This document shows, piece after piece, positions 1 through 34,673 of a DNA stretch of 34,673 bases. A program made the position numbers and the translations under genes. The number at the start of each line of letters is the position of its first letter. Position 1 is the first letter of the stretch. Origin of the DNA: a virus; the IMG/VR virus record IMGVR_UViG_3300037504_000746, positions 1-34,673 of that record; one strand, given 5' to 3'. The notes below the pieces were generated by a model, which saw only the letters and a list, made by a program, of their open reading frames with translations, searched no databases and was not told the origin of the DNA.

Positions 1-345
1 TGTCCCTACGCTGTAGGCTTCTAGTAGCGTATGCGCTAGTAGAGGTTGATCGAGCAGGCGAAAAAAGAAGTGTGCGAAGTTGTTACGGTCGTAGTGATTC
101 AGGCTGCGACTTACAATCTTTTCGTCAATGAAGGAAGGTGGCTGAGGGGGTTTGTTTGCAGGTGTTGGCATTGTGTTGGTGTTGTTAGGGGGGATGGTGC
201 GCTGGCAGGAATGGCAGTAGCCGGCCGTGGGCTCCTCCCGAAACGGCACAAATTTTCCGTCCCGGTTATTTTTGCCGCAGGGGCAAGTCGAAGCAAGTCT
301 GCGGCGGTCTCGAAAGCTTTTCGCTAAAGTGTAGTTTTGGGTCAT
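1..345 (-). CDS. DUF6371-type primase-like protein, N-terminal part (runs off the left end)
   Basis: Reading leftward from ATG at 345 the frame stays open to base 1 (115 codons). It continues in frame at the right end of the window, because the contig ends overlap, giving a protein of about 292 aa. The N-terminus has a CxC...CxxC zinc ribbon (C21, C23, C44, C47), as in phage primases, then a Pro/Asn/Thr-rich linker (about 50-70). The TOPRIM-like core lies in the other piece (33972-34673). Likely role: primer synthesis or ssDNA recognition at phage replication forks; the family assignment comes from motif pattern only. The ATG overlaps the stop of the upstream DUF3987 gene as ATGA, so the two are probably translationally coupled and may act as a primase-ATPase pair. 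Confidence 0.8.
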   Translation of the reverse strand, partial: MTQNYTLAKSFRDRRRLASTCPCGKNNRDGKFVPFREEPTAGYCHSCQRTIPPNNTNTMPTPANKPPQPPSFIDEKIVSRSLNHYDRNNFAHFFFRLLDQPLLAHTLLEAYSVGT

Positions 346-1643
346 AACAGCTTGCTATACCTACCGTGACTGATTTTCTTAAGTAGCTTATCCTGAGACA
401 ACAACCGGTTGCGAACTGTGCGAGCCGAGGGAGGCGCCTTTTTGTGCGCAGAAAACACCTCAGCAACAACGCTTACGGCCTTCGCCTTGTCGAACTCATC
501 AGGCAGGCTATTATACACAACCTGCCATATCGTATCAAGCTTGTCCACCGCCGACCCTTGTATTACAGACTGCAATATATTTAAAGCCTGCGCCTCGAAC
601 CATTCGGCTAGCCGGATACCATCTTGCATACACTTGTCAGAAATACCAGCGTTGCGAGCATTGTTCCGGGTTTGATAATAATCGTGGATGGCCTGCAGAA
701 GGTTGGCGAATCGTAGGGCGTAGCTCTCTACTTTCGTCCCTAATCCGTCCACTATCGGGTCGGAGTTGTGCTGACTGTTGTCGACTCGCTGGTGCTGCCA
801 TTCGTAGAATATACGATAAGCTGTTTCTGGTACCGGATTTAAGTTGATTTCGTCGTCGTGCTCCTCCGGGTGGTAGAGCCGATTGCAAAAAGCCGTTATC
901 ATATCGTCGTATACAGCCAGCCCGGGGGGTACCTGCGAAAATTGCTTCATCGGAACCTTGCGCCTGCCCATATCGGCTGGAATTGTAAATAAAAAACGGT
1001 CAAAAAATCCGCTATTTACATAAGCATCGGTAAACAACTCTGACAAAACACGGGGCTGGATACCCCCGACCACCGATACACTTGCATTAGCTACTATAAA
1101 AGAGGATGTGGTTTTCCGGTCGATTCGCATTTCCCCACCTGACCAGATCTCAAGCCAGGTGCTATCCTCGTCAGCCGAGGAATTGTACTTATTAAACCCC
1201 TTCATCCACCTACTCAATTCATCCTGCCGAAGCCCCAACCCGCGGGGGTTTACACTATGTAATCTTGCGACCTCTTCAGGAGTTGCATCACCTACCAGGT
1301 GTTGTCGGCGTTTGCGCTTGCGCTCCTTTTCGTCCTCGATATCCTGCACTTCTTTGTAACTATTGCTATCAAGTATTTCGATAGGCTTAATCATTCGCTT
1401 CAACGGATGACTCTTCCCGCTGCCGGGCGTGCCGACCAAGGCAATAAATATGCAGTTGTTTTCAATCCAGCCGGGCTGTAGCTGTATTCGACTTGTATGT
1501 CCTAGCGCCGTGGCCGTCGCAAACAGAATCGAGGCTGCGGTATATTCCGGGCGGTACATCAACTCACTATCTAACTGATAGACAAGCTGTTCCAGCTCCG
1601 AAGGAAAGACATCCAACGGCATATTACCTACTTGTGTTAGCAT
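342..1643 (-). CDS. DUF3987-family P-loop ATPase (replication-associated)
   Basis: A 433-aa protein with Walker A GTPGSGKS at about residues 71-78 and an acidic Walker-B-like stretch (RQDELSRW) near residue 140. It fits DUF3987, a family of P-loop proteins found beside primases in Bacteroidota mobile elements and phages and thought to act as helicase-like replication ATPases. The C-terminus (about 365-433) looks like a winged-helix DNA-binding domain. The stop overlaps the primase-like ATG (ATGA), and the gene starts 4 nt after the helicase stop. The leader has the CACTGACACTATG form seen at other starts in this operon. Biochemical role is inferred from family and context. Confidence 0.8.
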   Translation of the reverse strand: MLTQVGNMPLDVFPSELEQLVYQLDSELMYRPEYTAASILFATATALGHTSRIQLQPGWIENNCIFIALVGTPGSGKSHPLKRMIKPIEILDSNSYKEVQDIEDEKERKRKRRQHLVGDATPEEVARLHSVNPRGLGLRQDELSRWMKGFNKYNSSADEDSTWLEIWSGGEMRIDRKTTSSFIVANASVSVVGGIQPRVLSELFTDAYVNSGFFDRFLFTIPADMGRRKVPMKQFSQVPPGLAVYDDMITAFCNRLYHPEEHDDEINLNPVPETAYRIFYEWQHQRVDNSQHNSDPIVDGLGTKVESYALRFANLLQAIHDYYQTRNNARNAGISDKCMQDGIRLAEWFEAQALNILQSVIQGSAVDKLDTIWQVVYNSLPDEFDKAKAVSVVAEVFSAHKKAPPSARTVRNRLLSQDKLLKKISHGRYSKLL

Positions 1644-1647
1644 AGTG

Positions 1648-3045
1648 TCAGTGTTTTGGAGGAATACCGTAGTATTTCCGCACGTGGTGCACCCAGCGGC
1701 GCTTATATTCTTTCAGGGCGGCATAACGGTAGAGCATATCCAGCTGGATATTAGGGCTCCTTTCCTTAATCCTGTAGATAACCCAACCGGTCTTGTAGCC
1801 CATCGCTTCGCGGTATTGTTCCAGCTCCTCGACACTGCAGGTCTTTGTGTCCGGGGCGGCAATAACTTTCTGTAATTTGGCCTCAACGACTTGCCGGGGC
1901 GTTCGCAAGTCAGCGCCGCAATGAGGGCAAAACTGCATGCTAGCGTAAATCATACGATAGCATTTTTTGCATTGTTTAACAGGTGCTACCCCATCGCCGG
2001 CCTTAACCTTCCCCGACAGCGACCACCGCCGCTCCTGCTCGAAGAACCCGTGACGCTGTACATTTTCTCCGTAATCGAGTACAACACACTTGTCCTTATT
2101 CGCTGCCGGCCGAACCCCTCGCCCGACCATCTGTAGATACAGGGGCACGGAACTTGTCGCGCGCACAAGTGCAACAGCCTCTATTGCCGGTAAGTCGTAT
2201 CCTTCTGTAAGGATTGCAACATTGACAAGATACTGAATCTGGTCGTTTGCAAAAAGGGCAAGTGTACGTTGTCGGTCGGCTTCGTGCATCTTGCTATGTA
2301 GCACACGGGCGCGGGGGAGCTGTTCAGCAAGTTGTTCAGCGTGCTGAATGTTGACTGCGAAGACTATCGTACGCAGCTGCCCCGTGTGCTGCAAAATGCT
2401 TTCCACTACGTTGCTGTAGACCTTCTTCTTATTAAAGCGCTGGTATAATTGCTTTTTATTATAGTCTCCAGCTTGCTTTTTGAGCTTGCTTAGGTCTGCG
2501 ACGCTTGTGCTATAGTACTCAGCAGGCACAAGGTGCTGGTCTTCAATGAGTTGCGCAGCCGTAACCGGCTCTATTATCTGCGTAAATATGTCGCCTAGCG
2601 GCTTCCCATCGAGCCGGGCGGGCGTTGCGGTAAGCCCTATCACGCCTGCAAATTGCGCCTTATCCAATACAGTCGTATAGGATTTGGCGGCGGCGTGGTG
2701 GGCTTCGTCGACGAAGAACAAGTCAGGCACGTACGGCAGCCGCCGACGGCACAAGGTCTGTACACTGGCAACGTTTACAGCTGGCTGCAACTCAGTGTTG
2801 CCGCCCTGTATTATCCCGGCATCGATATTAAATCGTGCAAGTCTTTCGCGGGCTTGGTGAAGCAGCTCCTGCCGGTGCGCTAAGAAGATAACGCGTTTGC
2901 CTTTTGCTGTATAACGCTTTATTATCTCGCAGGCTATCGTTGTCTTGCCCGCGCCGGTGGGGAGCACCAATACCGGGCGCTCCCCGTCCGCAACGGCCGC
3001 ACACGCTTCGTCTACAGCGCGTATCTGATACGGTCGTAACTTCAT
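1648..3045 (-). CDS. Superfamily 2 DEAD/DEAH-box helicase
   Basis: A 465-aa SF2 helicase. Counting from the preferred start, motif I is PTGAGKT (29-35), motif II DEAH (113-116), motif III TATPAR (near 140), and motif VI MVGRGVRP lies in the second RecA-like domain. A CxxC...CxxC zinc ribbon (CKKC, CPHC) follows at about 365-385, then a basic tail. The architecture resembles phage SF2 helicases that remodel DNA in replication or recombination. I chose the ATG at 3045 because it overlaps the upstream nuclease stop as ATGA and because the Q-motif-like KLRPYQ follows at once. An in-frame ATG at 3069 would add eight residues. It sits downstream of the nuclease and annealing protein genes. Confidence 0.92.
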   Translation of the reverse strand: MKLRPYQIRAVDEACAAVADGERPVLVLPTGAGKTTIACEIIKRYTAKGKRVIFLAHRQELLHQARERLARFNIDAGIIQGGNTELQPAVNVASVQTLCRRRLPYVPDLFFVDEAHHAAAKSYTTVLDKAQFAGVIGLTATPARLDGKPLGDIFTQIIEPVTAAQLIEDQHLVPAEYYSTSVADLSKLKKQAGDYNKKQLYQRFNKKKVYSNVVESILQHTGQLRTIVFAVNIQHAEQLAEQLPRARVLHSKMHEADRQRTLALFANDQIQYLVNVAILTEGYDLPAIEAVALVRATSSVPLYLQMVGRGVRPAANKDKCVVLDYGENVQRHGFFEQERRWSLSGKVKAGDGVAPVKQCKKCYRMIYASMQFCPHCGADLRTPRQVVEAKLQKVIAAPDTKTCSVEELEQYREAMGYKTGWVIYRIKERSPNIQLDMLYRYAALKEYKRRWVHHVRKYYGIPPKH

Positions 3046-3818
3046 TGGACGACAAAATTCGGCCGGCAAGAGTAAGGGCTAAGAAATAGTTCCGTCGGCC
3101 TGAGCGGGTTCTTTTTTATCTCAGCTTTCTTGTACTCTTCAAAAGTATCGTACTTCTTTACAGTTCGCACAATATTGTCAGCTATCTCGAATAAGTCCTC
3201 CAGTTCACGTGTTAAGTCATTATAGCCCGCATTGTCTGCCACCTGAAAAGACTTCACGCGATAGGGCGCCTGCTTCTCAACAAATATCCATCGGAATGTG
3301 CCTTGTTCCCACCAGTCCAGCAGATACAGGTACATTGCCGCCTGATGCATATAGCCATATCGATTATATTGGAGTACCTTATAAGCTTCGTCGACATCCG
3401 CAATTGTCTTCAGGTCGTAAATAATATTATTATCGTGGTCGACAAGGTCGGGGGTGCCGTAAAAAGCGTAACCCTTTCCGGTATCTCGTTCGTGCATTTT
3501 CTGTACCTCCTTCTTCTGCACGAAGTCATCCGGCAGGTGTAGGCGCAACGAATCTACGCAGCGCAGCGCCGTTTCATATTTCGACGCAGGCAAATAATAC
3601 GGATGTTCCGTTTTGCGATTGTAGGTGTTCTTTTCCTTGTCTTGCGCCTCCTGCCAAAGGTGCGCCGTATCACTTCCGCCTATATACAGTTCGTCAACCA
3701 TCCGCCCGACCCGCATTGCGGGCGTATCGTAATCGGGCTTATTGTAGTACTGGTATAGGCAGTACTCAAGGTCGTGAAAAACCGCTTGTTTCAGTAAACT
3801 TTGATTGAATCGTAGCAT
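3042..3818 (-). CDS. PD-(D/E)XK exonuclease, RecE/YqaJ-like
   Basis: A 258-aa protein with a PD-(D/E)XK nuclease signature: GTPD (D124), then YDLKT (D135-x-K137), then Q159. This matches the RecE/exodeoxyribonuclease VIII-like group. Such enzymes resect dsDNA ends to give 3' ssDNA for a RecT annealer, which is encoded directly upstream (3837-4559). Together they would form a phage recombination pair for repair, concatemer formation or host-independent recombination. The leader reads CACTAACACAATG with no Shine-Dalgarno sequence. The stop overlaps the SF2 helicase start. Confidence 0.85.
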   Translation of the reverse strand: MLRFNQSLLKQAVFHDLEYCLYQYYNKPDYDTPAMRVGRMVDELYIGGSDTAHLWQEAQDKEKNTYNRKTEHPYYLPASKYETALRCVDSLRLHLPDDFVQKKEVQKMHERDTGKGYAFYGTPDLVDHDNNIIYDLKTIADVDEAYKVLQYNRYGYMHQAAMYLYLLDWWEQGTFRWIFVEKQAPYRVKSFQVADNAGYNDLTRELEDLFEIADNIVRTVKKYDTFEEYKKAEIKKNPLRPTELFLSPYSCRPNFVVQ

Positions 3819-3836
3819 TGTGTTAGTGTTTATAGG

Positions 3837-4559
3837 TTACTTAATTGGCTCAGCCTCAACGGGTTGGCGAGACGTTCGCACTTCCCGCTTCTCTTCCTCG
3901 ACAATCAGGTCAGCCGCCTTGTCGACCATCCCGCGGCGGGGGAGCAGTTTGAACAGCCGACGAAGAGCCGTCTTCTTCGCCATTTCATCGTAATAATCCC
4001 TCCAAGGTCCCGACTTTTGTAGCTTGTTTCCAGCGATGTTGTTGATGTCGGCGGTGTCGAGGTATGTGTACTGATAACCTCCGTCGATAATCTTTGCGAT
4101 AGCATACGCGCCTACGGTCTTGCCGCGGTCGGTGGTGATAGCGGGGCGGTGCTCGAGCAAGGGGTTTTCTGTAGAATACACAAGTGTGAATTCGTCCTGC
4201 TCCTTCACCACCTCTGCGAATATTTCACTAATCGCGCCCGAATCGCGCGCAATCTTCAGCAGGCCTTGGTACATTATAATTACCTGTATGTCATCCGCAT
4301 ACGGTATAATCGTAACCTCCTGACGGGCGGGGTTAAGGCTAAGGCCTAAATCCAAAATTCGAACACAGCTGGCGAACAGCTGTTCAGGGTCTTTTTTGTA
4401 TGCCGCGTCAAGTTTTGGATTGCGGCGCAGGAGGTGCGAGATTTCGAGCCGGGCCTTGTGTGCGGCCTGCTCACTGCCAGTAACCGCGGTTAGTTTCTTA
4501 ACGTGCGCGGTTGTTTTGTAGGGCGTCTCGTTTGAGACTTGCAATTCTTTGTTAGACAT
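3837..4559 (-). CDS. recT: RecT-family single-strand annealing protein
   Basis: A 240-aa RecT homologue. Supporting segments are the core LDLGLSLNPARQEVTIIPY, then IIMYQGLLKIARDSG, and a basic KKTALRRLFKLLP near the end of the domain. RecT proteins coat ssDNA and anneal complementary strands, working with an exonuclease partner; a RecE-like nuclease follows 18 nt downstream. The ATG at 4559 (MSNKELQ) is preferred because it overlaps the upstream gene by only 8 nt. An in-frame ATG at 4586 would add nine residues. The C-terminal tail is charged and probably disordered. Confidence 0.9.
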   Translation of the reverse strand: MSNKELQVSNETPYKTTAHVKKLTAVTGSEQAAHKARLEISHLLRRNPKLDAAYKKDPEQLFASCVRILDLGLSLNPARQEVTIIPYADDIQVIIMYQGLLKIARDSGAISEIFAEVVKEQDEFTLVYSTENPLLEHRPAITTDRGKTVGAYAIAKIIDGGYQYTYLDTADINNIAGNKLQKSGPWRDYYDEMAKKTALRRLFKLLPRRGMVDKAADLIVEEEKREVRTSRQPVEAEPIK

Positions 4560-4866
4560 TATGGTGTTGTTTAATATGTGTGACAATATTGTCTACGTCG
4601 GTGGGCAATTTCGCGAGGTCGGTCTGATGCTCAGCGTCAACCTCGCCTCGGGGTATACCGGCCAGCATAATCGGCTGATTTTGAAGGCCATCGGCGCTCA
4701 ATATAACCCCTGCCTGCTGCTTCATTGCGACCGGCTTGCAGGCTTTGCACTTGACTTGCAGTTGATTCGTCAACTCAAAGAATTCAACTTTGTAGTCGTC
4801 GTGTACGTAAAGATAATAGACCCACCCCGCGTGTCGCAGGGTGAGCCCGATACCGGTGGAGGTCAT
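4552..4866 (-). CDS. Hypothetical protein (104 aa)
   Basis: Not recognised. A 104-aa soluble protein with an N-terminal beta-rich half (WVYYLYVHDDYKVEFFELT) and a CKAC pair in the middle, too little for a zinc site alone. It starts with an ATGA overlap with the upstream gene and runs 8 nt into recT, so it belongs to the recombination operon and is probably translationally coupled. The position suggests an accessory to RecT or DNA metabolism, but nothing in the sequence demonstrates this. Confidence 0.7.
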   Translation of the reverse strand: MTSTGIGLTLRHAGWVYYLYVHDDYKVEFFELTNQLQVKCKACKPVAMKQQAGVILSADGLQNQPIMLAGIPRGEVDAEHQTDLAKLPTDVDNIVTHIKQHHNV

Positions 4867-5501
4867 ACGTTCTTCAGTTTATTGTTGATAAAATCTTCTT
4901 TCGCCTTTTCGTAGGCGCGCTCCATTAGCTTGTGCAAGTCGGCGCGGCGGTCGTCGTACTTAGCGACGATTTCCGGAGGGACAATATGATACTCATACAG
5001 TATTTCATCTTCGCGATAACCTAAAGCGATACGTTCAGAGTACTCATTGTACACCTGCTTATAATCATCGTCGTCTGTATAAGACCCGCTAAAGCGCTGA
5101 AGGTAGTTGTCTACTTTTAGCAAAAATCTGCTTGCGCTGTCGTGATTACCCTTGTCAATATTCGAGATAAAGAACTTGCAACTCAGCTTGCCTTCTGTAA
5201 CGCGAATGACTTCGCAAGAAAGGTAATCTTCTCTATGATAGCACGCTGGCGGCTGCAGCTCTACTCGCAGAGCTATCTCGCAGTGCTCCTGCGCAGCAAA
5301 GTTGATAAACCACGCGGCGGCGGCGGCGGTTGTGTCGTCTTTATCGGTGTCGTAATCTTTCGCAATGTGTTCGTGCGTCATAGCGTCTAAAAACGTCGCG
5401 TCGACGACAACGTTATCCCGTCGAAAGATTAGCGCCCAGCCGGGCAGGTGTGTCTGTGTGCTTATTAACGCGTCTTTTCGTGTGTCGTTAGTGTTAGTCA
5501 T
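4863..5501 (-). CDS. Hypothetical protein, MTNTN-type N-terminus
   Basis: Not recognised. About 212 aa, acidic, with a run of five alanines encoded by a short triplet repeat near 5316-5330 and a charged helical C-terminus. I place the start at the second ATG (5501), where the coding start MTNTN and its DNA match the starts of the genes at 6153 and 7053; an ATG at 5507 is equally in frame. The downstream junction is an ATGA overlap. It lies in the replication/recombination operon downstream of the promoter at 6186-6217. Confidence 0.75.
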   Translation of the reverse strand: MTNTNDTRKDALISTQTHLPGWALIFRRDNVVVDATFLDAMTHEHIAKDYDTDKDDTTAAAAAWFINFAAQEHCEIALRVELQPPACYHREDYLSCEVIRVTEGKLSCKFFISNIDKGNHDSASRFLLKVDNYLQRFSGSYTDDDDYKQVYNEYSERIALGYREDEILYEYHIVPPEIVAKYDDRRADLHKLMERAYEKAKEDFINNKLKNV

Positions 5502-5512
5502 TGTCATAGAGG

Positions 5513-5914
5513 TTAAACAAGTTTGATTAAAATCGGCGAACCGTCGTCGTCTTTGCCGGACTTCACGAATCCCTTGTCGATAAGGTCGGTAATTACCTGG
5601 TCGAGTTCTGCGTCATTAAAGCCGACGGCCTCCTTTACGTGCTTACGACGGAAGACACGCCCAACACTGAACCACCATCTTGGGTATTGTGATGCCGGTA
5701 TTTCGCAATAGTTGAGCAATTCTTTCGCTCTCAGCAGCCATTCTGCCGCAATGTCGAGTTGTGTTGCAATGTCGAGCGCTGCCTCTTCAGCTGAGGCGTG
5801 CTGCTCATTACACTTGAGTTCTGTGAGATACTCGTACTGCTTAAACAGTCGAGTTAGCGCGTCGGCTGTGCGCGAGTGCGCGGCGTTAATATACTTCTGT
5901 TGTTCTTGTGTCAT
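5513..5914 (-). CDS. Hypothetical protein with a possible C-terminal winged helix
   Basis: A 133-aa protein of unknown family. The first 70 residues are predicted helical and alanine-rich. The C-terminal part (about 90-133, including VKEAVGFNDAELDQVITDLI and KGFVKS) has the helix-helix-strand pattern of a winged-helix DNA-binding domain. The leader carries CACTAAAAACAATG, a variant of the A/C-rich start element shared in this operon. It lies between two other small unknown genes in the early operon, so a regulatory or ssDNA-related role is possible but unproven. Confidence 0.75.
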   Translation of the reverse strand: MTQEQQKYINAAHSRTADALTRLFKQYEYLTELKCNEQHASAEEAALDIATQLDIAAEWLLRAKELLNYCEIPASQYPRWWFSVGRVFRRKHVKEAVGFNDAELDQVITDLIDKGFVKSGKDDDGSPILIKLV

Positions 5915-5925
5915 TGTTTTTAGTG

Positions 5926-6153
5926 TTAGTCGTCAAATACAATGGCGTCTCCGTCCTGCAGCGCTTCGATAAGTTGACTGGCGGCGGCTTTGGTGAGCTT
6001 GCGCTGGCCTTGCGTGTTTGATCTGAAAGGCAGCTCTACGCTTGCGTCATAGGCCAGCTTAAAGATGTAGTTAATTTGGGCGTATGTTGCAGCCTGAAAA
6101 CTTCCGGCTTTGTGCCAGCTGAGTTCGATTGTGATTGTGTTAGTGTTAGTCAT
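5926..6153 (-). CDS. Small hypothetical protein, first gene of the replication operon
   Basis: A 75-aa protein beginning MTNTNTITIEL. The C-terminal half (about 28-70, QINYIFKLAYDA then LTKAAASQLIEAL) resembles a helical module that recurs at the ends of various phage and plasmid proteins (DUF3072-like pattern; resemblance only). I chose the ATG at 6153 because the promoter and leader upstream (6154-6217) leave no room for the longer reading. It is the first gene behind the promoter at 6186-6217. Confidence 0.72.
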   Translation of the reverse strand: MTNTNTITIELSWHKAGSFQAATYAQINYIFKLAYDASVELPFRSNTQGQRKLTKAAASQLIEALQDGDAIVFDD

Positions 6154-6185
6154 TGTGTTGTCGGCTAGTGTTGAACAATATGTGT

Positions 6186-6217
6186 CAAAGATAGCGATGA
6201 ATCGGATACGGCGCAAG
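6186..6217 (-). promoter_or_regulatory. Bacteroidota-type promoter of the replication operon
   Basis: On the minus strand: CTTG (6217-6214), exactly 20 nt, then TATCTTTG (6193-6186), matching the Bacteroidota sigma-factor consensus (TTG/TTTG, about 20 nt, TAnnTTTG). The -7 box ends 32 nt before the ATG at 6153. The leader is nearly identical to that of the promoter at 7084-7115. Expected to drive the leftward operon 6153 to 33972 across the circular junction. Confidence 0.75.
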
Positions 6218-6234
6218 GGGTTGGGCGGGAAATC

Positions 6235-6441
6235 TCATTTTTTTTCGTCAGATAGCGCGTCATAAAGCCGCAGCAACGTTTCAAGGGAAGGGTTCATTTC
6301 TTGCCGCTCTATCCTCGAAACAACTGCCCGGGAGAGGCCGGCTTTTTGAGCTAACTCAGTTTGCGTTAGCCTTAATTTTATGCGCCGCCGATAAACCTCT
6401 CCAGCGATTATTTTCCGAAACTTTTTGTAAACAGTTTGCAT
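6235..6441 (-). CDS. XRE/Cro-family helix-turn-helix regulator
   Basis: A 68-aa single-domain protein. The helix-turn-helix occupies about residues 23-46 (LTQTELAQKAGLSRAVVSRI), and the length is typical of Cro-like repressors. It would bind an operator as a dimer and tune phage transcription. It sits between a terminator (6458-6487) and the replication-operon promoter (6186-6217), so that promoter is an obvious candidate target. No TAnnTTTG promoter is visible directly upstream, so expression may depend on read-through of the terminator. No second repressor or integrase is present to suggest a lysogeny switch. Confidence 0.85.
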   Translation of the reverse strand: MQTVYKKFRKIIAGEVYRRRIKLRLTQTELAQKAGLSRAVVSRIERQEMNPSLETLLRLYDALSDEKK

Positions 6442-6457
6442 AGTAACGTGTTTGGGT

Positions 6458-6487
6458 GAAAAAAAGAACCCGCCCCGGTGGGGCGGG
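6458..6487 (-). terminator. Rho-independent terminator (leftward)
   Basis: A perfect 8-bp G+C stem (CCCGCCCC at 6469-6476 pairing with GGGGCGGG at 6480-6487) with a 3-nt loop. On the minus strand it is followed by a T-rich run (TTCTTTTTTTC). It lies just after the gene ending at 6511 and before the XRE gene start at 6441. Confidence 0.8.
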
Positions 6488-6510
6488 GTGGTGTGGTGTG
6501 GGGGTGTGGC

Positions 6511-7053
6511 TTACCAGCCGTCTTCACCGGCAATCGCGAATCCAAATCCGCGAGCGTAGTTTTTAATCCAAGTTGTGTGTTCGCGGCACCCGTTACTGAT
6601 TGTCCTGACGTCTCGCGTAATTCCTACTAAATGAACTAGCCACTGCAGGCGGCGAAACAGGCGCTTGATTTCTTTCTCTTCTTTGCGCCGGTCGCGCTCG
6701 GGCTGCGCCTGCAGCTTAACAAGCTTGCGGTAGGTGTAAATGACGTAGTAGGCGGCGCTATCGAGCGGGGTCTTGTACTCCTTTTTCTTCGCCTTCAACG
6801 CGCCGGCGTCGTAGAGCTCAATCTCTTGCAAGAGATGCGCCTCAAAAATGTTTTGACGGATGCAGCCGGCTTTATCAAACAGGTTGGTGTGCTCGCGACT
6901 CACCCAATCAGCGAGGGTGTTGATTTGCTTAGCTTTGCGCGCTGCGTCCTCGTACAGCTGGCGCAGGTCGTAGGCGGTTACCTTTTGCTTGTTCTCAAAT
7001 ACCCAGTTCAAAGTGTGGCGGGCGGGGGCGGGGGTGTTGTTAGTGTTCGTCAT
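6511..7053 (-). CDS. Hypothetical protein in a monocistronic early unit
   Basis: Not recognised. A 180-aa basic, mainly helical protein beginning MTNTNNTPAPARH. Residues about 100-150 are rich in Lys/Arg (including KLVKLQAQPERDRRKEEKEI), suggesting nucleic-acid contact or a coiled coil. I chose the ATG at 7053 because a promoter and leader occupy 7054-7115. It has its own promoter and a terminator just downstream, so it is probably a separately controlled early gene. Function unknown. Confidence 0.75.
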   Translation of the reverse strand: MTNTNNTPAPARHTLNWVFENKQKVTAYDLRQLYEDAARKAKQINTLADWVSREHTNLFDKAGCIRQNIFEAHLLQEIELYDAGALKAKKKEYKTPLDSAAYYVIYTYRKLVKLQAQPERDRRKEEKEIKRLFRRLQWLVHLVGITRDVRTISNGCREHTTWIKNYARGFGFAIAGEDGW

Positions 7054-7083
7054 CGTTGTGTCGGTTAGTGTTGAACAATATGT

Positions 7084-7115
7084 CAAAGATAACAATGAAT
7101 CTAATGCGATGCAAG
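7084..7115 (-). promoter_or_regulatory. Bacteroidota-type promoter (copy 2)
   Basis: On the minus strand: CTTG (7115-7112), 20 nt, then TATCTTTG (7091-7084), followed by a leader containing TATTGTTCAACACTAACCGA and the ATG at 7053. Boxes, spacing, leader and the first coding bases match the promoter at 6186-6217 closely, so the two look like duplicated expression units. Confidence 0.75.
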
Positions 7116-7132
7116 TGGTCGCCACAAGAAAA

Positions 7133-7160
7133 TTAAAAAACCCCCGGGGGAAAGGGGGCT
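7133..7160 (-). terminator. Rho-independent terminator (leftward, second of a pair)
   Basis: CCCCC (7141-7145) and GGGGG (7154-7158) form the stem. On the minus strand the hairpin is followed by TTTTTTAATTTTC. It is almost a copy of the hairpin at 7264-7288. A weaker 6-bp hairpin (7172-7189) lies between them. Confidence 0.7.
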
Positions 7161-7263
7161 TTGTTCCTATCCAGCCCGGGGTGGGGCTGAATAGTAGCTA
7201 CTAAATACAAACAAAAAGCGAGGTAAAACTACGAATCTTTGCTGAAAGACGCAAGCCCGGACA

Positions 7264-7288
7264 AAGAAAACCCCCGGGGAAAGGGGGC
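7264..7288 (-). terminator. Rho-independent terminator (leftward, first of a pair)
   Basis: CCCCC (7271-7275) and GGGGG (7282-7286) form the stem, followed on the minus strand by TTTTCTTTG. It lies about 50 bp after the last gene of the lysis arm (stop at 7341) and marks the end of that transcription unit. Confidence 0.7.
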
Positions 7289-7340
7289 TCTACGATTGTT
7301 CCTTGTCTATCTCGCTAATTTTCAGGGCTTTGGGTTTGAG

Positions 7341-7592
7341 TTAGACAATGTGTGCAAGTTGGGCTTTTGTTTCGAGAAGTTCAAATTCGTCGTCAAAAAG
7401 CTTAACAACACGCGTGCCGGTTTGGTAGTAAGTATCGCGCAGGTGTATGCGCCTAGGCGTAGGATTATCCAGCTCTACAGTATATAACTGCTCCGTATGC
7501 GGTTGTTGCGTATCTACGATTGTCCCCAGCACGTTAAGCCCATACGGCCGGTATATCTTCACCTGTACGCGTTGGCCTTCTGGATTACACAT
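7341..7592 (-). CDS. Small hypothetical protein, beta-rich
   Basis: An 83-aa protein of unknown family. Short alternating hydrophobic strands (RVQVKIYRPYGL, LGTIVDTQ, LYTVELDN) suggest a small SH3-like beta barrel. It overlaps the amidase gene by 8 nt and is the last gene before the twin terminators, so it is co-transcribed with the lysis genes. A lysis-accessory role is possible but not demonstrated. Confidence 0.7.
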   Translation of the reverse strand: MCNPEGQRVQVKIYRPYGLNVLGTIVDTQQPHTEQLYTVELDNPTPRRIHLRDTYYQTGTRVVKLFDDEFELLETKAQLAHIV

Positions 7593-8199
7593 ATTGCAAT
7601 AATGTATTTGCGATTAGGTGCGCAATGCGCCCTTGCTTGTTATGATATTCGCTTATTTCGTCTTTGTTTGTTATAAAGCAAACTTCTAGTAGGATGACTC
7701 GGGGCTTTGTGTGTAAGATGCCCAGCCGGCTGTGTTGACTCTGCCGTTCGCTCTTCACTCCCCTATTTGCACTTCTCAGGTTTGTGGCGATATATTGTAC
7801 CAAGTGCGTCGCCAGCGCCCGGTTCTCTGCGCTTGTTTCGTCGTGCACATAGGCCTCTACGCCCTTTGCAACTGGGGTTGCGGCGTTAAAATGGATGTTT
7901 AGGACAACGTCTTCAGCGGCATACTTGCTGTTGAGCATTTGTATCTTTTGAGGCAACCCTTGGCTGATTGCAAGGTAGCTTACCGGCTGGGCTGGTTCCA
8001 TGTGCTTGAGTACATTGTACACCTCCGTGCCAAGTTCTTTAGCCAACTCAGCTTCCTGATATCCATTCGCCACCGCGCCCGGGTCGGCGCCGCCGTGCCC
8101 GGGAAGTATTACAATGTGTCTTAAAGGTCGGTCGTTTCTAAGTAGTCCTCCAGCCAGTCTTCCAGCTGCCGCGCCGCCTTCGTTATGCAATGTCGACAT
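7585..8199 (-). CDS. N-acetylmuramoyl-L-alanine amidase (Amidase_3), phage endolysin
   Basis: A 204-aa Amidase_3-type zinc amidase that cleaves the MurNAc-L-Ala bond of peptidoglycan to release progeny. Expected zinc ligands are H35 (PGHGGADPG), E49 and H103 (NIHFNA); the catalytic glutamate is E172 (LLEVCFITN). No signal peptide or membrane segment is visible, so access to the wall would need the holin-like proteins upstream. The domain starts at about residue 27; the first 26 residues are encoded in the 79 nt shared with the preceding gene in another frame, so the true start could lie slightly downstream. Neighbours with membrane segments support a lysis role. Confidence 0.9.
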   Translation of the reverse strand: MSTLHNEGGAAAGRLAGGLLRNDRPLRHIVILPGHGGADPGAVANGYQEAELAKELGTEVYNVLKHMEPAQPVSYLAISQGLPQKIQMLNSKYAAEDVVLNIHFNAATPVAKGVEAYVHDETSAENRALATHLVQYIATNLRSANRGVKSERQSQHSRLGILHTKPRVILLEVCFITNKDEISEYHNKQGRIAHLIANTLLQYV

Positions 8200-8360
8200 G
8201 TCGTTATTGGTTTAGATGATTTTGGGTGAAAGTGTATAAACAGTTGTATGAAGCGCTGAAAAAAGGGGTCGTAGTGTGTCGTCCTCCAGCGCTCACGTCC
8301 TGAGCGCTTACTTTGCAACACCTCCTGTACGCTTTCTAGGTCTTTGTATGTAATCTCCAT
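8121..8360 (-). CDS. Small hypothetical protein with a CxxC pair
   Basis: A 79-aa protein of unknown family beginning MEITYKDLESVQEVL. It has an aromatic/histidine-rich middle (FFQRFIQLFIHFH) and a CRHC motif before an acidic helical end. The ATG at 8360 is preferred; a GTG at 8363 sits directly upstream, touching the stop of the preceding gene. Its last 26 codons overlap the amidase N-terminus in another frame (8121-8199). Lysis-cassette accessory by position only. Confidence 0.65.
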   Translation of the reverse strand: MEITYKDLESVQEVLQSKRSGRERWRTTHYDPFFQRFIQLFIHFHPKSSKPITTCRHCITKAARQLEDWLEDYLETTDL

Positions 8361-8362
8361 CA

Positions 8363-8902
8363 CTACTTAGTAAAGAGTCGATAACCTAGCATTATGTTGT
8401 GCGCACCTTGCACGTTGTAAGTGTAGCCGGCAAACAGGCGGCGGTAGCCTACCCAACCCCCTGCGCCGGCAGGGTGCGATATCATTATACCGCCCTGAAA
8501 ATCAGGGGGCTTCTCGCGAATTTGAATCTCGGTCGTCGTCGTGTGTTGGCGCTGTACGCTGTACGCAAAGTCGAGATCGAGCAGTTCGCCGCATACAAGA
8601 GCGTTAGACTCAAGTGTAAGTACACTGTCCTCGTAGTGCGTTGTGTACACTTGTCCGGTGTCGTTGCAGCTCACTACAACCGTATCGCGCACCTGCACCG
8701 TTTGCGTTGTCTCCTTTGTCCTTACTACTGTGTCGCGTACAGTAGTAGGTATTGCAACGGTAACTGTGTCGTAGTGGTCTAGGTATACAGTGCGAGTTTC
8801 GACAACAGGATCTTGCACAACCAGTTCGTCGGTCGGTGCAAGTATCCAGCCGATGATCCCGCCGCATACGAGCAAAAACAGGTACAGTGGTATATCTTTC
8901 AT
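8363..8902 (-). CDS. Membrane-anchored protein, spanin or lysis-accessory candidate
   Basis: A 179-aa protein with one N-terminal hydrophobic segment (about 4-22), then a Thr/Val-rich region containing VRDTVV twice (around residues 55-77), then a C-terminal part rich in Gly and aromatic residues (about 137-176, including GWVGYRRLFAGYTYN) that looks like short beta-strands of an outer-membrane hairpin. Inner-membrane anchor plus periplasmic linker plus beta segment fits a protein spanning the periplasm, such as a spanin, and the location between holin-like and amidase genes agrees. No lipobox is seen. Function inferred. Confidence 0.7.
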   Translation of the reverse strand: MKDIPLYLFLLVCGGIIGWILAPTDELVVQDPVVETRTVYLDHYDTVTVAIPTTVRDTVVRTKETTQTVQVRDTVVVSCNDTGQVYTTHYEDSVLTLESNALVCGELLDLDFAYSVQRQHTTTTEIQIREKPPDFQGGIMISHPAGAGGWVGYRRLFAGYTYNVQGAHNIMLGYRLFTK

Positions 8903-8906
8903 TGGG

Positions 8907-9248
8907 TTACATTAGGTTGTTATCACGAATGTAGGTTGCAAATTCTTCGGTGGAAGTACACACCACCGGGGCGGGGTATTTTGCATCGGTAGCCTGACGC
9001 CACCACGCTTCTTGCTTATCTGATAGCTTCTCGCCCGGCCTCTTAACTTCAACGAATCGCACCCCTTTTTTGCTGTACAGAATGAGGTCAGGGTGCCCCG
9101 GGAATACCCCCATCGCGTTGTGTCTCAGCTGCTTGCGCGCCGAATTGCCCCCCGCTTCGTTAACGACCGCCTGCAGCCGCCACTGATCGTCGGGGTATGT
9201 GTCCCTAAACCATTTTACAATTATTGATTGTATTTTTGCCTCGCTCAT
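8907..9248 (-). CDS. VRR-NUC domain nuclease
   Basis: A 113-aa stand-alone VRR-NUC fold of the PD-(D/E)XK superfamily. The active-site pattern is visible: an early glutamate, GHPD (D54), then FVEVKRP (E67-x-K69) and a following helix (LSDKQEAWWRQA). Family members include Holliday-junction-resolvase-like nucleases. It would cut branched DNA before packaging or degrade host DNA. Its place inside the lysis block (ATGA overlap with the holin-like gene) is not with the replication genes, which suggests late expression. Substrate unproven. Confidence 0.85.
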   Translation of the reverse strand: MSEAKIQSIIVKWFRDTYPDDQWRLQAVVNEAGGNSARKQLRHNAMGVFPGHPDLILYSKKGVRFVEVKRPGEKLSDKQEAWWRQATDAKYPAPVVCTSTEEFATYIRDNNLM

Positions 9249-9469
9249 TGCTTCTGCTTATTAGCGTTGTCGCTCTTCTCGACCACCCCTGCGGCCAGCA
9301 TACCGGCAGATGCATATAACAAAGCCTGATACAAGACTTCATTTACATCATACCAGTGAAGGCCGTCGAGGAGGTAAGTAAGCAGGGTTGTAGTAAAGCC
9401 GGTCAGCCCTACAACTCGCTTAGAGCTAAGCTTGCCGGCGCGGTCTTGTACAAGTTCTTTCCAGTTCAT
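9245..9469 (-). CDS. Holin-like membrane protein
   Basis: A 74-aa protein with two hydrophobic segments (about 20-37 and 47-63) separated by a short loop with an aromatic pair, a basic N-terminal region (GKLSSKRVVG) and a charged C-terminal tail. Size, topology and the SSKR start of the first segment fit small class II-like holins of Bacteroidota phages. It would permeabilise the inner membrane so that the amidase reaches peptidoglycan. Start codon and preceding stop overlap as TAATG. Confidence 0.75.
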   Translation of the reverse strand: MNWKELVQDRAGKLSSKRVVGLTGFTTTLLTYLLDGLHWYDVNEVLYQALLYASAGMLAAGVVEKSDNANKQKQ

Positions 9470-9750
9470 TATCGTTTGTCGATAAGGCTCAATATTGTGC
9501 TATGGTAGGTTTTTAAGCTTTCGTTTAGCTCTTCTATCTTTTCCGACATGTTTTTTAGCTCCGATTTTAGTACTTTTGTAGCGCCTGACACACGATTGAG
9601 CTCAGCTTCGGTATTTGCTTGCTTCGCGTGCGTCTCTTTCATTTTGTTTTCGAGCTCCGAAAGCTTAGCCTTTAGCAGGCCGTAAGCCACGCCGAAGCCC
9701 CCCACGACGACAACAAGTGCTAAGATTTCCGTTAATGTACGTACGTCCAT
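9469..9750 (-). CDS. Membrane-anchored coiled-coil protein (lysis accessory)
   Basis: A 93-aa protein with one N-terminal transmembrane segment (about 7-27, ILALVVVVGGFGVAYGLL) followed by a long coiled coil to the C-terminus. This layout resembles XhlA-type holin partners and inner-membrane spanin subunits. It is directly upstream of the holin-like gene with a 1-nt overlap. Choosing between the two roles needs experiment. Confidence 0.72.
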   Translation of the reverse strand: MDVRTLTEILALVVVVGGFGVAYGLLKAKLSELENKMKETHAKQANTEAELNRVSGATKVLKSELKNMSEKIEELNESLKTYHSTILSLIDKR

Positions 9751-9766
9751 AAGTTGCAGTTATTTT

Positions 9767-10642
9767 TTACAAAGGTACATCAAAATCCTCTATAGACGGC
9801 GCGCCCGGAAAGGCATCGGCGCGTATTATATCACTCTCCGTCTCTCCTTCTTCGTCCTTGTATACAAGAACGTAAGCTACAATGTACTGGTTTCTATCCT
9901 TAATTTGTCGAGGTTGTGGCTCTCGGCGGGCTTGCCCCTGCACAATTTCGAGCCCTTCTTCCCCCTTGTCATATACAAGCGTATCGATGCGGGGCATATT
10001 GCTTGCATTACTTAGTGTGATAGTTTGCGCCGGCACGTTTACGGCATCGGCCGAGCTGCTGAGCGCCAGCCGGGTTGCTTGTATTGTTGCAACGTTGCCG
10101 GCGGCATCAACTTCGCCCCCCAAAACAACTCGCGCAACCTGCCCCCGCGCGGGGGGCACAGCCCCAACCGGCCGCCGACGGCGCGGTGCGTCAGGAAACA
10201 AAGCAGGCACATCGCGTGCAACGTCATCGCGCGTTACTGCGTCCTGCCTATCGACGCGCAAATTTTTAATGTAAAAGCTGCGCCACTGGCTGCCGTTGAC
10301 CCGTGCTACGGTAAAGTCCCAGTAGGGCAACAGACCAAATTTTCGGGGGCCTCTACCCCCCTTGAAGGTGTATGTAAACAGCGCCGTGTTCCGGGTGCCG
10401 GTCGCCCGCCGAATGCGACGCTTGATGACTGCGAAGTACTTAAAGTCAACCACCCCCTCATCAAGCCGGGCGCGAATGGTGCGGGTGCTGAGGTGTAAAA
10501 GCTTGCGCGCGTCGGGGCTAAGTGCGCTGTATTCCTCATCCGTAAACGGCTGAGTGTCAACCACTAGCGCCACCCGGCTATTCATTTGATACACCGGGAT
10601 GTTCTTTGCTCCTGCGCGTTTTTTAGCTACTGCTACACTCAT
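9767..10642 (-). CDS. Fibre- or baseplate-like structural protein
   Basis: A 291-aa protein. The N-terminal half is basic and not recognised. An Ala/Pro/Arg-rich linker (about 150-170) precedes a C-terminal domain (about 170-265) with the pattern NMPRIDTLVYD, VQGQARREPQPRQI, YIVAYVLV. The same pattern occurs in the rightward-arm protein at 31287-32171 and is common near the start of phage tail-fibre and baseplate proteins. Likely a virion surface component or receptor-binding adaptor. Its ATG overlaps the stop of the 722-aa glycosyltransferase/oxygenase gene (ATGA), so the two are probably made together. Confidence 0.65.
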   Translation of the reverse strand: MSVAVAKKRAGAKNIPVYQMNSRVALVVDTQPFTDEEYSALSPDARKLLHLSTRTIRARLDEGVVDFKYFAVIKRRIRRATGTRNTALFTYTFKGGRGPRKFGLLPYWDFTVARVNGSQWRSFYIKNLRVDRQDAVTRDDVARDVPALFPDAPRRRRPVGAVPPARGQVARVVLGGEVDAAGNVATIQATRLALSSSADAVNVPAQTITLSNASNMPRIDTLVYDKGEEGLEIVQGQARREPQPRQIKDRNQYIVAYVLVYKDEEGETESDIIRADAFPGAPSIEDFDVPL

Positions 10643-12807
10643 ACTCTACACTCTGACCAGTACCCGCCGAGCTCAAACGTAGTAACACCGTTGATGCTTT
10701 CCTTGCCCGTAGGCTTGAAATCGTCAGGGTGTATAATACGAAAATCTATTGAAAACCGGCTGTAGTCTTTATTGATTATGTTGCCGTGCCGCAACTCGGC
10801 ACCCTTGAAGGCTAAAATTTGGCCGTATGATACTTCTGGAGCTATCTTGCCCGCCGGAGCTTCAATGTGTATCGTATTAGTATGCGTTGTGTCAACGAAG
10901 GGCAGCCAAAGATTTACCTCTTCGGGCTGGTGCCCATAATCGCTATCTACGTGCCATTCCCCTACGCTCACATTATTTACCAAGTGCGCCCGGAAGGAGG
11001 GCACTGATTGATAGTACAGGTGGGTGTGCCCGAGTAATTTACAAATGTCAACAATGAAGGCTTTGTACAGCTCGCGCAGAAGCGGCTTCTCTTGCCATGC
11101 TTTGTAAAATCGTTTATGATACAACGTATTGGTGTCCTCCTCGCGCGTAAGGACTTTGTCCAGCTGTACTGCCTCCTTAAGGTTCGAGAGCTGTAGTATC
11201 AAGCGCATATATTCACGCCATTTATATTTTTCAGTGTCGTATTCGAGGAGGTAGGGCTCCTTTTGTCGATACTCTTTTACGGTCGTATGTTTTGCGATTT
11301 GCATAGGCTTGCTTTGTACAGGTATTGTTCGTTTCTTGTAGTGTTCGCAAAGATTCGTGATGACGCGCTCAAAGGCGTGAGCTTGTGTGTTGTCGAGCTG
11401 CCCCGCCTCCGGCTCAAAGTAGTCTTGCGTTAGCCCTTGATTCTTAATGTGTTGTAGCAGCTGAGGGGCACACCACCACATTGTCCCGGCTATGTATTTC
11501 TTGTGTCGATAAGTAACGTTTATGCGCTTCGCGAAATGTTTGCAGTGTTCGTGCGTTGCCCCGTTGCGAATATACCAGCGCCGAGTTCCTACAATCCCGC
11601 CTTTTTTGTCGAGATGCTGTATGCATTCGCGCACTTTTGCGGGGCTGCTCATTATCGCACCTAATAATTCTTTGCGCCAGCGCTTGCCCTTGCCGGGCTC
11701 TTGCTTTGTGTGTTTACTATGTATAAAGGCACAATAATCGTAGCTGGCAGGGTTGCTGGAGTTCAGCAGGTTGACCAACCCCCCTATGTCTCTACCTCGG
11801 TTTTCTGACACTAGTACAGTAGCGGTAGGGAATTCGACCTTAATTTGTCGCCGCATTGCTTCGGTCTCCGTGCCGCGTTGTACCTGATTTACGTACACTT
11901 TTACCCGCAGCCCGGCGTGCTGCACATTGCGTATTGCATTCGCCAGTTCAGCCCAAAGGTCGTAATAATACATGTGTACGTATATCGCGGCAGTTTTGTA
12001 CATAGCCGGTACGTGTTTAGTAAGCTCGCTTGCCGTATCGGCTACTAAAGTATCATTTTTTAACTCTTCGCGTAGCAGTTCTAGCTTAGCCCCCGGCACT
12101 ACTTTGCGAAAGAAATAATAATCGCGGCTATCTTTTAGCTGCTGCGCGCCCAGCCCGGCAAATTTGCGCGGGTGGCGGCTTCGGCTAGGCCACGAGGTGT
12201 AGGTAGTTGGGAATGAAACTATTTCATCGTCTCTACCAAAGCGCCTTAAGCAGCTGGCGGCAAAGTGTTCGTTGTCTGCAAAGACTTTTGACGGTGCACG
12301 CATATCTGGCGGGCAGCAGAAGAGCCGGCGAACTTCCCTGTTGTTTTGTCGCAACACCTCTACGTGTTCTCGACTAATCCAATACCATTGTTCGTGCCAG
12401 TAGATACTATCTCTTATATCCGGGTGTACTTTCCGGCCGCCTCGGGCGTGGTTAAATGTGCTTTCGTGCAATGACGCAAAGTAGCTGCAATTTGCAGCAC
12501 GAGTAGAAAGCGTATCCAACAATGCTTCATAAGACCGGCGCGGGACACAGCTTTCGCTAGCTAAGATTAGATGACTCGCTGAGGTTTTCAAAAATTCTTC
12601 GTACAGCGCGAAGTGCGCATTAATCGTTGATTCCCAGCGCGTTGGTACTGTTCTGACGACTCTCACATCGTTCGTCAGCTGTGCCGGCTGCCCGGCCCCT
12701 TTTTTGTGCTGGTGAAAAATAGCCGTGCCGCGCCCGTCAAACCATTCGGTCCAGATGTCGGGACAGTGTACGGAATCTGCAACTAAGAAGCCTATTGCTA
12801 TACTCAC
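10639..12807 (-). CDS. Three-domain glycan-modifying enzyme: GT14-like + RgpF-like + StrG-like oxygenase
   Basis: A 722-aa protein with three recognisable parts. Residues about 1-230 resemble Core-2/I-branching (GT14-like) N-acetylglucosaminyltransferases (SHLILASESCVP, then WHEQWYWISREH, then FADNEHFAASCL). Residues about 273-490 match the rhamnan-synthesis RgpF family (IYVHMYYYDLW, ENRGRDIGG, FIHSKHTK, IAGTMWWC, AHAFERV). Residues about 575-690 resemble the StrG-like Fe(II)/2-oxoglutarate oxygenase family: H619-x-D621, H674 and R684 (GEWHVDSDYGH, LRHGN, SRFSIDFR). A single chain that could transfer sugars and then oxidise or hydroxylate a product fits modification of virion or host-surface glycans. 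Its coupling to a fibre-like gene supports that. Enzyme activities are inferred from motifs. Confidence 0.8.
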   Translation of the reverse strand: MSIAIGFLVADSVHCPDIWTEWFDGRGTAIFHQHKKGAGQPAQLTNDVRVVRTVPTRWESTINAHFALYEEFLKTSASHLILASESCVPRRSYEALLDTLSTRAANCSYFASLHESTFNHARGGRKVHPDIRDSIYWHEQWYWISREHVEVLRQNNREVRRLFCCPPDMRAPSKVFADNEHFAASCLRRFGRDDEIVSFPTTYTSWPSRSRHPRKFAGLGAQQLKDSRDYYFFRKVVPGAKLELLREELKNDTLVADTASELTKHVPAMYKTAAIYVHMYYYDLWAELANAIRNVQHAGLRVKVYVNQVQRGTETEAMRRQIKVEFPTATVLVSENRGRDIGGLVNLLNSSNPASYDYCAFIHSKHTKQEPGKGKRWRKELLGAIMSSPAKVRECIQHLDKKGGIVGTRRWYIRNGATHEHCKHFAKRINVTYRHKKYIAGTMWWCAPQLLQHIKNQGLTQDYFEPEAGQLDNTQAHAFERVITNLCEHYKKRTIPVQSKPMQIAKHTTVKEYRQKEPYLLEYDTEKYKWREYMRLILQLSNLKEAVQLDKVLTREEDTNTLYHKRFYKAWQEKPLLRELYKAFIVDICKLLGHTHLYYQSVPSFRAHLVNNVSVGEWHVDSDYGHQPEEVNLWLPFVDTTHTNTIHIEAPAGKIAPEVSYGQILAFKGAELRHGNIINKDYSRFSIDFRIIHPDDFKPTGKESINGVTTFELGGYWSECRV

Positions 12808-12813
12808 GTAGCT

Positions 12814-13173
12814 TTATTGATTGGTCTGGCTTTCAATATTTGCCTTAACTTCAGTAAGGAAACCCATTATCAGGTTTATTTCTACCCAAAAGTCCTTAAC
12901 CCGGAACTTTTTTCGCAGTTCTGTGCCCTTGAAATACAGGTTGTATTTCCTGCGTAACCTCTCAAATCCTTCATAAAATTCTAAGCGTTGTTCCCGGAAT
13001 CCAAGGTTGATTGCATCCAATTCCCAAAAGATTTCTCCGTCATCAGATAGCTCCATTTTCCCGTCATCCAATTGCCTGACGTACAGTTCTAGCGGGTCGT
13101 TGTGCAGCCAAAGAGTTGGCGGTGTTATCCGATACCAGTTGTCTTTTGGCGTCACCAATTTTCCCTGTGGCAT
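12814..13173 (-). CDS. Hypothetical protein of the accessory cassette
   Basis: A 119-aa protein. The segment LYVRQLDDGKMELSDDGEIF (about 27-46) faintly recalls the DGG-like turn of DUF1828 proteins, but I would not assign the family. The rest is helical and charged. I chose the ATG at 13173 because the longer reading (to 13221) would run 47 nt into the preceding gene. It is the last gene of the cassette 12814-16323, ending 6 nt before the glycan-enzyme gene. Confidence 0.68.
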   Translation of the reverse strand: MPQGKLVTPKDNWYRITPPTLWLHNDPLELYVRQLDDGKMELSDDGEIFWELDAINLGFREQRLEFYEGFERLRRKYNLYFKGTELRKKFRVKDFWVEINLIMGFLTEVKANIESQTNQ

Positions 13174-13174
13174 A

Positions 13175-13984
13175 TTATTCGTCGGTCTGTTGTTGCGGGC
13201 TGTTGTTGGTAGGGACATCATTCAGGTTTATGTCGGGCGACCAATCGCTCAGTCCTGCAATCACGAATGAATCGTGAAGTTCAGCGCCTGCTTTGGTAGG
13301 GTAGAAAAGGCGGCCTGGGTTGGTTTGACCATCCGGCAATTGCAGCAGGCCTGCAAGTTGGAGGGAAACCCAAGCATATTTTTCACGGGGGCTTGCTTTC
13401 TCATCAGGTTTAATATGAATTTCAAAGTTCACACTAAGGGCGTATTCTTTGATAAGCTGTTTTTGGGTGCCGTTTTCGTGGTCAATTTTAGCAAACGCTT
13501 GCAACGCTTTGGCATTGGAGTGTTGGTATACGCGAATTTTAGTTTCTCCTTTTTCGTCCTGAAGAAATTTCACATTGTGTTTGATTTCATCAGTATCGTG
13601 TTCAGCTGCATTAGTGAACAGCTGACTGGTGGCAACGTGTAGTTTGCTGTACATACTTAGAAATTCTTTTAGGTATATGCTTTCAAGGAAAAAGCTGCCA
13701 ATTTTGTACTGCATAGTTTTAGCAATTGCTTTACCAGCACTGGTTAGGCGTGCTTTGTAAATCTGTTTGCTAGGCAAATAGGCAACCGAAATTAGGTTCC
13801 TAGTAGCAAAGAACACACACAACGATATTTCAAATTCATCATCAGGGTGCGTGTACGTCACGGGCTGGTTTTGCAGCAGATTAGCAAATAGTTCTTCGCT
13901 TTCGGAATCCTTTCGGACTTCGTAAAGGCTTTCGGCTGCAATATGCTTATAATGCAGCGGTAGGTGTTCGAGCAGGTTTTTCAT
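13175..13984 (-). CDS. Hypothetical protein with C-terminal PTKxG motif
   Basis: A 269-aa protein of unknown family. Its C-terminal part contains FYPTKAGAELHDSFVIAGLS, which matches the end of the protein at 14793-15524 (PTKxG, six residues, F, two residues, AG, hydrophobic, Ser/Thr, then Trp). That implies the two are distant paralogues flanking the DUF5131 gene. The start overlaps the DUF5131 stop as ATGA. A winged-helix-like fold is possible. A complex with DUF5131 is plausible from gene order only. Confidence 0.7.
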   Translation of the reverse strand: MKNLLEHLPLHYKHIAAESLYEVRKDSESEELFANLLQNQPVTYTHPDDEFEISLCVFFATRNLISVAYLPSKQIYKARLTSAGKAIAKTMQYKIGSFFLESIYLKEFLSMYSKLHVATSQLFTNAAEHDTDEIKHNVKFLQDEKGETKIRVYQHSNAKALQAFAKIDHENGTQKQLIKEYALSVNFEIHIKPDEKASPREKYAWVSLQLAGLLQLPDGQTNPGRLFYPTKAGAELHDSFVIAGLSDWSPDINLNDVPTNNSPQQQTDE

Positions 13985-14787
13985 ATCAGTTCACTTAATT
14001 CGTTTAAGGGTTTGTCAATTGCGTTGCGTTTGGGATTCGCTAAGTTTTCGAGTAGCTGTTCAGGGTATTCATCCCAGGTTTGCCCGTCCAGGGTTCGGCC
14101 CGCTGCTTTTTTGTTGCGCCCACCCCATTGTTTGAAAAAGAATGGCACGTTCTGTTCGTGGCATTGGTAGCGGATTTCACGAACCCATTCGGGGTGCATT
14201 GGTCGGGCTTTAGGGCCGCTTTCTCCTCCTACAATTACCCAGTCTATTCCGGACAAATCTAAGTTTGGCAGCGGGCCTAATAAGGGCTCCAGCGATAGGA
14301 ATTTATAGCCGTTTGCTTTTTTCAGCTCTTCTAAGCGGCTTAAAACGCGCTCGCTTTCAATTGACGTGCCTACCCAGACATTTTCCAGCGGTTGGATTTT
14401 CACCCATTCATCTTTGATTTTGTCATACAGCCGATAACAGTTGTAGTGGATTCGTTCTGGGCGTTTCGTTAGCACCTGGAATTGGTGCCAATACGCTTTT
14501 GCCATCGTATGATAAATTTCCTGCACAAACCAGGGGGCAATATCTTCGTGGTAGAGGTCGCTCATCGAATTCACGAAAACCATTTTAGGCTTCTTCCAAT
14601 GCAGGGGCGTGTTAATTTGGTCGAGGTGCATTCTGACCTTCCCAAAGCCTTCGCTGTATTTTTCAACGTCCATCGCTTGAAGCCGCTTGGTCATCGTTTC
14701 TGCATAGCAGTGTTTGCAGCCAGCACTGACTTTCGTGCACCCGGTCACGGGGTTCCAAGTCTTTTCAGTCCATTCGATTTTACTCAT
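13981..14787 (-). CDS. DUF5131 family protein (phage Gp37/Gp68-like, radical-SAM-like cysteines)
   Basis: A 268-aa protein with the family's N-terminal signature SKIEWTEKTWNPVTGC and a C17-x6-C24-x2-C27-Y-A-E cluster of the kind that binds an iron-sulphur centre. Other conserved segments are VFVNSMSDLYHEDI, LTKRPER, WVGTSIES, LSLEPLLGPL and VIVGGESG. The family is widespread in phages and mobile islands, often with a three-Cys-motif partner (TcmP), and its reaction is unknown. No TcmP is present here; unknown genes flank it instead. The ATG at 14787 gives the usual N-terminus; a GTG at 14790 is adjacent. Confidence 0.9.
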   Translation of the reverse strand: MSKIEWTEKTWNPVTGCTKVSAGCKHCYAETMTKRLQAMDVEKYSEGFGKVRMHLDQINTPLHWKKPKMVFVNSMSDLYHEDIAPWFVQEIYHTMAKAYWHQFQVLTKRPERIHYNCYRLYDKIKDEWVKIQPLENVWVGTSIESERVLSRLEELKKANGYKFLSLEPLLGPLPNLDLSGIDWVIVGGESGPKARPMHPEWVREIRYQCHEQNVPFFFKQWGGRNKKAAGRTLDGQTWDEYPEQLLENLANPKRNAIDKPLNELSELI

Positions 14788-14792
14788 CACTA

Positions 14793-15524
14793 CTAAAGGG
14801 CTTCAGATTCGATAAATGCATCCTGAGGGTCTTCATCCAAGTGCGAAAGCTTATCCGTCCAAGCGGTTACGCCTGCAAGGAAGAACTGCCAGAACATATC
14901 GAACCCTTTTTTTGTAGGCAGCGCTGTTGACTGGTAGCCAAACCCACGCAAGAATGATTTGCTTCGTATCAGGTTCGTTTCCACCATCCAGCGGTTGCCC
15001 AGGTGCAGCGTGTTGGTGGTTTGTTCAAAATCCTTCAGTTGGATTTTGAAAAGCTTTGCATCACCGTAGTAGTAGTTATATAGTTGTTCTGCATTAAACT
15101 GGTTGTAGATATGCATAAACATTTTCAAAGCTTCCGGGTGTTTACGCCCTTGCGCCCCGCTGTACGGCGCCGAATCCAAGTACGATTTTTGGAAGTTGCC
15201 TAGGGCACTTCCTAGTGCTGTTGCTGCATAGCAGTATTCAGGTTCTACGCTGAATTGCTGTTCACCCGTATTAACAGGGATTAGCAAGCGTTTAAACACT
15301 AGGTTTTGAAACGTTTGTTCACTTGCTTTTTGTGGGCGATTGTCCCGCGTTATCAGTTGGTATTCGTAGCCTGAATGCTGTTCGTTGTATTTCGCGCGCG
15401 CGAAACATAGGGCTTTGAGTTCGGTAGGGGTGAGGGAGCTGTAAAGCTTAACCGTGTAGCTGATTTTTTCGTTGTTTTTGAGCGGCCGTGCGGTGGCTAT
15501 CTGCCAGTTCTTTTTGTTTTTCAT
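14793..15524 (-). CDS. Hypothetical protein, paralogue-like partner of the DUF5131 gene
   Basis: A 243-aa protein not recognised by family. Its last 60 residues contain LPTKKGFDMFWQFFLAGVTA, sharing the PTKxG...F..AG...W pattern with the protein encoded at 13175-13984. The rest is mixed alpha/beta with many aromatic residues (including QLYNYYYGDAKLF). It lies 5 nt upstream of the DUF5131 start, so the three form one tight unit. A nucleic-acid-binding or substrate-recognition role for the DUF5131 enzyme is a guess. Confidence 0.7.
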   Translation of the reverse strand: MKNKKNWQIATARPLKNNEKISYTVKLYSSLTPTELKALCFARAKYNEQHSGYEYQLITRDNRPQKASEQTFQNLVFKRLLIPVNTGEQQFSVEPEYCYAATALGSALGNFQKSYLDSAPYSGAQGRKHPEALKMFMHIYNQFNAEQLYNYYYGDAKLFKIQLKDFEQTTNTLHLGNRWMVETNLIRSKSFLRGFGYQSTALPTKKGFDMFWQFFLAGVTAWTDKLSHLDEDPQDAFIESEAL

Positions 15525-15576
15525 TTTCGTGTTGGTTAGCGGTCTCTGTTTTCAGGGCGGATTGGCATAGCTGATA

Positions 15577-15858
15577 CTATTCAGAAGCCACCTTCACATA
15601 CTGCAATTCTTCGCCGGGGCGCTCAATTTGCTTTAGCCGCCCCTCAATGCACAGCCCTAATAGCTCTTCGACTAGCGCCCTAGCCGAAACCATCTCCCCG
15701 GTTTTCTGGTGGGCGATAACGGCATCGGATAACGTGAACTGGCTAGGTAACTTCTCCAGCCAGATGGGGTTGAATTGGACCTGTTCTTCGCACTCCATCA
15801 GTTTGGAAAGAATGCGCCCGTCCGGCTGGCCTTTCGTGAATTTGAATGGGTCGTTCAT
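15577..15858 (-). CDS. Small hypothetical protein, winged-helix-like
   Basis: A 93-aa protein not recognised by family. The part from about 28 to 93 (QFNPIWLEKLPSQFTLSDAV, then ARALVEELLGLCIEGRLKQI, ending in short strands) has the helix-helix-wing pattern of a small DNA-binding domain. A 20-codon stretch of this domain is duplicated just upstream in another frame (15855-15938). Its ATG overlaps the stop of that fragment as ATGA. Confidence 0.68.
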   Translation of the reverse strand: MNDPFKFTKGQPDGRILSKLMECEEQVQFNPIWLEKLPSQFTLSDAVIAHQKTGEMVSARALVEELLGLCIEGRLKQIERPGEELQYVKVASE

Positions 15859-15938
15859 AGTAATCTAGCTATCACCGCGTTGGAAATTGTGAAGGTTGCA
15901 GGCAGTTTCTCCAGCCAAATCGGATTGAATTGGGTCAT
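15855..15938 (-). pseudogene. Duplicated gene fragment or micro-ORF (27 codons)
   Basis: An ATG-started frame of 27 codons encoding QFNPIWLEKLP...FT.S.AVIA, nearly the same peptide as residues about 28-48 of the next gene (15577-15858). Most nucleotide differences between the copies are at third codon positions of this frame, so it was once, or still is, under protein-level selection. It lies out of frame inside the 3' end of the membrane-protein gene (15865-16323), and its TGA overlaps the next ATG. It is either a relic of a tandem duplication or a real micro-protein. Confidence 0.5.
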
Positions 15939-16323
15939 CAGAGTCATCAGGGTTATCTTTACTGATTAGCATAGCTGCCTTTGCTATTTCTAGTTGCATT
16001 TTGCGCTCCTTCATAGCCAGTAGGCTTTCCAATAGTGCAAATCCACCTAAAAAGGCTTCAATTCCGGCCGTTACAAGCATAGCAGCGGGCAGATAGTACC
16101 AAGCAAACGGCTGGAATACAGCCCAAGCAGCGGCCGGCCAGCTAAACGACATAAAAACCGGGCAAAGGAGTGCCAGTCTTAATACCGGCTCCCAAGAATC
16201 GGGCGTGTGGTCGCGCAACCAGTAGCGATATTTCAGGTAGCCTTTTCCACCTAGCTTCCAAGCGGCTTGGATTATCAACCAAGTGAAAAACGAAAATTGC
16301 AGGATGTTCAAAAGTGTTTGCAT
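15865..16323 (-). CDS. Small integral membrane protein
   Basis: A 152-aa protein with an N-terminal hydrophobic segment (about 3-22), a basic loop, then further hydrophobic stretches (about 45-70 and 76-100), and a polar acidic tail. Family not recognised. It is the first gene of the leftward arm beside the putative origin region. No consensus promoter is visible immediately upstream. Its last ~24 codons are read from DNA that in another frame is a copy of part of the next gene, so the tail may have been acquired by recombination. Confidence 0.68.
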   Translation of the reverse strand: MQTLLNILQFSFFTWLIIQAAWKLGGKGYLKYRYWLRDHTPDSWEPVLRLALLCPVFMSFSWPAAAWAVFQPFAWYYLPAAMLVTAGIEAFLGGFALLESLLAMKERKMQLEIAKAAMLISKDNPDDSDDPIQSDLAGETACNLHNFQRGDS

Positions 16324-16469
16324 AGGGGTTAAGTGTTAATGTGTCTGTAAAGATGCACAACTCCGAGACCAAATCCAAGCCCCTGAAAAAGTTGAGTAGA
16401 AATACCTAAAAGTGAAAGAAGTGAAAGCCGGTTTTCACTTTCCTTTCCACGCAAATCTGCCCTAGCAGT

Positions 16470-16486
16470 ACCGTAGAGCCCGATTT
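16470..16486 (+). repeat. 17-bp direct repeat, copy 1
   Basis: ACCGTAGAGCCCGATTT, repeated exactly at 16717-16733. Each copy lies between a pair and a triplet of GTGAAA-type boxes. Confidence 0.85.
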
Positions 16487-16494
16487 TGGGGGTC

Positions 16495-16512
16495 AAAGTG
16501 AAAAAGTGAAAG
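16495..16512 (+). repeat. 18-bp inverted repeat, left arm
   Basis: AAAGTGAAAAAGTGAAAG here is exactly the reverse complement of 16686-16703. Each arm contains two GTGAAA boxes 8 bp apart. The arms face each other across the A/T-rich tract. Confidence 0.85.
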
Positions 16513-16595
16513 CTTTTCGGAATCTTTCCATCCCTATGCATCTCTATACACCTGTATGCACCAGTAGTACTACTACTATATATCTATATATATAC

Positions 16596-16627
16596 TATAT
16601 TATATATATATTATTATTTAATATATA
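16596..16627. other. Uninterrupted A/T tract (DNA-unwinding-element candidate)
   Basis: Thirty-two consecutive A/T base pairs, extending leftward as a nearly pure A/T run from about 16575. Flanked by the two inverted 18-bp arms, so a good candidate for local melting. Confidence 0.6.
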
Positions 16628-16685
16628 GGTACCATATTACCTATAGGGGTGTAAGGGGAGAGATAGGGAGAGAGAGAGGGGTTCC

Positions 16686-16703
16686 CTTTCACTTTTTCAC
16701 TTT
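16686..16703 (-). repeat. 18-bp inverted repeat, right arm
   Basis: Exact inverse of 16495-16512, 173 bp away on the other side of the A/T tract. Confidence 0.85.
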
Positions 16704-16716
16704 CGGGGCGTACGAC

Positions 16717-16733
16717 ACCGTAGAGCCCGATTT
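16717..16733 (+). repeat. 17-bp direct repeat, copy 2
   Basis: Identical to 16470-16486, offset by 247 bp. Confidence 0.85.
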
Positions 16734-16806
16734 GCTGGAAAATAAAGTGAAACAAAGTGAAAATCGCTTTCACTTTTGAGTACAACTACTTAGCCGACAT
16801 CTTCGC

Positions 16807-16838
16807 TTTGTGATTCTGGTGCAAGTGTCGTAAGTTTG
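16807..16838 (+). promoter_or_regulatory. Bacteroidota-type promoter of the structural arm
   Basis: TTTG (16807-16810), exactly 20 nt, then TAAGTTTG (16831-16838): a full match to the Bacteroidota consensus. It lies 67 bp before the first rightward gene (ATG 16906). A second -7-like box, TAGATTTG (16864-16871), lacks a -33 partner at the usual distance. Expected to drive the packaging, tail and head genes. Confidence 0.78.
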
Positions 16839-16905
16839 ATGCAATCGCCGCTTCGTATCTTGCTAGATTTGCTTATCTTCCAGCAGTTTTAACAAAAATT
16901 TGCTT

Positions 16906-17145
16906 ATGAAAGACGCGACACAACAGTTCCGAAAGTCGTTTTCCCACCTGCTAAAACGTCGGCTGCAGCCTGACCAGATGGTGCGGCTCTACGATGAGTG
17001 CAACACCAACCAGAAGATAACGCTGATTACTAAAGCCCTCCCATACTTTATGCCCAGACTGCAAACGCAGACAATACAGATTCAGGACGAAGGGGGAGAA
17101 GTGCTCCCGCTGCAAGTGGTCATTCGAGACAATAAGCAAGATTAG
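16906..17145 (+). CDS. Small terminase subunit candidate
   Basis: A 79-aa protein immediately before the large terminase, with which it overlaps by 1 nt. It is mostly helical with a basic first half (KSFSHLLKRRLQPDQMV) and KITLITKALPYFMPRL in the middle, a pattern seen in short proteins ahead of terminase genes in Bacteroidota phages. It would recognise phage DNA and recruit the large subunit. The ATG at 16906 follows an A-rich leader; an upstream TTG at 16900 is less likely. Role inferred from position. Confidence 0.65.
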   Translation: MKDATQQFRKSFSHLLKRRLQPDQMVRLYDECNTNQKITLITKALPYFMPRLQTQTIQIQDEGGEVLPLQVVIRDNKQD

Positions 17146-18374
17146 TGTTTGACATCCTCGGCGCATACCGCCACGCATTTGCCGACACCTGTAGGTACCT
17201 TGTGCTTGGGGGCGGCGCCGGCTCAGGCAAGAGCTACTTTGCCGCCCAGAAGATTATCTATCGATGCTTGACCCAACCACATCACCGTATCTTATGCGTC
17301 CGCCAAACGTATCAGTCCATCAAAGAATCGGTATACCGGCAGATACTAAGCACCGCAAGGGACTGCCTGCCGGGGGGCGTGGTGGTCGACAAGCGCGTAT
17401 CGCCGCTGCGAATAATATTCCCTCAAACAAAAAGCGAAATTATATTCAGGGGTATGGACGACCCCGAAAAGCTGAAGTCGATTACGGGCGTAACTAGCGT
17501 GTGGGTAGAGGAGGCGAACCAGATACAGGCGGAGGGGTTCGACGAGATAGACCGGCGCCTGCGCTCACCCGACGCCGACTACACGCAAATCGTGCTTACA
17601 TTCAACCCGGTTACAAAACGACACTGGATTTATGAGCGCTTCTTCGCTCAGGAGCACGAAGCCGCCAAGACATACAGGAGCACCTACCTCGACAACCCGC
17701 ACCTGCCCGACGACTATTACGAACGCGCCCTAGCCCCGCTGGAGCGAACTAATAAGCAGGCTTACAATGTGTATGCGCTTGGGGAATGGGGGGTCTTCGA
17801 GGGCGCTATTTACAACACCTTTCAGACAACTGACGAATATCCAGATGAATACGAAGAAAGGTACTTTGGCATCGACTTCGGGTATAGTGATAGCTCGACT
17901 GCCGTGGTGGAAGTGCGAAAGCACCGCGACGAATACTACTGTAGAGAGCTGGTATATGACACTGGCCTCACCAATTCCGACCTCATCGATAAGTTACGAG
18001 GGTACGAAATAGAGCCGAATCATATACTGTACTGCGACGCAGCAGAACCTCAGCGAATCGAGGAGCTGCGCCGGCACCGGTTCTCCGCGCGCCCGGCCGA
18101 GAAGGCCGTACTGGCCGGCATCGGGCTAGTGCAAAGTCTACACCCGCATATAAGGGTGCATCAGGATAGCGACAACCTACTATCGGAAGCAGATATGTAC
18201 ACTTGGAAAAGAGACAAGCACGGCAATGCAATGGATGCGCCTGTGAAGGCTAACGACCACGCGCTCGATGCGTTGCGCTATGCGCTGTTCACGCACAACT
18301 ACCGCCGCGTCGATAGCCGCCCCACTACGACCTACAAAAATGTTACTGCATTCTTCAAGCCCACCCCCCGATGA
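17145..18374 (+). CDS. terL: Terminase large subunit (PBSX XtmB-like)
   Basis: A 409-aa packaging motor. The ATPase domain has Walker A GGGAGSGKS (22-30) and Walker B VWVEEAN (119-125); TFNP is the coupling motif. The C-terminal nuclease domain carries DFGYSD (near 245), YCDAAEP (near 300) and HALDALRYA (near 380), giving the RNase H-like acidic triad. It cuts concatemers and pumps DNA into proheads through the portal. It starts with GTG at 17145, sharing the last base of the preceding TAG stop. The end overlaps the next ATG (ATGA). Confidence 0.95.
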   Translation: MFDILGAYRHAFADTCRYLVLGGGAGSGKSYFAAQKIIYRCLTQPHHRILCVRQTYQSIKESVYRQILSTARDCLPGGVVVDKRVSPLRIIFPQTKSEIIFRGMDDPEKLKSITGVTSVWVEEANQIQAEGFDEIDRRLRSPDADYTQIVLTFNPVTKRHWIYERFFAQEHEAAKTYRSTYLDNPHLPDDYYERALAPLERTNKQAYNVYALGEWGVFEGAIYNTFQTTDEYPDEYEERYFGIDFGYSDSSTAVVEVRKHRDEYYCRELVYDTGLTNSDLIDKLRGYEIEPNHILYCDAAEPQRIEELRRHRFSARPAEKAVLAGIGLVQSLHPHIRVHQDSDNLLSEADMYTWKRDKHGNAMDAPVKANDHALDALRYALFTHNYRRVDSRPTTTYKNVTAFFKPTPR

Positions 18375-19111
18375 ACGATACACTTAAAAAATACACAGAT
18401 GGATGGAGCGAGGTTCCGTTTCGGGTCTGGCTGGAATATCAGGCGTGGTTGCAACAGGAGGAGGCGGCAACGCCCCTGCGGGCCCGCATTCAGATATTCA
18501 AGATCCTTCACGGTTTAAGTGATAATGAATTGGAGACTATAACCCCAACTAACTTCCAATCGCACAAGATGGAACAGTTCGACGGCCCGCCGGCAAAGGT
18601 TGAGCCGATGCAAGAATTCGCATACAACGGCACCGTCTACAAGGTCGATACGCCTACACAGTTTTCGGTAATGCAGTGGGATGCAGCTGAGCGGTTGGCG
18701 CGGCAGATAGGAGACGACATTACCAAGCTATTGCCCGCCCAGTTAGCTACGATGGTATATGTAGAAGGAGAGGAGGAGTACACGCACGAACGCCGACAAA
18801 AGTATGAATCGCTCATCCCGGAGTTGCCGGCAACTGTAGGATATACGCTTTACAGTTTTTTTTTGGACGCCGTGGGGATATCCAAAGCCTATACAGCGGC
18901 ATATTTAGAGTATCTGAATCGACTGGAGACGCTGGCAACTACGATAGCAGAACTGAACGAATCGAGCAACTCACAACCGGGACCGAGCGGCTCGTCTACT
19001 ACGTCGCAAAAAACTTTGGCGAATCGCGTACGTCAGTATGGAAAGAAAACGTTATGGACTTTTTTCAAACGGCTGAATGGCTTCTTAACTACATGCGCTA
19101 ATGCTAACTGA
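18371..19111 (+). CDS. Hypothetical phage protein after terminase
   Basis: A 246-aa protein not firmly recognised. Middle segments (FAYNGTVYKVDTPTQFSVMQ, then YVEGEEEYTHERRQKYE) and a helical end resemble proteins found in the tail gene block of Bacteroidota siphophages. A Ser/Gln/Pro-rich linker (about 197-215) precedes a basic C-terminus. It starts with an ATGA overlap with the terminase gene and overlaps the next gene by 11 nt. A tail-assembly or head-completion role is possible. Confidence 0.75.
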   Translation: MNDTLKKYTDGWSEVPFRVWLEYQAWLQQEEAATPLRARIQIFKILHGLSDNELETITPTNFQSHKMEQFDGPPAKVEPMQEFAYNGTVYKVDTPTQFSVMQWDAAERLARQIGDDITKLLPAQLATMVYVEGEEEYTHERRQKYESLIPELPATVGYTLYSFFLDAVGISKAYTAAYLEYLNRLETLATTIAELNESSNSQPGPSGSSTTSQKTLANRVRQYGKKTLWTFFKRLNGFLTTCANAN

Positions 19112-20351
19112 CAAGTACTACACATTCAAAGACATTGTAGCAATCTTCCGGCAGCTGGCGCAGGAGCATGAAGCGGTCGCCGATTTCGGTGTAGGTGTAG
19201 AGGAAAACGCAGCCCTTGACCAGTCGCGCAATTACCCTGCTGTATTTCTCGAATACCCTACACTTGTAGAGACGCTGGAAGGTATCGACATATACAATAT
19301 AGGGTTGCGGGTATATGTGCAGCAAAACCTGCCGCCCGACGTCGTGCAGGATGCTAGCCCGTCCGAACCCGCCGAGGCCGCTATCGCACAAGCCCAGATG
19401 ATAGGTGCGGAAATTATAAAGAAGCTTGAAGCAGAGCATTCCGACGACATATCCATCAGCAGGAGCGGCACGCGTAGACAATACAGCGCGATACTAGTAC
19501 AGGCGGAGGGAACAGCGCAGGACGCAGTAGGTATGCGCTTCGAGTTCCGCGTACAGGCTGTAAATTATTACAATGTATGCGCGCTTCCTTTCGCTGACTT
19601 TGAACCGTACCAGCCGACCGGCGGAGACCAGCCCGCCCCGGCGCCGACCGGGTGCGGGTGCGAAGCTGAGATAGCCGCCCTGCAAGAGCAGATAGATGAG
19701 GTTGTAACAGATACGCAAAACAACGAACTGTCGATAGCTGCGAATGAGCAGGAAATCGACAACCTGCAAGCGGACGTAGCAAATACGCAAGCGTCTATCG
19801 TTACTTTGCAATCGGATGTTGATACAGTCGAGCAGGACGTTAGCGACCTGCAGTCCGACGTACAAACGATACAGAATACCTACTTGTGCGAAGGCTTTGC
19901 GCAGATAGGGTTTGCAGCTGGACAGGAGCTAAATCTGCCCGGGGCAGGAAACTATCTGGAGTTAGAAAAAGACCCGGCCGTTACGGAGGTCTGGCAGCGC
20001 CTCGACGATTTAGGCATAACTGTACAAAACACAGATGAGTTTGTTTTGGAGGCAAACGCAACGTATAGGATTGACATTGCTATAGCTGGCAATAATAGCA
20101 ACGAAAATGCTATACAAATAATTGCTATACTAGAAAGAACAGATGGTGTTCAATTTTTAAACCAGCTTATTATAACCTCGGCATTGGACGCGGGGCCTTC
20201 CGCTGACGCATACGGATATGCAGGAGCGATATTGCGTACAGGTGTAAGCGACGAAACTTTCCGGGTTCGGCATCAGCAGGGGGGCAACTCAGGGAGTCTA
20301 ACGCTCGACAACGCGCGCTCCTTCATCTCAATACAGAAGTATACGAACTGA
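19101..20351 (+). CDS. Tail-completion-like domain + coiled coil + C1q/TNF-like domain
   Basis: A 416-aa protein with three parts. Residues about 1-160 resemble a tail-terminator or neck protein (ALDQSRNYPAVFLEYPT, then the conserved-looking RFEFRVQAVNYY). A Pro-rich linker (about 170-185) with GCGC follows. Residues about 188-260 form a regular coiled coil with heptad-like repeats (DNLQADVANTQASIVTLQSD). Residues about 265-416 are beta-rich and end in SFISIQKY, as in C1q/TNF/BclA-like trimeric jelly rolls. A virion neck protein carrying a trimeric decoration or adhesion head is the simplest reading. Fold assignments are by pattern. Confidence 0.75.
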   Translation: MLTDKYYTFKDIVAIFRQLAQEHEAVADFGVGVEENAALDQSRNYPAVFLEYPTLVETLEGIDIYNIGLRVYVQQNLPPDVVQDASPSEPAEAAIAQAQMIGAEIIKKLEAEHSDDISISRSGTRRQYSAILVQAEGTAQDAVGMRFEFRVQAVNYYNVCALPFADFEPYQPTGGDQPAPAPTGCGCEAEIAALQEQIDEVVTDTQNNELSIAANEQEIDNLQADVANTQASIVTLQSDVDTVEQDVSDLQSDVQTIQNTYLCEGFAQIGFAAGQELNLPGAGNYLELEKDPAVTEVWQRLDDLGITVQNTDEFVLEANATYRIDIAIAGNNSNENAIQIIAILERTDGVQFLNQLIITSALDAGPSADAYGYAGAILRTGVSDETFRVRHQQGGNSGSLTLDNARSFISIQKYTN

Positions 20352-20806
20352 TGGGCAAGGCGTTTCAGGTACTGCGCGGCTACGACAAGGAAGTGCTGGA
20401 AAAGCTGGCAGAGCTATTCCTAGTTAATGTAACTGCGCGTATGACCGACGTAGGGCTGGCCGATAGCGCCATCATTCAAAACCTTCGTACGGAGGTAGAT
20501 GTTGAGCGTCAAACTGTTACACTATTTATACCGGCGTATTTTCAGTACATTGAGAGCGGGCGCAGGCCGGGCGCGAAACCGCCGCCGATTCGCCCGATTT
20601 TGGATTGGATGAAACGCTACCGGGTTGCGCCCGGGAATGAGAACAGGGTAGTATATGCGATTGTAAAAAGTATCGCAAAGCGGGGAATCAAGCCCAGAAA
20701 ATTTATGCAGGCGGCGCTGGACGAAACAGAGCGCGACGGTGCCGAGCTGCTGGAACTAACGTTCGATATAGAGATGGATGATTACATTGCAGAGCTTATA
20801 AAATAA
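20351..20806 (+). CDS. HK97 gp10-like tail-completion/head-tail joining protein
   Basis: A 151-aa protein. The core (VERQTVTLFIPAYFQYIESG, then RRPGAKPPPIRPILDWMKR) and the basic region RGIKPRKFMQAALDET fit the HK97 gp10-like/minor tail protein pattern in which a strand plus YxxxxExGR-like segment is followed by a Pro-rich loop. It would seal the connector to the tail tube. Start and preceding stop overlap as TGATG. Confidence 0.75.
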   Translation: MGKAFQVLRGYDKEVLEKLAELFLVNVTARMTDVGLADSAIIQNLRTEVDVERQTVTLFIPAYFQYIESGRRPGAKPPPIRPILDWMKRYRVAPGNENRVVYAIVKSIAKRGIKPRKFMQAALDETERDGAELLELTFDIEMDDYIAELIK

Positions 20807-20809
20807 CCG

Positions 20810-22810
20810 ATGGCACTATTTGACAACGACAACATCACGATTGAAGACCAGCCGGCACAGGTCGAGGCCTACAGCCTTAGCCTAGGCTATGAAGCTGAAG
20901 ACGTTATAACTTGGGGCTTGCATCCGGTGGATACATCGCTAATCTGGGGACTGAAGATTGCCAGCACCGGCGGCTCAGGCGGCAGGGCGATACTGTACTT
21001 AAAAGTATTGGAGAACGTAACTACTACGCCGGTAGATGCACTGGTGGTGCAGTCAGGCGAGACGCTGACCTTGCGAGGGCAAACGTTTACAGCCGTCGAC
21101 GACCCCGACCAGCCGGCAGAGTTTTATACAACTGTAGGCTCGCCGACCGGCAACGAGTTGGTGGCTCAGTCACTAATAAACGCGATTAACAACAACCCGA
21201 TTTTGTCAGCGCTCTACACTGCCAGCTACGCCGAAATTGGCACAGATGGATACGTACAAATACAGGCAATTGAGGAGGGCACGTCGTTAAACTGGACTGT
21301 AGGAGATACGTTTGTAACTACAACCGACTGGCAGCTCGGAACTAACTACTCGCTATTCAATGCTACCGACACCGACCGCGGGCAAAAATTAAGAGACTTT
21401 GCATATGCTACGTTTGTGCGAATCTATGTAAGCAGGCAGGAGCAGGAGTTGTTTGTTGATAGCCCCCCGCCCGGCGCGGCTTACAAGCTAGTGTCCGTGC
21501 TGCGAAAACCATACGCCGGTACGGATACGGTATATTACGACATACACAAGTATCTTGCGAATGAGGTAAGCATCCCACTGCCGCGGGCTGCCGGACTTGC
21601 ATTTGTAGATGTTCCGGAAGCAGTGAAAACGTATTATCTCGAATACGGCGAAGAGTTCGACGGCGGGTATAGCGTAACCGGCACCGCCCCGGAGGACTAC
21701 GAACCCGACGACGAAAACAATACGCTTGTACAGCAATATGTGTGCGGGCGTAGCGAAATCCGCCACTGCGCGCCGGGCGCATTCGAGGAGCAAAACCGGA
21801 TAACCGCGTTCGCGCGGTATTGGCTAAGCTTCTATCAATCCGACGATTATAACGAGTACACAGACGTAACCCCGCTTACAGACCAGCCCGGAGTTGGCGC
21901 GAATTTCGAAGTAATCGGCAATTATGCAAAAGTAGTACAGCCGGATGGGTCTTTTGAGCCGCTGTATTTTTACGCGGCTGACGACCGGGGTGGTGGATTC
22001 ACAAGCTACAGGATACGGGCGGCGATAATACAGAACGACCTGACTTCCTCGACACACATATTAGCAACTCAAACGACAACATTATCTACACTCTACTACA
22101 TTAGCCCTACTCCGCAGGAGGTAGCAACGCAGGCGGGCATCCCGATCGAAAACATTCAACGGTATACATTGCAGGTGGAGAGAGAAGTTTACAATCCCAA
22201 CACCGGCGAACTGGAATTTACAGATATAGCTAGTCAGCGCTATGACTTAGTCAAGCGCCCGGCGCGCGACTGCGATGTGCCGCTTGTAGAAATCTACTGG
22301 CGTAACAGATTCAGGTGTTACGATCACTTTACTTTCGCCGGCGGCAAGATACTATCGCACGAGATAGAATCGGTCGACTATGAACGCAGCCCGGTGCAGC
22401 GTTACGGGTATCATCGCGACAAAGGTCAATACAGACGATATAAGCAAAAAGCATATTTTACTGTAGAGGCTAGCTCCGGGTGGGTAGACGACCAACACTA
22501 CAAATGGTTGCAATCGTTACTACTTTCCGACGATGTGTATCAGCTGGTCTGGAAGGATATACCGAATGCGCACGCTAGTAAATTAGGGGAGCTAAGCGAC
22601 TTCACGGATATACAGCTGTCAGTATTCGGCAAAGATTTTGAAAGCGCAAGCGGGGAGCAGCCGCAAAACCCCGCAGCTTTTGGAGGATACAATCGTCTCG
22701 AATCCGTACGAATTGAGGATAGCAGCTGGGCAATCGATGAAACGGAAGGGCTCTACAATTTAACGCTCACATATCGTATCGCTTTTGACATTAACACGCA
22801 GCAACAATGA
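20810..22810 (+). CDS. Large tail/baseplate structural protein
   Basis: A 666-aa protein rich in beta segments and acidic residues. The first half has immunoglobulin-like and Thr-rich regions. The C-terminal part includes EIYWRNRFRCYDHFTFAGGK and a repeated aromatic pattern, seen in large tail proteins of Bacteroidota siphophages. No enzyme motif is seen. It lies between the joining protein and the hub-like gene, and its stop overlaps the next ATG (ATGA). A distal-tail or baseplate role is likely; exact position in the virion unknown. Confidence 0.75.
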   Translation: MALFDNDNITIEDQPAQVEAYSLSLGYEAEDVITWGLHPVDTSLIWGLKIASTGGSGGRAILYLKVLENVTTTPVDALVVQSGETLTLRGQTFTAVDDPDQPAEFYTTVGSPTGNELVAQSLINAINNNPILSALYTASYAEIGTDGYVQIQAIEEGTSLNWTVGDTFVTTTDWQLGTNYSLFNATDTDRGQKLRDFAYATFVRIYVSRQEQELFVDSPPPGAAYKLVSVLRKPYAGTDTVYYDIHKYLANEVSIPLPRAAGLAFVDVPEAVKTYYLEYGEEFDGGYSVTGTAPEDYEPDDENNTLVQQYVCGRSEIRHCAPGAFEEQNRITAFARYWLSFYQSDDYNEYTDVTPLTDQPGVGANFEVIGNYAKVVQPDGSFEPLYFYAADDRGGGFTSYRIRAAIIQNDLTSSTHILATQTTTLSTLYYISPTPQEVATQAGIPIENIQRYTLQVEREVYNPNTGELEFTDIASQRYDLVKRPARDCDVPLVEIYWRNRFRCYDHFTFAGGKILSHEIESVDYERSPVQRYGYHRDKGQYRRYKQKAYFTVEASSGWVDDQHYKWLQSLLLSDDVYQLVWKDIPNAHASKLGELSDFTDIQLSVFGKDFESASGEQPQNPAAFGGYNRLESVRIEDSSWAIDETEGLYNLTLTYRIAFDINTQQQ

Positions 22811-25260
22811 CCCGGCTACTTGTAGATGATACGGAGTTGGATGTGTACACTGTAGAAGACCTATCTGTACGCATTACGAAGCGGCAGTTTTCGCTGGAAG
22901 ACTTCGGCACGGCTAAAGGGGACTACACCCTGAACTTGAACCTGCCGAAGACCCGGCGCAACCTTGCATTTTTTCAGTTCATCGGCGACCCGCAAAACGC
23001 AAGCAATTTTTATAGCCAGCGTAAGTATACGGCACTAATCGAGCAAGACGGATTGGTCGTGCTGAAGGGGCAGCTGACTGTAGATGCTGTTGAGCAGGAC
23101 TTAATAGAATGCACTATAATAGGCGCAAACATTAGTTGGGTCGATGCGGTAGATGGGCTTACCCTGCGCGACATTGAATCGTTTCCCCGCTATCCCTATA
23201 CAGGTGTGCGCAGTGAGGACTATGACCCTTGGGACGACCAAGTGTCTCCGAGTGTAGGATTGCAGAATGTATGGGATACGTCTGAGGAGGACGGCCAATA
23301 CGTGATGCAATTCGCGTTGGTGAGCTACGGCAACTTTGCTTGCGACCCGGATAGCACAGCCCCCAACCCATTAAACGGCGGCATAACTCTACTGCCCGAA
23401 TCAGGCGGACTTATAGACGGCAGTATCTTATACAGCCCAGCGGGCGGGTACCCGCTTTCTCAGTTTTACTTCCGGGGCGGGGTGTATTTGAAGGAAGTAC
23501 TCAAGGCCATTTTTGCCGATGCCGGGTACAAACTACAGGGGTCTTTCCTGCAGGACGAGACTAAAAACAACCTAGTTGTACCGTATACGGATGAAGATAA
23601 TCAGGAGCCGGCGTGGAACTGGGGCAGGCTAGCGGAATGCGAAGTGAGGATGCCGCCGGGTTTGGATGGATTCTTTACAACAAGTGCAGAAACTACATTT
23701 TTCCAAACAACGGAGAAGTACATAAAAGACCCGGCCTTCGAAGGGCCGGTGGTTGGGCAGGTGGCTTTATACGACATAACAGAGATATTTATATGTCCTT
23801 GGAGATTTACAGAGCGCAATTATGATTACGGTTATAACTTCCGCGATTTTGATGTTGAGGAGTTCGAGGAAGTAGGGGGTATCGATTTTATCGCAGAATA
23901 CGATACATTCAGTAGTCAATACTTTGCCCCGGTGGACGGGATATATACGATTGAAGCAGATTGGGCGGTTTTTATGGAGCAGCAAGCTTTTCCGGCTCCC
24001 CGAGCGGCCTGCCTGCTCAAGAACATAAACACTGCTAATAATAGCGACGGCTATTTTCGGGAAATACAGTATGACCCGTTTGCCGGTCAGTTCTTTTTTG
24101 CGGGGGTGCAGGACGGCGTGCTGGACTACGAAGAATTCCCATTCGAATTCATAGACGGGAAACTATATACGGGCACATTATCTGCAGAGGTAGAGCTTAA
24201 GGCTAACGAGTCGGTATCCTTGTGCCTTGCCATTGGCGGGGTGGTAGACACTCAACCGTTTCCCCCCGACCCTATTTTGCCGAATGATGCTACCTACTTT
24301 AATCCTGTTGCTACTAGCACGCTCAAAGTCAGCAACATCCGCCAACCGACGCCCACCCAGGAACCGTACCCTTTTTTACTGAACCCTGCCAACTTGCTGC
24401 CCGATATGGAGCAGCTGGAGTTTGTTAAGGGTGTATCTAAGCTGTTCAACTTATATGCGTCCGTAGATGATGAAGCCGGCGTGGTCTCGCTCGACTATCA
24501 GCAAGACTACTTTGCGACTAGCGCGCAGCAGCCCGACTGGTCGTCGAAAACGAACATCGACAAAGCCCGCATTGAGCCGGTGTCGGACGTACGGACGTAT
24601 AAGCTACGGTATACCTACGAAGAAGGCGAAGCGATACTAGTCAACGAAGACTATAAGTTTGACTTTGACTTTAATCGCGAATATGGTGTTGAGGTCAAAG
24701 AGATTGAAATACCGTTTGCCCCATCCGCAGAGCGAACGTATACGGTTGTCCCGGAAACGTCCGAGCTGCTAAACATCTACGCTACGTTTACAACTGTATC
24801 GCTAAACACCCGGGACGAACTGGCGAAAAAGTTAGGGGAGCTGGGGGATGGGACGCAACAGACAAGTGTAGCATATACACCTCGCATAGTTCGCTGGGAC
24901 GGGATGCAAGACTTTGCTAATAGCGATTACTTTGCCAGCAGCTTTAATTATGTTGGCGCGGTAGGTAGCGAAAAGTATTCGGTTGCCTTCCCGTATCAAC
25001 TGCCCTTATGTTCTGCTGTAGATTTTTTTGACCCGGGCAGCGTTGAATTTGTGTGGGACGAGTACTACCTACAGCAGGTGCGGCAGCTACAGAAGTCGGT
25101 AAAAGTTATTGTAGATGTAATGCTTACGGCAGCAGATATTGCCTCACTCAACCAGCGCCAATCGGTCGTAGTGCAAGGCATTGCGTACATTGTGCAGGAA
25201 GTCAAAGATTATGACCCCGTAAAAGCTACACCTACAGAGGTTACGCTGATAAAGAAATAA
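22807..25260 (+). CDS. Baseplate hub-like tail protein
   Basis: An 817-aa acidic, beta-rich protein. The N-terminus (VRITKRQFSLEDFGTAKGDY, then LNLPKTRRNLAFFQ, then a strand resembling LIEQDGLVVLKGQL) matches the pattern at the start of hub/tail-tip proteins of Bacteroidota phages. No lysozyme or peptidase motif is visible. It sits directly before the tape-measure gene. Probably forms the tail tip with the preceding protein. Confidence 0.75.
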   Translation: MTRLLVDDTELDVYTVEDLSVRITKRQFSLEDFGTAKGDYTLNLNLPKTRRNLAFFQFIGDPQNASNFYSQRKYTALIEQDGLVVLKGQLTVDAVEQDLIECTIIGANISWVDAVDGLTLRDIESFPRYPYTGVRSEDYDPWDDQVSPSVGLQNVWDTSEEDGQYVMQFALVSYGNFACDPDSTAPNPLNGGITLLPESGGLIDGSILYSPAGGYPLSQFYFRGGVYLKEVLKAIFADAGYKLQGSFLQDETKNNLVVPYTDEDNQEPAWNWGRLAECEVRMPPGLDGFFTTSAETTFFQTTEKYIKDPAFEGPVVGQVALYDITEIFICPWRFTERNYDYGYNFRDFDVEEFEEVGGIDFIAEYDTFSSQYFAPVDGIYTIEADWAVFMEQQAFPAPRAACLLKNINTANNSDGYFREIQYDPFAGQFFFAGVQDGVLDYEEFPFEFIDGKLYTGTLSAEVELKANESVSLCLAIGGVVDTQPFPPDPILPNDATYFNPVATSTLKVSNIRQPTPTQEPYPFLLNPANLLPDMEQLEFVKGVSKLFNLYASVDDEAGVVSLDYQQDYFATSAQQPDWSSKTNIDKARIEPVSDVRTYKLRYTYEEGEAILVNEDYKFDFDFNREYGVEVKEIEIPFAPSAERTYTVVPETSELLNIYATFTTVSLNTRDELAKKLGELGDGTQQTSVAYTPRIVRWDGMQDFANSDYFASSFNYVGAVGSEKYSVAFPYQLPLCSAVDFFDPGSVEFVWDEYYLQQVRQLQKSVKVIVDVMLTAADIASLNQRQSVVVQGIAYIVQEVKDYDPVKATPTEVTLIKK

Positions 25261-25292
25261 GGTAGTAACAGATACACTAAGCCAAAAAAAAT

Positions 25293-27506
25293 ATGGCAAC
25301 TGAGAAGGAATTTACGCTGCGAATTAACGGGCTCAAGCAAAACATCAATAACATGGCGGAGCTCGAAGACGCGGTGGAGGAGCTGGAGGAGCAATTTAAA
25401 AAAGCAGATTTTGGAACGGAGGAATTCGAAGAGCTGCAAGCTGAACTAAAAAAAGCAAACGACCGCGTTGCCGACTTAGATACAAGTGTGCAGGGGCTGG
25501 ACGCAGAACAGAAGCTAACTGCGGTTACCGACGTTGTAACCGGCATGGCGGGCGCGTTCGAAGCGGCAGAAGGGGCCGCGGCACTGTTTGGGGTAGAATC
25601 CGAAGACCTTGAAAAGGTGCTTACACGTGTACAAGGTGCAATGGCCATAGCTGGCGGTGTCCAGGCTTTTGGGCAAGGGTTGGTGCAGGCGCGGAACGCG
25701 GCGCAGGCGCTAGGCGTGAACCTAAAAGCATTAAGCCCGATCTTGAAGGGGCTCAGGACGGCAGCCGGGCCTTTAGCTGCAATTGCTACGCTTGTAGCAG
25801 GTGTAACTGCAGCAGTCATGAAGGCAAGCGGTAGCGTTGGGCGCCTGCGGGATGAGTTCAAGGACTCAATGAAAACAATACAGGAGGATATGCGGGCGGC
25901 GGAGATACAAGTGCGCGCAACTTTTCAACAGCTGGAGAGAACGAATGCCGGCAGCGAAAAACGTTTGCAACTCATCAATCAGCTGGATGAAGCCTACCCC
26001 GGGCTAATTGATAAACAGAAGACATTAAACGCAACTGATGCGGAGCTAGTAGAAATACAAGATGTGCTTATAGACCAAATACAACAACGCATAAAGTTGC
26101 AGGGGTTACAATCAGCAGCTACAGAGATAAGTGAGAAGCTAGCAAAGCAACAAGTCGAAATAACGCGCGTCCTGCAGCAAGCGGGGGTAGAGACCGAAGA
26201 GCAATTTCTACAGCTGTATGCAGGTATTGGAGAAAATGGGGTATCACAACTGGAGGCGCTAGAGCTTGGTTTCCAGCAAATTGCGGGCACTGCGGATGAG
26301 GTTTTCGGCGGCACGAACAAAAGTCTGGTCGCTTTGGGCACACGATTCACCGCGGCGAGGAACAATGCAAATGAGTTGCAGCAGCAGCTGGATTTCTTAA
26401 TCGCGAATATTTCGGAAGCGCAACAGAACACGGAATCTACAGCACGCACATACGATAGCTACAACAGTACAGTTCAGGAAAGCACTCAACAAACATCCGC
26501 GTTTGCTACAGCAGTAAGGCAAACGTCGGATGAGCTAGTACAAAGTGCAGCAAGTGCAAACGTATTTGCGCAATCCCTGAGAGAGTTTCGCGAATTCGGT
26601 ACAATTGCAAACGATTCGGAGAGAGAAGTATCAGGTCTCAACGAAGAGCTAGGCTTTACAGCAGAACAGCTGAAAGCAATCGATGAACAGGTAGAAGACC
26701 CGCTAGACTTCTCGCCCCTTATTGATGCAGGTGTAGGTTTTGCAAATGAGATTAACGCGCTATTTAATCAGCTGGATGAAAACCGGCAGCAACGGCTGGA
26801 TGCCCTGACCGAAGAAGCCAACCTACGGTTGTCAGAAATACAGCAGGATATAAGCGAAGCTGACCAAGAAATTTCTCAGTTAACTGACAACTTAGCGCAA
26901 GCGACGTCGGCGAATCGGCAGCAGGTGCTCGAGGAGCTGGCGGAAGAGCAGGAGCAGCGCCGGCAGCTGGTAGCAGCGCAAGACCGGGAACAACAAAACA
27001 TACGATCGTTAGAAAACGAGAAGGAGCAGATAGCCCGCGAACAATTTGAACGTCAGAAAGCGCTGCAGTCTTCGCAAGCAATTATCGACACAGCGCGCGC
27101 GGTAGTAAACGCGCTTACCGTTCAGCCATTGGTGCCGCTGGGGGTTGCATTATCTGCAACTGCAGCAGCTACAGGTGCAGCGCAAGTGGCGAAGATACTA
27201 GCGCAAAGCCCGGGATTTAAAGCGGGTGGATTTACAGGGAGCGGCCGGGACGACGAACCGGCCGGCGTGGTGCACAGAAACGAGTACGTAATACCTGCAA
27301 AAATGGTGAAGGAGATGCAATATACAGGTGAATTGAACAAACTGGAAAGTCGCCGGCGTGGCTATCAGGAGGGCGGGCTGACTGGCGGGGCAACGGCGAA
27401 TGAGATAGCGGAGGCCGTCAGCAAGGTCCGAATAGTTACGGATGTACAGGAGGTTACCTCTAAACAGCGCAAGGTGCAGCGGGCAGAGGCACGCGCAAGC
27501 GCCTAA
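25293..27506 (+). CDS. Tail tape measure protein
   Basis: A 737-aa protein, mostly helical with Gln/Glu/Ala-rich coiled coils, one hydrophobic segment (about 157-178) and the characteristic C-terminal motif GGFTGSGRDDEPAGVVHRNE followed by YVIPAKMV. Tape-measure proteins set tail length; at the usual estimate of about 1.5 angstroms per residue this gives a tail near 110 nm (inference). Unusually it is followed by head genes rather than preceded by them. The start has an A-rich leader (AAAAAAAATATG) with no Shine-Dalgarno sequence. Confidence 0.9.
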   Translation: MATEKEFTLRINGLKQNINNMAELEDAVEELEEQFKKADFGTEEFEELQAELKKANDRVADLDTSVQGLDAEQKLTAVTDVVTGMAGAFEAAEGAAALFGVESEDLEKVLTRVQGAMAIAGGVQAFGQGLVQARNAAQALGVNLKALSPILKGLRTAAGPLAAIATLVAGVTAAVMKASGSVGRLRDEFKDSMKTIQEDMRAAEIQVRATFQQLERTNAGSEKRLQLINQLDEAYPGLIDKQKTLNATDAELVEIQDVLIDQIQQRIKLQGLQSAATEISEKLAKQQVEITRVLQQAGVETEEQFLQLYAGIGENGVSQLEALELGFQQIAGTADEVFGGTNKSLVALGTRFTAARNNANELQQQLDFLIANISEAQQNTESTARTYDSYNSTVQESTQQTSAFATAVRQTSDELVQSAASANVFAQSLREFREFGTIANDSEREVSGLNEELGFTAEQLKAIDEQVEDPLDFSPLIDAGVGFANEINALFNQLDENRQQRLDALTEEANLRLSEIQQDISEADQEISQLTDNLAQATSANRQQVLEELAEEQEQRRQLVAAQDREQQNIRSLENEKEQIAREQFERQKALQSSQAIIDTARAVVNALTVQPLVPLGVALSATAAATGAAQVAKILAQSPGFKAGGFTGSGRDDEPAGVVHRNEYVIPAKMVKEMQYTGELNKLESRRRGYQEGGLTGGATANEIAEAVSKVRIVTDVQEVTSKQRKVQRAEARASA

Positions 27507-27583
27507 AAAATTTGAATTTTTGTAACCGATGTAAGAAAAGTTTCTTATACTTGCCGTGCAAGGCAATAGCCAACTTATAAACG
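27507..27583 (+). promoter_or_regulatory. Gap between tape measure and capsid genes, weak promoter candidate
   Basis: A 77-bp gap. TATACTTG (27546-27553) resembles the -7 box, but the nearest TTTG (27519-27522) is 23 nt away instead of 20. A 5-bp hairpin (TTGCC/GGCAA, 27551-27566) overlaps it. Head genes may have their own start here. Confidence 0.3.
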
Positions 27584-28708
27584 ATGGCAGAAGAGCTACC
27601 GGTATTTGAATTTGATTGGGACGAAAGCGACCCTATGGTCGGAGTTGTCGGCATGTCAATTGTCGATGAGCCGGCTATCGAATCTAACTTCGTCGCCTAC
27701 TCGAAAGATACTGGTGTAGCACAGACAAAAACATACGCCATTCCGGGCGCTGGCTTTGTTGCGCACGTAGACAATGAGCGCCAGATGGTTACGGGGCCCG
27801 TAATGATTCCTGACAAGCTCATTTATCGTACCGGTACGGAAGATACGCCAGAACACTATCAGCGCATACGTAAACATCACATACAAAGGTTGCAAGAAAA
27901 GTTTCATCGGGAAGATCGACACCGCAACCTGAACCTGATGCACGACAATTCGCTTGCAAACTATGGGCACATGTCGGAAAGCTGGATTATCTCCGACAGT
28001 AAAAAAGACAAGGCCGCGGCGCTCGGCATGGAGTTGCCAGTTGGCACGTGGATGTTCTCGGTAAAAGTATCTAATGAGCACGTGTGGGCGGCAATCAAAA
28101 AAGGCCGACTTCGCGGCTTTTCAATGGAAGGTTTTTTTCAACTTAAAACTACCGGGGATGTTGCCCCGACCCCCCAAATTGAACACAATATGGACACACA
28201 ACTAAAACAGAAACAGACACTTTTGTCGCAAATTGCGCAAGCGCTCGGGCTAGGTAAGCAAGCGCACGAATACAACGATGACGAAAAGTCTACAAAAATG
28301 ATGTCGGAGGTTATGATTAGCACGCCGGATGGCGGATCGGCTACGCTGACCTTTGACGAATCGATGATGATGCCGGCCTTCGATTCCGAAGGAAACGAAA
28401 TTGGTACAATTACATTTGAGCCAACTGCAAGTCAAGACGAGAACGCAGCTGATACAACCGAGGACGTTACTTCGCCTAGCGCGGTGGCGGCAGAAAACAG
28501 CGCAGACAAAAAACGCGCAGCGCTAGTCGCTGAGAATCACGCACTTAGGGCAAAGTTGCAGGAGCTGCAACACCAAAGCGCCGACAACTTTGCCGGGCTG
28601 ACTGACTTTAAGAATCACACGCAAGGCGAAAATAAGCAAGACCCTTACAAGGTAGCCTTGCAGCGCCGGCAGCAACGCAAGCGTGAACAAAAGAACAACC
28701 GTAAATAA
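27584..28708 (+). CDS. XkdF-like prohead protease fused to scaffold-like tail
   Basis: A 374-aa protein. Residues about 1-190 fit the XkdF (PBSX-like) prohead-protease family (VGMSIVDEPAIES, GPVMIPDKLIYR, NLMHDNSLA, ESWIISDS, WMFSVKVSNEH, GFSMEGFF). The rest is acidic then basic and helical, with a coiled-coil segment (about 305-335) and a strongly basic end, as in scaffolds that are cleaved during capsid maturation. The major capsid gene follows 9 nt downstream. Protease-scaffold fusion in one chain is common in such phages. Confidence 0.85.
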   Translation: MAEELPVFEFDWDESDPMVGVVGMSIVDEPAIESNFVAYSKDTGVAQTKTYAIPGAGFVAHVDNERQMVTGPVMIPDKLIYRTGTEDTPEHYQRIRKHHIQRLQEKFHREDRHRNLNLMHDNSLANYGHMSESWIISDSKKDKAAALGMELPVGTWMFSVKVSNEHVWAAIKKGRLRGFSMEGFFQLKTTGDVAPTPQIEHNMDTQLKQKQTLLSQIAQALGLGKQAHEYNDDEKSTKMMSEVMISTPDGGSATLTFDESMMMPAFDSEGNEIGTITFEPTASQDENAADTTEDVTSPSAVAAENSADKKRAALVAENHALRAKLQELQHQSADNFAGLTDFKNHTQGENKQDPYKVALQRRQQRKREQKNNRK

Positions 28709-28717
28709 CCTACCGCT

Positions 28718-29695
28718 ATGTCAATCACAATTCAGAATACTACGCTTGAGGGGCAAGCAATACAAGAATTCTTCCCCGAAGCTGTTAGCTCTGCTACATT
28801 TGTACAGACTACAGGGGCGCAAGTTGTGCCGACCAACGACCCTACCCCGGTCTGGCAGGTAATCAAAAAGCCGACAACTGTTATACGCAAGTATACGTCT
28901 GACTTCACCCCTGCCGGCAGCAACGAAGTTGAAAACCGTTCCGTCGATCTGTGTCAGCTGCGAATGGATGAGCGATACGAAAACAAAGTTTTCGTGAACG
29001 ACATAATGCAGCTTTATTATCAGAATGACGCTTTTCGAGAGCAGGCATTCGACGATAACTTGGTTGCTGATATCGTGCTCGACATTGTACAGCGCAAGCT
29101 TTCGCTGGAAGTGTCGACAATGTTGTTGTATGGAGAAGAAAATGTTGGCTCAGGAAATCTGGGTCTCTGCGACGGATTCAAGAAAACCTACTTGGACTTG
29201 AGTGGCTCTAATGAGATTGTAGCGGACCCGTCGGCAATTGATGTTACCGATCCTTCTGCTACAGATAATGTAGCTACAGAAATGAGCAAACTTATCGAAG
29301 AAGCACAAGGCGGAGTTAACCCGTACAAGCTGAGCCGGTCGCAAAACCAATTCCGCCCACGGTATTATGTGTCCCCGTATATAATGGATCGTTATACTCG
29401 CTTTCAACAGGCGAACACGCAGAACAGCCCTATCGACATCACGCAAGACGGTATTAATACCTTCCGCGGATATGAAGTAAAGGTGCTGCTCGAGTTGGAC
29501 GACTACGAAATGTTCTTCGGTGATTTGAACGCGAACCTCAGAATCTTTACTGATGACGGCACGAATGGCTGGAGCTCTTTGCAGATTCGCAATCAATATC
29601 CGATGACCAACGACGACCACACCCGGGTTTCGGCAATGTGGCGGATGGCTATAGGCATCGGGAATGAAAATGAAATGGTTTGGTATACCAACTAA
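28718..29695 (+). CDS. Major capsid protein (HK97-fold, inferred)
   Basis: A 325-aa protein directly after the protease/scaffold gene. Internal features fit major capsid proteins of this phage group: RKLSLEVSTMLLYGE in the middle, FRGYEVKVLLELDDYEMFFG, NANLRIFTDDG and VSAMWRMAIGIGNENEMVWY at the end. It assembles the icosahedral shell. The start codon follows ACCTACCGCT with no Shine-Dalgarno sequence. The fold is assigned by position and pattern. Confidence 0.85.
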   Translation: MSITIQNTTLEGQAIQEFFPEAVSSATFVQTTGAQVVPTNDPTPVWQVIKKPTTVIRKYTSDFTPAGSNEVENRSVDLCQLRMDERYENKVFVNDIMQLYYQNDAFREQAFDDNLVADIVLDIVQRKLSLEVSTMLLYGEENVGSGNLGLCDGFKKTYLDLSGSNEIVADPSAIDVTDPSATDNVATEMSKLIEEAQGGVNPYKLSRSQNQFRPRYYVSPYIMDRYTRFQQANTQNSPIDITQDGINTFRGYEVKVLLELDDYEMFFGDLNANLRIFTDDGTNGWSSLQIRNQYPMTNDDHTRVSAMWRMAIGIGNENEMVWYTN

Positions 29696-29707
29696 TAACA
29701 GCAAATT

Positions 29708-30271
29708 ATGGCTACTTGTAGCAACTGTGTATTGACTACAGGGTTTGAGCAGAATTGCCTGGTCAAACCCATTGGCGGCAACCTGCAAAATGTCTACATT
29801 TTGCCGACCTGCCTTATCGATGAATATGTAGAGGAATACAACGACCGGGTAATTACTGACATTGTCTTTGACCCGAGCGTTGCAGGCTTCTACGAAGTAA
29901 CTGCAATTGTAGATACGGTGAGTGTGCAGGAGCAGGTGAATCAGCCCAATCGGCCTGTAAATCAAACGATTAGCTTTCAGCTTAGCCCGTTTGCTGACGC
30001 TGCTACTAACGACGAAGCCTTTCGAGCAGGGAGAGAATTTGTACAGCAACTTATCGACTCAGTCGAGCCAATGACAATAATTACACGTGGACGCGACCAG
30101 CGGCGGCGCATTCTGGGGGCTCAACTCGGACTGGATATGAGTGAGTTCAACGACGAATCCGGAGCAACCAAAGAAGATACTCCTACGCGACAACTTACGT
30201 TTTCCGGCATTGAAACTGAAGTAGCCTACCTACTGGCTGAAGACTACGAGATTCCGGTTGAGACCACATAA
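29708..30271 (+). CDS. Major tail (tube) protein candidate
   Basis: A 187-aa protein with a short Cys-containing N-terminus (MATCSNCVLTTGFEQNC), a middle beta domain, and the pattern GRDQRRRILGAQLGLDMS then TFSGIETEVAYLL, typical of tail-tube proteins in Bacteroidota siphophages. It would polymerise into the tail tube around the tape measure. The protein at 30664-31284 has the same layout, so one could be the tube and the other a minor copy. A hairpin terminator follows about 60 bp downstream. Confidence 0.75.
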   Translation: MATCSNCVLTTGFEQNCLVKPIGGNLQNVYILPTCLIDEYVEEYNDRVITDIVFDPSVAGFYEVTAIVDTVSVQEQVNQPNRPVNQTISFQLSPFADAATNDEAFRAGREFVQQLIDSVEPMTIITRGRDQRRRILGAQLGLDMSEFNDESGATKEDTPTRQLTFSGIETEVAYLLAEDYEIPVETT

Positions 30272-30274
30272 CCG

Positions 30275-30306
30275 CTTGTAATTTTTCCCTGACCTTCGTA
30301 TATTGC
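30275..30306 (+). promoter_or_regulatory. Weak Bacteroidota-type promoter candidate
   Basis: CTTG (30275-30278), exactly 20 nt, then TATATTGC (30299-30306). The -33 box and spacing match the other promoters here, but the -7 box differs from TAnnTTTG at its last two bases. A hairpin terminator lies 27 bp downstream, before the next gene. Confidence 0.35.
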
Positions 30307-30332
30307 AGTGTGTTGAAAGTGTTAGTGTCTAC

Positions 30333-30364
30333 AAAGCCGGCCGTCTATGATGTGCCGGCTTTTT
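30333..30364 (+). terminator. Rho-independent terminator between late genes
   Basis: AAAGCCGGC (30333-30341) pairs with GCCGGCTTT (30354-30362) around a 12-nt loop; TTTT continues to 30364. It follows the gene ending at 30271 and precedes the ATG at 30378 by 13 bp, so capsid and tail-tube transcripts may be reduced beyond this point. Confidence 0.8.
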
Positions 30365-30377
30365 GTATATTGTACCT

Positions 30378-30677
30378 ATGCACACTAAAGTTCAGGATAC
30401 GGAGATAACCGTAATTGCATACAAAACGAATGCGACGTTTGATGACTGCGAAGTAGCAGTTGAAGTGCGCAACGAACAGCTTTCCGATACTGACGCGTTT
30501 CAGACACTAACAGTGCACGAGCAAGAAAGCAACTCTCGCTACTGGAAACTTGTGTGTGACTGCCCCGCGCCCGGCCGCTATGACTTCCGACTGCTTCGAA
30601 TCGCCGGCTACGACTATGATACCGAGGAGGTTATCTATCAATCTAAACTTAGAATCCTGAGTAATGAGCACTTGTAG
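30378..30677 (+). CDS. Small beta-rich hypothetical protein
   Basis: A 99-aa acidic protein that looks like one immunoglobulin-like or all-beta domain (EITVIAYKTNATFDDCEVAV, then RYWKLVCDCPAPGRYDFRLL). Family not recognised. It starts right after a terminator (ATG 30378), and its end overlaps the second tail-tube-like gene by 14 nt. Position between two tail-tube-like genes suggests a virion decoration or tail-associated domain. Confidence 0.65.
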   Translation: MHTKVQDTEITVIAYKTNATFDDCEVAVEVRNEQLSDTDAFQTLTVHEQESNSRYWKLVCDCPAPGRYDFRLLRIAGYDYDTEEVIYQSKLRILSNEHL

Positions 30678-31284
30678 CATAACCGCCAGTACATATGCTT
30701 GCGATGACAAAGGCATCGGGGGAGCATACAATACGTTATACTTCGCGAAGCACAACCCGGGGCTAATACACGCGTATGATTCCGCCGACCCCTACAGGCT
30801 GGATACGGCTTCTATACTAACGTATTCGCAAGGGGCGTGGTCAGCGCTGCCGGTGCAGTTCGATAGCATACAACTGGAGGGTTCCGGCTCGTACGAAGCT
30901 GGTATATTTTATGAGCAAAGTTTGACCTTCAAAGTGAACAGCTACTACGCTGCTAAACGCAACTTGCATTCGATATTGCGAGAAGGCAGCAGGTGGGTTT
31001 TTGTCGTTGAGGGCAAAGAGGAGGTCAAAATAGTAGGGTTGCAGACTGGGGCACGGATAACGGGCGCTGACTATGCGCAAGGCACCCGCGAGGAAGCGAG
31101 CGAGGTTGAATATCAGGCAGTTGCACGTTCAATGCGCCCGATACACCTGCTCGACAAGACCTACTTTCGCGAAAATATTGCTACGATTGACCCACCAATT
31201 AGCGCCCGAACTACTACAGAAGTCAGCAATTTAACAACAGAAGAGACCAGCGAGCTCGCTGCCGTTCCACGACAAATACGATAA
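30664..31284 (+). CDS. Second tail-tube-like protein
   Basis: A 206-aa protein with a Cys-containing start (MSTCSITASTYACDDKGIGG) and a middle pattern (RWVFVVEGKEEVKIVGLQTG, then ITGADYAQGTREE, then EVEYQAVARSMRPIHLL) like the protein at 29708-30271 and like tail-tube proteins of the same phages. The last 40 residues are Thr-rich. Either the true tube protein or a minor/terminal tube protein. Confidence 0.65.
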   Translation: MSTCSITASTYACDDKGIGGAYNTLYFAKHNPGLIHAYDSADPYRLDTASILTYSQGAWSALPVQFDSIQLEGSGSYEAGIFYEQSLTFKVNSYYAAKRNLHSILREGSRWVFVVEGKEEVKIVGLQTGARITGADYAQGTREEASEVEYQAVARSMRPIHLLDKTYFRENIATIDPPISARTTTEVSNLTTEETSELAAVPRQIR

Positions 31285-31286
31285 CT

Positions 31287-32171
31287 ATGAGCAGTGTAAA
31301 GAAAACTACCGACCCGGGCGTTACGAACGTAAATGATGTCATCGACCATAACGCCGACATCCTGAAAACAGCCCTCACCAATGTTGACTACAATTACGGT
31401 ACGCTAGTAGAGGATACGGTCGAATCAGGTACGACAAGCACAAGTATCGCTTACCCCAAAAACGGCGTTGTCGCCCCACTGGGGTGCGAAATCGGATTCG
31501 ATTTATCTACGTTTGTTGTAAATGTTTCGGCTGGTGTTGTACAGATAGACAATACCGTCGTAACTACGCCTGTGCCGAACGTCTCAGTGCCTATCCCCGC
31601 ACCCGACACAACATACGACCGCATAGATGCGGTGCAGGTAGATACAGCTGGAACTGTTACGCTTAAGCAGGGCAGTCCCGGGTCGGAACCGGTAGGTCCG
31701 GTTCCGGATACGGACAATGTGATTATTGCTTATATACTAGTTCCGGCCAACTACCCGACTAACGACCCAAACACGCCTGCGCTGCCTTACGCGCGGGTAA
31801 ACCAGCTGCAAAGTATTAGATACAGCCCACAGCAATTGCTAAGAGAGTACAAAGAGCAAACAAATGCAGTTAATTTTAAGGACTGGATACAATTTCGCGA
31901 TAACGACGGCAAGGTAAATTTTAATACGGAGTACGTGTTTTTGCGACAAGGCGCAGGGCCTTACACCGTCAGCCTGCCCGGCGAACCGCCCACCGGCTGG
32001 AAGGTGACGATAAAAGACATTGAAGGCTTTTGCGGGACTGACAACATAACGATTGATACCGATGAATATAGTGGCAGTGTATTGATTGAGGGGCAGGCAA
32101 CGTACACGTTTGACCAGGACTGGCAGGGCGCCACCTTTCTGTACACCGGAGAAAACTACGTCGTCATATGA
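31287..32171 (+). CDS. Tail fibre/adhesin-like protein
   Basis: A 294-aa acidic protein. Residues about 60-155 carry the pattern VVQIDNTVV, YDRIDAVQVD, KQGSPGSEPVGPVPDTD, VIIAYILVP, shared with the leftward-arm protein at 9767-10642 and common in fibre or baseplate proteins. The C-terminal part is beta-rich with a pseudo-repeated turn (TFDQDWQGATFLY). No enzyme motif is seen. It starts 3 nt after the preceding stop and overlaps the portal gene (ATGA). Probably a host-contact or baseplate component. Confidence 0.68.
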   Translation: MSSVKKTTDPGVTNVNDVIDHNADILKTALTNVDYNYGTLVEDTVESGTTSTSIAYPKNGVVAPLGCEIGFDLSTFVVNVSAGVVQIDNTVVTTPVPNVSVPIPAPDTTYDRIDAVQVDTAGTVTLKQGSPGSEPVGPVPDTDNVIIAYILVPANYPTNDPNTPALPYARVNQLQSIRYSPQQLLREYKEQTNAVNFKDWIQFRDNDGKVNFNTEYVFLRQGAGPYTVSLPGEPPTGWKVTIKDIEGFCGTDNITIDTDEYSGSVLIEGQATYTFDQDWQGATFLYTGENYVVI

Positions 32172-33370
32172 ATAAGGAGGATATAACAACCGGGCTTAGG
32201 GTAAAGAACATTAACTACTTTCGCGGGGATGTACGTGATACGCGCCTGGACCTACTTTCTGCGAAAAAGGAATACGTTCGTTACGACTCTGTAGACAATC
32301 TGTTGCCGCAGGCGTTGCTTACCCTGTACCGAAACAGCCCGACCCACCAAGCCATCATTGACAAAAAGACCCGATACACTACAGGCGTAGAACTTACGTA
32401 TGATAGTATGCCGCTCAAAATTTGGGCGCAACGGCAAGACTTTGGCGAGGGACTGTTTTCGCTATTCCAAAAGCTTACAAAAGACCTACACCTGTACGGA
32501 GGATTTTGCGTACAGGTGCAGCTAAGCCCGGCGACCGGACAAGTGCAAGACGTTCATTATCAGGACTTTAGCAAGGTGCGGCGTGGCTTTACACAAGACA
32601 AGGAGAAAGGCTTGTACTCACAAGAGGTATTTATCAGCAACGATTGGTATGTTGCAGAGACCGCTCGAGACGAGTACACAAAAATATACAAGCGCCCCTA
32701 TTACAGCTTCGATGTTCCTTGCGAGAGCGAACAGTACTCTACTCCGCACTACTATTACTTTAAACAATATACAGCTGGTCAGGACTGGTATCCTTTGCCG
32801 GCATATTATGCTGCAACGTCTGCAATTCGTACCGAAATTGAGCTGTTAAATTTCAAGGAGAACAGCGTGAAGAGGGGCTTCACGGCGCTAGGGGCACTGC
32901 ACGTTAACAGCACGATGAGCGCCAAAGACCAAGAGCGGTTCGAGCGCGATATAACAAATAGCACAGGAAGCGATAGCGCCGGTAATATTATGACCGTATT
33001 TAGCTCTCTTCCTGACAGTAGTATCGAATTCATCCCGTTTAACGGCAACAACCCGGCTAAAAGAGACGTGCAGGCCTATTTAGACCAAGCCCGGCAAGAC
33101 ATTATAACAGCTCACCAGCTGAGTTCGCCTGCGATTGTAGGTATTCCGGTGCCGAATGGTCTATCAAACGACGGCGAACTGATACGGTCTGCGAATCAGG
33201 AGTTCTTTTTTCAGCTCAAACAGCAGCGCAAGCAAATTTTGAAGGTGCTCACCCGCTTTGCCGAGGCCGCCGGATACTCCGGGAACATTGAGGTTGTAGA
33301 TAACAACCCGTTTTTAGAGCAGCAACCCAACAGCAAAATGAGCAAGTTTCTTAATAAGTTCAAGTTATGA
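32168..33370 (+). CDS. Portal protein (PBSX-like)
   Basis: A 400-aa portal. Fitting segments are SPTHQAIIDKKTRYTTGVEL, KLTKDLHLYGGFCVQVQLSP, YYAATSAIRTEIELLNF, SAKDQERFERDITNS, HQLSSPAIVGIP and the basic C-terminal stem region. It forms the dodecameric ring through which the terminase pumps DNA and to which the tail attaches. It lies about 14 kb from terL in this genome, whereas it is normally next to terL. The start overlaps the fibre-like gene stop (ATGA). Confidence 0.85.
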   Translation: MNKEDITTGLRVKNINYFRGDVRDTRLDLLSAKKEYVRYDSVDNLLPQALLTLYRNSPTHQAIIDKKTRYTTGVELTYDSMPLKIWAQRQDFGEGLFSLFQKLTKDLHLYGGFCVQVQLSPATGQVQDVHYQDFSKVRRGFTQDKEKGLYSQEVFISNDWYVAETARDEYTKIYKRPYYSFDVPCESEQYSTPHYYYFKQYTAGQDWYPLPAYYAATSAIRTEIELLNFKENSVKRGFTALGALHVNSTMSAKDQERFERDITNSTGSDSAGNIMTVFSSLPDSSIEFIPFNGNNPAKRDVQAYLDQARQDIITAHQLSSPAIVGIPVPNGLSNDGELIRSANQEFFFQLKQQRKQILKVLTRFAEAAGYSGNIEVVDNNPFLEQQPNSKMSKFLNKFKL

Positions 33371-33975
33371 GCACACAATATTTTGTCAACCCCACCACTG
33401 CCCCACTTTTGTACGATATCGCTGACTTTGAAGCTATTGCACCTGTAGCAGAAGTCATTAAAACCCGCTCCGGCACCGCCTTTCGAGCGCAAGTAAGGTC
33501 TCTACAAGATGATACACTTCGTCCGGAAATTGGCGATGAGCTGTATAAGGTTATCATTGACGCAAAGGAGGCCGAAATCAATACAGCTACACCAATGCCG
33601 TCCCGGCTGGTAGATCTGTTGGCGGTTTCGACCGGCTGGATCGCGTATATGCTGCTGTACAGGGTTACTCTCAGCTCTACCTACCGATACACAAACAGCG
33701 GAATTGTGCGCGAACAGCCGGCCGGGACAACTGCCCCGACGTTGCAGGAAATGCAACATATGCAAACGCAACACATACAAATGTCTGATGCATATAAGGC
33801 CAGATTCCGAAAATACTTGCAGGATAACGCCGACTTATACCCAGAGGCACAGATTCGGCGGGACGAAGGCGGCGGCTATATGCGCATTTATAAACGCGGG
33901 CAGGGGTTCAACCCGCTACCCCGCCGCGAAAGAGGCTACTATCAGCTGCCCCCAACGCACGATGACTGGGACTAG
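33367..33975 (+). CDS. Head-tail connector protein candidate (DUF6712-like)
   Basis: A 202-aa mostly helical protein. RSLQDDTLRPEIGDELYKVI followed by IDAKEA, and the aromatic helix GWIAYMLLYRVTLSS, fit connector proteins that bind below the portal in Bacteroidota phages. The C-terminus is Arg/Gly/Tyr-rich (RIYKRGQGFNPLPRRERGYY), probably a flexible extension. It overlaps the portal stop (ATGA) and is the last structural gene; its TAG shares CTAG with the converging primase gene. Confidence 0.7.
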   Translation: MSTQYFVNPTTAPLLYDIADFEAIAPVAEVIKTRSGTAFRAQVRSLQDDTLRPEIGDELYKVIIDAKEAEINTATPMPSRLVDLLAVSTGWIAYMLLYRVTLSSTYRYTNSGIVREQPAGTTAPTLQEMQHMQTQHIQMSDAYKARFRKYLQDNADLYPEAQIRRDEGGGYMRIYKRGQGFNPLPRRERGYYQLPPTHDDWD

Positions 33976-34673
33976 CACCAGTCGGGGTAATAAAACTTGC
34001 TACTGCTATTTGCGATAACCACGTCCGCCGGGTCAAAGTCTTCGGGCTGGTTCGCGACTAAGTCGATGGCGTGCTGAGGCACGGAGATATCGTATCCGCT
34101 AATCGTATTACACAACTCCAGCCATTGGCCAACCTTATTTGCATCCGGATACAACAAGATCTTGCGCCGGGGCAGGTTGTCAATCATTCGTTGCGTCAAA
34201 TTGCCGGCGCCACCTAGCGCAACCCATGCATATGTAGGGAAAGCCGCTGCGCAAATTAGCGCCGTTTTTTCGCTTTCGACGACCGCAACCGGAAGGCTGC
34301 ACTGGTGAGCTAGCCACGTGCCAAAAGGTACGGTAGATAAATTAAAGTTATCGTCTTCTAAGTGTTTATGCGCAAACGTTATCTGCGGTGGCTGCTTAAT
34401 CCGCTTGCCGGTTGCCGGGTCATAGCCCATCACCTTGCCCGTCCGGAACCTTCCCACTTTGTCGCGCTGCCAGAAGACCACCGCAGCCGGGAAAATACTT
34501 ACACTTGTCCCTACGCTGTAGGCTTCTAGTAGCGTATGCGCTAGTAGAGGTTGATCGAGCAGGCGAAAAAAGAAGTGTGCGAAGTTGTTACGGTCGTAGT
34601 GATTCAGGCTGCGACTTACAATCTTTTCGTCGATGAAGGAAGGTGGCTGAGGGGGTTTGTTTGCAGGTGTTGG
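33972..34673 (-). CDS. DUF6371-type primase-like protein, C-terminal part (runs off the right end)
   Basis: The same gene as at 1-345: at the right end the frame enters at 34673 and stops at 33972; its first 56 codons (34506-34673) duplicate window bases 1-168 and are not extra protein. The core has the TOPRIM-like pattern VVESEKTALICAA, WVALGGAGNL and ILLYPDANKVGQW, matching DUF6371. The fold commonly binds metal and catalyses nucleotidyl transfer, so a primase role is likely. A read starting at GTG (34481) alone would miss the zinc ribbon. The stop overlaps the converging structural gene stop within CTAG. Confidence 0.85.
   Translation of the reverse strand, partial: PTPANKPPQPPSFIDEKIVSRSLNHYDRNNFAHFFFRLLDQPLLAHTLLEAYSVGTSVSIFPAAVVFWQRDKVGRFRTGKVMGYDPATGKRIKQPPQITFAHKHLEDDNFNLSTVPFGTWLAHQCSLPVAVVESEKTALICAAAFPTYAWVALGGAGNLTQRMIDNLPRRKILLYPDANKVGQWLELCNTISGYDISVPQHAIDLVANQPEDFDPADVVIANSSSKFYYPDWC
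34506..34673 (+). repeat. Terminal overlap of the contig (copy of 1-168)
   Basis: Identical to bases 1-168 except that 34632 is G where 127 is A. The best explanation is a circular or circularly permuted genome cut inside the primase-like gene, giving a unit of about 34,505 bp. The difference is synonymous (Ile, ATC versus ATT). Confidence 0.9.

Follow-up and report, generated by a model that had tools for sequence, protein, structure and literature searches.

A phage protein of 722 aa joins two glycosyltransferase-like domains to a StrG-like Fe(II)/2-oxoglutarate (2OG) oxygenase, and it is quite likely a soluble enzyme of several domains that builds a short glycan and oxidises it. The gene lies in IMGVR_UViG_3300037504_000746, a 34.7-kb tailed-phage record, the whole of which was analysed and is called the window here (Table 1). 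A sequence-only reading of this DNA had described a single 722-aa chain at 10639-12807 and gave no strand; one open frame indeed covers this interval, and we add that it runs on the minus strand. The protein has a mass of 84 kDa and a pI of 9.2, and no transmembrane segment was found by Kyte-Doolittle analysis. The fusion is real and coherent and probably functional; it looks like a real enzyme because dozens of viruses have a separate oxygenase gene, often beside sugar-attaching genes.

Table 1. The fusion gene, its domains and the overlapping gene (positions in the window)
Feature	Position	Strand	Remark
722-aa fusion gene	10639..12807	-	GTG start at 12807, stop 10639-10641; one uninterrupted frame
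GT14/'Branch'-like domain, residues 1-235 (Pfam match 48-218)	12103..12807	-	PF02485
RgpF-like glycosyltransferase domain, residues 233-484	11356..12111	-	PF05045
StrG-like Fe(II)/2-oxoglutarate oxygenase domain, residues 506-722	10642..11292	-	H619, D621, H674, R684
291-aa gene overlapping the fusion gene by ATGA	9767..10642	-	weak matches

The window carries genes for Terminase_3, portal, an XkdF-type protease, tape measure, RecT, amidase and helicase. Every portal relative among named phages has a Bacteroidota host, and the virus probably infects Bacteroidota bacteria. Nonlabens phage P12024S has relatives of the window helicase, VRR-NUC, terminase, protease and portal; no relative of the fusion protein was found in it. 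Another window gene, at 13981-14790, belongs to DUF5131 (Pfam E 1.6e-94); in two viral contigs, L004 and L005, its relatives lie upstream of the terminase gene.

By its predicted fold and its conserved residues, the C-terminal third of the protein is a 2OG/Fe(II) oxygenase. The parts of the fusion were folded separately because an alignment of the full-length protein with all relatives put RgpF rows onto the oxygenase. The AlphaFold model of residues 506-722, built from 37 sequences, reached a pLDDT of 88 and a pTM of 0.86. Foldseek returned 47 PDB matches at E < 1e-3, and all 50 PDB matches listed were Fe(II)/2OG-type enzymes, at modest TM-scores of 0.31-0.55. These include proline hydroxylase H11, GriE, EctD and PHYHD1, as well as the antibiotic-sugar enzymes KanJ, AviO1 and EvdMO1; in a viral library, the matches at a similar distance were 2OG oxygenases from cyanophages and from giant viruses. 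The four residues that the sequence-only reading had assigned to the HxD...H...R motif (H619, D621, H674 and R684) were correctly numbered and, together with R690, are invariant in 55 of 55 distinct sequences, and the 2OG fold it had expected is borne out by the matches of the model.

No Pfam oxygenase family matched the fusion protein. The NCBIfam model TIGR04324 ('sporadic carbohydrate cluster 2OG-Fe(II) oxygenase') gave a weak match (E 4.5e-9, 36 bits against a cut-off of 150), as it did for 37 of the 37 family members tested (36-41 bits); since these scores lie far under the curated cut-off, we do not claim membership of the subfamily. Two relatives of the oxygenase on plasmids carry the annotation 'streptomycin biosynthesis enzyme StrG', and it is annotation of this kind that supports the StrG label. 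The description of the domain as a StrG-like oxygenase is thus in keeping with the weak TIGR04324 match, the confident model and the annotated plasmid relatives. Plasmid StrG-like genes of Azospirillum and Mycetohabitans (L172 and L173) have a conserved neighbourhood; upstream of them lie genes for two large hypothetical proteins and for a protein with a tetrapyrrole-methylase domain (the domain in L172).

The RgpF-like domain matched its Pfam family with an E value of 1.1e-22 (80.8 bits against a cut-off of 25), which agrees with its original assignment. Coverage of the model was partial, comprising positions 232-495 of 503 only, that is, the C-terminal half. The conserved RgpF residues are kept in the fusion, and relatives of the domain were found in viral contigs L087, L088 and L089 and in one 595-kb phage. 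The relevant protein of this uncultured phage (L084, 7917-9575) has 552 aa and carries a further C-terminal region in addition to its RgpF-like domain. For the GT14-like domain, a single line of evidence upholds the call, namely the PF02485 'Branch' match at residues 48-218 (E 3.8e-9, 36.9 bits against a cut-off of 23.4). No relative of this domain was found in viral contigs or plasmids. E180 lies in the sequence 'NEHF', which we take to resemble the PDE motif of GT14 enzymes.

Residues 1-505, including the GT14-like region, folded poorly (pLDDT 44, near 75 or more only at about residues 270-335), because three RgpF relatives and no GT14 relatives were usable. All 50 PDB matches listed for this weak model were glycosyltransferases or the glycosyltransferase-bearing collagen lysyl hydroxylase 3 (LH3). 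These matches support, but do not prove, a GT-A fold for the RgpF-like domain, and they are no evidence on the GT14-like domain. The glycosyltransferase folds predicted by the earlier reading were therefore recovered by Foldseek, although from a weak model. Searching PDB sequences with the fusion protein and with profiles of its domains brought up nothing relevant; a single Csm2 match in these searches was taken as chance, and Pfam matches to Urb2 and Tea_helical were dismissed as below cut-off.

To the extent of the collections searched, the combination of GT14-like, RgpF-like and oxygenase domains was unmatched elsewhere; the sequence-only reading, too, knew of no described phage protein with this trio. 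Searches of viral contigs, of 50,697 phage records and of 72,556 plasmids turned up no full-length relative; the phage records gave a single RgpF-domain match, in the 595-kb phage, and the plasmid matches listed were all to the RgpF domain. Two domain-alignment scans of bacterial genomes, one with an oxygenase pair and one with an RgpF pair, likewise yielded no relative; as these were the only scans, absence of the fusion from bacterial genomes is weakly supported. The oxygenase was unmatched in the 50,697 named phage records with the window protein, L002, L087 or L098 as query. Within a partial coverage of the literature, no paper tying StrG to a dioxygenase or to a phage was found, which is weak evidence of novelty, and a search for phage, 2OG-Fe and glycosyltransferase, also of partial coverage, returned general studies of phage auxiliary genes only. 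The domain combination is new; phage genes for glycan modification are already known as a kind.

As a separate gene, the oxygenase is widespread in metagenomic viruses. A scan of viral contigs with the whole fusion protein gave one oxygenase relative, L002, and a scan with an alignment of three oxygenases gave 86 contigs, 80 of which were kept (32-44% identity), so that at least 80 viral contigs carry a stand-alone oxygenase. In 81 of 81 frames examined it is a gene of its own, of 195-264 aa, and is never fused. Weak matches of nine of these oxygenases to phrog_274 (endonuclease V) were taken as chance.

The order of the fusion recurs in the 94-kb contig L087, where the oxygenase gene comes directly after an RgpF-like gene (9995-10654). 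The longest oxygenase frame begins at 10588, inside the RgpF-like gene, and its alignable part starts after an ATG at 10669, which makes the two genes adjacent. Some 2 kb upstream of this pair (7001-7777) is a von Willebrand-type gene that includes a short collagen-like stretch of G-x-y, and its product is a conceivable acceptor candidate. L160 has three consecutive genes: one RgpF-like (Pfam E 1.3e-6), one RmlD-like and the oxygenase gene. RgpF is present in only these two of the 15 oxygenase-bearing viral records tested. Directly upstream of the oxygenase in several loci are GT2, GT34, GT10, DUF5672, RmlD or RgpF genes; other loci have a dUTPase gene or unassigned genes in that upstream place. 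Among 81 oxygenase neighbours, GT2 is the commonest family (8), followed by epimerase, GDP-mannose dehydratase, RmlD and DegT families; as there was no control set of other viral genes, these counts are a description and not an enrichment. Two of the loci (L121, 8657-9982; L137, 2191-3507) offer further examples of glycan-enzyme fusion: the gene just before the oxygenase joins a GT34 glycosyltransferase to a methyltransferase domain. In L002, a dense carbohydrate-like cluster (2337-12252) surrounds the StrG-like oxygenase, with genes for a second, different 2OG oxygenase, a radical SAM/SPASM protein, an aminotransferase, a phosphoribosyltransferase, a phosphorylase and a GT2.

We propose that the GT14-like and RgpF-like domains would each transfer one sugar from host nucleotide-sugars, and that the C-terminal oxygenase would then hydroxylate or oxidise the sugar. 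Host nucleotide-sugars are proposed because the 25 of 29 Pfam families listed for the window include no recognised NDP-sugar gene. The homology to RgpF is a hint that the sugar may be rhamnose or another deoxy-sugar like it. The fusion would hold together steps that are carried out by separate, adjacent genes in other viruses. The substrates, the order of the steps, the activity of each domain and the acceptor are all inferred. Stand-alone oxygenases often lie just after a glycosyltransferase gene, and this, together with the split pair of L087, supports the building and oxidation of a glycan. The same idea in the sequence-only reading, of two glycosyltransferases and a 2OG oxygenase that build and then oxidise a sugar, gains from the folds, the invariant residues, the viral neighbourhoods and the L087 pair. 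The roles which that reading had offered as examples, a block to superinfection or the hiding of virions, are putative, as is any catalysis by the GT14-like domain. Against the building and oxidation of a sugar stand the single Pfam match behind the GT14-like domain and the low pLDDT of residues 1-505, as well as the relatives that follow non-glycosyltransferase genes and the small share of tested records with RgpF.

If the protein does act on a glycan, the likeliest acceptor would be one of the virion proteins, modified in the cytoplasm during late infection, for which we would give slightly less than an even chance; a host surface-glycan precursor comes second, as a plausible but lesser candidate. 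The slight lean towards a virion protein comes from the position of the gene, just upstream of an amidase-containing, lysis-like group, and from the window having no recognised integrase. The gene that overlaps the fusion gene had been read as fibre-like. The ATGA overlap is exact, but the fibre assignment was not supported: the product gave weak matches only, to WYL_2 (Pfam) and phrog_1086, had no relative in 50,697 phage records and did not significantly resemble other structural proteins of the same phage.

The order of folds invites a different explanation, in which a phage or host protein is the substrate: the oxygenase would place a hydroxyl on one of its amino-acid side chains, and one glycosyltransferase domain, or both, would then glycosylate this hydroxyl. 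Human LH3 has the same order, of GT, GT-like and 2OG domains, with only its first glycosyltransferase domain active (PMC6082870), and mimivirus L230 joins a collagen lysyl hydroxylase to a hydroxylysyl glucosyltransferase (PMC9546862). LH3 is also among the PDB matches of residues 1-505, and the amino-acid hydroxylases H11, GriE and EctD are among the best matches of the oxygenase. By this analogy, it is possible that the fusion works like LH3. We nevertheless consider such an activity unlikely, as the 2OG domain resembles the PhyH/StrG type and its viral relatives sit in clusters of NDP-sugar and glycosyltransferase genes. The fusion protein has no PLOD-type Pfam match (E up to 1) and the window proteins contain no collagen-like repeat of five or more G-x-y, and for these two reasons we do not file the fusion in the LH3/PLOD family. 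Similarly, there is a slim chance that the phage independently assembled the LH3 layout and with it hydroxylates and glycosylates its own virion proteins, the fusion being the fused, visible end of a widespread, unstudied viral family of oxygenases linked to glycans.

Hydroxylation of a DNA base by the oxygenase and its glycosylation by the other domains, as with phage TET enzymes and DNA glycosyltransferases, would have a precedent in phages reported to pair the two activities (literature cited in PMC11404850 and PMC12619734). It appears highly improbable here, given that the fusion protein has no TET/JBP Pfam match, that the 25 of 29 Pfam families listed for the rest of the window include no cytosine methyltransferase, and that the oxygenase relatives keep company with NDP-sugar genes. 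A merger of two or three separate genes by sequencing or assembly error is very unlikely, even though every viral relative has the oxygenase as a gene of its own, the fusion occurs in one contig only and the linkers (residues 236-270 and 491-520) have lower GC3. The frame is clean, the first linker falls inside the RgpF profile match, which begins at residue 233, the conserved residues of the RgpF and oxygenase domains are kept, and each domain has the same GC3 as other genes in this phage.

Glycosylation of virions, DNA and the host surface by phages is already known; within a partial coverage of the literature, no phage enzyme was found described as also oxidising the sugar that it adds. The fusion names a type of glycosyltransferase that partners the StrG-like oxygenase, making function testable in at least 80 metagenomic viral contigs, and the larger point may be an unstudied family of viral StrG-like oxygenases, often beside glycosyltransferase genes. 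Each part of the protein has a known counterpart. Residues 48-218 match the GT14 / Core-2/I-branching enzymes over the cut-off, whereas this domain was without relatives in the viruses and plasmids searched; residues 233-484 do likewise for the RgpF family (rhamnan synthesis protein F), but with about half of the Pfam model present and in fusion with GT14-like and oxygenase domains. With the TIGR04324 oxygenases the C-terminal domain shares a weak model match, the HxD...H...R residues and, in its viral relatives, a carbohydrate-gene neighbourhood; it differs in scoring far under the cut-off and in sitting behind two glycosyltransferase-like domains. Phage glycosyltransferases can decorate virion proteins, as in mycobacteriophages (cited in PMC12619734), and the present protein is similarly phage-encoded; it is fused to an oxygenase, and no such fusion was found reported in the literature covered. 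Compared with LH3/PLOD3 and mimivirus L230, the fusion has a 2OG domain of a different subfamily, no PLOD match and no collagen-like substrate in the window, but it resembles both in that one chain joins glycosyltransferase folds to a 2OG oxygenase.
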